Source of the DNA: Bdellovibrionia bacterium
GTDB taxonomy: Bacteria > Bdellovibrionota > Bdellovibrionia > Bdellovibrionales > JAGQZY01
Assembly (NCBI GenBank): GCA_030427805.1
Contig: JAUICP010000005.1
Coordinates: forward strand, 124,001-188,000
Length of the DNA stretch: 64,000 bases
Direction of reading: 5' to 3'
Part shown: positions 1 through 64,000 of the stretch, one piece after another
How the letters are laid out: each line of letters begins with the position of its first letter
How positions within the stretch are numbered: the stretch's first letter is position 1
The notes under the pieces: generated by a model
Database searches by the model: none
Told to the model about the DNA's origin: nothing
What the model saw: only the letters and a program-made list of their open reading frames with translations
Made by a program: the position numbers and the translations under genes

Positions 1-785
1 GAAAGCCAATGCAGTATGGAACCAGTCGAAAGTTTCTCGATATTTTCGGCTTGAGAAACCTCAAGGAACTGCCCAGTCTTGCAGAAATTGAAGAATTGCT
101 TCCCGATGGAATCGGCGATGAGGAAGACGAAGAAGTCCTTTCAGATATTACAGATCATTTGGCTGAGGAAGCGGCTTCAACTTACTCTGAAGGACAAGAA
201 GAGCTTGAGAAAATTGTCGACCAGATTAACTCAATTGATACATCGACTGAGTTTTTTGAAGAAGAAAAGCGTCGTCAAAGAGATAAAAGAGATCGCGATC
301 GTGCCGCTAACCTCAGGGAAGCAATCGATCTCGGGGAATTGGTCGAGGATAAGGATATGAAGTGGTTGCAGCGATACGAAGAAAAACTTGCTGAGATCCA
401 AGCAGAAAAAGAAGCCCAAGAAAGTGCTGAAACTGAAATCCAAGATCCGGTCCTCAATATTGATGGGGTTGAAGCTGTGCCAATGACTTCGGAGTCTCTT
501 TCTGAAGAAGAGTCCGGTGAGACCTCGGGCCTTGAGGTCGAACGGGAAGCTAACTTCACCGATGAAATCCAGGCTCTCTCAGAAGAGTCCTTTCAAGAAA
601 AGCAATTATTGCCTGACGATGAAAGTGAAGAGCTGTCAGTTGTCAGCATCGAAGAGGCCCTTTTTGCCGATAGCGATACCGATGCCGACCCAGAAATTTC
701 GACTGAAGATGAAGAAGAAACCAGTGACGAAGAGCTTGATCAATTCTTAGGATTAGGGGACGATAAAGATAATCCATCAGACTGA
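1..785 (+). CDS. scpB: Segregation and condensation protein B, C-terminal part (5' truncated by window edge), with long acidic tail
   Basis: Frame open from the window start: KPMQYGTSRKFLDIFGLRNLKELPSLAEIEEL matches the conserved ScpB C-terminal motif (YGTT..FLE.FGL..L.DLP); followed by a ~220 aa Glu/Asp-rich extension. Confidence 0.8.
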   Translation, partial: KPMQYGTSRKFLDIFGLRNLKELPSLAEIEELLPDGIGDEEDEEVLSDITDHLAEEAASTYSEGQEELEKIVDQINSIDTSTEFFEEEKRRQRDKRDRDRAANLREAIDLGELVEDKDMKWLQRYEEKLAEIQAEKEAQESAETEIQDPVLNIDGVEAVPMTSESLSEEESGETSGLEVEREANFTDEIQALSEESFQEKQLLPDDESEELSVVSIEEALFADSDTDADPEISTEDEEETSDEELDQFLGLGDDKDNPSD

Positions 786-1402
786 GGTGGTTTATTAGAG
801 TTGCACTCAAAGTACTTTTTTATAGTTTTCTTATTTTTCATTTAACAGCAGTGGTGCTGGTACCTAATGAAAAGGCCATTCAAACCCGAGTGGCGCAAAA
901 CCTTATTTTACCCTATTTAAATCTATTCGGTTTTAATACCCATTGGCGCTTTTTTTCGCCGGGCCCCATGCCAGCACTTTATATGGAATACCAACTCAAT
1001 AAAGAAGTGCAGAATGAAGATTCGACACAATCGGTAGACATGATTCAAGAGAGAATCTTTCCCAAGAAGAAGGGCGGGCTTTTTTATTCGTCCTCCTATA
1101 TTCGCAGACTCTACACTCTTAGACACCACGGTTTTAATCGCGAACGAATCGAAAACTTTTTTGCGCCCTATTTTTGCCGAATTCATCCTGAGTCAGAAAA
1201 TATACATTTTGAGTTTTTCACCTACAAAATCCCACGTATTGAGAGCTTTGAAGAAAAAATTGTTTACGAAGATTTAGAAAGAAAGATGATTCACGAACTC
1301 AACTTTCAATGTGATCTCGAAGCTCCCAAGGCGAGCGAAGAGGGGAAGACCCAGTACCGTTTTCTCGACGAGGGGGATTTCAAGACGGAGGATGAAGAAT
1401 GA
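782..1402 (+). CDS. Small membrane-anchored protein, probable partner of downstream HTTM protein
   Basis: ORF track starts at GTG 851, but the frame is open back to ~770 and encodes a hydrophobic segment (RWFIRVALKVLFYSFLIFHLTAVVLV); motif LFGFNTHWRFFSPGPMP; overlaps the next gene by 4 bp. True start uncertain. Confidence 0.55.
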   Translation: MRWFIRVALKVLFYSFLIFHLTAVVLVPNEKAIQTRVAQNLILPYLNLFGFNTHWRFFSPGPMPALYMEYQLNKEVQNEDSTQSVDMIQERIFPKKKGGLFYSSSYIRRLYTLRHHGFNRERIENFFAPYFCRIHPESENIHFEFFTYKIPRIESFEEKIVYEDLERKMIHELNFQCDLEAPKASEEGKTQYRFLDEGDFKTEDEE

Positions 1403-2325
1403 TTGCAGCAGTCCTGGGGCAGTTTTCTGATTTCTTTCGCTATTTAGACCGTTTTTGGACGGGGCCAGTTTCGTTAAAAGCTCTTTCAATATTTAGAATT
1501 CTTATTGGTGGAAACCTTTTTATTTTATACAGCATTCGTCATTTTGACCTTAAATTTCTTTTTGGGGACGAGGCTGTCGTTCCCTACTCGATGTCACTAG
1601 ATATTCTGCCGCCATTCTACAAACCGCCTTTCGCCTTTTTTCCTGAGAACTTTGCCCAGGTGGAACTCTTTCATACCTTTTTAATGATCAGTTTGCTCAT
1701 GCTGACTCTGGGATTATTTGGTCGTTTTTTTGCGATCGTCGCCCTATTTTTTCACGTGGCTTTTTTGCAGAGAAACTACGCCATCGTTTATGGGGCTGAA
1801 ATTGTTTCTTGTTACTGGCTTTTCTTTCTCGCGCTGGCCGATAATAGTCGCTACTACTCTGTGCGCAATCTCATTCCGCGGCTTAAGCGCAAGGGGGCCG
1901 GAGGAGACTGGCTCACCACAATGGCTTACCGCCTTATCCAGATTCAGATTTGTATTATCTACGCCTATACGGGCTGGGAAAAATTAAGGGGTAATGATTG
2001 GTGGACCGGAGAAGCACTTTGGTTGGTGCTGGGTAATGAGCAGCTCGTGGTGGCCAATTGGAGTTTTCTTAAGTCATTCCCAGTTCTACTGGCGAGTATG
2101 ACTCATTTTACGATTCTCTTCGAAATATACTTTCCAGTTTTAGTTTGGTTTAAAAAGTGGCGCTTGGTTTGTATAATTCTGGGGATCGGCCTGCACACGG
2201 GGATTATTTTTGTAATGGGGCTCTTCTTTTTTGGAGTCACAATGATGTCGGTCTATGTTTTATTTCTTGGCGATACCTTGTTCCAGAAATCCCAAAATGA
2301 AGGTTCTCTCTTTGCTTCGAGCTAG
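1399..2325 (+). CDS. HTTM (horizontally transferred transmembrane) domain protein
   Basis: Multi-TM protein with HTTM-like pattern (SLKALSIFRILIGGNLF..., LFFLALADNSRYYSV..., QIQICIIYAYTGWEKLRGNDWWTGEALW). Confidence 0.75.
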   Translation: MIAAVLGQFSDFFRYLDRFWTGPVSLKALSIFRILIGGNLFILYSIRHFDLKFLFGDEAVVPYSMSLDILPPFYKPPFAFFPENFAQVELFHTFLMISLLMLTLGLFGRFFAIVALFFHVAFLQRNYAIVYGAEIVSCYWLFFLALADNSRYYSVRNLIPRLKRKGAGGDWLTTMAYRLIQIQICIIYAYTGWEKLRGNDWWTGEALWLVLGNEQLVVANWSFLKSFPVLLASMTHFTILFEIYFPVLVWFKKWRLVCIILGIGLHTGIIFVMGLFFFGVTMMSVYVLFLGDTLFQKSQNEGSLFASS

Positions 2326-2335
2326 AAATTTCTAC

Positions 2336-3916
2336 TCATTGCTCTTTTGACAGGCTCTGGGAGCTGACCTTTTGAACTATGGCTTCAGCAACGCGAATTC
2401 CATCACAAGCTGCACTTGTAATTCCACCGGCATAACCAGCTCCTTCTCCAGTTGGGTAGAGCCCCCGATGACTGAGGGATTCTAGGGATTCTTTGTCACG
2501 AGTAATCCGAATTGGGCACGAGGTTCGTGATTCCACTCCATGGAGTTGTGCTTTTGAGTGAATAAAGCCATGCATTTTACTGTGAAAACTTTCGAGGGCC
2601 TCACGCATTTGCAGAGTCAGACCTTCTGGTAAGAGTTGATCGAGCCTGACGGGGATAATTCCACTGAGGCTCGAAGACGGGAGAGCGCCACGCGACTTAC
2701 CGGTTAAAAAATCGATCAAGGCTTGCGCCGGGATTTCTTTTTTGCCCCCTTTATTTTTAACCATCTGCAGAGCATTTTTTTCAAGCTGCTCCCTGAATTT
2801 AAGGCCACCGAGAAGGTCACCTGCAAAATGCTGATCGTGATCGATACTGATAACGATGGCTGAGTTGGCAAAAGGTGAGTTCCGGTTGTAGTTACTCATA
2901 CCATTGCAAACGACCCCACTGGCTTCTGTTCCTGCAGACAAAACATAACCACCAGGGCACATACAAAAGCTAAACACACCGAGGCCCGTTTCTCGATCGT
3001 TATAGGCTAATCGATAATTGGCCGCTCCAAGTTTGGGATGGTCATAGGAGTCACGGTACTGGATTTTGTTAATCACATCCTGGGGGTGCTCAACCCTGAG
3101 GCCCAAGGCAAAGGATTTACCTTCGACGCGGACATTTTTTTCGATCAACTCGTGGAAGAGATGATTCTCTGAGTGGCCTGTCGCTAATACGACATGGGGA
3201 CTGTGAAACTGCGTGCCGTCGGCACATTCGAGTCCTTCGATTTCGTTGTTTTTTAAGAGAAGGGACGTCACCTTCTTATTGAAGTGAATGGTGCAGCCAT
3301 TTTCTAAAAGGTACTTCCTCATCTTGGGGATGAGTCGACGAATTCGATCGGAACCCACATGGGGATTGGCCAAGTATTTGATTTCTTCTGGAGCACCAAA
3401 GCGGACAAAGCGGTCCATGACATAGGGGATATGGGGGCTCTTAATTCGAGTAATTAGTTTTCCGTCAGAAAAGAGACCGGCACCACCCTCGCCAAAGCAG
3501 ACATTGTCGTCGGGATCGAGGTCACCATTTCTCCAGAATTTAGCGATTTTAAGAATTCTTTTTTCAGCGGGAGATCCTCTTTCAAGAAGGACACAGGGGA
3601 TACCACGTTCGATCAGACGAATTGCCGCAAATAATCCTGCGGGACCCGCTCCGACGATCAGTACGGGTTCTCCTTGGTATTTAATTCGTTCAGGAGTGAG
3701 GTCTTCTTCGACGGGAGTTTCCCCGGGGCCGTAAACTTCAAGGCTATAGATAAAATGGGGCTTTCGGGATTTTCGCGCATCTATGGACTTTTTCAATATA
3801 CGGTAGCTCGAAAAATCGGGCACCATATAGGCGAGCTTTTCCTCTAAATCTTCATTGAGTCGTACTTCGAGATCTTTAATCTGTTTACTCATTCCAGAAG
3901 GGCCCTTTAATACCAT
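2336..3916 (-). CDS. FAD-dependent dehydrogenase (COG2509-like)
   Basis: Rossmann motif VLIVGAGPAGLFAAIRLIERG; FGEGGAGLFSDGKL; C-terminal GLYPTGEGAGYAGGITSAACDGIRVAEAI. Confidence 0.85.
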   Translation of the reverse strand: MVLKGPSGMSKQIKDLEVRLNEDLEEKLAYMVPDFSSYRILKKSIDARKSRKPHFIYSLEVYGPGETPVEEDLTPERIKYQGEPVLIVGAGPAGLFAAIRLIERGIPCVLLERGSPAEKRILKIAKFWRNGDLDPDDNVCFGEGGAGLFSDGKLITRIKSPHIPYVMDRFVRFGAPEEIKYLANPHVGSDRIRRLIPKMRKYLLENGCTIHFNKKVTSLLLKNNEIEGLECADGTQFHSPHVVLATGHSENHLFHELIEKNVRVEGKSFALGLRVEHPQDVINKIQYRDSYDHPKLGAANYRLAYNDRETGLGVFSFCMCPGGYVLSAGTEASGVVCNGMSNYNRNSPFANSAIVISIDHDQHFAGDLLGGLKFREQLEKNALQMVKNKGGKKEIPAQALIDFLTGKSRGALPSSSLSGIIPVRLDQLLPEGLTLQMREALESFHSKMHGFIHSKAQLHGVESRTSCPIRITRDKESLESLSHRGLYPTGEGAGYAGGITSAACDGIRVAEAIVQKVSSQSLSKEQ

Positions 3917-3985
3917 GGTCTAGTGCGACGATTTTCATAGATATTGTCATTCTACAATAAATGAGTACTAATATAAGTGGTTTCT

Positions 3986-4840
3986 ATGAAAAACAAATTA
4001 TTAAAAACAATACTGCCAGCTATCCCGAAAAATCTACTTTCACGCAAGGTAGGTGCATTTACAGATAAAGAGCTACCAGGCCCACTGGCCTCATTATCTC
4101 TAAAGGCCTTTGTAGAGTTTACGGGCATCGATATGGATGAGGCTGAAAAACCCCTCGCTGAATATAAAAGTATTGGCGATTTGTTTATTCGTCGCCTGAA
4201 GCCAGGCGTTCGCCCTCTCGGGACGGCGCCGGTCCATCCTGCTGATGGAAAAATTATCAGTGGCGGTCCGATTCAAGACGGAAAACTCGATCAATTTAAG
4301 GGAAGACAGTATTCATTGGTTGAATTTATTCGTCAGACCCAACTTAGTGAAAAGTTTGAGGGTGGGTATTTTGCGACCACCTATTTGAGCCCGAAAGATT
4401 ACCACCGGGTGCACTGTCCAGTAGACGGAACTCTTTTTTGGGTCAAACACATTCCTGGTGAGCTGTGGCCCGTTAACCAAACCTACGTTGAGAGTTTTCC
4501 TCAGTTGTTTATTGAGAACGAGCGATTAGTTATTGGCATTCAGACGGCCACGGGGCCTGTCATGGTTGTGATGGTTGGTGCTACAAATGTCGGCAAAATG
4601 AGTTTGATCCCTGATAATAATTGGCTCACCAATCAGCCAAGTTCCATGCGCAGAGCTCGCGAAAAGAGCTATGAACCTGGTATTGAATTAAAGGCTGGTG
4701 ATGAACTCGGGATTTTTCACATGGGTAGTACAGTGGTTTGTCTTTTTTCTAAAGAGTACCGTGATTCTCTGGATAGTTTTCAAGTGCCTCTAGGGACTTG
4801 TCGAGTCAACTCTAGTTATTCGCCGATAAAGGCCAAATGA
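3986..4840 (+). CDS. psd: Phosphatidylserine decarboxylase
   Basis: HPADGKI motif, YLSPKDYHRVHCPVDG, and LGIFHMGSTVV with the GST autocleavage motif. Confidence 0.95.
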   Translation: MKNKLLKTILPAIPKNLLSRKVGAFTDKELPGPLASLSLKAFVEFTGIDMDEAEKPLAEYKSIGDLFIRRLKPGVRPLGTAPVHPADGKIISGGPIQDGKLDQFKGRQYSLVEFIRQTQLSEKFEGGYFATTYLSPKDYHRVHCPVDGTLFWVKHIPGELWPVNQTYVESFPQLFIENERLVIGIQTATGPVMVVMVGATNVGKMSLIPDNNWLTNQPSSMRRAREKSYEPGIELKAGDELGIFHMGSTVVCLFSKEYRDSLDSFQVPLGTCRVNSSYSPIKAK

Positions 4841-4949
4841 ATTCTCAAATAAATTCTATTTACAACTGATCACAGACTAAATGAGTCATGAATTACCTTT
4901 GACAGGCCTTTGAGTCTGGGTAGGATTAAGTGTTCGTTAAACCAAGGAT

Positions 4950-5612
4950 GTGTTTAATAAGGAAGTATTAGTGGGACCTTTTTCTCTCGCCTATGAACAA
5001 GAGCCATATTATCTTTTTGTTGCTCTCGCAGGAAGCCTTCTATTTATTGTTCAGCTCGTATTAATGATCGTTAGCGGAGCGGGTAGTGAAGCCGCCGGTG
5101 TCGAAGCCGATGGTGGTGCCTTCGATGGAATCGATGTTGATGTCGATATGACCGGTGCTGAAGCGATCGATGCCAATGACGCCAGTCATGTTGATAGTAC
5201 TGCGGCTTTTAAGCTTTTTTCGATTCAGTCGATTTTTGCCTTTCTAATGGGCTTCGGTTGGATGGGGTTGGCCTGCCGAATCGAATGGGGATTGACCGGT
5301 TTCAGTAGCTTTCTCGCTTCCATGGCCTTCGGTGTTTTTGCCATGCTTCTCTCGGCCTACCTCAGTTTCCAACTCAAAAAACTGTCGGGCAGTAGCATTT
5401 ACGATGTGCGAACCAGTGTCGGGCAAATAGGCACGGTCTATCTGAAAATCCCTGCCAAGGGCATGGGTCAGGGGCAAGTTGAGGTCAGTGTTTCTGGAAG
5501 CAAAAGGATTTTAAAAGCGTCTTCGAACGGTGGTGAAATTTCATCTTTTACGACAGTAGAAGTGATCGATATACACAATGATGGTGCGGTGGTTGTAAGG
5601 CCGAAAGTTTAG
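4950..5612 (+). CDS. YqiJ/NfeD-like membrane protein (DUF1449-like), flotillin partner
   Basis: N-terminal TM segments, C-terminal OB-fold-like region (VGQIGTVYLKIPAKGMGQGQVEVSVSGSKRILKA), immediately upstream of the flotillin gene. Confidence 0.7.
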   Translation: MFNKEVLVGPFSLAYEQEPYYLFVALAGSLLFIVQLVLMIVSGAGSEAAGVEADGGAFDGIDVDVDMTGAEAIDANDASHVDSTAAFKLFSIQSIFAFLMGFGWMGLACRIEWGLTGFSSFLASMAFGVFAMLLSAYLSFQLKKLSGSSIYDVRTSVGQIGTVYLKIPAKGMGQGQVEVSVSGSKRILKASSNGGEISSFTTVEVIDIHNDGAVVVRPKV

Positions 5613-5620
5613 GAGTTATA

Positions 5621-7189
5621 GTGATTTTTTCTCTCAATTTACTATTTGTTATCGTCGGTATTTTTCTTTTCTTTCTCATTTTTTTGACGAAGCAGTACAA
5701 GCGATGTCCATCGAACCGAATTCTCGTAATTTACGGAAAAGTTTCGGGTTCAAGAGCGGCCAAATGTTATCATGGTGGTGGTGCTCTTGTTGTTCCACTC
5801 ATTCAGGATTATTCTTACTTAAGCCTCGAGCCAATCACGATTGATATTGAGTTGAATGGGGCTCTTTCAAAGAAGAATATTCGGGTGAATGTTCCCTCGA
5901 CATTTACAATTGGTATCTCTACCCAGCCAGATATTATGCAAAACGCCGCCGAAAGGCTTCTTTCTTTGGATGAAGTGGCGTTGAGTGATCAAGCTCGAGA
6001 CATTATTCTCGGTCAGCTCCGTTTAGTGATCGCCACTTTGTCTATTGAAGAAATCAACCAAGATCGCGAGAAGTTTCTTGAGTTGGTTAACAATAACGTT
6101 GGTATCGAATTAAATAAAATTGGTCTCGAAGTGATCAACGTGAACATTCGAGATATCACGGACGAGTCGGGATACATCGAAGCGATCGGAAAGCGGGCCG
6201 CCGCCGAAGCTATCAACCGCGCTAAAGTTGAAGTGGCCGAGCAAGAAAAAGAAGGGGCCATCGGTGAGGCTGCTGCCAATAAGCAAAAAGAAGTCTCCGT
6301 TGCCGAACAAATGGCCGAGAGTATGATGGGGCAGAAGAAAGCCAGTCGGGATCAAAGGATTGCTCTTGCAAAGTATGAAGCCGAAGGGATCTCTAGTGAG
6401 GCCGAGTCGCAAAGAGAACAAGATGTCGCATCTGCTGCCGAACAAGCAAAAACCATTGAAGGGCGAAAACTGGCTGAATCGAATCAGCGGGTTCAAGTTG
6501 CAAACTTAGAGGCTAAGGCCGTCGAAGGGGAGAACCAGTCAAAAGCGCAAATCGCCGACTACAATGCCCAACTTCACGTTAAAGAAGCCAACGCCATGAA
6601 GCTCGGTGAAACGGCTAAGGCCCAAGCGGAAAGAGCCGTATTAGAAGCCGAAAAATTGGCCGAGATTGCCCGCCTAGAAAAAGTAGAGTTGGCACAAAAA
6701 GAAGTCGATAAGCGCAAGATCGAAGTAGAAGCAGAAGCCAAAGCCGAAGAAATTCGTCGGATTGCTCGAGGTGAAGCGGATGCCACCTTAGCTCGCTACC
6801 AGGCTGAAGCCGATGGTATTCTCAAGGTCCTAAATTCGAAAGCCCAAGGTTACCAAAGTCTCGTTCAGGCCTGTGGTGATGATAAGCAGTTAGCGCCAAC
6901 CTTCCTCATGGTCGAACAGTTACCTGAGTTAATTGCTGAGCAAGTCAAAGCCATTCAAAATCTCAAAATCGACAAAATTACGGTTTGGGATGGAGCGAGT
7001 GGAAATGGAAATTCTAGTACCTCTTCCTTTTTGCGGTCTCTTATTGGTTCATTGCCGGCAATGCATGAACTAGCAGAGCAAGCGGGAATGGAGCTTCCAG
7101 ATATTTTGGGGACTCTCGGTAATAAGGATGCTAACCGTACTCCCCTGAATGGATCAAGACCTCAGTCCGGCTCAGAAACGACCCAATAA
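5621..7189 (+). CDS. Flotillin family (SPFH domain) protein
   Basis: N-terminal TM, SPFH domain (GQLRLVIATLSIEEINQDREKFLELVNNNVGIELNKIGLEVINVNIRDI), long EA-rich coiled coil. Confidence 0.93.
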   Translation: MIFSLNLLFVIVGIFLFFLIFLTKQYKRCPSNRILVIYGKVSGSRAAKCYHGGGALVVPLIQDYSYLSLEPITIDIELNGALSKKNIRVNVPSTFTIGISTQPDIMQNAAERLLSLDEVALSDQARDIILGQLRLVIATLSIEEINQDREKFLELVNNNVGIELNKIGLEVINVNIRDITDESGYIEAIGKRAAAEAINRAKVEVAEQEKEGAIGEAAANKQKEVSVAEQMAESMMGQKKASRDQRIALAKYEAEGISSEAESQREQDVASAAEQAKTIEGRKLAESNQRVQVANLEAKAVEGENQSKAQIADYNAQLHVKEANAMKLGETAKAQAERAVLEAEKLAEIARLEKVELAQKEVDKRKIEVEAEAKAEEIRRIARGEADATLARYQAEADGILKVLNSKAQGYQSLVQACGDDKQLAPTFLMVEQLPELIAEQVKAIQNLKIDKITVWDGASGNGNSSTSSFLRSLIGSLPAMHELAEQAGMELPDILGTLGNKDANRTPLNGSRPQSGSETTQ

Positions 7190-7252
7190 ATCGCTAAATC
7201 CTTTAAATACTTGGCGCATTGGGTATAATCAAACTATCTATAAGCAGGGTGT

Positions 7253-8071
7253 TTGATGTCAGATATTAGATTTAATCCCAATATCGATGAAGAGTTGCGG
7301 CAGCAAAAGCCTCCTTCTGGTTGGGGGAAAATATTTGCGTGGGTCTTTTTCTTCGCCTGTTTATTGGGACTTGTTGGTACTCTGATTAACCCAATTAATA
7401 ATGAAACCTATCGGGCACTCACTCATATTACCTCCTTGGCTTTCATAGTGAGTAGCGTACTCGTAATGCGCGAAATGGCTGGAAAGGCCGTAGTTATTGT
7501 TCTTTGGGTTGGATTGATCTTCTTTATTAATTCCCAAGAGTTCCGAGCCCCCGATCCCAATGAATTTACCAAAACCTTTATCGATCAAGTGACGTCCTAT
7601 GACGGAGTTCACTACCGTTTCGGTGGCGAGAGTTTCTTAGGAATGGACTCTTCGGGGCTGGTTCGTAGAAGCCTGATTATCACCTATGTTAAATTGGCCA
7701 TTTTTGAGGGCAAGTGGGCTCTACTCAAACGGGCTTACGCTGTTTGGAATAGCAAGGTCGCCCTCAGTATTTTAACTCTCTATGAAAACCCATACACCAA
7801 AGTCATTGGAACCTTTCAAAATATCAACGTCATCGTCAAAACCCGTTTGAAGGCAGGAGACCTGGCGATCGGCCCTACAGGTTCCCAGGTTGCGGTCTAC
7901 ATTGGCGGAAACAACTGGGTCACATCCGATAGCTCCGTATCTAAGGTCGTCATTGAGAGGGCTCCCTCGGACCGATTGTCGGTTTTTAGAGAAGAGATTA
8001 AGCTCGTCCGCTTCAAAGACAGCATCCTCGTGCCAAAATCTGAGGATGACTCTGAAAAGAATAAAAAATAA
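7253..8071 (+). CDS. Membrane protein with divergent, probably inactive NlpC/P60-like domain
   Basis: Two N-terminal TM segments; YDGVHYRFGGESFLGMDSSGLVRR aligns by eye to NlpC/P60 Y.wGG....g.DCSGLv with Cys->Ser; VAVYIGG aligns to HVGIYIG with His->Gln. Confidence 0.6.
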   Translation: MMSDIRFNPNIDEELRQQKPPSGWGKIFAWVFFFACLLGLVGTLINPINNETYRALTHITSLAFIVSSVLVMREMAGKAVVIVLWVGLIFFINSQEFRAPDPNEFTKTFIDQVTSYDGVHYRFGGESFLGMDSSGLVRRSLIITYVKLAIFEGKWALLKRAYAVWNSKVALSILTLYENPYTKVIGTFQNINVIVKTRLKAGDLAIGPTGSQVAVYIGGNNWVTSDSSVSKVVIERAPSDRLSVFREEIKLVRFKDSILVPKSEDDSEKNKK

Positions 8072-8259
8072 AAATAGGGGATCGGCGGCTGATTTCGATC
8101 AAAATTAGCCAGTTCCTTGAACATTGTCTTCTTCTTATACAAAAAACCCCACATAGAGTGTCTTAAACCTGGAACAGTCTTTGTAACTACCTATTCATAG
8201 ACTTTGGTTGAAAATGATTTCTAATATTTCAAGATGTTTCAGTATGAGACCCGAGGTCT

Positions 8260-8366
8260 TTATATATGGTCAAAACGAAGTGCGATTGCACTCATTTTGT
8301 CCCCAAACCCTGTGCCTTGGACCACTATTGAGTAAGAGACGTACTTTCTAGTGGTCCTTTTTTTTA
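8260..8366 (+). ncRNA. Candidate small RNA ending in a strong intrinsic terminator
   Basis: 355-bp intergenic region with a hairpin (GTGCgattGCAC) followed by an intrinsic terminator, ~190 nt past the preceding stop codon and outside any ORF; promoter not convincingly identified. Confidence 0.35.
8319..8366 (+). terminator. Intrinsic terminator
   Basis: GGACCACTA ... TAGTGGTCC 9-bp stem followed by TTTTTTTT. Confidence 0.8.
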
Positions 8367-8426
8367 ACTCATTGCATTTCTCTCTTAGAGAATTGAACCT
8401 TTTTTTCCCTCTGATAGCATTACTCT

Positions 8427-9413
8427 ATGGCAAGAGAATGGCTGACCGAAGAGACTCTACTCAAGAAATTAACAGATCATAAAGATGGCGACCGACCTTA
8501 TCTAGGAATGTACTCTAGTTGGTACGATGGCTTTGTGAGTGACCCTCATCTAATGATGTTGCCCATCGACGATCACATGGTCCATCGCGGAGACGGGATA
8601 TTTGAAGCCTTTCGCTATAGCTACGGCGCTTTTTTTGATTTCGAAGGCCATTGGCAAAGGTTGAATCGAAGTGCTGAAATTGTGAAGATGGTGGTTCCCG
8701 TTACGAGAATGGATTTACTTGAAATCTGTTCCGAACTTGTTAGACCCCATAAAGATAAAGAACTAATAATGCGCCTTTATGTTTCGAGGGGACCAGGTAG
8801 TTTTTCTCCGAATCCAAAAGATAGTGTTGGTAGTCAGCTCTATGTGATTACAACGCCGATCAATCGAATTCCCGAAAATTGGATCCGCCAAGGAGTGACC
8901 TGTTGCCGTTCTGAAATTCCATTAAAGCCAAAGCCTTTTAGCATTGTTAAGAGTTGTAATTACTTACCTAATGTTATGATGAAGATGGAAGCTCAGGCCA
9001 AGAAAGTGGATTTCAGTATTTCAATGACTGATGATGGAAAAATTGCAGAAGGCGCCACCGAAAACCTTTTTATCATTGATCAAGAAGGCGTTCTGAAAGT
9101 TCCTAATTTGAGTTATATATTGCGCGGGACCACTTTGATTCACATGTTAGATTTGGCCGAAGAGTTAAAGGCAGCCGGTTTTATTAAAGAGACTCTTTTT
9201 ACCGATATCAGTCTCGAAGAACTGCAGTCGGCTAAAGAGGTCGGTTTGGTGGGGACAACCATTTCGGTTCTTTCGGTCGTTGAGTTTGCCGGGCAACCTA
9301 TCAACGGTGGTAAACCAGGTGAGGTCATTGCCAAGCTGAGAGCTCTTCTGGTTAATAGTTTTAAAAATTCCGAAACCATGCGAACCCCGCTCATTGAGTC
9401 TATAAGAGAATAG
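8427..9413 (+). CDS. Aminotransferase class IV (branched-chain aminotransferase / aminodeoxychorismate lyase family)
   Basis: VHRGDGIFEAFR, SCNYLPNVMMKMEAQ, MTDDGKIAEGATENLFII motifs of fold-type IV PLP enzymes. Confidence 0.88.
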   Translation: MAREWLTEETLLKKLTDHKDGDRPYLGMYSSWYDGFVSDPHLMMLPIDDHMVHRGDGIFEAFRYSYGAFFDFEGHWQRLNRSAEIVKMVVPVTRMDLLEICSELVRPHKDKELIMRLYVSRGPGSFSPNPKDSVGSQLYVITTPINRIPENWIRQGVTCCRSEIPLKPKPFSIVKSCNYLPNVMMKMEAQAKKVDFSISMTDDGKIAEGATENLFIIDQEGVLKVPNLSYILRGTTLIHMLDLAEELKAAGFIKETLFTDISLEELQSAKEVGLVGTTISVLSVVEFAGQPINGGKPGEVIAKLRALLVNSFKNSETMRTPLIESIRE

Positions 9414-9416
9414 AGA

Positions 9417-9938
9417 ATGAGTGAAAGAGGTCCGGGATACTCTCGCTTTTTAATTATTGGCTTACCCAGCATCGGAAAAACTTATTTTGCAGACCGACTA
9501 GCGCGAAAATACGCAATTCCCCATATCGAAGGTGATAAATACTTCTGGCTCGAAGGAGGCAAGCATTTAAGCCTTGAAGAGTTTAGGCAGCGAATTGATG
9601 AGTTGACCGGTAAAGGACGCTGGATCTATGAAGGCCACTACCGCAAAGTCTATGATATTTTAAAAGAACGGACAGACACTCTTATTTGGATCGACCTCTC
9701 TCTGTTTACAGCTCTCAAGAGAAGCTTCTTTAGTTCGAAAGAGGAATTTGGCATTAAATATACTCTGACGAATCGGGAGGGGCCTTTTCTCTGGTTGATC
9801 TTCAACGCGCGTAGAATGCTCCAAGATTATAAAAAGACTTTGGCCGATTTTGAGGCTTTAAAGTTACCGACCTTTCGACTGAAAAACGGTGACCAAATTG
9901 AAAATTGGTTAAAGAAAGAAGAGAAGAACAAAAAATAA
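9417..9938 (+). CDS. Adenylate kinase / FlaR-like P-loop kinase
   Basis: P-loop FLIIGLPSIGKTYFADRLARKY; IPHIEGDKYFW; GRWIYEGHYRKVYDILKERTDTLIWIDL. Confidence 0.75.
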   Translation: MSERGPGYSRFLIIGLPSIGKTYFADRLARKYAIPHIEGDKYFWLEGGKHLSLEEFRQRIDELTGKGRWIYEGHYRKVYDILKERTDTLIWIDLSLFTALKRSFFSSKEEFGIKYTLTNREGPFLWLIFNARRMLQDYKKTLADFEALKLPTFRLKNGDQIENWLKKEEKNKK

Positions 9939-9942
9939 AGAT

Positions 9943-11043
9943 TTATGCGGCTTGAACTTGGGACTGTAGCCAGTCTTTGACAAAATTGACGTGCTTTAAA
10001 AACAGCTCTAACTGTTCTCGTTCAATCTGTCCCTCAGAAAGCTGCTTCTCGATATCTTCTGAAAATTCACTACTGACTTCTGTGAAATTGAGAAGAGCCC
10101 CTCGAAGTTGGTGGACGTTGCGGGCGGCCTGGTCCCAATTTGAATTTCGGACATCTTCTTTGATCGCTTGGATTTGTGTATCTGCCTGAGTAATAAATAG
10201 GCGAGAAACCGATTGAAAGAGGCTTTCGTCTTCGTGGAAGCGTTTTAATATTTTTGCCTTACTCATTTCTTGGAAAAGAATTTCTTTTTGTGCTTCATTG
10301 CTGAGATTTTCACTTTTCTTTTTACTACTAATGCTGAGTTTGTAGCCCACACCATAGATTGATTGAATCGAATGATCCCAGTTTTTAGTCTTCTTGCGAA
10401 CACTGGCAATGGTTGAATCTACTGTTCGATCGAGTACGTTCCTGCCAGAACCCCAAATATTGTTCAAAAGTGTTTCTCTTGTGAGAACGCGATCTTTATT
10501 AGTAATGAGGTAGCCCAAAAGTTTAAATTCTAGGGGGCTTAAATCGAGGTGCTCAGTCTCTTGCGGATGAGCGCCTACGATATGAGCTTGCATACTATCG
10601 AAGTCGAGCTCGAGGTTACCGAGTTGTTGCCGTCTTTTTTGCTGGTCGATTTCTTTTACGAGCTCAATTCGGTTTTTAACTCTTGCATTGAGCTCAAGCA
10701 GGTCGAAAGGTTTTGTAATGTAATCGTGGACACCGAGACTGAGTCCGACCACTTTGTCTGAGGTCTCGCCTTTAACAGTGAGTATAATTACTGGTGTCGT
10801 ACCGATATTGAGTTCATTCTTCATCTCAGAGAAAAACTGAAAACCGAAGCCATCGGGTAGCACTAAGTCTAGAATAATAAGGTCAAATTCTTCTTTGCGC
10901 TCTTCGAGAGCCTTTCTGGCTTCGAAAAGACTGGAAACATACATGTGGTTTCGATTCTTGGAACCCAGTGATTTCTGAATCAGGGCTTGATACTCGGGGC
11001 TATCTTCGATGACTAGAATTCTATAGTTTTCTAAGCGTTCCAT
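9943..11043 (-). CDS. Response regulator: receiver + OmpR-type winged helix + C-terminal HPt-like domain
   Basis: REC (LVIEDSPEYQALI, DLIILDLVLPDG, VIILTVKG, DYITKPFDLLEL); wHTH (LSPLEFKLLGYLITNKDRVLTRETLLNNIWG); C-terminal AARNVHQLRGALLNF resembles an HPt H..LKG motif. Confidence 0.85.
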   Translation of the reverse strand: MERLENYRILVIEDSPEYQALIQKSLGSKNRNHMYVSSLFEARKALEERKEEFDLIILDLVLPDGFGFQFFSEMKNELNIGTTPVIILTVKGETSDKVVGLSLGVHDYITKPFDLLELNARVKNRIELVKEIDQQKRRQQLGNLELDFDSMQAHIVGAHPQETEHLDLSPLEFKLLGYLITNKDRVLTRETLLNNIWGSGRNVLDRTVDSTIASVRKKTKNWDHSIQSIYGVGYKLSISSKKKSENLSNEAQKEILFQEMSKAKILKRFHEDESLFQSVSRLFITQADTQIQAIKEDVRNSNWDQAARNVHQLRGALLNFTEVSSEFSEDIEKQLSEGQIEREQLELFLKHVNFVKDWLQSQVQAA

Positions 11044-11194
11044 GTAGTTTTATCGGAATTGCAGATCCTCGGGTTGAGAGTTTAAACGGAAATTAACGGG
11101 GCAAGATAAAGGTCTAGGTTGTATTAAGCTTATTCATCTATGAGCTGCATTCTCTTATCATTTAAAGTGGTGCTGATTTCATTTTGGGAATTGA

Positions 11195-11800
11195 ATGGCT
11201 AAAGTAAAGCGACATCTGATCCATATTGAATCTGAGAAGTTGAGCTCTCGAAGAGAGGATTTCGATCCCATTCGCAAAAGAAAAATGGATCTTTCTAAAA
11301 AGGGTTATAAATTCATGCGCCCTTTGTGGATGCCCTTTTTTAGAATGGCAGGTTTGGTCAGTATTATTTTTATTCCAGCTATCGTCCTTCTTTTTGGAGA
11401 CCTCAATGTGGGGGCAATTCTGAGAACGGGACAAATTCCGGAGCGGTTGGCAGCGACTCTATTTGGAGTCATTCTGATATTTATCGCAGTTTTCCGCCTC
11501 GTATTTTTAATTGTCAGTAAAGAGCATCGTATCGTGCGCTATTGGAAGCCGGTAAAGGCAATGGTTCTCGGTTTCGCTGAGGCGAGCCAAATGAGAAACA
11601 ATGAGCGAGTCAAAGTTTGGATCATGAATGTTTACTATGAATATAAAGGTGTCGGCTATATCGGAAAGGGTATTATTTATAAAGAACACATGCCTGCCGA
11701 ATTCCCCGCTGGAGTGCCTATTGTCGTTCTAGTAGATCCTTCTTCAAAGGCAGAGGGGCAGGCCTTGGTTATGGATCCCTTTGTCATGCGGCCTCGCTAA
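11195..11800 (+). CDS. Membrane protein, DUF3592-like
   Basis: Two TM helices, then MNVYYEYKGVGYIGKGIIYKEHMPAEFPAGVPIVVLVDPSSKAEG, resembling DUF3592 proteins. Confidence 0.5.
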   Translation: MAKVKRHLIHIESEKLSSRREDFDPIRKRKMDLSKKGYKFMRPLWMPFFRMAGLVSIIFIPAIVLLFGDLNVGAILRTGQIPERLAATLFGVILIFIAVFRLVFLIVSKEHRIVRYWKPVKAMVLGFAEASQMRNNERVKVWIMNVYYEYKGVGYIGKGIIYKEHMPAEFPAGVPIVVLVDPSSKAEGQALVMDPFVMRPR

Positions 11801-11832
11801 GGACTCCTCATCGACTTTTTTATAAATTTATT

Positions 11833-13419
11833 TTATCCGGACTTTTGATAGCGAAGAACGATACGTCCCTGGGGCTCATCACTTCCATTTTTATTGAGCC
11901 GCCGTAGTTGAAGCTCTTTAATATCGCCCTCTTGTTTTTTGAGTACGACATCAATTTTCGAGATATGATTTTTAAAACTTTCTGTACCATCAACGATCAG
12001 AAGGCTCTTGTAAGAAGCTTGATTTTCTTCTTTAAGCCAGAGCTGGTAGAAGATGTCTTTTTTTTTGTGGGTCATTTGGTTCAGTTGAAAATAGGCTTGA
12101 TTTTTTTGTTTATTATAAAAAAAAACACCATTGATACTTTTTTGCGCCAGGCGATTGCCAAGCACTAAGACTTCAGTACCTTCTTGGGCAATGAATCGGT
12201 GTGGCTCCAGTTCTTTTTTTAAATCCATGACATAGAGACCATTTTTTACTTTTTCGATCTTTAGTTCATTCTGGGCGACAATTGTTTTCACTAAAAAGAA
12301 GCCAAAAAGGAGAGCAAATAGAACTAAGGCGACAAGGACGTGCACCTTGTACTTTGCAAATAGATCATTAGAAGGGGATTCACTCGAATTCGCGGAATCA
12401 GTGGCCATAGCAGAAGCCTTCTCCTCGGTTTTTTGGTTTTGTGGTTGCGTCTCCGAAGGGACTCCTGGGGCTTGAGCGCTTTGAGTCGGTGGATTTTGAT
12501 TGTGTCGATTCGATTGAGAGGAATTGACTTTCGCCGACGGAGTTCGATGCTCGATAGTAGGTTCGTTTTTTTGTTTTTTTGCGGCCATTTCTTCAGCCGA
12601 GATAGGGACTTTGACGACGATGGGTTCGTTATCATCCTTTTTCTCGGGCTCCGGAGGAGAGACTCGCTCAAGAAGCTTCTTTTTTACGACTTTTCTTGGC
12701 ATTTCAAGTGGAGCACAGGCAAAATAATTAACCAAGGCTTTCTGAAAGCTCTGATAGTTTTCGCTTTGAGATACATTTTCGAGTTGTTCCTTCGAGGGTG
12801 TGTTTGATGTCTCTTTGACCCTTCCTAGCGAAAGTAGGACGAGGTCGATGGCACCATCGGTCTCTAGGAATTCTTCGGCATTAAAGTCTTCTTTAAAAGC
12901 CTTAAGGCCCTTGGTAAAACGGTGAACCATCTCATTTAGGTCGGTAGCTCCAATACTTGACCTAATCTCATCCATACTTTGACAGGTAAATGCGATCGAT
13001 TTCATAAGAGCAGAAACCTCGGGCTCTACCTTATCGAGAGTCTTGGTTGATTTTTCTATTTCTTCCTGAATGGCAAAGACATCACCAGGAAGTTTCATCT
13101 CTAGGCCCTGGTAGACCTTAAGAAGTTCTTTGAGGTCCGAATGATTTAATTCGGGGTTGAAGCAAATGAGGCGCAAAAGGTTGAGGCAGTAGCGGTAGGG
13201 ACTGATCGAAACCAAGTCGATGGATTCTTGGTTCTCCCAAAGATAATTAAAAATTCCTTCGAATGCATTTTCGGCCTGATCTCTTTCGAGTTCGAAGTAC
13301 ACGATTTGACCGTAGAGGCTTTGCTGGTAGCGATCGTAAAGGGCGGCGAGAGCGGCAGCTTCGTTTTTGCCGATTTTCTCAAAGAGAATAATTTCTTCCT
13401 GTGTCCGCCTCGATGTCAT
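11833..13419 (-). CDS. ECF sigma region-2-like / TM / RskA-like anti-sigma fusion protein
   Basis: N-terminus IGKNEAAALAALYDRYQQSLYGQIVYFELERDQAENAFEGIFNYLWE is sigma-2-like; TM VHVLVALVLFALLFGFFLV; C-terminus IFYQLWLKEENQASYKSLLIVDG resembles RskA. Confidence 0.55.
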   Translation of the reverse strand: MTSRRTQEEIILFEKIGKNEAAALAALYDRYQQSLYGQIVYFELERDQAENAFEGIFNYLWENQESIDLVSISPYRYCLNLLRLICFNPELNHSDLKELLKVYQGLEMKLPGDVFAIQEEIEKSTKTLDKVEPEVSALMKSIAFTCQSMDEIRSSIGATDLNEMVHRFTKGLKAFKEDFNAEEFLETDGAIDLVLLSLGRVKETSNTPSKEQLENVSQSENYQSFQKALVNYFACAPLEMPRKVVKKKLLERVSPPEPEKKDDNEPIVVKVPISAEEMAAKKQKNEPTIEHRTPSAKVNSSQSNRHNQNPPTQSAQAPGVPSETQPQNQKTEEKASAMATDSANSSESPSNDLFAKYKVHVLVALVLFALLFGFFLVKTIVAQNELKIEKVKNGLYVMDLKKELEPHRFIAQEGTEVLVLGNRLAQKSINGVFFYNKQKNQAYFQLNQMTHKKKDIFYQLWLKEENQASYKSLLIVDGTESFKNHISKIDVVLKKQEGDIKELQLRRLNKNGSDEPQGRIVLRYQKSG

Positions 13420-13518
13420 TACCTCTATGATAACAGCCTTAAATTGATCCGTGATTCAATTGGTCGATAAATATAGATCAAAGTCGTGCTTCAGCAGTGA
13501 ATCAGCCCAAAAAACTGA

Positions 13519-13541
13519 TTGGGAAACAGATTGTTTCCCAA
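13519..13541 (-). terminator. Intrinsic terminator of the polysaccharide lyase-like gene (minus strand)
   Basis: TTGGGAAAC-AGATT-GTTTCCCAA perfect 9-bp stem; minus strand then reads ATCAGTTTTTT. Confidence 0.7.
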
Positions 13542-13552
13542 AGGGAGTGGGT

Positions 13553-14542
13553 TTATTTGTTTTCCCAGCGAAAAACCTCAATGTTATCCATGTCGATATA
13601 CATTTTTTCTGTCGGAGCAAAGGTGGAATCGTTTCCACCGGCAAATACATTGACGTAAAGTTTGTCTATTTTTAAAGAGCTCGCCGTGCGGAACTCCAAA
13701 TTTTTCTGATTGGAAAGTATGGCACCGTTGACCGTAGCCTTAACAAAACCATTTTTCTTGCCGGGAGTATTGTTCTTAATCACGAGTTGAACAGTTTGCC
13801 ACTTACCAGCTATTTTCGCCAGATCAATAGTTCCATCGCTGCAACGATTGGCGTCTGTACAATTCCAGTAAAAGGCATCTCCGTAGGGGGCTCGCTGATT
13901 GGCATTCATGTGGTAAACATAAGAAACAAGGGTATCTATGTTGGGGCGTCTCCACCAATTAATCCGTGCTGAAAATCCATTGGTGCCTGTGGCGGGTCTT
14001 CCGCCTGTGGCCTCGTAACCTCCACGGAAGCCAATAATTTTTCCGCCCTTGCCAGCAAAGTTAGGGCTTAAGCGCATTTTAAATTTAAGTTTATAGCGAT
14101 TGCCAGGCGGAATGGGCACTTCCCAGGACGCTCCAGAATCGTGAAAACCAAACTGATCTTTGTGAAGTAAAAAGCGGGCTGATCTCGTTCCACCATAGCC
14201 ATTAATTATACGAACTCTTGGTGTTGATAAAGTTAAGGGGCCCGTGCCTGTCTTTGTGACCCCGCGGTTCGAATTGAGGGCGTGGTCACCAAAATCAGAC
14301 TTCAGCATAGTGCCATTATAGTATCCGGTGGGGTGAGAATTAAAATTAACCTTCAGTTTTCTGCGCCAAACCTTCGTTGCAGAAGCTTGAACTTCGAGTT
14401 GATCATCATCACTCAAGCTTTCTAGGTTGAGGCTTTGATTGTCTTCGAGAAATTGATTGGAAAGATTGAGGTCACCACAGTTTTGAAACATTAAAACCAG
14501 TGAAAGTGCTGCGAGCACTGAAGCGAGACGAATTATTTTCAT
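13553..14542 (-). CDS. Lipoprotein, polysaccharide lyase (PL14-like) family
   Basis: Lipobox LVLMFQNCG; KGGKIIGFRGGYEATGGRPATGTNGFSARINWWR...VSYVYHMNANQRAPYGDAFYW resembles alginate/glucuronan lyase-like beta-jelly-roll proteins. Confidence 0.65.
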   Translation of the reverse strand: MKIIRLASVLAALSLVLMFQNCGDLNLSNQFLEDNQSLNLESLSDDDQLEVQASATKVWRRKLKVNFNSHPTGYYNGTMLKSDFGDHALNSNRGVTKTGTGPLTLSTPRVRIINGYGGTRSARFLLHKDQFGFHDSGASWEVPIPPGNRYKLKFKMRLSPNFAGKGGKIIGFRGGYEATGGRPATGTNGFSARINWWRRPNIDTLVSYVYHMNANQRAPYGDAFYWNCTDANRCSDGTIDLAKIAGKWQTVQLVIKNNTPGKKNGFVKATVNGAILSNQKNLEFRTASSLKIDKLYVNVFAGGNDSTFAPTEKMYIDMDNIEVFRWENK

Positions 14543-14755
14543 TTGAAACCCTTTCCGAAACCCAATCTTTTAGTGTGCAATCAAAGAGCCTAATGAGGAG
14601 CAACTGAATTATCTTCAATGTCTATTTCTTTAATGGCCCTGAGAAATAGTCCAAACCTTGAGCGTTTCAAAGTGATATTTTCGAGCAAATATGGATTTAA
14701 GTCGAGTAATAAAGATTGAGATTTAGTGGGACGATGATCAAAAGGGGAATAAGAT

Positions 14756-15262
14756 ATGAGATCTATTAGACGGCTGCGATGGTGGTTTCTTTTGGCATTG
14801 GCAATTATTGTTGGTCCTAGCTTATCCCACTCATTAATCGCAAAAAACAATTCATGGAAGGTGAGGATCATGGGGCAAATCGATAGTAGTCCACGAGTTC
14901 AGTGGACAAAGGTTTTTAGCACAAACATTGGTGGCTCGGATATGACACTCTCAGTGAGCATGACCCACGCGCTTAGAGAGGATGGAGCTCTTGATCCCAA
15001 TCGGCCAGGGGGACCCGACAATCGAAAGATTGTTACGGATGTCGACTTTTCTCTTTATGTGGTTGATAGCAAAAACCAGTATTTGTTTGGTGATAAAATT
15101 CCAGAAAAGTTAAGGTCACTTGTTCAGGAGCTCGAAGCTAATGAAGGCCTCAAAAAAAACGCGCAACTGATCAAGTTCGAAGAGGAGCGCTTTGCCGACG
15201 AACTTGTTTCCTACGCCAAAGAAAAGTACGAAATCGAGCTAAAGAGTCAGGGTTCTAACTAA
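14756..15262 (+). CDS. Hypothetical exported protein
   Basis: N-terminal hydrophobic segment LRWWFLLALAIIVGPSLSHS; no recognised family. Confidence 0.6.
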   Translation: MRSIRRLRWWFLLALAIIVGPSLSHSLIAKNNSWKVRIMGQIDSSPRVQWTKVFSTNIGGSDMTLSVSMTHALREDGALDPNRPGGPDNRKIVTDVDFSLYVVDSKNQYLFGDKIPEKLRSLVQELEANEGLKKNAQLIKFEEERFADELVSYAKEKYEIELKSQGSN

Positions 15263-15483
15263 GTAAAGGACGATATTGGGTATTCTTTTTTAAGCAGTCA
15301 ATATTCAGAAGGTTTATTACTGTTTCAAAAAGAAACGGCAATTTTCTTTTCGAGAGTCAAATCCTTGGCAGGAGACTTTCTGGGATAGGATGTTTCCTGC
15401 ACATGAGGCACATCTGAAGGTCAAATAATGTCGAATATTTGGACCCTAATTTGCTTTTCATAGAAGAGTGGCAGGGGGAATTC

Positions 15484-16515
15484 ATGTATCGAATTATTAT
15501 ATTCGTTGGCCTATTTCTATGGTCAACTCTGGGGCAATCACAAACTTTAATGCAAATGGGTAATAAGCATCGGCTTCAAATTGGGGCTTCTGTTAAAACA
15601 AACTTCGAAGGCGGTGCTACCTATATTCATACGGTTTTAGACCATTATCACTCTATAACTCCAAGCTGGGAAATGAAAATGCCCTATTTACAGCCTCGTC
15701 GAGGCGTTTATGAGTGGAGTGGAGCTGATGCCATAGTCAATTTTGCAATGCAAAATGGTAAAACAGTACACGGACATACGTTAGTTTTTGCAAAGGAGGA
15801 TCGAGTGCCTTCTTGGTTTTTGAATCTATCATCCAGAGAAAAAGAAGAAGAGATGGTTAGCTTCATTAAAACGACTATTTCGCACTATAAAAATAAATTC
15901 CCAGGAGTTGTGACATCGTGGGATGTGGTGAATGAAGCTGTTGATGAAGAGGGTCTTATAAGGGATAGCGCTTATTCTGATATTGGAAGTAACAAGGGTT
16001 CCTTCGTTGCTTTGGCTTTTCGAGCGGCTGCTGAAGCTGATTCAAGAGCGCTTCTTTTTTACAATGATTATGATTTATCTTGGAATGAAAGAAAGCTGAG
16101 TTCCGTGCTAAATGGTATTTCAAGTCTTAAAAGGGCCGGTGTAAAAATCGATGGCCTAGGAATTCAAGGACATTTTACGACTGACCACGCGCCGAAGTCT
16201 GTTGGTGAGTATCGAAGCCTTATTCGAAGAATAGCCTCCTACGGTCTTGCTGTTAAATTCACTGAAGTGGATGTACGAATTCCAAAAAATAAGGTCAGCG
16301 ATGGAGTCCACTTACAAAGGGCCGAGGACTATTATTCGAGAGTCTATGAGGCCTGTGCTAGAGAGCAGGCATGCATTGGAGTAACGACTTGGAATGTGAA
16401 CACTAAAAACTCTTGGATTCACACCTATTCGCCCAGCTATGCTCCTCTTCTTCCATTTGATGACAATTTTAATAAAACCAGAATGTTCGACGCCATCGCC
16501 GACGGTCTTAAATAA
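15484..16515 (+). CDS. Endo-1,4-beta-xylanase, GH10 family (secreted)
   Basis: Signal peptide MYRIIIFVGLFLWSTLGQSQ; NSITPSWEMK-like (YHSITPSWEMKMPYLQPRRGVYEW); acid/base WDVVNEAVDEEG; nucleophile KFTEVDVRIP. Confidence 0.9.
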   Translation: MYRIIIFVGLFLWSTLGQSQTLMQMGNKHRLQIGASVKTNFEGGATYIHTVLDHYHSITPSWEMKMPYLQPRRGVYEWSGADAIVNFAMQNGKTVHGHTLVFAKEDRVPSWFLNLSSREKEEEMVSFIKTTISHYKNKFPGVVTSWDVVNEAVDEEGLIRDSAYSDIGSNKGSFVALAFRAAAEADSRALLFYNDYDLSWNERKLSSVLNGISSLKRAGVKIDGLGIQGHFTTDHAPKSVGEYRSLIRRIASYGLAVKFTEVDVRIPKNKVSDGVHLQRAEDYYSRVYEACAREQACIGVTTWNVNTKNSWIHTYSPSYAPLLPFDDNFNKTRMFDAIADGLK

Positions 16516-16518
16516 AAA

Positions 16519-16541
16519 AGCCAGGTAAAAAACACCTGGCT
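16519..16541 (-). terminator. Intrinsic terminator between convergent genes
   Basis: AGCCAGGT-aaaaaac-ACCTGGCT stem; minus strand followed by TTTTTATT. Confidence 0.75.
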
Positions 16542-16588
16542 ACAAACAATTCTATAAATAACGCAGCTTCGCTACCAAAAGGAAGCTT

Positions 16589-17755
16589 CTACCTAATTGC
16601 TGAGATGCCGGTGGATTCGAGGCCGACGACGAGGCGGTGAATGTCTTCGGTGCCTTCGTAGGTGTTGACGGTCTCGAGGTTCATCATGTGGCGGATCACT
16701 GGATATTCATCGATAATTCCGTTACCGCCAAGCATGTCGCGCGCATCACGAGCCACATCCAGAGCCATGCGACAGTTGTTCATCTTTGCGAGAGATACGT
16801 GATGGGGTTTCATTTGGCCTTTTTCTTTGAGGCGACCCAATTGGAGAGCCAGGAGTTGGCCCTTAGTAATTTCTTGGACCATCTTAACAAGTTTCGCTTG
16901 AGCTAATTGATAGCCGGCAAGGGGCTTGTCAAAAATAATACGTTCTTTAGAGTACTCGAGAGCTTCGTGATAACAAGCATTGGCTGCACCGAGGACACCC
17001 CATGCAATTCCGTAACGGGCTTGCGTCAGACAACTCAATGGGCCACGCAAAGTACTAATTTCAGGAAAGATGGCATCTTCAGGCACTACGCAATCTTGAA
17101 AGTGAAGCTCACTGGTCGTGCTCACCCGCAAAGAAAATTTGCCCTTCATTAAAGAGGTTGTAAAACCAGGAGTTCCTTTTTCGACGACAAAACCGCGAAC
17201 CTCTTCGCCCATCCGGGCCCAAACGACAGCAATATCAGAAACACAACCGTTGGTGATCCACATTTTATTACCATTGAGTTTATAGCCACCGTCGACTTTT
17301 TCTGCCGTCGTTAACATACCGCCGGGGTTTGAGCCAGCATCGGGCTCAGTCAAACCAAAGCAACCAATCATTTCACCCTTTGCAAGCTTCGGAAGGTATT
17401 TTTGTTTTTGTTCTTCTGATCCGTAGGTATAGATCGGATACATGACAAGAGCTCCTTGCACAGAACAAAATGAGCGAATCCCTGAATCGGCTCTTTCGAG
17501 TTCTTGCATAAGAAGACCGTAGGAAACATCGCCAAGACCGGGGCAGTCATAGCCTTTGATCGTCGAGCCTAAGAGTCCCAACTCGGCAAAGCGCGGTACT
17601 AATTCCATGGGGAATTTTTCATCGCGATTGGCCTGCTGAAGTTTTGGTATAATCTCTGCCGTGGCAAAATCTCGCACGGTATCTCGTACCATTAACTCTT
17701 CTTCGGTGAGAAGACTGTCGAAATCTAAGTAGTTGAGCGATTCGTATGCAGCCAT
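16589..17755 (-). CDS. gcdH: Acyl-CoA dehydrogenase, probably glutaryl-CoA dehydrogenase
   Basis: GLGDVSYGLLMQELERADSGIRSFCSVQGALVMYPIYTYGSEEQKQKYLPKLAKGEMIGCFGLTEPDAGSNPGGM; TVNTYEGTEDIHRLVVG; likely start MAAYESLNYLDFD. Confidence 0.85.
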   Translation of the reverse strand: MAAYESLNYLDFDSLLTEEELMVRDTVRDFATAEIIPKLQQANRDEKFPMELVPRFAELGLLGSTIKGYDCPGLGDVSYGLLMQELERADSGIRSFCSVQGALVMYPIYTYGSEEQKQKYLPKLAKGEMIGCFGLTEPDAGSNPGGMLTTAEKVDGGYKLNGNKMWITNGCVSDIAVVWARMGEEVRGFVVEKGTPGFTTSLMKGKFSLRVSTTSELHFQDCVVPEDAIFPEISTLRGPLSCLTQARYGIAWGVLGAANACYHEALEYSKERIIFDKPLAGYQLAQAKLVKMVQEITKGQLLALQLGRLKEKGQMKPHHVSLAKMNNCRMALDVARDARDMLGGNGIIDEYPVIRHMMNLETVNTYEGTEDIHRLVVGLESTGISAIR

Positions 17756-17894
17756 ATTCTCTTCTCCTTTTTGGTCTCGCGTATGGTCGAGCTTTCGACC
17801 CACAGAGATATTGCTTGTCAGGGCATGATAAGCCAAAATAGGTCCTAATAGAAGCGAATGACTGGCTTGTGCATCATATCAAAAAGGGGCTTCC

Positions 17895-20123
17895 GTGTTT
17901 AATCGTGCTGAGATCATCCATCAGAACTTCCAAAAGAAAGTGGCTTCTGAAAAGCTCCCTTCACCTCGCATACAGCGAGAATTGGGCGCGCTGACCCCCG
18001 AAGACTTCATTGATCTCTTCGAAACTCAAGTGATGAGCCGCCTTCTCGACCTAAGGGCTCGCGAGCTTAAAAAAGATAACCTTTGTTACTACACCATCGG
18101 AAGTTCAGGGCACGAGGGAAATGCTGCGTTCGCTAAAGCTTTTCGCGTTAGCGATATGGCCTTTTTGCACTACCGAAGTGGCGCTTTTTATATCCAGCGC
18201 GCCAAGCAAAAATCGGGGAGTACCCCGTTATACGATATGTTGCTCTCATTTATGGCCTCAAAAGATGATCCTATTTCTGGAGGGCGCCATAAAGTCATAG
18301 GCTCTAAGGAGCTTTTTATTCCGCCGCAAACCAGTACCATTTCGTCTCATTTACCGAAAGCAGTAGGTGCGGCCCTTTCCATTCCTAAATCTCAAGACCT
18401 CAATCACAATGGGGAACTGCCGAGGGACTCGGTTATTCTTTGTAGTTTTGGTGATGCCTCTGCCAATCACTCGACGGCCGTCGGAGCCATTAATTCCGCC
18501 TCCTGGATTTCTTACCAAAACCTAAGGTTACCCCTGGTTTTCTTTTGTGAAGATAATGGCATTGGTATTTCGGTCAAAACGCCAAACGATTGGATCCGGC
18601 AAAACTTTTCGACACGGCCGGGTATTAAATATTTTGAGTGCGATGGTTTGAATCTGATTGATGTTTATCACACCTGCCAGCAAGCGGAGCACTACGTTCG
18701 TTTAAGAAGAAAGCCGGCATTTATTCGCATGAAAACCGTTCGTCTCATGGGTCATGCGGGTTCTGACGTCGAGTCCAACTACCACTCAATGAATCACATC
18801 CAGGAAACCGAAAGCAATGACCCACTCTTGCATTCGGCTCGCCTTTTGATGGATCACTCGATTTTAAGTTCCAGCGATATTCTTGATATTTACAGAAGTA
18901 CAGAAGATCGCATTAAACATGTTTCGAAAGAAGTCATCACAAAAAGTCCTCTGCAAAAAATCGAGGATGTAGCTGCCAGCATAACGGCCTGTACAACCTG
19001 CAAACCGAAACCTCCAGTGGTTTCCCAAGAAAAACGCCAAGCACTTTTTGAAAAAGAGTGGCCGAAGCTCGAAAGTCCGGCCCACATGGCCAAACTCATC
19101 AATTGGGGTCTTAACGATATTATGCTTCAGTATCCGAATACTTTGGTTTTTGGCGAGGATGTGGCAGAAAAAGGTGGTGTTTATCATGTCACCGACAATT
19201 TAAAAAAGCGTTTTCGCTCTAAACGGGTATTCAATTCACCACTCGACGAGCAGACGATTCTTGGTGGAGCCATCGGGCTTGCTCACAATGGGTTTTTGCC
19301 GATTCCAGAAATTCAGTTTTTAGCCTACGTTCATAATGCCGAAGACCAAATCCGTGGAGAGGCTGCAACTTTAGCTTTCTTTTCGAAGGGGCAGTACACC
19401 AACCCCATGGTCATTCGAATCGCCGGCTTGGCCTACCAAAAGGGATTTGGTGGCCACTTTCACAATGATAACTCCATTGCAGTTTTTCGCGATATTCCGG
19501 GAATACATATTGCCGTACCCAGTAATGGAGCTGACGCCGTTCGCATGCTACGAACCTGTGTGCGGGAGGCTCACGAAAATGGCAGAGTTTGTGTGTTCAT
19601 AGAACCCATCGCCCTGTATATGACGAGGGATCTTCACGAAGAGGGGGATAAAGAGTGGACGAAGCCTTATCCAGCGATTGAGGAAGAGTCTGAACTGGGT
19701 GAAATATCTTGCCATGGTAAGGCCGATGTCGCCATTGTTACCTATGGTAACGGCACCTATTTGTCTCTCCAGGCACAAAAGATTTTAAAAGATAAACACG
19801 AAATAAACACCGAAGTGATCGACCTCAAGTGGATTTCACCCTTTAACTCAAAACTTCTGTTTGAAAAATTAGAAGGCAAGTCCCACATGCTTTTTGTGGA
19901 AGAGTGTCGCAAGACAGGCTCATTTGGGGAAGCCGTCTTAAGTGAGCTCCTCCAGGAGATTTCTCGTCGTGAGAAGGCTGGGCAGAAAATCAATTTACCG
20001 AAGATCAATGACCTTCTCGCTGCCGCGGATTGTTTTATTCCTCTGGGGCCAGCTGCAACGGCAGGTCTGCCAAGTCGAGAAAGTATCGTTGAATCAACAA
20101 TTGAAATGGTTAAAACAAAATGA
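17895..20123 (+). CDS. Branched-chain 2-oxoacid dehydrogenase E1, fused alpha-beta subunits
   Basis: Alpha half: YYTIGSSGHEGNAAFAKAFR, FGDASANHSTAVGAINSA, FFCEDNGIGIS; beta half: VFGEDVAEKGGVYHVTDNLKKRF...VFNSPLDEQTILGGAIG. Confidence 0.88.
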   Translation: MFNRAEIIHQNFQKKVASEKLPSPRIQRELGALTPEDFIDLFETQVMSRLLDLRARELKKDNLCYYTIGSSGHEGNAAFAKAFRVSDMAFLHYRSGAFYIQRAKQKSGSTPLYDMLLSFMASKDDPISGGRHKVIGSKELFIPPQTSTISSHLPKAVGAALSIPKSQDLNHNGELPRDSVILCSFGDASANHSTAVGAINSASWISYQNLRLPLVFFCEDNGIGISVKTPNDWIRQNFSTRPGIKYFECDGLNLIDVYHTCQQAEHYVRLRRKPAFIRMKTVRLMGHAGSDVESNYHSMNHIQETESNDPLLHSARLLMDHSILSSSDILDIYRSTEDRIKHVSKEVITKSPLQKIEDVAASITACTTCKPKPPVVSQEKRQALFEKEWPKLESPAHMAKLINWGLNDIMLQYPNTLVFGEDVAEKGGVYHVTDNLKKRFRSKRVFNSPLDEQTILGGAIGLAHNGFLPIPEIQFLAYVHNAEDQIRGEAATLAFFSKGQYTNPMVIRIAGLAYQKGFGGHFHNDNSIAVFRDIPGIHIAVPSNGADAVRMLRTCVREAHENGRVCVFIEPIALYMTRDLHEEGDKEWTKPYPAIEEESELGEISCHGKADVAIVTYGNGTYLSLQAQKILKDKHEINTEVIDLKWISPFNSKLLFEKLEGKSHMLFVEECRKTGSFGEAVLSELLQEISRREKAGQKINLPKINDLLAAADCFIPLGPAATAGLPSRESIVESTIEMVKTK

Positions 20124-21175
20124 GTGATAAAAAACGAATTGTAGTTGTTTGCCCCGGAAGAGGCTCCTATACAAAAGATAATTTAGGTTCTTTAGCAAAC
20201 CGTCCTTCGATCGCAAGTGATTTGCGCGATATTGATTCTTGGCGCGAAGAATTGGGTGAAATTAAAATCAGTGAATTGGATTCAATGGAAAAATTTAAAA
20301 CTTCCATTCACACTAAGGGGGAGCATGCCTCTCCATTGATTTACACCTGTTCAAAGGCAGATTTTCTTGAAATTAATCGTGATGAATTTGAGGTTGTAGC
20401 GGTCACGGGGAATTCAATGGGTTGGTATTTGGCCCTGGCCTTTGCTGGAGCCCTCAGCCCCAAAGATTCTTTTGAATTGATTCAAACCATGGGTTCCATG
20501 ATGAAGACTGGCATGATCGGCGGACAGATTATTTACCCCATTGTTGATGAAAATTGGATTGTCGATGAGGAAGTGCAACAGAAAATAAATGATCTTCTGA
20601 AAGAGATTAATAAAAAAGAAGGTCATGAAGCTTATATTTCGATTGAGCTTGGTGGTTACTATGTGCTCGCTGGGAACAAGCTAGGCCTAGCTGAGCTAAC
20701 CAAATCCCTGCCTAAGAAAGAGAACTATCCTTTTCAGTTAGTTAATCACGGGGCTTTTCATACACCACTTTTTGATGCCATTTCGGTAAGGGCATTTAGA
20801 GACTTGGATCACCTCAATTTCCAAAGACCCCAGGTGCCCATGATTGATGGACGTGGCGTCATCTGGCAGCCCTATTCAACAAACATAAAAGAGCTTGCTC
20901 AGTACACGCTAGGCCATCAAGTTACTGAAACCTATGATTTCACAAAGGCGATCACCGTGGCCCTCAAAGAATTTTCACCGGATCACATTGTACTGCTTGG
21001 CCCAGGCAATAGTTTGGGCGGTGCCATTGGCCAAATCATGATTATGAATCAGTGGAAAGACATTACTAATAAAGCTGAGTTCTCAGAACTTCAAAAGAAG
21101 CAAGCCTATTTAATTTCTATGGGAATGGCCCAACAAAAAGAGAAACTAGCAGCTCCACCTTCACAAAGACCTTAA
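20120..21175 (+). CDS. FabD-like acyl carrier protein malonyltransferase-family protein
   Basis: VVCPGRGSY, VTGNSMGWYLALAFAGAL (GxSxG variant), LVNHGAFHTPLFDAIS; start overlaps preceding stop (ATGA). Confidence 0.75.
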   Translation: MSDKKRIVVVCPGRGSYTKDNLGSLANRPSIASDLRDIDSWREELGEIKISELDSMEKFKTSIHTKGEHASPLIYTCSKADFLEINRDEFEVVAVTGNSMGWYLALAFAGALSPKDSFELIQTMGSMMKTGMIGGQIIYPIVDENWIVDEEVQQKINDLLKEINKKEGHEAYISIELGGYYVLAGNKLGLAELTKSLPKKENYPFQLVNHGAFHTPLFDAISVRAFRDLDHLNFQRPQVPMIDGRGVIWQPYSTNIKELAQYTLGHQVTETYDFTKAITVALKEFSPDHIVLLGPGNSLGGAIGQIMIMNQWKDITNKAEFSELQKKQAYLISMGMAQQKEKLAAPPSQRP

Positions 21176-21288
21176 AGTGCCGGGTACCAAATGGTAGCGT
21201 GTGAGCGTCAATTTTGGGAGTGTAAGCCCAACACTGTGTTGGGCTCTTCAATTTCAGAGTTAAGATTAATTTTTAGAGCGATTCATTA

Positions 21289-21480
21289 TTACTTGTTTAT
21301 GAGGTCACTCATGAATTTATTGAGCTTCGGCTCGGGAACTTGATTTCGATCGAATGTATACTCGTCACCAGTAGAGAGTTTTATTCTTAACTTATCGTCA
21401 TTAACTTCGACTTCAGCGATATGGTCAGTATTAAAAAAATGGTCAGTGGTCGTTTCAGATGGTGTAATTCGTAAAAACAT
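21289..21480 (-). CDS. Hypothetical protein (63 aa)
   Basis: Compact ORF with plausible composition; no family recognised. Confidence 0.5.
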   Translation of the reverse strand: MFLRITPSETTTDHFFNTDHIAEVEVNDDKLRIKLSTGDEYTFDRNQVPEPKLNKFMSDLINK

Positions 21481-21623
21481 CAGGGTCTCCTATTTTTGGT
21501 TCAAATAAGAGCCTAAAGATTTTTTAAATCGAAGGGAATCGCAGAAAATTTAATTAGCCCATGGTCCACTAAATGAAGTCGATCTAGGATTTTGAGATTC
21601 GAAGATTATCTGAAGTGAGAAAT

Positions 21624-21700
<77 letters not shown>

Positions 21701-21816
21701 CCAAGTCGTCTAACGATACAAACGAAACACTGTGATAGAACATTCTAGGAATAAGGTCAACCCAATTGTCAGTATTTTATTTGCCTGAATAATTAGCAAT
21801 TTCAGCAACTTCAGCC

Positions 21817-23586
21817 CTAAGCATCCACTGCTAAGCCATTTTGCTTCATGATAATGAGGGCGTTTGTCGTAGGACAAGGGCCCTCGTGAATTTTATAGCT
21901 AAAGCTCATCAAGCCATCATTCACTTGCTCGCGGAAGTGATAATTCTTCAAGCTCTTCAATTCATCTTCCATCTTAGTGAGTTCAAGATCATGGGTCGAA
22001 ACCAAACCAATAGAATTATGACTGACTAAGCTCTTAATAACGGCTTGGGAGCCAAGAAAGCGCTCTTTGTTGTTAGTCCCTCTGAAAATTTCATCAATAA
22101 GAAAGAGGCAAGGGCGGTCCGACTGAATTTCTTCAATGAGTTCTTTGAGTCGATTCACTTCGGCGTAAAAATAAGAAAAGCCATCGCGCAAGGAATCACT
22201 GACCTGAATACAGCTCTCGATGCGGTAGAGGGATGTTTTAAAACTCTTCGCAAAAACAGGAGCTCCCATATTTGCCAAAATTTGATTCACACCGAGGGTT
22301 CTTAGAAACGTGGACTTCCCGGCCATGTTAGACCCAGTCAGTAAGATCAGCTCGGCACCATCCTTGAACTCAAAACTATTAGCCACAACTTGTTCTTTTG
22401 GAATTATCGGGTGCCTGGCTTCGTCTATAGAAAAGACCTTTTCGCTCGATACTTTAGGAAAAACCACGTCCTGATAGCGATTCACAAAAACCAAGCTGGC
22501 AAGGGCTTCAAGCCTGTGCAGTTCATCTAGGTAGCTTGGAATATTAGGGGCGATCTTGAGGCGCTGTTTTTCGAGAAGCCAACTAAAAATGTAATTCCAA
22601 GGAACCAAGACGTTAATTAAAAAGCTGATAATCGGATTGGCTTCGATACTTAAGAAGGCCAAAACCCGGCGAAAGGATTTAATCTCTTGGGAGGGGGCTC
22701 CGCTTTGTACAATCGGGCAGAGGTGGCTGAGTTCAGGGTCTTTCGAAAACTCTTCCATTCTTTTTAAAAGCGGCTCGAGTGCCGAGAAATTATGGCTGAG
22801 ACCTTCTCCGCGCTTGAAACTATTTTGAATGGTTTCGTAATTTCCTAAAGAAACTCCAATGTAAACTAAGAGAAGTAAGATCCAAACGGATGTCAGGCCC
22901 GCTGAGAGGAGCGGGATCATCGAAACCACCACGAGAAGCCAGCTGATACCGACAATGGTAAATGCCTTTTTAAAGCCCTCGTTTAAGACTGAAGCTTGAG
23001 TAAATTCTAAAAGCTGCTGAGAAGAAATTTGGTGATCAATGAGTGAGCCGAGAATCTTCCAGCGTACGAGAGCACCGATTCTTTTGCTGAGTTTTTGTAT
23101 GAGACTTTGCCGCTCTTTAATCGTTTCGAGCTTTGGTTCTCGATCGAGCATCCACTTAAGAAGTTCGCTCTGTCCACCATCAGTAAAACTCTCATCAATT
23201 TGCGAGAGCAGGCCTGGCTTTTCCAAGAGCTTTAAATCGAGGATGAGTGGATTTTCAGGGGCTCCCCTAGGCGCGTTCCAGGTAAAGTCGTGAAGTCCGT
23301 GGTACCTTTGCTTTTGCCGGTGGTAGAAGGCTTGGAGGGCTTGGATTTGTTGGAGTAAATAGTGAACTTTTGCCGTCGCCTTAACAAAAAACAGAAATAG
23401 AACCGGGAAAACGAGAACTCCCAAGAGTGTGAGTGCGCCAGTGGGCTTAGCCGCAATGCCAATAAGAATGGCAAACCATAAAAGTCCCGTTAAAAGCCGC
23501 CAGTTTCGCAGTTGATTGAGTTTTACCTCAACCTTTTTGTTCAGATATTGGAGTCTTTGAAGGTGCTTTTCGCTGATGTTTTTCAA
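21817..23586 (-). CDS. MutS-family ATPase with predicted transmembrane segments
   Basis: Walker A LLTGSNMAGKSTFLRTLGVNQILANMGAPVFA; LFLIDEIFRGTNNKERFLGSQAVI; STHDLELTKM; hydrophobic stretches near residues 30-65 and 210-245. Confidence 0.88.
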   Translation of the reverse strand: MKNISEKHLQRLQYLNKKVEVKLNQLRNWRLLTGLLWFAILIGIAAKPTGALTLLGVLVFPVLFLFFVKATAKVHYLLQQIQALQAFYHRQKQRYHGLHDFTWNAPRGAPENPLILDLKLLEKPGLLSQIDESFTDGGQSELLKWMLDREPKLETIKERQSLIQKLSKRIGALVRWKILGSLIDHQISSQQLLEFTQASVLNEGFKKAFTIVGISWLLVVVSMIPLLSAGLTSVWILLLLVYIGVSLGNYETIQNSFKRGEGLSHNFSALEPLLKRMEEFSKDPELSHLCPIVQSGAPSQEIKSFRRVLAFLSIEANPIISFLINVLVPWNYIFSWLLEKQRLKIAPNIPSYLDELHRLEALASLVFVNRYQDVVFPKVSSEKVFSIDEARHPIIPKEQVVANSFEFKDGAELILLTGSNMAGKSTFLRTLGVNQILANMGAPVFAKSFKTSLYRIESCIQVSDSLRDGFSYFYAEVNRLKELIEEIQSDRPCLFLIDEIFRGTNNKERFLGSQAVIKSLVSHNSIGLVSTHDLELTKMEDELKSLKNYHFREQVNDGLMSFSYKIHEGPCPTTNALIIMKQNGLAVDA

Positions 23587-23658
23587 TGCTCTACCTAATG
23601 CTTACCTTGATGATCTTTCTCGTAGGAACCTGCTATATCATTATTGTAATATATGTTT

Positions 23659-24642
23659 CTAAGAAGCCAAGCTTTGTTGGTCGTCGACAAGAAAATTAAG
23701 GGCTCTAAAGACCTGTTTATTGAAAGGCTGGCCCATGACATTTTCGATGTACTGGACGGCGCGGTCGGCTGACATGGGCGAAGAGTTGTTAGCGCTCTGT
23801 ACGCAGAGTTCAACAAAGCAATTGGCGATAGATACGACCCGGCCCAAAGGATTGAGTCGAAGATCCCTAACTTTGCGGGGGAATCCCTGGCCAAAGGCAT
23901 TTTCATGGTGTTCGTACACACAGGCCACGACATCATCGGGCACGCCGGGGATGGTTCGCAGCATTTCCATTCCTTTAAAAGGGTGTGTCTCCCAGAGTTG
24001 AATTTCTTCAGAAGTCATCGAAGAGCGAGGCTTATTGCGAATTTCCTTGGGTATAGCTTTCATGCCCACATCGTGAAGTAAGCCACCAAGAGCTAATTTT
24101 TCGAGGGTAATTTGTTTCGTCCACCCCATCTTTTTGCCAACCATGACCGAAACCATACTCACAGCGAGGGAGTGATTGAGGTAGTGACCGTCCTGGGCTG
24201 TCAGCGAATCAAGCAGAGCCTTGAAATCAAAGCGATTTTCAATCAGGGTCATCGTACATTCAGCAACGGTTTTGGCGGTCTCGTAGGTCTCTTGAGTGAG
24301 ATCGAGTCCATCGATGGCCATCATCGCACTCGAGGTGGCCTTTGATAAAAAGAGAGCCTTATGTTTATTGGCAAGTTTAGGGCGCTTTACGGCGATGCCC
24401 GCAATAATCAAGTTGGTATTCACATAGCGATTAAATTGATCCTTCTCGACGTGGAGATATTGGATTTGATTGCCTCGAAAGACGGAAAGTTCTTTTAAGT
24501 TGTGATGGCTTCCACGCTTAGCGAGACACACGTACTTCTCGTCGCTGAGACGGACGTAAACGTCAACGGGAAGCTGGGTCCCTGACATAAAGTCGGCTAC
24601 CGGGATCGGTATCATACTAGTTTCTGTTATTGTGTTATCCAT
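23659..24642 (-). CDS. HD-GYP-like phosphohydrolase-domain protein (variant motif)
   Basis: LGGLLHDVGMKAIPKEIRNKP, ETHPFKGMEML, VVACVYEHHENAFGQGFPRKV (GFP instead of GYP). Confidence 0.8.
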   Translation of the reverse strand: MDNTITETSMIPIPVADFMSGTQLPVDVYVRLSDEKYVCLAKRGSHHNLKELSVFRGNQIQYLHVEKDQFNRYVNTNLIIAGIAVKRPKLANKHKALFLSKATSSAMMAIDGLDLTQETYETAKTVAECTMTLIENRFDFKALLDSLTAQDGHYLNHSLAVSMVSVMVGKKMGWTKQITLEKLALGGLLHDVGMKAIPKEIRNKPRSSMTSEEIQLWETHPFKGMEMLRTIPGVPDDVVACVYEHHENAFGQGFPRKVRDLRLNPLGRVVSIANCFVELCVQSANNSSPMSADRAVQYIENVMGQPFNKQVFRALNFLVDDQQSLAS

Positions 24643-24803
24643 CCAATTTGTTTATCGGTCATCCGTCCATGCTTATTGATGCTAGAATGAAACAATTTTG
24701 ATAATGATTCTTAACATTACGCCCCATTCCTTAAAGTGTTCCTTGGATTCCCAACTTGAAACAGTAGATGACAGCCTGGACCTGGACTGTTAATTAGCGT
24801 GTC

Positions 24804-26405
24804 ATGGCCGAATCACTATCCAGAGACGCAGAAATCCTGCGAAGACGAACATTTGCGATTATTTCCCACCCAGATGCCGGGAAGACAACCCTCACCGAAA
24901 AGCTCATTTTCCACGGCGGACTGATCCGCGAAACTGGAGAGGTCAAAGGAAAGAAGGGGGCTAAGGCCGCTACTTCTGATTGGATGACCCTCGAAAAAGA
25001 AAAGGGTATCTCAATCACTTCGAGTGTCATCCAGTTCGATTACAACAAGCTGAGAATGAACCTCTTGGATACTCCCGGCCACAAAGATTTCTCTGAAGAC
25101 ACCTATCGAACTCTTTACGCTGCTGACAGCGCAGTGATGCTGATCGATGTGGCCAAAGGGGTCGAGGAACGAACCAAGAAACTCTACGAAGTCTGTCGCT
25201 ATAAAAAACTTCCTATTTTTACCTTCATCAACAAGTGCGATCGCGAGGGTAAAGCGCCCCTGGAACTGATAGACGAAATCGAAGAAACTCTGAATATGAA
25301 ATGCTATCCCGTCACTTGGCCCATGGGTTTAGGCGGGCAGTTTTCGGGCCTCTACGATCGACTTAACAAACAAGTTTTCTTGTACAAGGGTAAAGACAAT
25401 TTTGACGACCCCATAAAGGTCGATAGTTTCGATGACCCTCGCTGGGACGAGTGGCTCGCACCCGATATTAAAGAAACATTTATTGAAGAAGTAGAACTTC
25501 TCGACGCGGCTCTTGAGCCGTTTTCTCACGAAAAATACTTGGCCGGAGAACTCAGTCCCGCAAGTTTTGGTAGCGCAAAGATGAATTTTGCGGTGAACAC
25601 CTTTCTTGATTACTTTATTCAATGGGCTCCGGGGCCTGGGCCACGAAAAAACGAAGAGGCCCTTATCGAGCCTCTCGATAAGGATTTTACGGGCTTTGTC
25701 TTTAAAATTCAGGCCAACATGGACCGCAACCACAGGGACCGAATTGCCTTTATTCGAGTTTGCTCAGGAGCTTTTGAACGAGGAATGAAGGTTAAGCACA
25801 CGCGACTCGACCGCGAAATTCGTTTGGCTTATTCCAGTCAGTTTGTCGCCCAAAGTAGAGAAACGGCTGATACGGCCTTTGCTGGCGACATTGTCGGCGT
25901 GAACGACTCCGGTAACTTTCAAATTGGCGACTGTGTGAGTTCAGGTAAGAAAGTTCAATTCGAAGATATCCCGCGTTTTACGCCAGAACTATTTGCAAGG
26001 CTTTCTGTCAAAGACGCCATGAAACGCAAGAAACTTCAAAAGGCCATTCGAGAATTGGCCGAAGAGGGGACGATTCAAACCTTTATTGACCCGGTCATCG
26101 GAGACCAAGACCCGGTGGTGGGTGTTGTCGGTGAACTTCAGTTTACCGTTCTTCTTTATCGCATCGAGGACGAATACAATTTGAGTGGAGCTAAGATCAA
26201 TCGCTTACCATTAACCGTAGCCAGGTGGCCGCGAAACGCAGAAGGTGAGTTTGTCGATGAGATCAAGGGTGCAAGTATCGTTTATCGGGACGCTTTAGAT
26301 CGACCAGTGATCCTTCTCGAAAAGGAATGGGACCTTCGCTGGCTAGAAAAAGAGAATGAAGACATTACTTTTGGTACGCCATTTACTGACTTTGTAATTA
26401 GTTAG
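24804..26405 (+). CDS. prfC: Peptide chain release factor 3
   Basis: RRRTFAIISHPDAGKTTLTEKLI, EKEKGISITSSVIQFDY, LDTPGHKDFSEDTYRTL, FINKCDREG. Confidence 0.96.
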   Translation: MAESLSRDAEILRRRTFAIISHPDAGKTTLTEKLIFHGGLIRETGEVKGKKGAKAATSDWMTLEKEKGISITSSVIQFDYNKLRMNLLDTPGHKDFSEDTYRTLYAADSAVMLIDVAKGVEERTKKLYEVCRYKKLPIFTFINKCDREGKAPLELIDEIEETLNMKCYPVTWPMGLGGQFSGLYDRLNKQVFLYKGKDNFDDPIKVDSFDDPRWDEWLAPDIKETFIEEVELLDAALEPFSHEKYLAGELSPASFGSAKMNFAVNTFLDYFIQWAPGPGPRKNEEALIEPLDKDFTGFVFKIQANMDRNHRDRIAFIRVCSGAFERGMKVKHTRLDREIRLAYSSQFVAQSRETADTAFAGDIVGVNDSGNFQIGDCVSSGKKVQFEDIPRFTPELFARLSVKDAMKRKKLQKAIRELAEEGTIQTFIDPVIGDQDPVVGVVGELQFTVLLYRIEDEYNLSGAKINRLPLTVARWPRNAEGEFVDEIKGASIVYRDALDRPVILLEKEWDLRWLEKENEDITFGTPFTDFVIS

Positions 26406-26429
26406 AACCCAAGAGGTATTGGGATAAGC

Positions 26430-27362
26430 TTGCAAGAGCTTGGGGGAACTGATTTGGAAAAAAAATCGCCGCTTAAAATTGAAAATCTCGTTAAAAAGTA
26501 CGGTGCTTTTACGGCCGTTGATTCTGTCAGTTTTGAAATGAAACCGGGTGAAATTTTTGGGCTCCTTGGACCCAATGGTGCGGGAAAAACCTCGATTATC
26601 TCCTGTATTGTGACTCTGCAAGAACAGACTTCAGGCAAAATTGAAGTCTTTGGCCACGATTGCCAAAAAGAAACGAAGCTGGCAAAAGCGGCCATTGGAT
26701 TTGTACCCCAAGAACTCATTAATCATGGTTATTTCAGCGTCGAAGAGATTCTCCATTTCCACTCTGGATACTACGGTCGCTCTAACAACACCGAGAGAAT
26801 TCACTACCTTCTCGATAAGCTCGCTCTTTTTGAACACAAAGATAAAAAAGTAAAAGCCTTGTCGGGTGGAATGAAAAGGCGCCTTCTTATTGCCAAGGCA
26901 TTGGTTCACGAGCCGGAGTTACTTTTACTGGACGAGCCCACAGCCGGTGTTGATATTGAGTTGCGAACATCTCTTTGGGATTTTGTTGAAGAGTTGAGAA
27001 AAGATGGTCTTTCTATTTTACTGACCACCCACTATCTCGAAGAAGCCGAAGAGCTTTGTGATCGTGTGGGGATCTTGCAGCGAGGGCAACTTAAAAAGAT
27101 CGGACCCACGGCGGAGCTTATCAAGGAGCTTACGCAAAGAGAAATTATGATTAAGGTCTCTAGAGAGTTAGAGCTGATACAGCACGCTCATTTGATCGAG
27201 CAAGAAGGACAGCACCTTAAATTTCGCGTTCCCTCTGATAAGGGCGTTGGGGATTTAATTAATGACCTGGGACTCGATTTGAATCTCGTCATGGATTTGA
27301 GTATTAAAGAAGGTTCTCTCGAAGATGCTTTCTTGAGTATTTTAGGAGGAGACGTTCAATGA
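26430..27362 (+). CDS. ABC transporter ATP-binding protein
   Basis: GLLGPNGAGKTSIISCI, ALSGGMKRRLLIAKALVHEPELLLLDEPTAGVD. Confidence 0.93.
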   Translation: MQELGGTDLEKKSPLKIENLVKKYGAFTAVDSVSFEMKPGEIFGLLGPNGAGKTSIISCIVTLQEQTSGKIEVFGHDCQKETKLAKAAIGFVPQELINHGYFSVEEILHFHSGYYGRSNNTERIHYLLDKLALFEHKDKKVKALSGGMKRRLLIAKALVHEPELLLLDEPTAGVDIELRTSLWDFVEELRKDGLSILLTTHYLEEAEELCDRVGILQRGQLKKIGPTAELIKELTQREIMIKVSRELELIQHAHLIEQEGQHLKFRVPSDKGVGDLINDLGLDLNLVMDLSIKEGSLEDAFLSILGGDVQ

Positions 27363-28156
27363 AAAAAACTTCTGATCTTACGTGGACTCCCTTTTTCTCT
27401 CTCTACAAAAGGGAGTTAAACCGATTTTTAAAAGTGATTTTCCAAACTGTTTTTACACCTCTGATTACCGCCTCACTCTACCTTCTCATTTTTGGAGTGT
27501 CCCTCGGTAAAAGCATCACCCTCTCGTCAGGGCTTTCTTACCTCAGTTTTCTTATTCCGGGTCTCGTGATGATGTCTGTGCTTAATAACTCGTTTCAAAA
27601 TTCATCCAGTTCCGTTGTGAGCGGAAAATTTTCTGGTGACCTTGAGGACCTCAGGGTCGTCCCGTTGAGTGTTTCACAAATTCTTTGGGCCATGTCCATT
27701 GGCGGACTGACCCGGGGTTTTATGGTCGGCAGTATCACGTTTTTTGTCGGACAAGTGTTTCACTATGTGGTGATTGGCGAACTTCTGAGTGTGGAACAGC
27801 CCCTCGTTTTACTCTTTTTTCTCATCATCGGTGGGCTCAGCTTTGCCCAACTGGGAATTGCCGTGGCCTTTTGGGCAAAAACCTTCGATCAAATGTCGGC
27901 GGTAGGTGCTTTTGTCTTAACTCCACTCATATACCTTGGCGGAGTTTTTTTCTCCATCGAGAGCCTCCACCCATTTTGGAAAAGCCTTTCGTATTTTAAT
28001 CCCATGCTCTACTTCATTAATGGGGTTCGCTATGGTCTTCTCGGCCAGTCTGATGTGGAACCGTGGATGGCAGCCGGAATATCATTACTAGCCCTCTGTG
28101 GATTCTATTTTTTAGCCCGCTTTGTCCTCAAAAAAGGTCATTATTCGCGCTGGTAG
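27359..28156 (+). CDS. ABC-2 type transporter permease
   Basis: Six-TM ABC-2 pattern, LTPLIYLGGVFFSIESLHPFWKSLSYFNPMLYFINGVRYGLLG; overlaps ATPase gene stop. Confidence 0.92.
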   Translation: MKKTSDLTWTPFFSLYKRELNRFLKVIFQTVFTPLITASLYLLIFGVSLGKSITLSSGLSYLSFLIPGLVMMSVLNNSFQNSSSSVVSGKFSGDLEDLRVVPLSVSQILWAMSIGGLTRGFMVGSITFFVGQVFHYVVIGELLSVEQPLVLLFFLIIGGLSFAQLGIAVAFWAKTFDQMSAVGAFVLTPLIYLGGVFFSIESLHPFWKSLSYFNPMLYFINGVRYGLLGQSDVEPWMAAGISLLALCGFYFLARFVLKKGHYSRW

Positions 28157-28251
28157 CTTCTTAAAATTAGAGTTTGGCTTGAGACTTGAGCTCTCTGACC
28201 AATTTGGAACCTAAAATGTCATAAAAAGAAGGATTTACAGTCCTTCTAGAA

Positions 28252-29538
28252 GTGGACCTCATTTTGCTTTATAAAGGCAGGATTAAACGTGAGGTTTCAT
28301 TGTCACTAGGTACTAAGAATTTTATCAGTCTTTTGCTATTTTGCCTGAGTATTACGGGATTTAGTTGGGTCGTTAAAGCCCAAAACAATACCGATAGTGT
28401 CGGGCCCTATAGTTTTACCACGAGCGACCTCATTTACGAAAGCTTCGTTGAAAACTCTCAAAGGTACCAAGGGCCTTACAGTTCTTACATTCTGCCGCCC
28501 TTTGATCCGAATCGCTATGTTCGCAGTTTCCTGACACAAGCTGGGCCTTACAATCCCAACTTTGGAGTTCTCGGAAGTTTTTCTAACCTTGGCTCCTTCG
28601 GTCTATTCGGCGATTCGCTCCTCAACCCGGAGCAAGTATTTAAAGCCCTCAAGAACTGGGAAGAGTATTCCATTCGAATGGCAGAGCTTGCGGGAGCAGC
28701 GAGTCCCTTTGGCCCCAATAGCCAACTTCTCGCTGAAATGACCATGCGACAAATGGCAGCCTGGATGCCTGCCATGAATACAGTGGATGGTCCCTTGGCG
28801 GAGCTCGGTGCTTTATTTCACCAAGGCGTTCAATCGGCAACGGGCCCCAATGGATTTACCGGAGTTTGGGGCTTTGACATTGATCAAAGTGGACAATTCA
28901 GAGACAAGCATGGATTTTTAATTCGTCAATCGAGAGATCTCGAGGTTGATGGAAAGAACAAACAAGTCCAGCTCTACGAAATATACGATGCAGACCAAGC
29001 AATGAAACTCTCTGAGATTCCTGGCTTTCACGATCTTCATTTTGGAGTGCGAGGGCAAATCAAAAAAATGGGTTCAATATTTAAAATTCCAGTAACTCCC
29101 AGAAACGAGAGATGGGTTTCGATTATGCTTCTTGCAAAGAGGCCGGGAGATCGTTTTCGATTGCGAGTTCTCGATAAAAATGGTGATCCAGTTCCGGGGA
29201 TGGTTGCCGGTGACAAAGAAAATATGCCACCCTTTATCAGGCTTGAAGTGCCAAAAGAGCGAGAAGTCATGATCGAAGTGGAATACTTCGAATCCTCTGC
29301 CCAATTCTTTTGGACTCCTTGGCACATCTACTTAGATTCCTTTTTTCAGTTTTGGTCGAGCAAGAAGTACCGCCCCTCAAAAGGACAGTTTGGACTTTAT
29401 GTATCGGGAGCCCCTTTAAATGCTCCAGTGGGCGGGAAAGAACAGTTCTATCTGCGCCACTACGAACCCGAAAAGTATTTTCCTCAGCAAGAAGCATTTT
29501 CGCGAAATAATAATTCTTGCGAATACCTCTTTTTGTAA
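28252..29538 (+). CDS. Hypothetical exported protein with Gly/Pro/Tyr/Leu-rich N-terminal region
   Basis: Signal-like hydrophobic N-terminus; motifs GPYSFT, GPYSSYILPPFDPNRY, GPYNPNFGVLGSFSNLGSFGLFGDSLL; start codon uncertain (GTG at 28252 or later). Confidence 0.7.
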   Translation: MDLILLYKGRIKREVSLSLGTKNFISLLLFCLSITGFSWVVKAQNNTDSVGPYSFTTSDLIYESFVENSQRYQGPYSSYILPPFDPNRYVRSFLTQAGPYNPNFGVLGSFSNLGSFGLFGDSLLNPEQVFKALKNWEEYSIRMAELAGAASPFGPNSQLLAEMTMRQMAAWMPAMNTVDGPLAELGALFHQGVQSATGPNGFTGVWGFDIDQSGQFRDKHGFLIRQSRDLEVDGKNKQVQLYEIYDADQAMKLSEIPGFHDLHFGVRGQIKKMGSIFKIPVTPRNERWVSIMLLAKRPGDRFRLRVLDKNGDPVPGMVAGDKENMPPFIRLEVPKEREVMIEVEYFESSAQFFWTPWHIYLDSFFQFWSSKKYRPSKGQFGLYVSGAPLNAPVGGKEQFYLRHYEPEKYFPQQEAFSRNNNSCEYLFL

Positions 29539-29690
29539 TTTCGTTAAAACTCGAGTGATGATGCAACGCGAATCCTCTGCTAGAAGGGGAATTCCAATTT
29601 CTCCGTGACCCTAGGAGCGTTTCAAGTTAGGTTCCGGCCAAATTTTTAGGGTTTTAAAAGATCTGAAGGCTGGATGACTTGGGGGATTCT

Positions 29691-30671
29691 ATGAGATCTA
29701 TCATCGCAATTTTATTAATTACTTTTTCACTCGTAAGTGCAGAGGCGCAATTCACGATTTTCAACCCTTTTGGGCCCGCCAACGCTGAGCCTATTGTTTA
29801 CGTTCCACAAAACGTTCAAGGTCCCGTACCCGTTGTCGTTATGCTTCACGGTTGTACTCAAGACGGAAGTGTTTTTGCCCGCGCAACGCACATGAATACA
29901 GTGGCTGATAATAATGGATTTGCTGTTATTTATGCTCAGCAGAGCCGCACAAATAACCCATTGAATTGCTTTAATTGGTTTGATTCTCGTAATCACCGCC
30001 GCGGTGGACCCGAGCTTCAAGCCATCATGGATACAATCAGTAACCTCGGTAGCCAAATTCAAATCGACCCCCGCAGAATTTATGTCGCAGGTTTTTCTGC
30101 AGGTGGAGCCATGGCTTCTCTTTTAATGGCATGCTACAGCGATGTTTTCGCAGCTGGTGCGATTCACTCAGGATTGGCCTTTGCCGCTGCTAGCAACCAA
30201 TTTTCTGCCCTTTCTGTAATGAAAAATCCAAGTTCAATTGATGTGACTCGATCTGCAGAATTAGCAGCAGCCTGCTCAGGAAAGGCGGCTCAGCCAGTTC
30301 CTACTTTTGTGATTCACGGAACCAACGATACAGTCGTTCATCCCGGGCACTCACAAATGATTATCGATCAATTCCTAATGAGTAATGACATGGTTGATGA
30401 TGGCCAGTTAAACGGCAGTGTATCGGCAAATATCTTCTCGTCTGAAACAGTAGAGGGAGCCCTTCCAGCGAATCTTCTCATCTACAACAACGGAGCCTAT
30501 CCTTCGATGGCTCAGCTCATTGTTAAAGGTATGGATCACGCTTGGAGTGGTGGAAGTCCTTCGGTTCAATATACTGATCAAAGAGGCCCCGATGTGAGCG
30601 ATCTCATTTGGCGTTTTTTCTACAGAAATTACCGTCATTCAGAGGCGACAGAAGGATTCTACAGCTACTAA
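29691..30671 (+). CDS. Secreted esterase, PHB depolymerase / LpqC family
   Basis: Signal peptide; VPVVVMLHGCTQDG, YVAGFSAGGAMASLLMACYSDVFAAGAIHSG, FVIHGTNDTVVHPGHSQ, GMDHAWSGG. Confidence 0.88.
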   Translation: MRSIIAILLITFSLVSAEAQFTIFNPFGPANAEPIVYVPQNVQGPVPVVVMLHGCTQDGSVFARATHMNTVADNNGFAVIYAQQSRTNNPLNCFNWFDSRNHRRGGPELQAIMDTISNLGSQIQIDPRRIYVAGFSAGGAMASLLMACYSDVFAAGAIHSGLAFAAASNQFSALSVMKNPSSIDVTRSAELAAACSGKAAQPVPTFVIHGTNDTVVHPGHSQMIIDQFLMSNDMVDDGQLNGSVSANIFSSETVEGALPANLLIYNNGAYPSMAQLIVKGMDHAWSGGSPSVQYTDQRGPDVSDLIWRFFYRNYRHSEATEGFYSY

Positions 30672-30717
30672 GCGGTAAAATGCTGAAAAATAAAGCCTTC
30701 TGGGCTTTTCAGTCCCC

Positions 30718-30748
30718 AAAAAGCAAGCCTGAGCGCTTGCTTTTTTCG
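30718..30748 (+). terminator. Intrinsic terminator
   Basis: AAAAAGCAAGCctgagcGCTTGCTTTTTT. Confidence 0.75.
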
Positions 30749-30796
30749 TATTCTATGGCAAAGCTAATGCCTTGAAGTTTAAAGGAAATTGAGCCC

Positions 30797-32137
30797 ATGT
30801 TTGATCAACTCTCAGGAAAAATCGTAAATAGTTTTAATACTCTTCGCGGAAAAAAGCGAATTAGCGAGGAGAATATTGAGCAATCTATTAAAGAGATCCG
30901 ACTCAGTCTTCTTGAAGCTGATGTTAACTTTAAAGTCGTTAAAGCTTTTATTGATCGAGTTAAGGCCAAAGCCGTTGGTACTGATGTAATTAAGGGCGTT
31001 CAGCCCGGCGAACAATTCGTAAAGATTGTGCACGACGAGCTCGTCGGTATTCTCGGTGGAGAAACCGAAGAGCTAAAACTCAAGTCAGATCCCGCTGTTA
31101 TTTTTCTCGTTGGTCTTCAGGGAACAGGTAAAACGACGACTTCTGGAAAGCTTTCACGCTACGTAAGAGATAAGCTTGGCAAAAAGCCCGGGCTTGTGCC
31201 AGCAGATATCTATCGACCAGCGGCCATTGATCAGCTTAAAACCTTGGCTGGGCAAAATTCAATTCCAGTGTTCGATACTCAAGTGGGCCAAGATCCACGG
31301 GACATTGTCAAAAAAGCAAAGTCTTGGGCAAAAGATGAAGGCCTCGATGTTGTCATTGTCGATACTGCCGGTCGTCTGCAAATTGACGAAGATTTGATGA
31401 CCGAACTTTCTGATATTAAAAAGATATGGACTCCAGACGAAGTCATTCTCGTTGCCGATGCCATGCTCGGACAGCAGTCGGTGAATGTGGCAGAAGGCTT
31501 TCACAAGCAACTCGGATTAACCGGTCTTGTTTTGACCAAGGTTGACGGTGACGCCAGAGGGGGTGCGGCCCTTTCTATTCGTGAAGCCACCGGCGTACCT
31601 ATTAAATTTTTAGGGGTTGGTGAAAAGCAAGATGCCCTCGAAGTTTTCCATCCGGATCGCCTGGCGGGGCGAATCCTTGATATGGGAGACGTTCTTTCTC
31701 TTGTCGAAAAAGCGCAAGAGGTTATCGACGAAAAAGAAGCTGAAAAGCAGGCCAAGAAAATGGCAAAAGGGGAATTCACAATTGATGATTTCCTCGGGCA
31801 AATTAAACAAATCAAAAAGCTCGGGTCCATGGAAGGCCTAATGAAAATGCTTCCTGGGATGGGGCAAATGTCAAAACAACTTGAGGGCATGGCTCCAGCT
31901 GATGATGAACTCAAGAAAATCGAAGCCATTATTTCGTCGATGACTAAAAAAGAACGGCAAGATCACCGAATCATTAACGGTTCTCGCCGAGTGCGCATTG
32001 CCAAGGGTTCAGGGACACGTGTGAGTGACGTGAATAAATTCATTAAGCAGTTTGAGGCCTCTAAAAAAATGATGACCCAAATGATGAAAATGGGTCTCGG
32101 CGGTGGAGGCCTAGGCGGAATGAAGTTTCCGTTTTAA
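30797..32137 (+). CDS. ffh: Signal recognition particle protein Ffh
   Basis: VGLQGTGKTTTSGKLS, VDTAGRL, TKVDGDARGGAALSI, C-terminal M domain GSMEGLMKMLPGMG. Confidence 0.98.
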   Translation: MFDQLSGKIVNSFNTLRGKKRISEENIEQSIKEIRLSLLEADVNFKVVKAFIDRVKAKAVGTDVIKGVQPGEQFVKIVHDELVGILGGETEELKLKSDPAVIFLVGLQGTGKTTTSGKLSRYVRDKLGKKPGLVPADIYRPAAIDQLKTLAGQNSIPVFDTQVGQDPRDIVKKAKSWAKDEGLDVVIVDTAGRLQIDEDLMTELSDIKKIWTPDEVILVADAMLGQQSVNVAEGFHKQLGLTGLVLTKVDGDARGGAALSIREATGVPIKFLGVGEKQDALEVFHPDRLAGRILDMGDVLSLVEKAQEVIDEKEAEKQAKKMAKGEFTIDDFLGQIKQIKKLGSMEGLMKMLPGMGQMSKQLEGMAPADDELKKIEAIISSMTKKERQDHRIINGSRRVRIAKGSGTRVSDVNKFIKQFEASKKMMTQMMKMGLGGGGLGGMKFPF

Positions 32138-32182
32138 CAAGGCTCCCTCAAAGCTTGGTTTATTGTGTGCCTGAGTTCACAT

Positions 32183-33430
32183 CTACAGTGCCTTGAGTAC
32201 AAAATGGTCGACAACGGCATCACCATTGGTCTGAAAAACAAAAACTGTAGCTCTATCGGTATTACCCGTCGTAAACACAATTTCTAACCTTTTGTATTTG
32301 TTCTTAATAATGCGCCAGTCAGTGAGTTGTTGGCCACCACCATAGTTTTTAATTCCAATTTGTGTGGCGGATTTGCCATTTCCCTTGCCATCGTAGTCCT
32401 TAACAAAGGCCCACATCCTATAGGCTGAATAGGGGCGCAGACCAGTGATGACTTGATGGGCACCGGCGGAACCTCTGAGGCGAAGGGCATCACTTCCCCT
32501 GAATTCGTCGCCCGAAATACTTGTGTTCCCATAGGTTGACCAAAACTTTTTACCGTTTTCAAAATTGTGATTTTTAATTTTATTGGGACGGGGACCGCTG
32601 GCATTTCTTTTTTGAAAGGCCCGCATATAATCAATTTTCATGGTCTTATTGAAATTCTGTTTTTGCTGATTAGTGGGGTTCCAGGCCCAATTACCTCCAA
32701 TCGCCAGATTGGCGATCATGTACATGGGTTGACTCGGTAAGTACATTCCAGGAAATTGCCCCGATCTAATCTGGTGAACCTGTTTGCCATTATAATACCA
32801 AGTGATTTTGTTTTTTTCCCAGAGCGTGCCATAGGTGTGAAACCCATTTACTGGCGACTTGCCCATTTTGCCGATGTGTTTATGGGCCTCATTACTATCA
32901 TCTTGCCAGTGGAGATTAAAATTGAGTCGATTCGGTTGCCGACCGAGATGTTCAAAAATATCAATTTCAGCTCGATCAGGGTCGATGCCGGGGCCCGGTT
33001 TTTTGGGCATCGTCCAAAATGCCGGCCAGGTGCCTTGTCCGGTTGGAATATCGATTCGTGCTTCGAAGTAACCGTAAAGTTGGGCATGACTGTCGTGTGA
33101 GGAGATCATTCCGGAGTTGTATTCTTGTTGCCAGCCACCGCACCAATTATCTTTTGCAACCGCTTTGATGACTAAGTTGCCATTAGAAACACTGACGTTT
33201 CCATCGCGATAGCATTGGAGTTCACCGTGTTGCTCACGGAGGGTTCTGCCTCCTTGGCCATTCCAGAAATAACGAGTCGCCCACTTATTTCGATTGAGCT
33301 GGCTGCCATTGAATTCATCTCTGAATGTGGATTGCCAATAATATTCTGGTGTACCTGCATTCACGAAAAGAATGCTGAGAGTAGTGATTCCTAAGATCAA
33401 TAGGATGATATTTCTCTGCTTTTTCCCCAT
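32183..33430 (-). CDS. Secreted GH16 beta-glucanase with C-terminal carbohydrate-binding-like domain
   Basis: Signal-like N-terminus; FRDEFNGSQLNRNKW; catalytic AEIDIFEHLG; FHTYGTLWEKNKITWYYNGKQV; C-terminal region resembling a jelly-roll CBM. Confidence 0.9.
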   Translation of the reverse strand: MGKKQRNIILLILGITTLSILFVNAGTPEYYWQSTFRDEFNGSQLNRNKWATRYFWNGQGGRTLREQHGELQCYRDGNVSVSNGNLVIKAVAKDNWCGGWQQEYNSGMISSHDSHAQLYGYFEARIDIPTGQGTWPAFWTMPKKPGPGIDPDRAEIDIFEHLGRQPNRLNFNLHWQDDSNEAHKHIGKMGKSPVNGFHTYGTLWEKNKITWYYNGKQVHQIRSGQFPGMYLPSQPMYMIANLAIGGNWAWNPTNQQKQNFNKTMKIDYMRAFQKRNASGPRPNKIKNHNFENGKKFWSTYGNTSISGDEFRGSDALRLRGSAGAHQVITGLRPYSAYRMWAFVKDYDGKGNGKSATQIGIKNYGGGQQLTDWRIIKNKYKRLEIVFTTGNTDRATVFVFQTNGDAVVDHFVLKAL

Positions 33431-33826
33431 TTATTCCCCGTCCTTAATGTCCGATATTCCCAATTATGATGAGTTGCAGCAACTATTCCAAGGGGTTTTC
33501 GGAGCGTTTGATTCTGAGACTCATTACCTGTTTAATTTCAGTAGTTTAGAGATTTTGTTGGCGGAGGGTAAGGGGTATCTGTTTAGGCTTTTAGGGGGTA
33601 TCTGAAATATGGACAGCAAAGCCCTTCTCCAGGAGGGCCGAACTGAGGGCGAATAAAACTGCTTTAAGTAGCTGATATTACGAAGGTCTTGCCGACCAAA
33701 GCCCGATCCAGATTCCTCGACTTTCCGCTTGCGAAATACCTTCAGTTTGTGTACAACTTCTGTTTCAACTATTGCGGAGAGTTAGGCCTCTAGTCTAGCT
33801 AATGAAGCTCAAAGGAGAATAGTGAA

Positions 33827-34078
33827 ATGGTTGTAATCCGATTATCTCGTCGTGGAATGAAAAAGCAGCCTCGATATAGAATTACTGTTGCTGACCAACG
33901 TAGATGGCGCGATGGGCGCTATATTGAAGTGATTGGTCAATTCAATCCTTCACCTCGAGGAAGCGAAGAAAAGCTCACTCTTGATCTTGATAAAGCAAAA
34001 GACTGGATCAAAAAAGGGGCTCAACCAAGCGAGAGAGTAAAGAAACTCATCGCTATGGCGGAAAATAATTCAAATTAA
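33827..34078 (+). CDS. rpsP: 30S ribosomal protein S16
   Basis: MVVIRLSRRGMKKQPRYRITVADQRRWRDGRYIEVIGQFNP. Confidence 0.97.
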   Translation: MVVIRLSRRGMKKQPRYRITVADQRRWRDGRYIEVIGQFNPSPRGSEEKLTLDLDKAKDWIKKGAQPSERVKKLIAMAENNSN

Positions 34079-34143
34079 GATTTACAGCGTCATAGTCCTC
34101 GTCCAAAATAAGGGTAGATGGTGACTGTGATAGCGAAGATTGA

Positions 34144-34410
34144 ATGGGTGAGGTGAATATGGCATACGATCCTTCAAGTTTAAAAGACCTCGTCGAATTT
34201 ATGGCAAAAGCTTTAGTTGACGACCCTGGGCAAGTTGAAGTGAATGAAGTTGTTGGGGAACAAACCACGGTTGTAGAACTCAGTGTTTCTAAAGAAGACC
34301 TTGGTAAAGTGATTGGTAAGCAAGGCCGTACGGCTAAATCAATGCGAACAATTCTAAATGCAGCCAGCACAAAACTTCAGAAGCGAAGTGTCCTTGAGAT
34401 AGTCGAGTAA
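34144..34410 (+). CDS. khpA: KH-domain RNA-binding protein KhpA
   Basis: [21 protein letters not shown]...[23 protein letters not shown]; position between rpsP and rimM. Confidence 0.93.
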
Positions 34411-34429
34411 GAAGGCTTCAATTGTAATT

Positions 34430-34463
34430 TGAAAGGCGCACTCTAGGGTGCGCTTTTTTTTTA
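34430..34463 (+). terminator. Intrinsic terminator / attenuator within rpsP operon
   Basis: GGCGCACTCTAGGGTGCGC followed by TTTTTTTTT. Confidence 0.75.
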
Positions 34464-34506
34464 TCTAAATCATGTTGTTCAATCTTTCAGACATAGAGAA
34501 TCCAAT

Positions 34507-35061
34507 ATGAGTCTTTATATAAAGGTCGGAAAAGTATTAAGCCCCCAAGGAATTCGTGGAGAATTATTCCTCTTTGTTTTTTCGGGCGATGCGTTTTGGC
34601 TTGAAGAAATCGATCATATTGTACTGAGTAAGACCGACAGCGACGAGCCGATCGAAATGCCTGGTAGTCAGTTTCAAATACAATCCCACAGGCCCCATAA
34701 AAAAGAAGGAAAGCAGGGTTACGTCGTGAGCCTAACAGGTGTTGATAGCAGGGACCTCGCTGAAGAGTTGAGTAAATCCTTTGCCTATATTTCTGAAGCA
34801 CACATGAGTTCAAGTGATACTTCAGGTGAAGAATTAATACTTAGAGAGCTACTTCAATATAAGGTGATAGATAAAACCCTTGGAGACGTCGGGGTCGTTG
34901 TGGGTTTTTCAGGGACTCAGATGCAAGATCTCATTGAAGTTGAGTACATGGGGAATCAATACTATATTCCCTTCGTCGATCAGTTGGTTCCAGAAATTGA
35001 TCACGAGCAAAAGGTGATTCATACCGAATTGCCAGAGGGCCTCGTGCCGGAGGGAAAGTAA
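34507..35061 (+). CDS. rimM: Ribosome maturation factor RimM
   Basis: YIKVGKVLSPQGIRGELFLFVFS; PRC-barrel YKVIDKTLGDVGVVVGF...YYIPFVDQLVPEIDHEQKVI. Confidence 0.93.
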   Translation: MSLYIKVGKVLSPQGIRGELFLFVFSGDAFWLEEIDHIVLSKTDSDEPIEMPGSQFQIQSHRPHKKEGKQGYVVSLTGVDSRDLAEELSKSFAYISEAHMSSSDTSGEELILRELLQYKVIDKTLGDVGVVVGFSGTQMQDLIEVEYMGNQYYIPFVDQLVPEIDHEQKVIHTELPEGLVPEGK

Positions 35062-35062
35062 A

Positions 35063-35887
35063 ATGCGTTTTTCATTCCTGACTCTCTTTCCAGAAATGAT
35101 CGAACAAGCCACCCAATTTGGAATTCTTGGGCAGGCCGTTCGCAGTAAGAAATTAGAAATTGATTGTGTGAATCCGAGAGATTTTACGGAGGATGTGCAC
35201 AAGACGGTGGACGACAAACCCTATGGTGGCGGCGATGGCATGTTAATGCTGTACGCCCCTATGCAGGCGGCTATGGAGTCCATGAAAAATACAATCGGTG
35301 AGAACAAGCTGACAAAAGTGATTCACCTTTCGCCCCAAGGTCAGGTTTTGAATGATCGAAAAGCTTTAGAGCTGGCAGAACTGGATCACATTGTTTGGGT
35401 CTGTTCACGTTACGCTGGGATTGATCAGCGATTTATCAATAACTACGTCGATGAAGAATTATCTCTCGGAGATTACGTCATCAGTGGCGGGGAGCTTGCT
35501 GCCCTTGTTGCCACCGATGCTGTCTCGAGAAAGCTTCCCGGAATACTTGGAAACTCTCAATCGGCATTGCGAGAAAGCTTTGCCCAGGACGGCCTTCTTG
35601 AGCCGCCCCAGTTTACCAGGCCCGCAGAGGTGGGAGGACAATTAGTGCCAGAAGTTTTAACTTCAGGGCATCACAAGAATATTCAAACTTGGGAAAGAGC
35701 CTTGAGTCTTTTGCGCACTTTAATATTGCGTCCGGATCTTCTGGATAGTGCGAAACCTACTTTGAATGATTGGGAGTCGGCCCTCGGTGTTTTTAAGGAA
35801 TTGTCTGCAGAAGAGAGAAAAAGCTGTGGCCTGTCGATCGATCGTGATTTAGAAGCTTTAATTGCAGAGCAAATGAAGGGGTCTTAG
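35063..35887 (+). CDS. trmD: tRNA (guanine-N1)-methyltransferase
   Basis: MRFSFLTLFPEMIEQATQFGILGQAV, DKPYGGGDGMLM, CSRYAGIDQRFI, SLGDYVISGGELAALVATDAVSR. Confidence 0.97.
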   Translation: MRFSFLTLFPEMIEQATQFGILGQAVRSKKLEIDCVNPRDFTEDVHKTVDDKPYGGGDGMLMLYAPMQAAMESMKNTIGENKLTKVIHLSPQGQVLNDRKALELAELDHIVWVCSRYAGIDQRFINNYVDEELSLGDYVISGGELAALVATDAVSRKLPGILGNSQSALRESFAQDGLLEPPQFTRPAEVGGQLVPEVLTSGHHKNIQTWERALSLLRTLILRPDLLDSAKPTLNDWESALGVFKELSAEERKSCGLSIDRDLEALIAEQMKGS

Positions 35888-35890
35888 GTT

Positions 35891-36460
35891 TTGGCTATTT
35901 CAAAAGTTGCAGTGGGTTTGGTTCATCACCCTGTGAGGGATCGAGCTAAAAACATAGTTGCCACAAATATCACGAATTTCGATATCCACGATATTGCCCG
36001 AGCTTGCCAGGCCTACGGAATTGACTCTTATTACATTATCCACCCCGCCAGAGAGCAGCTGATGTTTGTATCTCGGGTTCTTGACCACTGGAGAACCGGT
36101 GAGGGGTCAAAGCTGAACCCAATGCGAAGAACCGCTCTGGGGCCTGTTAAAATGGCAGAGAGCTATGAACTGGCACTCAAGGATTGGGGGCAAGAAAATG
36201 CCCGCGTGATCGCTACCACAGCGAGAAGCATTCCTCATCAAAAACTCTATAAATTTCGAGAGCTTAGGTCCGAAATTGAAGCCGAAGGGCCACCCACTCT
36301 CATTCTCTTTGGGACCGGCTTTGGATTGGCCGACGAATTACTCAATAATGTGGACGGTCTTCTGGAGCCAATTAAGGGGGCTCCCCCTAAAGATTACAGA
36401 CACTTATCGGTTCGATCGGCCGTGACAATTGTGCTTGATCGACTGCTAGGTTCGTGGTAG
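35891..36460 (+). CDS. SAM-dependent RNA methyltransferase (SPOUT-like, Methyltrn_RNA_4-type)
   Basis: VAVGLVHHPVRDRAKNIVATNITNFDIHDIARACQAYGID; LILFGTGFGLADELLNNVDGLLEPI; location between trmD and rplS. Confidence 0.8.
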   Translation: MAISKVAVGLVHHPVRDRAKNIVATNITNFDIHDIARACQAYGIDSYYIIHPAREQLMFVSRVLDHWRTGEGSKLNPMRRTALGPVKMAESYELALKDWGQENARVIATTARSIPHQKLYKFRELRSEIEAEGPPTLILFGTGFGLADELLNNVDGLLEPIKGAPPKDYRHLSVRSAVTIVLDRLLGSW

Positions 36461-36490
36461 AACTTCGCTTCTTGTATCAGGAGCAGGATA

Positions 36491-36892
36491 ATGACAGATC
36501 TCGTTAGAAAAGTGACATTAGGTCGTACAGAAGCAGCTAAGCTTCCTTCTTTTAAAACTGGAGATACGGTTTCCGTATCGGTTAAGGTTAAAGAGGGAGA
36601 GAAAGAAAGAATCCAGATCTTTAAAGGCGTTGTTCTTAAAGTTCAAGGTTCTGGCATGGGTCGATGCTTTACAGTTCGTAAGATGTCGAGCGGAATTGGT
36701 GTGGAAAGAACTTTCCCATTCCAATCACCAGCTATTGCAAAAGTTGAAGTTCATTCACACGGTAAAGTGAGAAAATCACGAATTTTCTATCTCCGAAAGT
36801 TACGTGGTAAAGCAGCTCGTATTCAGTCTGACCTAGTTGTTGCTGGTAAAGCACCTAAGGCTGAGGCTGCTAAAGAAGAAGCTTCTAAGTAA
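36491..36892 (+). CDS. rplS: 50S ribosomal protein L19
   Basis: [62 protein letters not shown]. Confidence 0.97.
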
Positions 36893-36917
36893 TTACCTTT
36901 ATTAATAGGTAATTCAG

Positions 36918-36957
36918 TTGAAAAACCTCTGGTCATCGCGCCCGGAGGTTTTTTTAT
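36918..36957 (+). terminator. Intrinsic terminator after rplS
   Basis: AAAACCTCTGG...CCGGAGGTTTTTTT. Confidence 0.7.
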
Positions 36958-37036
36958 GCCTTGAGCCCAATATAAAAAATATCTCGATATCTCCATGAAT
37001 CCCACTATACTACTTTTTCTATTTTTGGGAGGGTCC

Positions 37037-37651
37037 ATGGACGAAATGTACGACTGGCGCAAGCTTCATCCGCAAGGTGCAATCGGTATTGATGAGGTAG
37101 GGAGAGGTTGTTTAGCTGGACCGGTCTATGCGGCCGCCGTTTTCATGTCTCCAGACCAGTCTGTTCAAGGGCTGACCGATTCGAAAAAGATTTCCGAAAA
37201 GCGAAGAGAAATTCTAGAGCCACAAATTAAAGACTGTCTTATCTATGGTATTGGCTTTGCCACAGTTGATGAAATCGATGATATCAATATTCTTCAAGCC
37301 TCCTTTTTAGCCATGCGCAGGGCGCTCGGAGAATTGGGTGAGAAGCTATCGGGATGGAAGAAACTTCCTTTGCTCGTCGATGGTCATCAAAGAATAAAAG
37401 AGTTGGACCCAAGCATTGAGCAGATTTGCCTGGTCAAAGGAGATTTGCGGGCTGAGCCCATTTCTGCGGCCAGTATAATCGCCAAGGTGGCTCGGGATCG
37501 ACTTTTAATGAACTACGCAAAGGACTTCCCAGATTACCTCTTTGAAAAAAACAAAGGCTATGGAACAAAAGACCACAGGACGGCCATTGAGTCAGTCGGC
37601 CCCTGCGAGCACCATAGAAAGTCCTTTGCCGGGGTCAGGGAATACCTCTAG
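37037..37651 (+). CDS. rnhB: Ribonuclease HII
   Basis: AIGIDEVGRGCLAGPVYAAAV, LTDSKKISEKRRE, SIIAKVARDRLL, KGYGTKDHRTAI. Confidence 0.96.
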   Translation: MDEMYDWRKLHPQGAIGIDEVGRGCLAGPVYAAAVFMSPDQSVQGLTDSKKISEKRREILEPQIKDCLIYGIGFATVDEIDDINILQASFLAMRRALGELGEKLSGWKKLPLLVDGHQRIKELDPSIEQICLVKGDLRAEPISAASIIAKVARDRLLMNYAKDFPDYLFEKNKGYGTKDHRTAIESVGPCEHHRKSFAGVREYL

Positions 37652-38009
37652 AAGTCTTCATAGAAAATTCAATTCCATCGAAAAGGGGCTCTGGGCGGAG
37701 AACGTCTGTGCGAGGGATCTTACCCTTAAGGGCCGAGAAATTCTCTGGCAAAGGCGCAAGCTCATCGGTGTGGAGATTGATCTTTGCTGTCGTTATAAAA
37801 GCACACTCGAACTTATTGAGGTGAAAACCGCTGGGCCCGGAGCTTTTAAAAATAAGCGCGTTTCTGATAAGCAAATAAGACGGCTCTTTCGGGCCAAATC
37901 CTACCTGCAAAAGGGATCGGGTCGGGTGGTGAAGTTGGTCTTCGCCTTTGTTAAGGACCAAGGTCATATTCAGTATCTACCTTTAAGCTCCATTCTATTT
38001 CTCAAATAA
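37542..38009 (+). CDS. yraN: UPF0102 protein YraN
   Basis: GLWAENVCARDLTLKGREILWQRRKLIGVEIDLCCRYKSTLELIEVKT; overlaps end of rnhB, exact start uncertain. Confidence 0.85.
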   Translation: MKKTKAMEQKTTGRPLSQSAPASTIESPLPGSGNTSRSLHRKFNSIEKGLWAENVCARDLTLKGREILWQRRKLIGVEIDLCCRYKSTLELIEVKTAGPGAFKNKRVSDKQIRRLFRAKSYLQKGSGRVVKLVFAFVKDQGHIQYLPLSSILFLK

Positions 38010-38479
38010 TGGAGATTGACAGCACGGGTCTTAAGTCAAAAACTAGAAGTATGAGACTTATTCCACTCGTATTTGTATTACTTCTCTGTAGCCCCGTTGT
38101 GGCCCAATCTAATACCTTGAGCTCAAACCCCCAGGCCGGTCGAGAGTTTGTAATGAGCTGTACCTACGGTGTCCTCGCGGGGACCCTGGTGGGAGCTGCG
38201 AGCTTAGCTTTTGAAGAGCAACCTGGGGACAAGCTCCATAATATCGCACGGGGAGCATCCATCGGCCTCTACGCCGGGATTCTTCTTGGAGTGTATGTTG
38301 TTTATATTCTACCCGGGCAAATCGAGCGGCAGAATCAAAGGCAATTAGAAGAAGGCCTCGAAGGAACAACCCAGTTTCGCTTGATCGAACCCCCACGGGT
38401 TTCTTTTAATCCGACTTTTGATGGCGAGACGGGAGCCATTGATGGTTTGGCAGCAAATTATACTGTCCTTAAATTCTAG
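38009..38479 (+). CDS. Hypothetical exported/membrane protein
   Basis: Signal-like MRLIPLVFVLLLCSPVVAQS, glycine-zipper-like TMs GVLAGTLVGAASLAF and ASIGLYAGILLGVYVVYIL. Confidence 0.7.
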   Translation: MEIDSTGLKSKTRSMRLIPLVFVLLLCSPVVAQSNTLSSNPQAGREFVMSCTYGVLAGTLVGAASLAFEEQPGDKLHNIARGASIGLYAGILLGVYVVYILPGQIERQNQRQLEEGLEGTTQFRLIEPPRVSFNPTFDGETGAIDGLAANYTVLKF

Positions 38480-38480
38480 T

Positions 38481-40784
38481 TTAAGTTCCACCAAAGTTAT
38501 AATCGAAAGAGAAACGCCAGTCAGGCGAGTTGTTGGTTGTTGTTTGGATCCAAAGTTTGACGCCCCAACAATTACCTGGGGGAATGAGATCAAAATAGAG
38601 GTTCCATCGGTTAATCTTAAATGAGACCAGCGACTGTTGAAGCGATCCAGAAATATTAAAATACTTCCATCGGAGACCGCCGCCGAGGGCTAAGGTTTCG
38701 ATGCGATCATCTTCAATAAATGTTGAAGGGTCCTCGGGAATAATATAGCTCTGAGAATACCCTAGAGTAAAATAATTGCCTCCGGGAGTATTGAACTGCA
38801 TCCGGGTCGCGGTGTTGGCAATATCTAAGTACGGAAAGTAATCAACCGATGTGTTCGTGTTGAAATACTTAAACCGCAAATCGACGAGGCCCGAAATTGC
38901 CGACCAGGGCTGATTATTTCCACTCCGTTTTGCTTCGTTAAAATCATAACTTTGTGAAAGCCTAAAAAGTGCAATCCTTTTGTAGTCCACATTCTTTTTA
39001 TCGACCAATTTTCGAGTGACGTAATTATCGAGTGTAAAAGTAACGAGCTGTCGATCGGTAATCCGGTCCACATCATCAAACTGAATGCCTCGTTCGCCAA
39101 CAAAGTCCACGTCCGAGATGGGCTCGAGAAGCTTATTGGCGGGGTAATTAGAGCTGTCTCCAAAAAAAGCGGAGTTTGTTTGTTCAAAGTAGGGAATGAT
39201 TGACCCCTGAACATTGGCCACAATCTCGTGTTTGTAGGCCTCTTGACGTTTGACATCGGAGCCTTGATAGATTCGAGCTAATGAAGTGCTGGCTTTTAAC
39301 TGCGTTTGAAAATACTGGCGGACAGGGTTGGTGTCGAAGGCCTGATCTTGGGGGTCGACCGTAAAAGCGTACTTGGTGTAGCGATAGGAAACCTTGGGGG
39401 TGAGATTTAAATACTTACCGACAAGAATCGGATAGGTCAGGGAGGGACGGACATCCATTCTCTCTCCGGTTCTAATCAGATCTTTATTAGCATTAAAAAC
39501 TCCGTCTCGATCTTCGTCGGCAACATGGCATTTAATATCTATATCCTGGCAATCGTCCCCCACAACATCATTGGGGAGAGTAACATCGTCATAGGCATAT
39601 CCATCTCGAGCAAAATGGACGTACTGAAGATCCATACTAAAAAAAAGATCAGAGAAAACCGGAGTTTCCCTGATTTGAAACTTAAGCTCCGGGAAGCGAT
39701 GAACGGCGTCTTCGTTATTGGCCAGAGGATCTTCTTTAAGTTGATTGATATTATAAGTAATGTCCGCACTGAGGTGGACCTTTTCGAAGTTTTTAGCGAG
39801 ACTCGTTCGGTTTTCTAGTGCGGGTTCACCCTCCAAGGGGAAGTCTTCAGGAAAGTCGTTGGCGTACATAATATCACTTGAAGTATTAATTTTCGCCCGA
39901 CTGACATAGCCGTTAGGGAGCTTGAAGTAATGTTTATAGGAGCCAAACCAACGATAGTAATCACCATCGACTTTTCCTTGCAGGCGAGGTTCTTCGTTAA
40001 AAACCCGGTCTCTCAACAGGCCGAAATTAAAAGCCCCTTCACTCTCTTGCGAGAGAACATAGCGGTATTCACTTTTAAAGAACTCACCACGACGGGTGTA
40101 GTAACGAGCACTCAAAGTCGCATCTTGGCTGCGGTTAATGGCCCAGAAAAAGGGGATCGTAAAAGACGCTCCGTCCTCTTCAGAATAGTTCCAGGCCGGT
40201 ACGAGAAGGCCCGTTTGCCTTTTTGATTTTAAGGGCACTACAATATAGGGCAGCCAAAATACTGGAACATCAACAATTCTTAGAACTGAGTTGTCAATGT
40301 AGGCGTAGCCACCAATCTCGGCCTTAATTTTACTTCCCGTAAATGACCAAGAGGGCGGGCACGTCGTACAAGCTGTATAATAGGCGTCATCGGCAATGAA
40401 TTCTTTATCGTTGAGTTTTTCAATAACCCTTCCTTCGAGTACGACCTGCCCCGAACGAACGTAGCCATTAATTATCTTACCTTTATTTGTTTTTGTATTT
40501 AGCTCGGCCCGGTCCCCTTCTATATAGGCGGTGGGCGTTTGAATAGTAAGTCGCCCTTTTGCAATAATTAAATCTTTTTCCCAATAAATTTCAGCGCGAT
40601 CACAATTTAGAATTTGTTGATTGAAGATGACCTGTACTTGGCCCTCCAGAATTGTGACCTTTTTATCGAGATCCCTTTCCATAACCTTGGCGTCGAGCAA
40701 AACGCCACCGATATTTGTCGTACCTTGAGTCGGTACGACGAAAAGAAGAGTTAAGAAAAAGCACAATAGAAGAAGGTTTTTCAT
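38481..40784 (-). CDS. lptD: LPS-assembly protein LptD / organic solvent tolerance protein
   Basis: Signal peptide, OstA-like domain (LEGQVQVIFNQQILNCDRAEIYWEKDLIIAKGRLTI), YYTACTTCPPSWSFTGSKI, then beta-barrel. Confidence 0.87.
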   Translation of the reverse strand: MKNLLLLCFFLTLLFVVPTQGTTNIGGVLLDAKVMERDLDKKVTILEGQVQVIFNQQILNCDRAEIYWEKDLIIAKGRLTIQTPTAYIEGDRAELNTKTNKGKIINGYVRSGQVVLEGRVIEKLNDKEFIADDAYYTACTTCPPSWSFTGSKIKAEIGGYAYIDNSVLRIVDVPVFWLPYIVVPLKSKRQTGLLVPAWNYSEEDGASFTIPFFWAINRSQDATLSARYYTRRGEFFKSEYRYVLSQESEGAFNFGLLRDRVFNEEPRLQGKVDGDYYRWFGSYKHYFKLPNGYVSRAKINTSSDIMYANDFPEDFPLEGEPALENRTSLAKNFEKVHLSADITYNINQLKEDPLANNEDAVHRFPELKFQIRETPVFSDLFFSMDLQYVHFARDGYAYDDVTLPNDVVGDDCQDIDIKCHVADEDRDGVFNANKDLIRTGERMDVRPSLTYPILVGKYLNLTPKVSYRYTKYAFTVDPQDQAFDTNPVRQYFQTQLKASTSLARIYQGSDVKRQEAYKHEIVANVQGSIIPYFEQTNSAFFGDSSNYPANKLLEPISDVDFVGERGIQFDDVDRITDRQLVTFTLDNYVTRKLVDKKNVDYKRIALFRLSQSYDFNEAKRSGNNQPWSAISGLVDLRFKYFNTNTSVDYFPYLDIANTATRMQFNTPGGNYFTLGYSQSYIIPEDPSTFIEDDRIETLALGGGLRWKYFNISGSLQQSLVSFKINRWNLYFDLIPPGNCWGVKLWIQTTTNNSPDWRFSFDYNFGGT

Positions 40785-40796
40785 AGTGAGAGGTGC

Positions 40797-41561
40797 TTAA
40801 AGTGAAATTTCATCCAGATGGTGAAGAAGTTTCATTCGCTTGGGTGAGAGTTTATAAAATTCATCGATGAGTTCTTCAAGAAATAGGGGTTTAAAGTGAG
40901 AAATATATACCGGAGTGTTCACTTCGTCTAATTTTTTTAAATCGTCCATCAATAGACTTGGCGTCATGTGGCCAGAGACTTCAGCAAGCCACTTCATGCG
41001 ATCTGGAAACGTGATTTCAGTGAAAACGGCTTTTAAATTGCTTATTTTATTAGCATCGGACCAAATTTGATCAGTCGGGCCTGTATCCCCTGTGAATAAA
41101 ACGGTCGAATCGCCATCGCTCACGGTGTATCCAGTAGCATTTCCTGGGTGATTCACATCCACAGGTTTTACTCTTAGGCCGGCCACCTCAACTTCTGAGT
41201 CGACTTCTTGGTAGGCAAGAATCTTTCTGCCGCTTTTATCGACATCAATTTTTGTGAAGTCAGGCCAAATGATATCGTTAAAGAGATGCTCTTTAATATC
41301 CTTTAAAACACTGGGTATTGAATAAACTGTGAGGGTCTCTCGAGCCGGAGAGAAGGTGTTTTCGGTAATAAAAGCGAGATCTTTAATATGATCGAGGTGG
41401 GGATGTGTTATGAAAACGTGTTTTAAGTTCATTTGCTCTTCATTAGAAAGAGACGAACATAAAGAGCCCGCATCGATACAGAGTTGATCATTTACCAAGT
41501 AACTTGATGTATGGTATCCGGGATTAACACTTCCATGGGACCCGAGAACTTTAATTTTCAT
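40797..41561 (-). CDS. Class-II 3',5'-cyclic-nucleotide phosphodiesterase (metallo-beta-lactamase fold)
   Basis: HVFITHPHLDHIKDLAFITENTF, LFNDIIWPDFTKI, VLFTGDTGPTDQIW, VSGHMTPSLL, VYISHFKP. Confidence 0.8.
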   Translation of the reverse strand: MKIKVLGSHGSVNPGYHTSSYLVNDQLCIDAGSLCSSLSNEEQMNLKHVFITHPHLDHIKDLAFITENTFSPARETLTVYSIPSVLKDIKEHLFNDIIWPDFTKIDVDKSGRKILAYQEVDSEVEVAGLRVKPVDVNHPGNATGYTVSDGDSTVLFTGDTGPTDQIWSDANKISNLKAVFTEITFPDRMKWLAEVSGHMTPSLLMDDLKKLDEVNTPVYISHFKPLFLEELIDEFYKLSPKRMKLLHHLDEISL

Positions 41562-41568
41562 AGCATCC

Positions 41569-44562
41569 TTACTTCGTTGTCATAATGAAGACTCCATCCC
41601 AATCTTCGGGTGGTGGAGCTTCGATGTATCGCTGACAACGATCTATATAAAGCTTCGAGACTGTATCGTCTGGGCGGTGATTAAGCGCTTCAGAAAAACA
41701 GCCGAGGGCCGCGTCAAATGCCTTTTCGTGGTATTTGATAAAACCCTGTTTAAAATTATCAAGCATGAACATAACATCGGATTGTGGTTCTTTTTCGCTG
41801 ACCAGCTCGAATATTCTTACTGGTAGTGCCTTACCTTTAACTCGGACCCAATCAATTTCTCGAGCGATGACTTTATCTTTAACTTGTTCATAGGTGAATT
41901 CGCTGATGATGATACGTGTTCCATACTGTTTGTTAATTCCCTCGAGGCGACTTCCAAGGTTCACAGCATCACCCATGACTGTGTAACTGCGAACCGTCTG
42001 CGAACCCATATTTCCAACGGACATTTCGCCAGTGTTGACACCAATACCAATATCGATCGCCGGTAAGCCTTGTTTTTCGTATTGCTCCTGAAGTCGGCCT
42101 AGTTCTTCGAGTTGTTCAAGGGCACATCGACAAGCCATGAGGGCGTGATCTTCAAAAGGGATCGGTGCACCAAAAAAGGCCATAACAGCATCACCCATGT
42201 ATTTATCGAGAGTTCCTTTGTTCTTAAACACGATCTCTGTCATGGGGGTGAGGTAGCTATTAAGAAGGTCCGAGAGGGCCTGGGGATCGAGTTTTTCGGA
42301 AATTGTAGTAAAGCCTCGAATATCTGAAAAGAAAACCGTCATGACTTGCTTTCGTCCACCGAGCTGTAGATTTGTTGGATCTTTAAGAACTTCATTCACA
42401 ATACTTGGAGAGACGTATTTTTGGAAAGTTCCTTTGAGTTCTCTTTTTTGCGCCTCTTCTGTGAAGTATTTAAAACCCGTCAAAAAGATATAGAGCATTA
42501 AAACCAAAAGAACGGGGAAAAGAATAACTGTAACGAGTCCTTCGGCAAATAGAAACTGGGACTCATAATAAAAGATGCCAACGAGAGACATGATAGTGGC
42601 GAGTGCGCCAGTGAGTGCGCCAAACTGCGCGATAATTATAGACAAAATAACACCGAGGACAACTAAAAGGATTGGCATATTAATTTGTTCTGTAGCCAGG
42701 TCTTTCACTAAGAAGTCATTGCGAAGCAGGTTGTCGAGGACGTTCGCATGGGTTTCCACTCCGGGAAAGTTCTCGTTAAATGGTGTGACTCGCAAGTCAT
42801 AGATTCCCACAGCCGTAGCACCCATAATAAAATAGGTATCTTTAATAAATTCGGCCTTATCGACCATTTTTTCTGTTACACCCCAAGTCCCCTTAACATC
42901 ATCGTACAAACGAACAGCGACACGGGCCTGGGTGCTATCATTAAGAAGTTCACTGACTTCGAGGTAAGGGAATTGACGATCGCCCCCCGAATAATTGATA
43001 ACCAGATGACCCTTTGAATCGACTGGGACATGTGTCACAACATCTTCAGTATGGGGATCATCAGATGACTCTTCGCCTTCAGTTGGAAAGTCTTGGTATT
43101 GAGGGTCTTTTAGAATCTTCAAATCCGAAACATAAGTAAATGTGGATCTCTCTGAGAAATCGTCTCCTTTGAGAGGAACTTCAGCCACATATTTATTTCC
43201 GATAAGAAAAGAGGCGAATGCAAGAGAAGGGACGAGGCGCTCTCCTGATTTTATAAAAAGTCGACCCTTTCGAATGGACCCATCCGAATCTTGAACAGCA
43301 TTAAAAAAACCTGTGTGCTTAGTTCCCTGGGCTACGGATTTAATATTATAAGTCCATCCATAGGTTTGAGGGACCATCGTGTCTAAGTTTGAGCGTTTAA
43401 ATTTGGCCAGGCCATCTTCGAAACTCAAATTTGAAAATTCTTTATATTCCTTCTCCATTTCAGGATAGACAGCCTTGTATTTTGGGAGGATTTCGTCGTT
43501 TGGTTCCAAAAACCGACGACAGTACTCTTCTTGTGTGGAGTAGATTTGTCCTTTGAGCTTTATTATAACATTTCGATCGACAATTTTTTGAATGGCATGC
43601 ACCAAACGCATGAGATTTTCGGATTGGGCGAGCATGGGATTGAGTTCGATGAGTTTAGGTTTGAGATCTTCAATGCGGTCATTAACCACGAACTGGACGA
43701 GGGCGACATATCCTTTGAAGTCGAGCTTAATTCCGTAGCGTTGCAAAAGGGCAATGAGGCTTTTTAACTTTTGCTCGTTTTCGCTATTGGCTTTGAGCCA
43801 ATCCCTGATACTTGAAAGCTCAAGGGTCGCAAAATGGCCGACCAGAATGTCAGCCCATTGAAAGGGGAGAAACACTTCTTCATCATAGGAAGAATAAACA
43901 AGAGGGTCCTCTCGATCAAAATAATAAAAGGCATCCTGAAGTTTAAAGAGTTCTTGAAAGCATAAATCCTGAAAAGGTTCCCCTAACTGAAGTCCTCGAA
44001 ATTGTTCGTTGTAATAAGCACCCATAACGAGACGATCTGAGTACTTAGCGACGACTTGGGCAAATTGCTCGTCGGTATTGAGGTCTATCATTTCTTGATT
44101 GATTTTCTTTGCCAGTAAAGGCGGTAAAATGCTGTTGTCTTCTGCAAAGTTTTTTAAATCAAGTAGGGCGGGGATGGCTGATTTCGGATCTGGTTCGGCC
44201 CAGACAATATCAAAAGCCAAAACTTTCGGGTCGTAGGAAAAAAGTTTTTCGATCACCTGGCCAATAACTTCTCTTGACCAGGGCCACTGGCCGATTTCTT
44301 TAAGTGAAGCGTCGTCTACGGCAAGTATGGCTACTTTTGGTTTGCGATAATCCTGTCGCGGCTTTTCACCGCGGGCGAGAAGACGAAGATCAATAGTGCG
44401 TTCATGAAAGATATTAAACTGTTCGTAAACGTAATCATTGGGTAGGTTGTCAGAAATCTGCACGTAAAACTGTAGTGCGAACCACGCCCACGAAAATGTG
44501 ATATAGAGCCCAATAGCCAAAGGCGCAAAAAGAAAACCTAAAATCTTGCCGAAAATCTTCAT
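41569..44562 (-). CDS. CHASE2-domain adenylate/guanylate cyclase (class III) with C-terminal TPR-like tail
   Basis: CHASE2: VAILAVDDASLKEIGQWPWSREVIGQVIEKL; TMs; cyclase: VMTVFFSDIRGFTTISEKLDPQAL, GTLDKYMGDAVMAFFGAP, YTVMGDAVNLGSRLEG. Confidence 0.94.
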   Translation of the reverse strand: MKIFGKILGFLFAPLAIGLYITFSWAWFALQFYVQISDNLPNDYVYEQFNIFHERTIDLRLLARGEKPRQDYRKPKVAILAVDDASLKEIGQWPWSREVIGQVIEKLFSYDPKVLAFDIVWAEPDPKSAIPALLDLKNFAEDNSILPPLLAKKINQEMIDLNTDEQFAQVVAKYSDRLVMGAYYNEQFRGLQLGEPFQDLCFQELFKLQDAFYYFDREDPLVYSSYDEEVFLPFQWADILVGHFATLELSSIRDWLKANSENEQKLKSLIALLQRYGIKLDFKGYVALVQFVVNDRIEDLKPKLIELNPMLAQSENLMRLVHAIQKIVDRNVIIKLKGQIYSTQEEYCRRFLEPNDEILPKYKAVYPEMEKEYKEFSNLSFEDGLAKFKRSNLDTMVPQTYGWTYNIKSVAQGTKHTGFFNAVQDSDGSIRKGRLFIKSGERLVPSLAFASFLIGNKYVAEVPLKGDDFSERSTFTYVSDLKILKDPQYQDFPTEGEESSDDPHTEDVVTHVPVDSKGHLVINYSGGDRQFPYLEVSELLNDSTQARVAVRLYDDVKGTWGVTEKMVDKAEFIKDTYFIMGATAVGIYDLRVTPFNENFPGVETHANVLDNLLRNDFLVKDLATEQINMPILLVVLGVILSIIIAQFGALTGALATIMSLVGIFYYESQFLFAEGLVTVILFPVLLVLMLYIFLTGFKYFTEEAQKRELKGTFQKYVSPSIVNEVLKDPTNLQLGGRKQVMTVFFSDIRGFTTISEKLDPQALSDLLNSYLTPMTEIVFKNKGTLDKYMGDAVMAFFGAPIPFEDHALMACRCALEQLEELGRLQEQYEKQGLPAIDIGIGVNTGEMSVGNMGSQTVRSYTVMGDAVNLGSRLEGINKQYGTRIIISEFTYEQVKDKVIAREIDWVRVKGKALPVRIFELVSEKEPQSDVMFMLDNFKQGFIKYHEKAFDAALGCFSEALNHRPDDTVSKLYIDRCQRYIEAPPPEDWDGVFIMTTK

Positions 44563-44649
44563 GATGATTCTTTCAGGTAGCTAGAAAACTGTTTCATTTT
44601 AAGACGTTTCAATGTTTTCCGCAATCAACAGCTGTGTACATTTTTGCGA

Positions 44650-44690
44650 AAAAACCTCCTGATCTCAGAATGATACGAGAAATCAGGTCC
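44650..44690 (-). terminator. Candidate attenuator/terminator hairpin in the leader of the cyclase gene
   Basis: Minus strand reads ACCTGATTTCTC-gtatcattct-GAGATCAGGAGGTTTTTT; located ~90 nt upstream of the cyclase start with no other minus-strand gene upstream. Confidence 0.4.
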
Positions 44691-44774
44691 TTTTCTGCCG
44701 GGAAGGCCAGGTTGTCAGCTTATGTAGTAATTTGATATTCTGTTAGGGTGTTCACTGGTAGAGCTGGAGGCTTC

Positions 44775-45242
44775 ATGCAGGCGAGAATTAAAGAAAATAA
44801 CGACATTTTAGTAGTAGATTTAATTGGCAGAATTGATATTGAGGCTACTGTTGGTTTTGAGCGTGCCTGTGGCCAGCTTGCTGAACGAAAGATCGTTTTT
44901 GATTGCACAGACCTAAGTTTTGTTGGTTCAAATGGAATCAAACCCTTTCTCGAAGCCATGTCTGATCTTGTCGAAAACAAACAGGCTCAATTGAAGTTTT
45001 GTGGGGTTGGCTCTGAATTTAAAAAGATCTTCGCTGCAAGTAGCTTATCCCATGTTGAAATCTATGAAGATGTGAATCGCGCCGTCGATTCATTTAGCCA
45101 TAAGGTTATCAATCCTTCAATGGTGGGTGCCCAGGGCGATCCAAGACCTTGGGCTGAAGCAACTGTAACGACAGCTCCGGCGGAGCCAGTCCAGGTGACT
45201 CAAACCACAAATACCGAAGGCGAAGACACTAAAGCCTGCTAA
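44775..45242 (+). CDS. STAS-domain (anti-sigma factor antagonist-like) protein
   Basis: MQARIKENNDILVVDLIGRIDIEATVGFERACGQLAERKIVFDCTDLSFVGSNGIKPFLEAM; conserved D-x-S-F-V-x-S-x-G. Confidence 0.85.
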   Translation: MQARIKENNDILVVDLIGRIDIEATVGFERACGQLAERKIVFDCTDLSFVGSNGIKPFLEAMSDLVENKQAQLKFCGVGSEFKKIFAASSLSHVEIYEDVNRAVDSFSHKVINPSMVGAQGDPRPWAEATVTTAPAEPVQVTQTTNTEGEDTKAC

Positions 45243-46597
45243 GGCTGGGGCTTCGGCGGAATTCCAGACTGTATTTCAGCAATGAGACCTTCAATTTTTT
45301 GCATGCTTTGCTGTGCTTTGCGAACGTTCTTAACTCGATCAGAAAGTTCCTCGTGTGCGCCCTCAAGGCTATCGCCCCTGGCATCTCCGACAGACTGTGA
45401 CTTTAATTTACCGGCCAATTCGCGGTTTATCGACTGAAGGCGTTGGTATTTGCCAACAAGGTCTTTGCTCTCTTTTTGCTTTTCGTTCCAGAGAATTTGC
45501 AGAGACTCCAGCTGATCTTGAAGGCGATCATTCTCGTCTTTAAGGAATTGTCTTTCATCCCGAGATTGATTGAGCTCTTCTCTGAGATGGTCGATCTCAA
45601 TACTCGAAGATTTGGCCTCAGAACGATAACTATTTAATTGAGATTGAATAGACTCGATATTTTCTTGGCTTCTCAGGCCGAGTTCATCAAGGTGACGTTT
45701 AAGACGAATATTCTCGTTGGCCAAAAAGCTAGCTTCTTCTGCCTTCTTTTTGAAAATCTCAAGACTTTCGCGGATCGAATTAAGTTCTGCGTTTAACTCT
45801 TCTGTACCTTTAATGTTTTCTTCGATTTTTTGCTCATAAGAGTTTGTTAAAGCGCTTATTTGCTGTTGATGCTGCTTTTCTTTATTTTCGATATGCTCTG
45901 CAAGTTGCAGGTTCTTATCTTTAAGCTCTGATCGGCGCATTTGCTCATCGATGAGGCTTTGATCCAATAGCTGAATTTTCGCTTTTAAGTCCTTTAATTC
46001 ATTTTGCAAACTGCGAATCAAGGGGCGTACCCAGCGTTTAATTCGTCGCTGGTAACGTTTAAAGCTAGAGAGCAGTTTTTTGCTCGTGTCTTGAAGCTTC
46101 GCCAGGCTTTGTTTGCGCTGATCCATTTGGTCAGAAAGTTCAGAGTAGCGTATTTCGTAGAGCTGAAGTTCTTCTTTAAGTTTTGAATGGTTTTGTTCAA
46201 GTTCTATAAAACGCTTAGAAGCTTGTTTATCTTTCTCTCGTAATATTTGATTTTGATGAAAGATATTGTCGGCATGATCCTGAACTTCCAGGTTTCGATC
46301 TTTGAGCTCTATGATTTTCTGCTCGAGTAGTGATTGTCTGCGAATAGTGACCTTAAGTCGAGACATGAGGTCGTCATTCTGTCCGATCAGGGTCTCTACA
46401 GTTCCGGAGTGGAGGATGTCCTTGGGCAATTCAGAGAGCTGAGGAGGCTCAGGAATCTCGTTTGGAAGTGGTACCGGTATGCTGTCGATTTCTGTTTTAG
46501 AAAAGGCAGTCGTTTCTTCCTTTTCTTGATCCCAATTAGCCACTTCATTCCTCCTTGAAAAAAGTGTCTTTGATAACTCAATTGAAAGTTGTTCCAC
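45239..46597 (-). CDS. Long coiled-coil protein
   Basis: Heptad-like E/K/Q/L-rich throughout ~350 aa. Confidence 0.75.
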   Translation of the reverse strand: MEQLSIELSKTLFSRRNEVANWDQEKEETTAFSKTEIDSIPVPLPNEIPEPPQLSELPKDILHSGTVETLIGQNDDLMSRLKVTIRRQSLLEQKIIELKDRNLEVQDHADNIFHQNQILREKDKQASKRFIELEQNHSKLKEELQLYEIRYSELSDQMDQRKQSLAKLQDTSKKLLSSFKRYQRRIKRWVRPLIRSLQNELKDLKAKIQLLDQSLIDEQMRRSELKDKNLQLAEHIENKEKQHQQQISALTNSYEQKIEENIKGTEELNAELNSIRESLEIFKKKAEEASFLANENIRLKRHLDELGLRSQENIESIQSQLNSYRSEAKSSSIEIDHLREELNQSRDERQFLKDENDRLQDQLESLQILWNEKQKESKDLVGKYQRLQSINRELAGKLKSQSVGDARGDSLEGAHEELSDRVKNVRKAQQSMQKIEGLIAEIQSGIPPKPQP

Positions 46598-46742
46598 TTA
46601 GAAAACTCTTCAACTAGTCCTTAGACAGTATTATTTCATCCTATTGGTCTAGTCCTGTCAAAGAATGAAACAAAGGTCCTAACAGGACGCGCTATTAAAC
46701 ATATTTTTTAATTAGTAGCTTAGTCTAACCGATAAAAAGTCT

Positions 46743-47378
46743 ATGGGTGAGAAGGCATTAACTCTCTTAGAAGAAGAAAACAAGATTCTTGAAGAAGTCT
46801 CTTCTCCGACTTTGGATTTAATTCAAGCGACTAAGTTATCGGATGAAGAAATTCTCCGTGAGTCGGGCTTGAGTCGAGATGAATTGGGAGGAAGGGAAGG
46901 GTTGCTACGAGCGATTCTTTCTTTCGTTATTAACCAAGAGTTTCCGAAAGCACGGGGAGAGCTCGAACTTTATGTCGACTCACACTATAACTACCCAGAC
47001 TTTAAGCCTCGAACAGAGCGCTATGTTCAGTATGCCAAGGACTTAATCAACGCTATTCAAGCAAAGCGTGAATTTTCGGCCAAGGCCCATTTGCGAAATT
47101 CAAAGCAACAAGAGCTTCAAGAGAAAGTCTACAATCACTATCGAGAGCTAAAGATCGTTTTAAAGAGGATCGAAGCGGTCGATCGAGAGCTCCGACTTGA
47201 AGACGTGAAGTCGACCGTTATTTTTGTTAAGGGGAGTCTCATCACCCTGGCCACGGTCGTCAGCGTACTCTTCGTGAGAGAAGTTATTTTGAATCGCCAT
47301 CCCGAATCCTGGTGGTTTGCGCTGCGGGATTTTGTGTTACGCTTCACCGGCTACTTCTTCGAGCTGATCGGCCTTTAA
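46743..47378 (+). CDS. Hypothetical protein with C-terminal TM segment
   Basis: Charged helical region then VIFVKGSLITLATVVSVLFVREVIL. Confidence 0.65.
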   Translation: MGEKALTLLEEENKILEEVSSPTLDLIQATKLSDEEILRESGLSRDELGGREGLLRAILSFVINQEFPKARGELELYVDSHYNYPDFKPRTERYVQYAKDLINAIQAKREFSAKAHLRNSKQQELQEKVYNHYRELKIVLKRIEAVDRELRLEDVKSTVIFVKGSLITLATVVSVLFVREVILNRHPESWWFALRDFVLRFTGYFFELIGL

Positions 47379-47633
47379 CGTTCTTTATAACTTCGTTACA
47401 TCGTCGTCGCTGTACGCCTATGTACAGCTTCCTCCTCGTGCCTCGTTATAAAGAACGTTCCATGACCGAAGACTTCGTTACATCGTCGTCGCTGTACGCC
47501 TATGTACAGCTTCCTCCTCGTGCCTCGTTATAAAGAACGTTCCACGACCGAAGACTTCGTTACATCGTCGTCGCTGTACGCCTATGTACAGCTTCCTCCT
47601 CGTGCCTCGTTATAAAGAACGTTCCACGGCCGA
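47377..47633. repeat. Three tandem 82-bp repeats with internal hairpin, preceded by a 15-bp arm inverted relative to the unit end
   Basis: Units start at 47390, 47472 and 47554 (ACTTCGTTACATCGTCGTCGCTGTACGCCTATGTACAGCTTCCTCCTCGTGCCTCGTTATAAAGAACGTTCCA(T/C)G(A/G)CCGAAG); AACGTTCTTTATAAC (47377-47391) is the exact reverse complement of GTTATAAAGAACGTT (47445-47459). Confidence 0.97.
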
Positions 47634-47649
47634 CAGCATTTTCGCTGTA

Positions 47650-48864
47650 CTAATTTTTTTGTAGGCTGGCTCGCTTGGCTTCAAGTAATATGGGCAACAT
47701 CTGTCCGCCAGGAAGCTTCTTATTGTTTGCATAAATCGTCGGAGTTCCGAGAACGCCGACCTCTTTACCCAGTTTCGCTTGATTGCGAATGAGTTCATGG
47801 GTGTCTTCTGATTCGTAGCAGGACTTAAGTTTATCGCCGTCTAATCCCAAGTCAGCAATCATCTCGGTCATTTTGTTTTCGACAATCTCTTTGGTCGCGA
47901 AGGTTCCTTGCCGAGAAAAAATCCATTCGTGGGCATCCCAGCCTTTATCTTGTTCAGAGGCACAATGGGCAAGGTAAGCCAAACCACAAGAAGATCCCGA
48001 GCTCTGCGGAATCGCTTCGTTGCAAGCGCCGTCTAAGGGGAAGGCCTGGAATTCAAGGCGAACATCTGGGTTTGCTTGAACAAATGCTTTAAGAGTTGGT
48101 GCCGCGTTTTTACAGTGACCACAGCGAAAATCAGCAAATTCCACAAGGGTCATTACGGCTTTATCTTTATCGGCTCCTAGAGATAGGGGCGATAAGGTTG
48201 CAATATCTTTTACAGAGTTTGTTTTCCATTCCTGAATGCTCGCTTCAATAATTGAGGAAGCTCCCGAACCAAGAAACTGCTTATTGTAGACCTTGCTGAA
48301 GAGAAAGCTGAAAGCGAGAGTCACGACCGCAAGGATAATTCCAGGTTGAAGGACTTGGAAGTTTAACGGTGAAAGAGCGAGTAATTTGTCCTCTTTCATA
48401 TACATCCACGCAGCAATTAAAGTGATAATTGAAAGGCCATAGGCGACCATACAAAATGGGCAAATGGAGTCTAATTGAGTAAAGGTTATGGCTGCCATTA
48501 CGATTGAGGTCAGGAAGATGACCAAGGTGGTGCCAAATATAGCGTTTCTAAAGCCCGGTTTGTTATTTTCACCGAAAAATCGAAAGGCGTAAAGGAGAGT
48601 GAGAAGCGCTAAGAAGAAGTTCATAAAGCCGCCGAGCATGGCCAGAGGAATTCCAAATAACTCCGAGTAGGAGCTGGCAGCGGCGACATCGCAGTTGAGT
48701 TTTTCGCCGATATTGCAAAGGCTATCGCCTCCCAATTGCCCGGCTTTAACTTTGTAATGGTGAATGGTTAGGTAGCCGTGGACAGCCGCTGCGCCCAAAG
48801 TCGAAAGAATAAGTACTAATAGACCAGGACCTTTAAGAGAATTTTCCTTAACTTCACTAGACAT
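47650..48864 (-). CDS. VKOR-family membrane protein fused to DsbA-like thioredoxin domain
   Basis: VKOR: GGDSLCNIGEKLNCDVAAASSYSELFGIPLAMLG, DSICPFCMVAYGLS; thioredoxin: VEFADFRCGHCKNAAPTL, GVLGTPTIYANNKKLPGG. Confidence 0.92.
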   Translation of the reverse strand: MSSEVKENSLKGPGLLVLILSTLGAAAVHGYLTIHHYKVKAGQLGGDSLCNIGEKLNCDVAAASSYSELFGIPLAMLGGFMNFFLALLTLLYAFRFFGENNKPGFRNAIFGTTLVIFLTSIVMAAITFTQLDSICPFCMVAYGLSIITLIAAWMYMKEDKLLALSPLNFQVLQPGIILAVVTLAFSFLFSKVYNKQFLGSGASSIIEASIQEWKTNSVKDIATLSPLSLGADKDKAVMTLVEFADFRCGHCKNAAPTLKAFVQANPDVRLEFQAFPLDGACNEAIPQSSGSSCGLAYLAHCASEQDKGWDAHEWIFSRQGTFATKEIVENKMTEMIADLGLDGDKLKSCYESEDTHELIRNQAKLGKEVGVLGTPTIYANNKKLPGGQMLPILLEAKRASLQKN

Positions 48865-48958
48865 TGTTGAATCTCCATTATTTTTTGCAAATCATGACTA
48901 CAATATCACCAACAATAGCCATAGGATAGAAGAATAATTCAATGCCATAGGGTGAATT

Positions 48959-50575
48959 TTGAGAATGAAGCTTCCCTCGGATCCTAAGTGGGTTAAATCT
49001 CGCCAAAGGCTCCTCCATCAGATTAAGCAGCAAATCAAAATCCGATACGGGCAGGATACATCCTGGATTGGCGCTTACCAGAAAGAATATTTACGGGATT
49101 TTTACAGACCGTGGCGCGTCTCTAATAAGTCAGAACTCATGGAGCAAATTCAGTCTTCGGATATTGTATTTGGTGGTGACTTTCACCCGTTCTCACAGGC
49201 CCAAAGGACTCATCTTAAAATTCTTCGATCATTGCCTGCACGGCAGAAAGTTGTGCTCGCCTTAGAAATTTTCCCGGCCAGAGAGCAAGAACAAATTGAT
49301 CGATTCGCTCGCGATGAGATCAGTGAAGCGGAGTTCCTTGAAAAAATCTCCTGGGAAGAGAATTGGGGATTTCCCTGGGAGAGTTACCGTCCAATTTTGG
49401 AGTTGGCAAAAAAAAGAGGCTTTACGATCATTGGGCTCCATCCAGAGAACCACCCAGAAAATCCAAAGAACTTCGATTCGTTTGCAAGTCGTATCCTTAA
49501 AAAAGTTTATCATCAGACGAGTGATCTGATTTACGTTCTCGCCGGCGACTTTCACGTCGGGAGAAACCACCTTCCAAAGTCGTTTTTGAACCATTTTAGA
49601 GGGGATCGCCCCAAGGAGGTCATCCTTTACTTGAACTCCGAGCGCACTTACTTCCAGCTCGCTCGACGGGGGATGGAAACGCAAATTGATGTCGTTAAGT
49701 TTAGTCGTCGTCACTTCTGTGTGATGGGTTCACCACCTTGGGTAAAATGGCAAAGTTATCTTATGTACTTAGAGGAAAACTATGATGTGGATCTCGAAGA
49801 AGATTTCGATGAATCCATCGATTACCTGGATCACGTTTCTTCTTTGATACGACTGATTGGGAGGGATCTGGGGGTCGAGGTGAAGACAGACCGGCTTCAA
49901 GTTTTCACTCCAGAAAGCCACAACATAGAAAGCGTTATTAAAACCTACCTTGAAAAAGATCAGGCCGCTTTGGCCCAAGAGCTTCTTGAAACAAACCGAA
50001 GTTTCTTTTTACCCAATGCAGGAATTATTGTTCTTGCGCAAACGTCACTCAATCATGCAGCAGGTCTGGCTGGACAATACGTCCATGCCCAATTATGCCG
50101 AAGAAAAAACCTAATGTGGGCAATGCCCAATGACTTTAACGCTTTGATTTGGATTGAAGCTGTCGGTTTTTTTGTGTCTAAGCTAATAAATCATAAAAGG
50201 CATGCGCAAACTCTCACTGACTTAAAGGATCAACTTGAAGTCATGCATCCGAAAGATCGGGGTCGGGATTCCTTGCTTTTGGCTCTAGACCAAAGAATGA
50301 AGGAATTAGTTACAATTTACGAAGATGTTTCCATCGAAACCAGCTACAAACCTAGCGATCTAGCTAGTTACGTCGAAGCGGCTCGTTTTCTTGGCGGAAT
50401 GATGGGCGAAAGGCTGTATTTGGCTTATCGTTCTCGTAGGCTTAAGAGAACAGATGTGATAAAATGGATGAGTAAAAATCCCGAAAGAAAAGGATTTCAG
50501 GGCTTTTACGAGGAAGCCTTAAAGAAGTTAGAGAGTTTTAAACCTCAGACAAAAAGTCGTAAGGAAAGACTTTAA
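48959..50575 (+). CDS. ChaN-like (haem-binding uptake, Tiki superfamily) protein with extended C-terminal region
   Basis: SDIVFGGDFHPFSQAQRTHLKILRSL, VVLALEIFPAREQEQIDRF, LIYVLAGDFHVGRNHLP. Confidence 0.75.
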   Translation: MRMKLPSDPKWVKSRQRLLHQIKQQIKIRYGQDTSWIGAYQKEYLRDFYRPWRVSNKSELMEQIQSSDIVFGGDFHPFSQAQRTHLKILRSLPARQKVVLALEIFPAREQEQIDRFARDEISEAEFLEKISWEENWGFPWESYRPILELAKKRGFTIIGLHPENHPENPKNFDSFASRILKKVYHQTSDLIYVLAGDFHVGRNHLPKSFLNHFRGDRPKEVILYLNSERTYFQLARRGMETQIDVVKFSRRHFCVMGSPPWVKWQSYLMYLEENYDVDLEEDFDESIDYLDHVSSLIRLIGRDLGVEVKTDRLQVFTPESHNIESVIKTYLEKDQAALAQELLETNRSFFLPNAGIIVLAQTSLNHAAGLAGQYVHAQLCRRKNLMWAMPNDFNALIWIEAVGFFVSKLINHKRHAQTLTDLKDQLEVMHPKDRGRDSLLLALDQRMKELVTIYEDVSIETSYKPSDLASYVEAARFLGGMMGERLYLAYRSRRLKRTDVIKWMSKNPERKGFQGFYEEALKKLESFKPQTKSRKERL

Positions 50576-53482
50576 ATGTCAAAGTGGTATTACAGTAAAG
50601 ATGGCCAAGCCGTGGGCCCTGTCGATGAGAATTTCATTAAGGATGAAATTCGTGCGGGTCGTTTGACCTTAATCGACCTCGTGTTTCTAAAGGGCGATAA
50701 TAAGTGGAAGCCGATCAGTGAGTTTTCTGAGCTCGCAGAACTGACAAAAACTTCAATTACATTAAAAAACGAAGACGATGAAAAAGAGCGGGAATGGGTT
50801 GTTTTAAAGAAACAACTCGGGGCCGGGCAAAATCAGTACGATCAAATTGGTCCCTTTACAATGGCCGAAGTCATTGAAAAATTGAATGCTGGAGAAATCA
50901 AGTACGCCGATCACATTTGGCGAACTGGATTTAAAAAATGGGTACGAATTGGCCACCTCCCTGAGTTCGATCGACGTGAATCGGGTCGAGAATCGAACCT
51001 TTTAGAGGTTCCTGTTCCCGAAGACGTCCATTCCTTGGGTGACGTCGCTGTCGATGAAGTCGATTTTTCCGAAAACATTTTAAAAGTCGAAAAAGAGGAT
51101 CCCTTCGCCGAAGAAGAAGCTCCCCCAGAAGCACGAGGGGAGGATTTAGCAAAACCTTCTCTCGCTGATATTCCTGGGTTTGATGAAATTGACGAATTCG
51201 AAATGGACCTCGACGATTCAGTCGAAGAGGATTCAGAAAGCGAGATGGATCTTTCGGCTGTGAGGTCTGATGACTCGATCGCGGTGGACGATTTTGCCGT
51301 GCAAGAAGAAGTTAAATTATCTGACCTCGGTTCGACCGATGAATTAGAGCCCCTGTCGATGACAGGGAGTGAGCCGGCCAGTGAATTGGAAATTCCCCTC
51401 GATGAAGGCGGCAAAACGGCGAGTGTCCTCAGTGAAGATCACTTGGTAGGGGGTCCCTCTCTCAATGATGTTGAAGAAGAGGTGAGTGGCCTCGCCGAAG
51501 AAACTGTGAACATGAGCCCATCAGAATTAATGGGAGATGATTTTACGGGATCGGTCCATGTCGATGACCACGTTCAAGATCCTCTACAGGCGGGACCACA
51601 GGTGCCAGAACCAGTCGATCCAGTAGAACCGGAAGAGCCTGAAGAAGTCAGCCCAGAGAGGGAAGAGCGGGCCGAGGCGGCAACCGAAGTTGTCCAAGCT
51701 CCACAGGATCAGCGGGTTGATGAGGTCAATGTCGATCGAAAAAAACAACTCAGCGATTCCTTTGTTGATATTCCCAATGAAACGGGAACGGGATCAGTTA
51801 CGAGTGACTTTAAAAAACCTCTTGAGAAATCCTATACCGCTATCGAAGAGGAAATTGACGCCCTCAATAGTGAAAATTCGGCTGAAGGCGCTGGAGAAGG
51901 GGGGCTTGGTACAGTAGAACCAAGCCAATTTGATATCTCCCTTTCTGATATTGAAGAGGAGCTGGAAAAATCCTCGCCCAAAAAAGTATCTTTGGATGAT
52001 GATGACGATACTGTTCAACTTCAGGATCCCCAACCAGATAACCTAGTGCCCAAGCAGTCCAAAAGGGCCCAGAATCTTTCGGATGAATTTAATAGGCCCG
52101 ACCCAGAGAACTTAGCGAGCAATCTCGATGAAAAGTCTGAAGAAGATTCTGAAGATCAAGGGTTTTTTGATGACCAGGAAGAGTCCGTTGGAGTCTTTGG
52201 CGTCGATGCTGAATCAGAAGGCGAAGAGAGCGAGTTCAATAGCTTTGACGAGAAGACATTCTCTTCATCTGAGCCCATTCAAGATCAAGATGTTTCAAAA
52301 GTTATTACCATTGAAGAAGTTAAAGAAAAGAAGCCCGAAGAGACCGAGACATATAAAAAGAAAAAGCCTTTCGATATCAACAAATTCTTCGTGCCTTTAG
52401 CGCTATTAGCCATCGTCGGATTAGTGGGTTTCGGTTTATTTATTAGCTATCCAAAGTGGAAAACCTACGTAGAGAACTTTGATCCCTTTGGCAAAATCGG
52501 CGACATCCCCAATATTGAAATCGACAATAGTGACGACCCAGAGTTTACGGAAAACCAGATTCCAGATCCTCCAGATACATTTGAACAGGACCCAGAAAAC
52601 TATCCTGAAGAGGTCACCGAGAATCAAAATGGTGAGCCCCTAGATCCGAGAGAGGACCCAGTCGAGCCTCGGAATGTGGATCCTCAGCCGAAAAATACAC
52701 CGGCTGTCGTTGCCCAAGAAACTCCAAAACCTCGGCCCACAGCCAAGCCACGGCCAGCCCGCAAGGCAAGTCGGTTGAGTCTGGCAGGGCAGTCCTTGAG
52801 CTCTTCAAATGCGCGGCTTAAAGTCACCAGCAATGCCTCTCCGGGGGCATCGATAACGATTCTGGCAAAGGGACAGTCCGGCCGGATTCTTGATCGAATT
52901 AGTTACTATCGAAAATTGACGCGAAAAGCAGATAAAAGTGGCAACTTGAGCTTGAGCTTGAAAGAAATCGGAGCACCCATCGGGTCTTTGGTTTTTGAGG
53001 TTTCGGTGGATTCCCTCGATCGCAGAATAGAAATTTTTCACGGCAGAAAGAACAACGATTTTAATAAAAAACTCCGCGCCCATTTGAAGGAGATATCCCT
53101 GACTCAACAGTCACAGAAGAAGGCCCTGATCTACACATCCAGAGGTCTCGAGGCCTTAACAGGGAGGCTCATACGCAATGCAAGTCGCCTTCGGGGGCAA
53201 CCCAGTGCCTGGAATCGATTTTATCGTCAGTGGAAAATTGATCGCTCCAAAAGCTTATTGCCCCAATTTAAAAAGGCACTACGAGCCCCGCGTCAGAAGC
53301 AGGCTTACCCAGATCTCATTGCGGAGCTCAATGGAGCTTATAAAGATTTAATAAAAGAGGCCCAGGATTTGGACTCAAGCATCCGTTCGAAACGGACCAT
53401 GGCAAGTCGCGGCAGTCTTCAAGTTCAACAGCGCTTTGCTGCCATCAAACAGAGTGCACTCAACCTATCGAACTATCGATAG
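50576..53482 (+). CDS. Large membrane protein with two N-terminal GYF_2 domains, acidic linker, TM and periplasmic C-terminus
   Basis: WYYSKDGQAVGPVDENFIKDEIRAGRLTLIDLVFLKGDNKWKPISEF; second copy YDQIGPFTMAEVIEKLNAGEIKYADHIWRTGFKKWVRI; TM FFVPLALLAIVGLVGFGLFISY. Confidence 0.8.
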   Translation: MSKWYYSKDGQAVGPVDENFIKDEIRAGRLTLIDLVFLKGDNKWKPISEFSELAELTKTSITLKNEDDEKEREWVVLKKQLGAGQNQYDQIGPFTMAEVIEKLNAGEIKYADHIWRTGFKKWVRIGHLPEFDRRESGRESNLLEVPVPEDVHSLGDVAVDEVDFSENILKVEKEDPFAEEEAPPEARGEDLAKPSLADIPGFDEIDEFEMDLDDSVEEDSESEMDLSAVRSDDSIAVDDFAVQEEVKLSDLGSTDELEPLSMTGSEPASELEIPLDEGGKTASVLSEDHLVGGPSLNDVEEEVSGLAEETVNMSPSELMGDDFTGSVHVDDHVQDPLQAGPQVPEPVDPVEPEEPEEVSPEREERAEAATEVVQAPQDQRVDEVNVDRKKQLSDSFVDIPNETGTGSVTSDFKKPLEKSYTAIEEEIDALNSENSAEGAGEGGLGTVEPSQFDISLSDIEEELEKSSPKKVSLDDDDDTVQLQDPQPDNLVPKQSKRAQNLSDEFNRPDPENLASNLDEKSEEDSEDQGFFDDQEESVGVFGVDAESEGEESEFNSFDEKTFSSSEPIQDQDVSKVITIEEVKEKKPEETETYKKKKPFDINKFFVPLALLAIVGLVGFGLFISYPKWKTYVENFDPFGKIGDIPNIEIDNSDDPEFTENQIPDPPDTFEQDPENYPEEVTENQNGEPLDPREDPVEPRNVDPQPKNTPAVVAQETPKPRPTAKPRPARKASRLSLAGQSLSSSNARLKVTSNASPGASITILAKGQSGRILDRISYYRKLTRKADKSGNLSLSLKEIGAPIGSLVFEVSVDSLDRRIEIFHGRKNNDFNKKLRAHLKEISLTQQSQKKALIYTSRGLEALTGRLIRNASRLRGQPSAWNRFYRQWKIDRSKSLLPQFKKALRAPRQKQAYPDLIAELNGAYKDLIKEAQDLDSSIRSKRTMASRGSLQVQQRFAAIKQSALNLSNYR

Positions 53483-53488
53483 CCCTAA

Positions 53489-53761
53489 TTATTTCACAAT
53501 TTCTTTAAAATCTTTGCCAGGTCGAAATTTTGGCACTTTGGTGGACGGAATACTCACCTTGGTTCCAGTTTTTGGGTTGTGGCCAGTACGGGCCGCACGT
53601 TGAGCTCGACTAAAAGTTCCAAATCCCACGAGCTTTACATCATCGCCCTTAGAAACAGCTGATTGAATAATTTTGATCGTCGCATCGATTACAGCTTCAG
53701 ATTGAACCTTGGTCAGTTTAGTCGTCTTAGCTACTCGTTCCACCAATTGCGCTTTATTCAC
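53489..53761 (-). CDS. hup: HU-family DNA-binding protein
   Basis: MNKAQLVERVAKTTKLTKVQSEAVIDATIKIIQSAVSKGDDVKLVGFGTFSRAQRAARTGHNPKTG. Confidence 0.95.
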   Translation of the reverse strand: MNKAQLVERVAKTTKLTKVQSEAVIDATIKIIQSAVSKGDDVKLVGFGTFSRAQRAARTGHNPKTGTKVSIPSTKVPKFRPGKDFKEIVK

Positions 53762-53975
53762 TACTCACTCCGCTCAAAAACTAGATGTAGATTAATAATT
53801 AAAGGCCCCCAAATTTTCAAGCCATTTTAAAAAAATAAACAGATTTAATTTTTTTCTTGGAGACGTATCAGAATGAAACTGATGTCATTTTGTTTTCATC
53901 TCCTCCTTTTTTCTTGACCTGTCATAAGGTCCGGATTTCTCAATAAGTTTTCTCGGGCTACCGATAACAATAAAG

Positions 53976-54665
53976 ATGAGTACTCAGTTCTATGTCACCT
54001 ATATACTATGCATTACTGCTGGAATGACCTATTTCTATAGTGTCATAAAAGACCATTATTCGGGGAAGCACACCCTGCAGGCTCAGGTCGAATTTTTGCA
54101 GAGTAAATACGACAAAGAGAAATTAAAAAATTACATCCTCTCCAGCGACTTTGAAGAGTACCGACAGATGGTCGCCGAAAACATTGAGTCACCCTTGTTG
54201 AAGCAAAAGAAATCTCCGGAAAAGGGATACCCTTTGCGGACCCTGGCGAGTCTTTCGGTTCGTTTTCCACCCATGGTAGTCGGTCCCTCTCCCGCTTCAG
54301 AACTGATGCGCGAAGGGAAAGAGTTGTTTTCTTATGGCGACTATGAGCAGGCTAAAAATTCCTTTGAAAAAGTCGTAAATCTTCACGACGGATCTGTTCA
54401 TAGCATTGAAGCTCACTTCCTTTTAGCCGAAAGTTTTTTTCAAATGGAAAACTATGAGGCTTGTATCGACTTTGTTAACAAAATGGTGATTCACTTTCCG
54501 GAACACGAGTTAACAGGTTTTGGTTTAATGAGATTGGCCGCCATTTTCGAGATCCGAGAGCGGGGAGAAGAGGCCGCTAAAATCTATCGAACGATTCTTA
54601 AAAATTACGAAAGTAACGACCTGAAGTTAGAGGCGAGAAGTTATCTCTCACGAGTGGAGACTTAG
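53976..54665 (+). CDS. Membrane-anchored TPR-repeat protein
   Basis: N-terminal TM; GKELFSYGDYEQAKNSFEKVVNLHDGSVHSIEAHFLLAESFFQMENYEACIDFVNKMV. Confidence 0.75.
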   Translation: MSTQFYVTYILCITAGMTYFYSVIKDHYSGKHTLQAQVEFLQSKYDKEKLKNYILSSDFEEYRQMVAENIESPLLKQKKSPEKGYPLRTLASLSVRFPPMVVGPSPASELMREGKELFSYGDYEQAKNSFEKVVNLHDGSVHSIEAHFLLAESFFQMENYEACIDFVNKMVIHFPEHELTGFGLMRLAAIFEIRERGEEAAKIYRTILKNYESNDLKLEARSYLSRVET

Positions 54666-55444
54666 TGAAATACTTGAGGCCTCTCTTCGCTTTTGTCTTT
54701 TTCTTTAGCCTCGAAGTCAGAGTCAAGGCCCATGAAAGTAGTTTAACCTTTGGTGAAGCGGCTCCCGTGAGTCTGATTCCAGAGGATTGTTTGTTAAATC
54801 AAGAATATCCCTGTTCTTTTCTAACAGCAGACCATGCTCGATTTAGCTATTTCCTTTCTGGCAAGGCAAAGATCGTCTCCCTAGAGGAGACGAGTCTCAG
54901 TATTATCTCAGAAGATCAGATTAAACTAATGAGCGGGGCAATTTTTATCGATGCCCACAGAGAGTTGTTGATTAAGACTAATTACGGATTTGCGAAGATT
55001 CCTAAAGGTCAGGCCTGGGTCTATGCGGATCGAGACCGTTTTTATTTCGAGGCCGTGAACCGAAAATTAAAGGTTTATGGTCGGGGTTTTGATCGGCCCT
55101 TTACTCTCGATCCAGGTCAAGTTGTTTGGCTGGGTCCAGTGGATCAAACATTCAAAGCTGATTCGGCCCTTCCGACACCGATAAACCTCAGTGACTTTAC
55201 CAAAAGAATGGCCAAAATTAATGATTTGAGTAAAGAGGAATTCACACTGTATATTCAAGAATTTGCAAAAACTTGGAAGATCACAAGTCAAAAAACGGTA
55301 GCGATTCACAAGCACCTTTTACAGCGACAAATTGCCAGTGACCAGGACCTCTCAAAAAAGCGAAAACGGCAAAGAGCCCTCCAGATGCGGGAAGACCGCC
55401 GTTTGCGCAAGCTCTTTTATCAGAAGAACTTTCTCGACCATTGA
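54665..55444 (+). CDS. Exported FecR-like protein
   Basis: Signal peptide; ALIF-type beta-rich region (LSGKAKIVSLEETSLSIISEDQIKLMSGAIFIDAHRELLIKTNYGFAKIPKGQAWVYAD...LDPGQVVWLG); 1-nt overlap with TPR gene. Confidence 0.5.
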   Translation: MKYLRPLFAFVFFFSLEVRVKAHESSLTFGEAAPVSLIPEDCLLNQEYPCSFLTADHARFSYFLSGKAKIVSLEETSLSIISEDQIKLMSGAIFIDAHRELLIKTNYGFAKIPKGQAWVYADRDRFYFEAVNRKLKVYGRGFDRPFTLDPGQVVWLGPVDQTFKADSALPTPINLSDFTKRMAKINDLSKEEFTLYIQEFAKTWKITSQKTVAIHKHLLQRQIASDQDLSKKRKRQRALQMREDRRLRKLFYQKNFLDH

Positions 55445-55559
55445 TCTTAAGACTAACTGCTTGATTTATCTCTTATGACATTAATCGATCATATGCGGAA
55501 AGTCCTTGTGCTATTATATAGATAGGACAGGATGTCCAGAAATAAGTCATGGAGGGCTT

Positions 55560-57221
55560 ATGTCGAGTATTTCTTCATCTGATCGAAGTAATTCTGACGA
55601 GAAACTTCGCCAATCGAGAGAACTCTATAAAGAGCGCGAAGAAGAGTTGGTTAAAAAGCACCGGCGCGAGTTAAAGCGCATTAATCAAGCGCATGCGGAT
55701 TCTCTTGAAAAAATGCGACAATCTACTGATGATCGTTTAGCCCAACTTCGGGAAAAATCGCAAAAAGCTTTGTCCCGTCAAGACATGGAATACCAAAAAG
55801 ACATCAACGAGCTTAAAAGTTTTTATGAAACTCGTTTAAGAAAATCAAATTCAGAAAGTTTTGATCGCGAGAGAAATCTCATCATGCAAGGTCGTCAGCA
55901 GAAGCAAGCTTTGGAGCAAAAGCATGAGTACCGTATAGATAAGCTGCGAGAAGATCATGCGAAGACCATGGACAATAAAGATCGTCAACTGGCGGATCTC
56001 AGCGTTCGCAATAAGAATGAACACCAAAAGGGGTTTAAAGAGCTTCGACAAAAGCTTTCCGAAGCACATAATGAAGAACTTTCTATAGTTCAGTCAGACA
56101 AGAGAGCAAAGGTCAACAGTCTGCGTAAAGACTATGATCGCCTGAGAACTGAAAAAGATCGCAACATTGAACGTCTCGAAGAAAAATACGCTCAAGACAC
56201 AGGGGATCTTCGCAAAAGTCAGTTTGAAATGCTCAGAGAAAAAGATGAGAACTATCAAAACCTCTTAGAGTACCAGCGCAAAGAGTTTCAAAAGTCTTTG
56301 AGCGATAACCGAAAAGAGTACGCCGAGCTCCAAGAGGAGCAAAGTCAAAAAAACAAAGATGCTCAAATGGGCTTAGCGAAGGATGTTTCCGATCGCACTA
56401 ATGGACGAATTAGCAGTTTAGAGAGATCTTTACGCGATTCTGAAAGAGAGAAGGTTCAGCAGCGAATCAACATGAATCGAGCCAAAGCGTCCGAGGTCAA
56501 TAACTTAAAATCTGCTATGAAGGCCAATATCGATGCCCTTCAAGAAGAGAAAACTCAAATCGTAGCCGCGAACACCAAGGACAACGCAAAAAAGTTCCAA
56601 GAGATTCGTGAAGAAGGTCAGCAGCATATAAATGAAACCAATCGTTTCTACCTCAATAAGGTTGCCGACATGGAGGCGAGGCAGCGGGTTAAAGATATCA
56701 AGAGTGATTTGAAGTACGACACCGATATGAACAAGCTGAGAAGCGAAGAGAAATCCCGTAAAGAAGTTCTCAGGCAGGCTCATCTAACTGAGCAGGAGCG
56801 TTTAAAAGACAATTACGATCGCTCTAAAGAGGTTCTCAAGCAAAATCACGCCCAGGCTCTTGATGAAATCCAAAGATCCAATCAAATGGAAAAAGAAGAA
56901 TTGATTTCGAGTTTGCAGAAACGGGTTTCTGAAATCAGTCAGAAACAGAATGAGCAAATGACCAAACTTCATCAGAAGTACCAAGAACAAATAGTTAAAA
57001 TCCAAGATGATCATAAAAAAGAGATTAGACAGCTCGAGGATTATCATAAGCGCACGGCGGCGACACGGACGCGTCAGACTGAGCAACAAAAAGAAGCTCG
57101 AGAGTTGAAATTTAAGGCTCAAGCTGATGATATGAAGATGGCTCACAAAGAACAAATTGATCGAATCCAAGCAAGACATAGGGAAGAGCTAGAAAGTCTC
57201 ATCAACAGAAGAAGATCATAA
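55560..57221 (+). CDS. Very long coiled-coil protein
   Basis: ~550 aa of highly charged heptad-like sequence (REEELVKKHRRELKRINQAHADSLEKMRQS...) with almost no prolines. Confidence 0.8.
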   Translation: MSSISSSDRSNSDEKLRQSRELYKEREEELVKKHRRELKRINQAHADSLEKMRQSTDDRLAQLREKSQKALSRQDMEYQKDINELKSFYETRLRKSNSESFDRERNLIMQGRQQKQALEQKHEYRIDKLREDHAKTMDNKDRQLADLSVRNKNEHQKGFKELRQKLSEAHNEELSIVQSDKRAKVNSLRKDYDRLRTEKDRNIERLEEKYAQDTGDLRKSQFEMLREKDENYQNLLEYQRKEFQKSLSDNRKEYAELQEEQSQKNKDAQMGLAKDVSDRTNGRISSLERSLRDSEREKVQQRINMNRAKASEVNNLKSAMKANIDALQEEKTQIVAANTKDNAKKFQEIREEGQQHINETNRFYLNKVADMEARQRVKDIKSDLKYDTDMNKLRSEEKSRKEVLRQAHLTEQERLKDNYDRSKEVLKQNHAQALDEIQRSNQMEKEELISSLQKRVSEISQKQNEQMTKLHQKYQEQIVKIQDDHKKEIRQLEDYHKRTAATRTRQTEQQKEARELKFKAQADDMKMAHKEQIDRIQARHREELESLINRRRS

Positions 57222-57222
57222 T

Positions 57223-58725
57223 ATGCTTACAAAACGTCGTGTGAAAATTGTTGCGACCATCGGTCCAAGTACGTCCTCTGAAGACGGATTGAGAAAGTGC
57301 ATCGAGGCGGGCATGAATGTAGCTCGCCTTAATTTTAGTCATGGAAGTCATGAAGACCACAAAAAAGTCATTCATCTGATTCGAAAACTTTCTAAGGAGC
57401 TAAAGGCACCAGTCACCATTCTTCAGGATCTCCAGGGGCCAAAGATTAGAGTCGGAAGATTTGAAAACGGCTCTATTGAGCTCAAGAGAGAACAAATTGT
57501 TAAGCTCACAACTGAAAATATTTTAGGAAAAGACGGGCTCATCCCTCTGGACTTTGATGGCCTGCCAAAGGTGTGTTTCAAGGGTTTGCGCGTATTATTA
57601 GATGACGGCCTACTAGAATTAGAAGTTATTGACTCGACCGAGACAGAAATAGAAGCCAGGGTCATTCACGGCGGGATTTTAAAAGACCGCAAAGGTTTGA
57701 ATGTCCCCGGAACGACTTTACCTATTCAAGGAATGACCGAAAAAGATCGCGAAGACTTAAAGTTCGGACTTGAAGAAGAAGTGGATTACGTTGCCCTTAG
57801 CTTCGTTCGATCTGTTAATGATTTGAAGGATTTGCGGCAGATCATTAAAGAAAAAGAGTCGTCCGCTAAAGTTATTTCAAAAATTGAAATGCTCGAAGCC
57901 GTTCAAAACTTAGAAGAAATTATCAAAAAGAGTGACGCCGTTATGGTGGCTCGAGGCGATTTGGCCATTGAGGTCGGGCAGAGTCAGCTTCCTGGAATTC
58001 AAAAACGAATTGTTAAATTAAGTAACGAGCTCAATCGTCCTGTTATTACGGCGACACAAATGCTCGATTCTATGGTGAATAATCCTCGCCCCACTCGAGC
58101 CGAAGTGACTGACATCGCTAATGCCGTGCTCGACGGGACTGATGCACTTATGTTATCCGCGGAGACCGCTTCGGGTAAGTATCCTTTTCGCTGTATTCGC
58201 ACAATGCACGAAATTTCTAGGGAAGTTGAAAAGAACTCGTCGGCCTATTACAAGATCAATCTTGGAGGTTCCCACCTTTCCGTTGCCGAGAGTATAGCGA
58301 TCAGCGCCTGTTTAACGGCGCAAAAGCTAGACGCCACGGTTATCGTTTGCCTGACGACGACGGGAAAGACAGCGGCCATGATTTCGCGCTATCGACCGAA
58401 AGCTCGAATTATTGCTTTAACTCACATTATATCTACTTTGAATCGCCTTGAAGTCACTTGGGGGATTCAAACCCTGCCGATTTCACCCTATGGAAGTAGC
58501 GACGAAGCCATGCAATTGATTGAACAAAAGCTTCTCCGTTACAACCTGGTTAAACCTAAAGATCGAGTGATTCTCACCTATGGATCTCCGGTACTTCAAC
58601 GAGCCAAAACCAATACTTTAAGGGTGTATACGATTGGTGAGCCCGATCAAAATAATGAGCCAGCGAAGAACTTTCCACTGCGCTGCCAGCCCCTTAGGCC
58701 CATCGATATTATCGAGAATGAATAA
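57223..58725 (+). CDS. pyk: Pyruvate kinase
   Basis: RRVKIVATIGPSTSSEDGLRKCIEAGMNVARLNFSHGSHEDH, MVARGDLAIEVG, ATQMLDSMVNNPRPTRAEVTDIANAVLDGTDALMLSAETASGKYP. Confidence 0.97.
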   Translation: MLTKRRVKIVATIGPSTSSEDGLRKCIEAGMNVARLNFSHGSHEDHKKVIHLIRKLSKELKAPVTILQDLQGPKIRVGRFENGSIELKREQIVKLTTENILGKDGLIPLDFDGLPKVCFKGLRVLLDDGLLELEVIDSTETEIEARVIHGGILKDRKGLNVPGTTLPIQGMTEKDREDLKFGLEEEVDYVALSFVRSVNDLKDLRQIIKEKESSAKVISKIEMLEAVQNLEEIIKKSDAVMVARGDLAIEVGQSQLPGIQKRIVKLSNELNRPVITATQMLDSMVNNPRPTRAEVTDIANAVLDGTDALMLSAETASGKYPFRCIRTMHEISREVEKNSSAYYKINLGGSHLSVAESIAISACLTAQKLDATVIVCLTTTGKTAAMISRYRPKARIIALTHIISTLNRLEVTWGIQTLPISPYGSSDEAMQLIEQKLLRYNLVKPKDRVILTYGSPVLQRAKTNTLRVYTIGEPDQNNEPAKNFPLRCQPLRPIDIIENE

Positions 58726-58727
58726 AT

Positions 58728-59717
58728 TTAAGCTTGGTACTCGTTAAGGTCGTAAATGAGCTTCCAATGGCGGTAGAGGCGGGCGATTTCGTCGTAGTTA
58801 AATTCCACAAGGATTCGTGCCTCTTCAGAAATTTTATCTCCGATAACCCCCTTTTCGGTGAGGGAGTCGGTTTCACTGACATCACACTTAAAGCCAAGTT
58901 CGTTAGGACAGTGGCTTTGAATGCCAGTCAGGTTTACTTTAACATTACCTTTTGAATCGGGCTGATAGTTTTTGCCAAAGTGGGTGAAGGCTTGAAGAAT
59001 TTTAACTTCGCCTCGATCGATAGTCGTTCTCTTACTGTCGTCTTTAAAAAGCCAATCGTTGTAGAATTCAACAAAATCGAAAAGTTCATCGACGTCTTTG
59101 ACTGTGATTTTTTGTCGCCCCTCTCCCAAGTCCTCGACAGTCATGTAGCCTCTCTCGTCCAGGGCCGTGAGGAGGATTTGCATCTTGTGAGTGGGCTGTT
59201 GGTGAATTTGAATGCAATGTCTTCGCAGCATTCCGGCAGGCACGACAACGCCTTCTGTTCCTTCTTCATCTTCTCCGTAGCGATTGGCCACATAGGCGAG
59301 AATCATGATCAGACGGGTGATCAGGTGAGGCTGAAAGACTTGGGCATCATTGCCTTCAAGACGCTCTAAATTTTTAATACGCTGGTTGGCCATGCGCAGG
59401 TGATTGTTAACCGTTTTAACAACGGCTCGGAGCCACTCGGGAAAAGTTTTAAACTGCGCGTGAAGGGCTTTGAAAGGCAGTTCGATAACCGTCGTTTTGT
59501 CGATCGCTTTGGCACCTGCCGATCGCGGTTTATTGTCGAAAAAGGCCATCTCGCCGAGCATGTCACCAGGGCCGAGTTCAGCCAGAACGATTTCAGAATT
59601 TCCTTTGTTTTTAAGAATAGCCAAGCGACCGGATTTGATCACGTACATGGCGTCGGAAGGATCTCCTTCGCGAAACAGTATTTGGCCTTTATCAAGATCT
59701 TTTACACCAGCTGGCAC
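58728..59717 (-). CDS. CRP/FNR-superfamily cyclic nucleotide-binding protein with atypical C-terminal region
   Basis: LFREGDPSDAMYVIKSGRLAIL, phosphate-binding cassette LGEMAFFDNKPRSAGAKA; C-terminal RRHCIQIHQQPTHKMQILLTALDERGYMTVED HTH-like. Confidence 0.82.
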   Translation of the reverse strand: MPAGVKDLDKGQILFREGDPSDAMYVIKSGRLAILKNKGNSEIVLAELGPGDMLGEMAFFDNKPRSAGAKAIDKTTVIELPFKALHAQFKTFPEWLRAVVKTVNNHLRMANQRIKNLERLEGNDAQVFQPHLITRLIMILAYVANRYGEDEEGTEGVVVPAGMLRRHCIQIHQQPTHKMQILLTALDERGYMTVEDLGEGRQKITVKDVDELFDFVEFYNDWLFKDDSKRTTIDRGEVKILQAFTHFGKNYQPDSKGNVKVNLTGIQSHCPNELGFKCDVSETDSLTEKGVIGDKISEEARILVEFNYDEIARLYRHWKLIYDLNEYQA

Positions 59718-59767
59718 TAGAAATTCCCCTTACAAAAATTATATGGGGGAATAGCATCGAGAACAAT

Positions 59768-60208
59768 CTATTCTTCTTCGATGACTGGTAGTTTGACTGC
59801 CTCTAACCATTCCTTTGGCGGGTTAATAAGGCTTCGAGATTCCATGCTCATGATGCCGTAAACGAGATCGACTTCACTTACTAAAAGTCCAGAGTGCTTG
59901 AAAGTCATGCGCTGAAAGATATGTCCGATCTTCTTTACGATGGGACTCACTTGGGTGCGTATTTCAATAAGGTCGCCCGGCTTGAGTTCTTTTTTGTAGC
60001 GAATTTGCGCTTCGAGAATAACTGGGCCCAATTTAAGTTCTTCGACTTTATCTGGACCAAATCCCTGCTTTTTTACCATCGCCCATCGAGACTCTTCGAA
60101 GAGTTCGAGGTAGCGAGCGTGATTAACGTGGCCATAAATATCCACCAAAGAGGGATCAATCTCTCTTTGGTGAACATATTCGATATCAATGCGATCTGTT
60201 GCTTTCAT
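59768..60208 (-). CDS. Acyl-CoA thioesterase (hot-dog fold, 4HBT-like)
   Basis: REIDPSLVDIYGHVNHARYLELFEESRWAMVKK; GPVILEAQIRYKKELKPGDLIEI. Confidence 0.85.
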   Translation of the reverse strand: MKATDRIDIEYVHQREIDPSLVDIYGHVNHARYLELFEESRWAMVKKQGFGPDKVEELKLGPVILEAQIRYKKELKPGDLIEIRTQVSPIVKKIGHIFQRMTFKHSGLLVSEVDLVYGIMSMESRSLINPPKEWLEAVKLPVIEEE

Positions 60209-60211
60209 CCA

Positions 60212-60865
60212 CTAGCTCATGGGGCGGACTTCGGGAGAAATCTGCAAAGGCGCTCCCGTTGCCTTAGCCACTTCTTCAGGAGTAATATCAGGGGCGTGTT
60301 CTGTGAGTAAGAAACCATCTTTAGTCACTTGAATGACTCCGTAGTCGGTGACAATCATGTCGATACACTGGGTCCCAGTGAGTGGCAGATTACACTCCTC
60401 GAGGAGTTTTGGATTCCCTTTTTTATCCACGTGTTGCATGGCCACGACAACCCGTTGGGCTCCAGCCACCAAATCCATGGCTCCACCCATGCCTTTTACC
60501 ATTTTTCCAGGAATCATCCAGTTAGCGATACTTCCCTTTTGGTCCACTTGCATGGCGCCGAGTACGGTGAGGTTAACGTGTCCGCCACGAATCATGGCAA
60601 AGCTATCGGCTGAGCTAAAAAAGCTTGCACCGGGTACAGCTGTAACGGTTTGTTTTCCCGCATTAATCAAGTCAGCGTCGACTTTATCATCTGTCGGAAA
60701 TGGGCCGAGCCCGAGAAGTCCGTTTTCGCTTTGAAGCATTACAGTCTTATCTTCGGGGATAAAGTTGGCCACTAAAGTGGGGATTCCAATACCAAGATTA
60801 ACGACAAAGCCATCTTGGATTTCTTTAGATATTCTCTGGGCAATTTGATCTCTATTTAAAGGCAT
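60212..60865 (-). CDS. scoB: 3-oxoacid CoA-transferase subunit B
   Basis: VVNLGIGIPTLVANFIPEDKTVMLQSENGLLGLGPFP; GGHVNLTVLGAMQVDQKGSIANWMIPGKMVKGMGGAMDLVAGA. Confidence 0.94.
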   Translation of the reverse strand: MPLNRDQIAQRISKEIQDGFVVNLGIGIPTLVANFIPEDKTVMLQSENGLLGLGPFPTDDKVDADLINAGKQTVTAVPGASFFSSADSFAMIRGGHVNLTVLGAMQVDQKGSIANWMIPGKMVKGMGGAMDLVAGAQRVVVAMQHVDKKGNPKLLEECNLPLTGTQCIDMIVTDYGVIQVTKDGFLLTEHAPDITPEEVAKATGAPLQISPEVRPMS

Positions 60866-60874
60866 CCGACTCTC

Positions 60875-61567
60875 CTAGGCTCTGACTGTTCTATTTTCAA
60901 TTCGTTTCTCGTAAGAAGGGCCTTGCATGACTTTCTGTACGAAAATTCCTGGAGTGTGAACTTCATCGGGATCGATTTGACCATTTTCAACAATCTCTTC
61001 AACTTCGGCAATAGTGATCTTTCCGGCAGTCGCAACCATAGGATTGAAATTACGAGCCGTCTTTCTGAAAACGAGGTTACCAAAGCGATCGGCCTTCCAG
61101 GCCTTAACGAGTGCGAAGTCTCCAGTAATTCCACGTTCCATGACATATTCACGGCCGTCGAATTCACGAATTTCTTTTCCTTCTGCTACGAGGGTTCCGA
61201 CTCCAGTTGGTGTAAAGAAGGCGGGGATTCCGGCGCCACCTGCGCGCAAGCGCTCGGCTAATGTTCCTTGAGGTGTGAGTTCAACTTCGAGTTCTCCGGA
61301 GAGGAACTGTCTTTCAAATTCAGCGTTCTCACCAACGTAACTTGAAATCATTTTTTTGATTTGCTTGGTTTGCAGCAGCAAACCAAGGCCAAAATCATCG
61401 ACTCCGGCGTTGTTAGAGACACAGGTAAGACCCTTGGCTCCAGTATCTCGGAGTGCCGTAATCAAATTTTCGGGAATACCACAAAGACCGAAACCACCCA
61501 CAAGGATCGTCATATTGTCTTTGACACCACTCAATGCTTCTTTAGCAGATCCTACGACTTTATTCAT
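60875..61567 (-). CDS. scoA: 3-oxoacid CoA-transferase subunit A
   Basis: [63 protein letters not shown]. Confidence 0.94.
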
Positions 61568-62742
61568 GCCTTCTCCACCATCAATGAAACACCTTCTCCG
61601 CCACCCAAACAAATGGCAGCAACACCAGTTTGCTTATTATGGGTATGAAGGGCGTGAACGAGAGTTGTTAGAATGCGAGCGCCAGAGGCTCCGATGGGGT
61701 GACCAATGGCTACGGCCCCACCATTCACATTGACCTTGTCGTGAGGTAGAGACATATCTTTCATGGCCGCCATTGTGACCGCTGAGAAGGCTTCGTTAAT
61801 TTCGAAAAGATCAACTTGTTCGGCAGTCTTGCCAGTTTTCTCAAAAAGCTTTTTCATGGCACCGACAGGGGCGGTTGTGAACCATTTAGGGTCTTGTGCA
61901 TAAGTGGCGTGCGCAGTAATTTTCGCTAAAGGCTTCAGACCATGCTTTTTGACGGCGTCTTCAGAAGCAATAACGAGGGCACAAGCACCATCGTTAATTT
62001 TAGAAGCATTGGCCGCTGTGATCGTACCTTCTTTGTCAAAAGCAGGACGAAGGCTGGCCATTTTGTCAAAGCGTGCTTTGCCAGGCTCTTCATCTTCAGT
62101 AATTGTTAAAGTTTCTTTCCGGGTTTTTACTTCGACGGCACAAATTTCATTTTCGAACCATTTTTCAGATTGCGACTTTTGCGCTCTCTCATAGGAAGTC
62201 TTGGCAAACTCATCCTGTTCTTCACGGGAGAATTGATATTCTTTAACACAAAGCTCAGTGTATTTACCCATGTGTTGACCATCGAAAGGACTTAAGAGTC
62301 CATCTTTGAGCATAGCATCTTCAGTGGGGATCGGACCCATTCGGTAGCCCGCTCGAGAGTTCATCATTAGATGAGGGGATAGAGTCATATTCTCCATTCC
62401 ACCGGCGACAACAATCTCTGCATCACCAAGACGAATCATATCTGTAGCCAACATGACGGCTTTTAAGCCAGAACCACAAACCTTATTAATGGTCATGCAC
62501 GGAACTGAATTGGGAAGACCTGCGCCGAGGGCGGCCTGTCTTGCAGGAGCCTGTCCTACGCCAGCAGTTAAAACTTGGCCCATAATAACTTCAGAAACTT
62601 GATCGCCATCAACACCGGCTCGCTCAAGAGCTGATTTGATAGCCGTCGCACCGAGCTCAACGGCTGGAACGGCAGAGAGTGAGCCCTGAAAAGCTCCAAT
62701 GGGCGTGCGCGCAGCACTGACTATATAGATAGTTTTCGACAT
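61564..62742 (-). CDS. atoB: Acetyl-CoA C-acetyltransferase (thiolase)
   Basis: [91 protein letters not shown]. Confidence 0.95.
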
Positions 62743-62891
62743 ATTGATTCCTCCTGGAAAAAGCGCCCTATAGGACAAAACGTCATGGTAAAAGTCAACT
62801 AAGAGCTGTTGCATTTGCAGAATGTTGACGCGATACTTTATTGATTTCCTTGGGAAATCTTGGTGTGCTCAAGTAATTCTTCGATGGGAGT

Positions 62892-63944
62892 TTGACCATG
62901 AATCTAATGAATACAGGCCGTAATTTATCCCTTCTCACTCTGATCGTGATGGTTGGACTCAACCTTGGAGCCCAGGAAGTTCGATTTCCTAGTAAAAGCA
63001 TCGAGATTCAAAAGGGAGATCGCCTTTTGGTAAAGGCTTTTTATGGGAGTCTTTCTCTGAGAGGAATGTCCAAGGGCAACTCTATTTCAGTATCTGGAAA
63101 ACGCGTTGAGCCAAAAATCCAAAATGAGTTTTCTAAGAGCCAAGGTGCTTGGCAGCTCAATGTTTATCGCCAAGAAAAAACCATTGTCGTCGAGACGAGC
63201 CTCCCCCAAGAAAAGTCTCTCTGGCAGAAATCACTTAATAAAGAAGTTCCGCGCATTGATTTAGTCATCAGCGCTCCTGGAATTCCGACTGAAGTCGCTT
63301 TGAATAAAGGGCGTATCGACATTCTATCCTGGCAAGCGCCGGTGAATTTAGCCATGAGCCAAGGGCGAATTCAGGTGGCTGGTATGAAATCAGATCTTCG
63401 CGCCCATCTCTCTGAAGGTTCGATTCTAGTCAAAGATCACAACGGGCGAATTAGTCTGGATACCTTTAAATCGGATGTAAATATCACCAATCAAATCGGT
63501 GAACTCGATGTCAAAAACTTTAGCGGTGAGACGGTCATCACTGGTGTCGATGGAAACCTTGATTTCAAATCCTTTGATGGCAAGAGTGAAGTGAGAAAGC
63601 TCAAAGGTAACGCCACTTTTGATATCAGTCGTGGATCCTTTACCGGTAATCTTATCGATGGACGAGTTAATGGGAGTTCTGAATCGGGCCCTATTGATAT
63701 CCAACTGGCGGGGGAGAGTGCAAATGCCGTCATCAATTCTGTCGATGGTCAGGTAAAAATTAAAGCGCCCTCGAACTCCAATGCCTATGTTCGCTTGAAG
63801 ACCGAGAAGGGGAATTTGCGGGGACCGCGATCTTTGAAATTCAGTTCAAACGTGGCCGGTCGATTTCTAATAGGCCGCCTAAAAGGTAAGCACAATGGGC
63901 GAATCAGGGCGACGACTGAATCGGGCAATATTATTCTGCGTTAA
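62892..63944 (+). CDS. Exported DUF4097-like beta-repeat (adhesin-like) protein
   Basis: Signal peptide LSLLTLIVMVGLNLGAQE; repeated strand pattern (VALNKGRIDILS, LAMSQGRIQVAG, AHLSEGSILVKDHNGRISLDTFKSDVNI, VDGQVKIKAP). Confidence 0.65.
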   Translation: MTMNLMNTGRNLSLLTLIVMVGLNLGAQEVRFPSKSIEIQKGDRLLVKAFYGSLSLRGMSKGNSISVSGKRVEPKIQNEFSKSQGAWQLNVYRQEKTIVVETSLPQEKSLWQKSLNKEVPRIDLVISAPGIPTEVALNKGRIDILSWQAPVNLAMSQGRIQVAGMKSDLRAHLSEGSILVKDHNGRISLDTFKSDVNITNQIGELDVKNFSGETVITGVDGNLDFKSFDGKSEVRKLKGNATFDISRGSFTGNLIDGRVNGSSESGPIDIQLAGESANAVINSVDGQVKIKAPSNSNAYVRLKTEKGNLRGPRSLKFSSNVAGRFLIGRLKGKHNGRIRATTESGNIILR

Positions 63945-64000
63945 ATCGGAAAAATCTGAATAGTCTGGGAATCTTATGTTGACTGAGATCCCATTTAGGA

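Follow-up and report, generated by a model that had tools for sequence, protein, structure and literature searches.

Interspersed long hairpins of Bdellovibrionota with a defined folding strand, a gene-end position and a replication-linked orientation

The tandem array and its hairpin

The window, by which we mean the whole 64-kb stretch of DNA that was analysed, was searched for tandem arrays with Tandem Repeats Finder. A single array was found, at 47390-47633, with a period of 82, 3.0 copies and 98% matches. The array and its neighbours comprise the following features, in which the element strand is the strand on which the hairpin is read:

46743..47378, plus strand: gene of 211 aa whose stop codon is the hairpin foot; without Pfam match
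47377..47391, minus strand (element strand): 3' outer arm, complete hairpin; inverted repeat matching 47445-47459 exactly; covers the last two bases of the TAA
47392..47444, minus strand: conserved asymmetric core of unit 1, with the inner hairpin at 47409-47428; covariance-model match and family covariation
47445..47459, minus strand: 5' outer arm, complete hairpin; inverted repeat matching 47377-47391 exactly; compensatory change at locus L075
47472..47541, minus strand: partial tandem copy with core 47472-47528 and 5' arm 47527-47541, without 3' arm; model positions 10-65, 58.2 bits; direct repeat
47554..47623, minus strand: partial tandem copy with core 47554-47610 and 5' arm 47609-47623, without 3' arm; model positions 10-65, 58.2 bits; direct repeat
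47650..48864, minus strand: far-side gene encoding a VKOR-DsbA fusion, outside the element; Pfam DSBA and VKOR

The three units start at 47390, 47472 and 47554 and together span 47390-47635; compared with copy 1, copy 2 is 99% and copy 3 95% identical. The sequence GCTGTAC-GCCTAT-GTACAGC occurs exactly at 47409, 47491 and 47573, against a chance expectation of 0 in shuffles. In addition, GTTATAAAGAACGTT, present at 47445, 47527 and 47609, is reverse-complementary to AACGTTCTTTATAAC (47377-47391) at every base. The first-pass annotation had described three in-phase 82-bp units, each with a 7-bp-stem palindrome, whose left edge looked like a palindrome terminus and which lay between the stop codon of the 46743-47378 gene and the 3' end of the VKOR-DsbA gene. 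Tandem Repeats Finder and alignment bear out the unit coordinates and spacing, the palindrome is exact at all three positions, AACGTTCTTTATAAC proves to be the opposite arm of a hairpin, and the gene coordinates agree. A further predicted protein in the window (45239-46597) has no Pfam match and has the look of a coiled coil.

Both arms are present in unit 1 only, as the 3' arm is absent from units 2 and 3. The complete hairpin is the gene-proximal unit (47377-47459), in which, read on the minus strand, an outer stem that varies encloses an asymmetric, conserved core, and the covariance model described below matches it at 47381-47455 on the minus strand with 90.3 bits (E 2.3e-22). The hairpin opens in a stop codon: the TAA at 47376-47378 of the 46743-47378 gene contains the start of the arm AACGTTCTTTATAAC. 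The array is not an assembly artefact, because a sister species (G001, locus L075) has it at the same place with 2.3 units; the outer arm there differs by a compensatory G-C to T-A change. In the window, one full and two truncated copies stand in tandem; they belong to an interspersed, non-coding family of long hairpins in Bdellovibrionota.

A family with a common core and locus-specific stems

A BLAST-type search of the host genome found the array and two diverged relatives. Their middle was conserved, and their outer inverted arms were unrelated in sequence yet still complementary. The core of the three copies aligned readily, and a covariance model built from them (R1) matched 12 places in the host genome and found copies in 12 of 15 related genomes. 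We then aligned 78 copies to R1 (alignment A2) and made a refined model, R2. Within the class Bdellovibrionia it matched 58 of the 144 genomes, the richest of which holds 21 copies. Across the phylum, 74 of 369 genomes matched at E<=1e-4; beyond the class the matches were weaker but sometimes multi-copy. Presence is patchy: copy number runs from 0 to 21 inside one genus, and several relatives have no copies. The 82-bp units proper are restricted to the genus of the host. A scan of named genomes for the exact pattern returned Bdellovibrionia and Bdellovibrionales MAGs only, but such a scan is narrow in reach because the core varies.

The first-pass annotation had taken the block for a REP- or MITE-like interspersed intergenic element and had named the host genome and its relatives as the place to seek further copies. 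That part stands, as the host holds 11-12 copies by the covariance model and relatives across the class hold many more; the accompanying guesses of a RAYT transposase, a bias to convergent genes and a terminator role find no support in the tests. Rfam 15 gave no match at E<=1 for three loci and, at the gathering threshold, only one tRNA across the window. Among the titles and abstracts listed by literature searches we found no described Bdellovibrio palindromic repeat. Eight attack-phase sRNAs and merRNA have been reported (PMC3627812). The family occurs in none of the libraries or papers searched and is apparently undescribed.

On the element strand the order is 5' arm - C RAGGCGC RA GGAG GA A G - GTAC loop GTAC - C GA CGAC GA A GCAAC RMA G - 3' arm. 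The outer stem is locus-specific, with a mode of about 25 bp, and mostly ends 24-28 bp from the core; that of the window hairpin is shorter (15 bp). Many copies share the one core and have unrelated outer arms. When a 25-pair structure was scored on A2, 86.4% of cells were paired (62.1% after shuffling), two-sided changes occurred at 23 of the 25 pairs, and the covariation score was 0.541, compared with 0.146 for shuffled and 0.06-0.09 for slid alignments; A2 was fitted to the outer and inner stems of R1, so that counts for those stems lean towards the structure, and the core pairs lie outside R1. Covariation is strong in the outer stem, in the inner stem and at core pairs 19-74 and 20-73 (G-C to A-T, C-G to T-A). 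The covariation support for the family is overwhelming. The middle helix is mostly G-C / G.A / A.G / G-C and is fully Watson-Crick in other copies (GACC/GGTC, GCTC/GAGC), which suggests that it may hold tandem G.A pairs in the rest. Taken as a whole, the fold is rod-like: the outer stem leads to a core in which Watson-Crick pairs covary and the short internal loops are rich in G.A, and the rod is closed by a small inner hairpin.

The two strands of the element are not equivalent. Departures from pairing in the outer stems of 61 copies, read on the element strand, comprised 82 G.T compared with 18 A.C, and 73 A.G or G.A compared with 13 C.T or T.C; on the other strand the same departures read as A.C and C.T mismatches. 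This excess of G.T and A.G shows that it is a single, defined strand (minus in the window) that is kept foldable. In 117 of 132 copies, DNA folding predictions also gave the element strand the more stable structure.

Orthologous copies were also compared. Twelve stem pairs had changed on both sides and were still paired, and 11 had changed to or from G.T; there were also 19 differences between paired and mismatched states, 7 of which came from one gap-shifted comparison. Such pair-preserving changes show that the copies are kept foldable, whether through selection or through template-switch repair.

Position, replication orientation and turnover

The hairpins sit at gene ends. In 46 of 65 copies the stop codon of an opposite-strand gene lies within 23 nt of the 3' end of the model, mostly at 10-17 nt, which is the hairpin foot. 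Copies without a stop codon there adjoin the ribosome-binding region of a gene reading outward or a tRNA, or have an unresolved neighbour (neighbours were called with a simple ORF caller). The genes abutted mostly differ from genus to genus. The gene on the 5', or far, side lies at a variable distance and faces either way (27 compared with 37). Convergent genes enclose just 20 of about 64 copies, so the expected bias to convergent intergenic regions did not hold up. At L084, L092, L122, L174 and L192, a tRNA gene on the element strand directly follows the copy. In G017, G067 and G069, the copies that precede the GGGGTGTAGCTCCAG tRNA belong to the group facing the opposite way relative to replication.

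In genomes that are complete, the element strand changes between minus and plus from one chromosome half to the other. When the strand switch was taken as the boundary, 20 of 21 copies agreed in G067, 16 of 19 in G069, 12 of 12 in G066 and 12 of 12 in G034, and 15 of 17 agreed in the reverse sense in G065; all of these are related species that share orthologous copies, so the counts are not independent. With borders set at half the genome length, 47 of the 52 copies of G066, G067 and G069 agreed. The sign of the GC skew flips where the element orientation flips (38 stretches of G065, G066, G067 and G069 and two of G034, some of them noisy). The skew of G065, which was deposited flipped, is reversed and matches its reversed element orientation. 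Local skew agreed at 55 of 61 loci in 11 genomes, although skew over a few kilobases is partly gene-driven. The window fits the same rule: its GC skew is positive throughout and the element is on the minus strand. As the element lies on minus where the skew is positive, the element strand is the leading-strand template. It is almost always this C-rich strand, and it has the sequence of the nascent lagging strand. We also considered orientation as a by-product of gene direction and rejected it: the strand bias of long ORFs in sampled 20-kb stretches was weak and inconsistent, and among 14 copies of G066, G067 and G069 whose 3'-side gene is on the element strand, 10 still follow replication. This replication-oriented placement points to a single-strand, replication-linked role.

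Closely related species differ in single copies. In sister species with 88-99% identical flanks, sites of single copies are empty or tip-deleted. Some are cleanly empty, such as L187 in G069, where the element of G067 directly follows a stop codon. At L280, the G067 counterpart of L191, both arms are kept and the core is lost, and at L278, the G069 counterpart of the second copy of L186, CAGCAC-TC-GTGCTG stands where G067 has a full element. At L196 the more distant G065 holds an apparent arm remnant; a loss in G067 is favoured there by the sequence comparison. A MITE would have transposase-related terminal inverted repeats and a target-site duplication. Among the empty sites compared, a possible target duplication of 8-10 nt was seen at L186 only, and across the family the outer arms differ from copy to copy. 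L229, the G067 counterpart of L203, is a derivative in which the core or one half is gone and arm sequence is left.

Two further arrays lie in G034, L109 (2958-3303) and L115 (2955-3255), with periods of 115 and 100 bp. In both of them, and in the window array, the repeated unit is the spacer with the 5' arm and the core, and the full 3' arm is found on the gene-proximal unit only. The same polarity in three independent arrays suggests that duplication may occur during replication.

Candidate mechanisms

Bacterial interspersed hairpins are usually classed as REPs or terminators. The present family joins unusually strong covariation, a defined folding strand, a near rule-like replication orientation and a fixed position at gene ends, and it does so in Bdellovibrionota, a phylum that includes bacterial predators. 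It thereby makes it testable whether the site and the orientation of a repeat are decided by a single strand folding at the fork. The covariance model also lets annotators mark sequence that is now blank in Bdellovibrionota genomes.

From structure, strand, placement and orientation we infer a mechanism, which we put forward tentatively and at somewhat under an even chance. We propose that the hairpins are non-autonomous interspersed repeats that persist through a single strand folded at the replication fork. This fold, or a protein bound to it, would control gain, loss and tandem amplification. The opposite orientation may be unstable or may never arise, a proposal already made for the bottom strand of attC sites in sedentary integrons. 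Fork slippage could then have produced the 82-bp array, the unit of 5' arm and core having been copied on the gene-distal side. Searches for Y1 transposases and integron integrases found no enzyme linked to the family, which counts against this proposal. Further points also speak against it. First, the folding strand is on the leading-strand template, whereas known single-strand DNA transposons use the lagging one. The ends of IS200/IS605 transposons are likewise hairpins recognised as single strands, with an orientation tied to replication, and insertion into and excision from the lagging-strand template have been described for them (PMC6006769); the present family is likewise strand-specific and replication-polar but does not belong to them, as it has no transposase or guide tetranucleotide and uses the opposite template. 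Second, the empty sites are in general compatible with gain as well as with loss and showed no clean target duplication. Third, the orientation counts all come from related species. Fourth, the 12 pair-preserving double changes in orthologues also fit a function in cis.

Such a function could be that of an RNA. The element-strand transcript might fold and serve as a leader, or as an antisense or 3'-end structure through which transcripts are blocked or processed where genes end. The covarying pairs and G.A-rich internal loops look RNA-like and recall the structured RNAs of Rfam that have conserved internal loops and variable stems. In favour, too, are G.T wobbles kept on one strand, compensatory changes that keep copies foldable, and some copies that lie directly upstream of a start codon or tRNA. 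Rfam 15 has no match, and placement tracks replication rather than a gene family. The foldable strand is antisense to the abutting gene in most copies, the other neighbour is randomly oriented, gene partners vary among genera, and replication sets the orientation even where gene orientation is reversed. We consider a cis-acting RNA unlikely, though the likeliest of the rivals.

A polar site for chromosome organisation or replication, used like KOPS or Ter and read by a protein from origin to terminus, would account for the replichore-consistent orientation along whole chromosomes. Copy numbers from 0 to 21 within one genus, relatives that have none, the lack of obvious clustering near origin or terminus and a fixed distance to the gene edge, which such a site would not lead one to expect, make this improbable.

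The first-pass annotation had favoured REP or BIME elements amplified by a RAYT (TnpA_REP) transposase. The likeness is real: REPs and REPINs are short, intergenic, imperfect hairpins, interspersed in many copies per genome and sometimes in tandem clusters, and Y1 transposases (PF01797) are encoded in 12 of the 15 genomes. The REP guide (GTAG/GTGG, searched as GT[AG]G) occurred near the foot in 11 of 132 copies on the element strand and 9 of 132 on the other, which is background (control rate 0.064). A scan of roughly 5 kb to either side of 20 Y1 loci gave one true copy, 2.3 kb away, and none that flanked a Y1 gene. At first sight three Y1 genes lay 2-3 kb from matches; this lead was dropped, since two of the matches were weak, no Y1 gene was flanked and the copy-rich G034 lacks Y1. 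G034 has 12 copies and no PF01797 match. Unlike REPs, the hairpins also have a locus-specific stem of about 25 bp, a conserved apical core and a fold on the leading-strand template. Movement by RAYT is thus largely refuted and very unlikely. In G023 there are about 14 Y1_Tnp (PF01797) matches, at positions unrelated to the element.

An intrinsic or bidirectional terminator common to the neighbouring genes, also suggested at first pass, would fit the position at the stop codon and a mild enrichment of T after the hairpin. This enrichment is no real T-tract: the T fraction is about 0.4-0.5 at a few positions, to one side of the hairpin only and on the strand complementary to the fold. In addition, the stem wobbles favour the antisense strand and not the mRNA of the abutting gene, and some copies stand directly upstream of a start codon. 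At L195 (about 1501-1650) the element is followed by a separate, classical intrinsic terminator (GGCCGAAG...CTTCGGCCTTTTTT). There is, in our judgement, very little chance that termination explains the family.

Solitary or clustered attC sites of integrons deserve mention, since the cassettes of sedentary integrons have the folded attC strand on the leading template and a stop codon at the foot (PMC5371416), and both systems are strand-specific and replication-polar. Membership is refuted by two tests. The R-box (RYYYAAC...GTTRRRY) was found at 0-3 of 132 feet on either strand, and the integron integrase (TIGR02249) was above cut-off in none of 16 genomes, the only signal being a background also seen in all 14 controls. 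Cassette arrays are likewise missing, and it is the apex, not the foot, that is conserved. We therefore give attC membership almost no weight. A lone local tandem duplication without wider meaning agrees with the confinement of the 82-bp units proper to one genus and is refuted, to a practical certainty, by a core found in 11-12 places of the host genome and in 58 genomes of the class.

The proposal of a folded strand at the fork can be carried further, to a version that we regard as speculative and rather unlikely. In this version the hairpins would be a new class of bacterial repeat. Selection would act on a single-stranded fold, equal in sequence to the nascent lagging strand, which would insert or rewrite itself at the ends of genes as they are replicated and would make the opposite arm to match the local sequence. 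If this were true, every copy would have its own stem around the common core, and the swapped 3' halves at L065 and L071 would be a direct trace of the process. These loci (2750-3180 in each) come from sister species and have common flanks and an array of alternating 5' half-hairpins, A-B-A(-B). At the stop codon, one species has a complete hairpin of type A/A' and the other of type B/B', each with the matching 3' half.

Lastly, at L014 (about 4064-4110) a second, degenerate core accompanies the complete copy at C6:579320, a pattern shared with other arrays.
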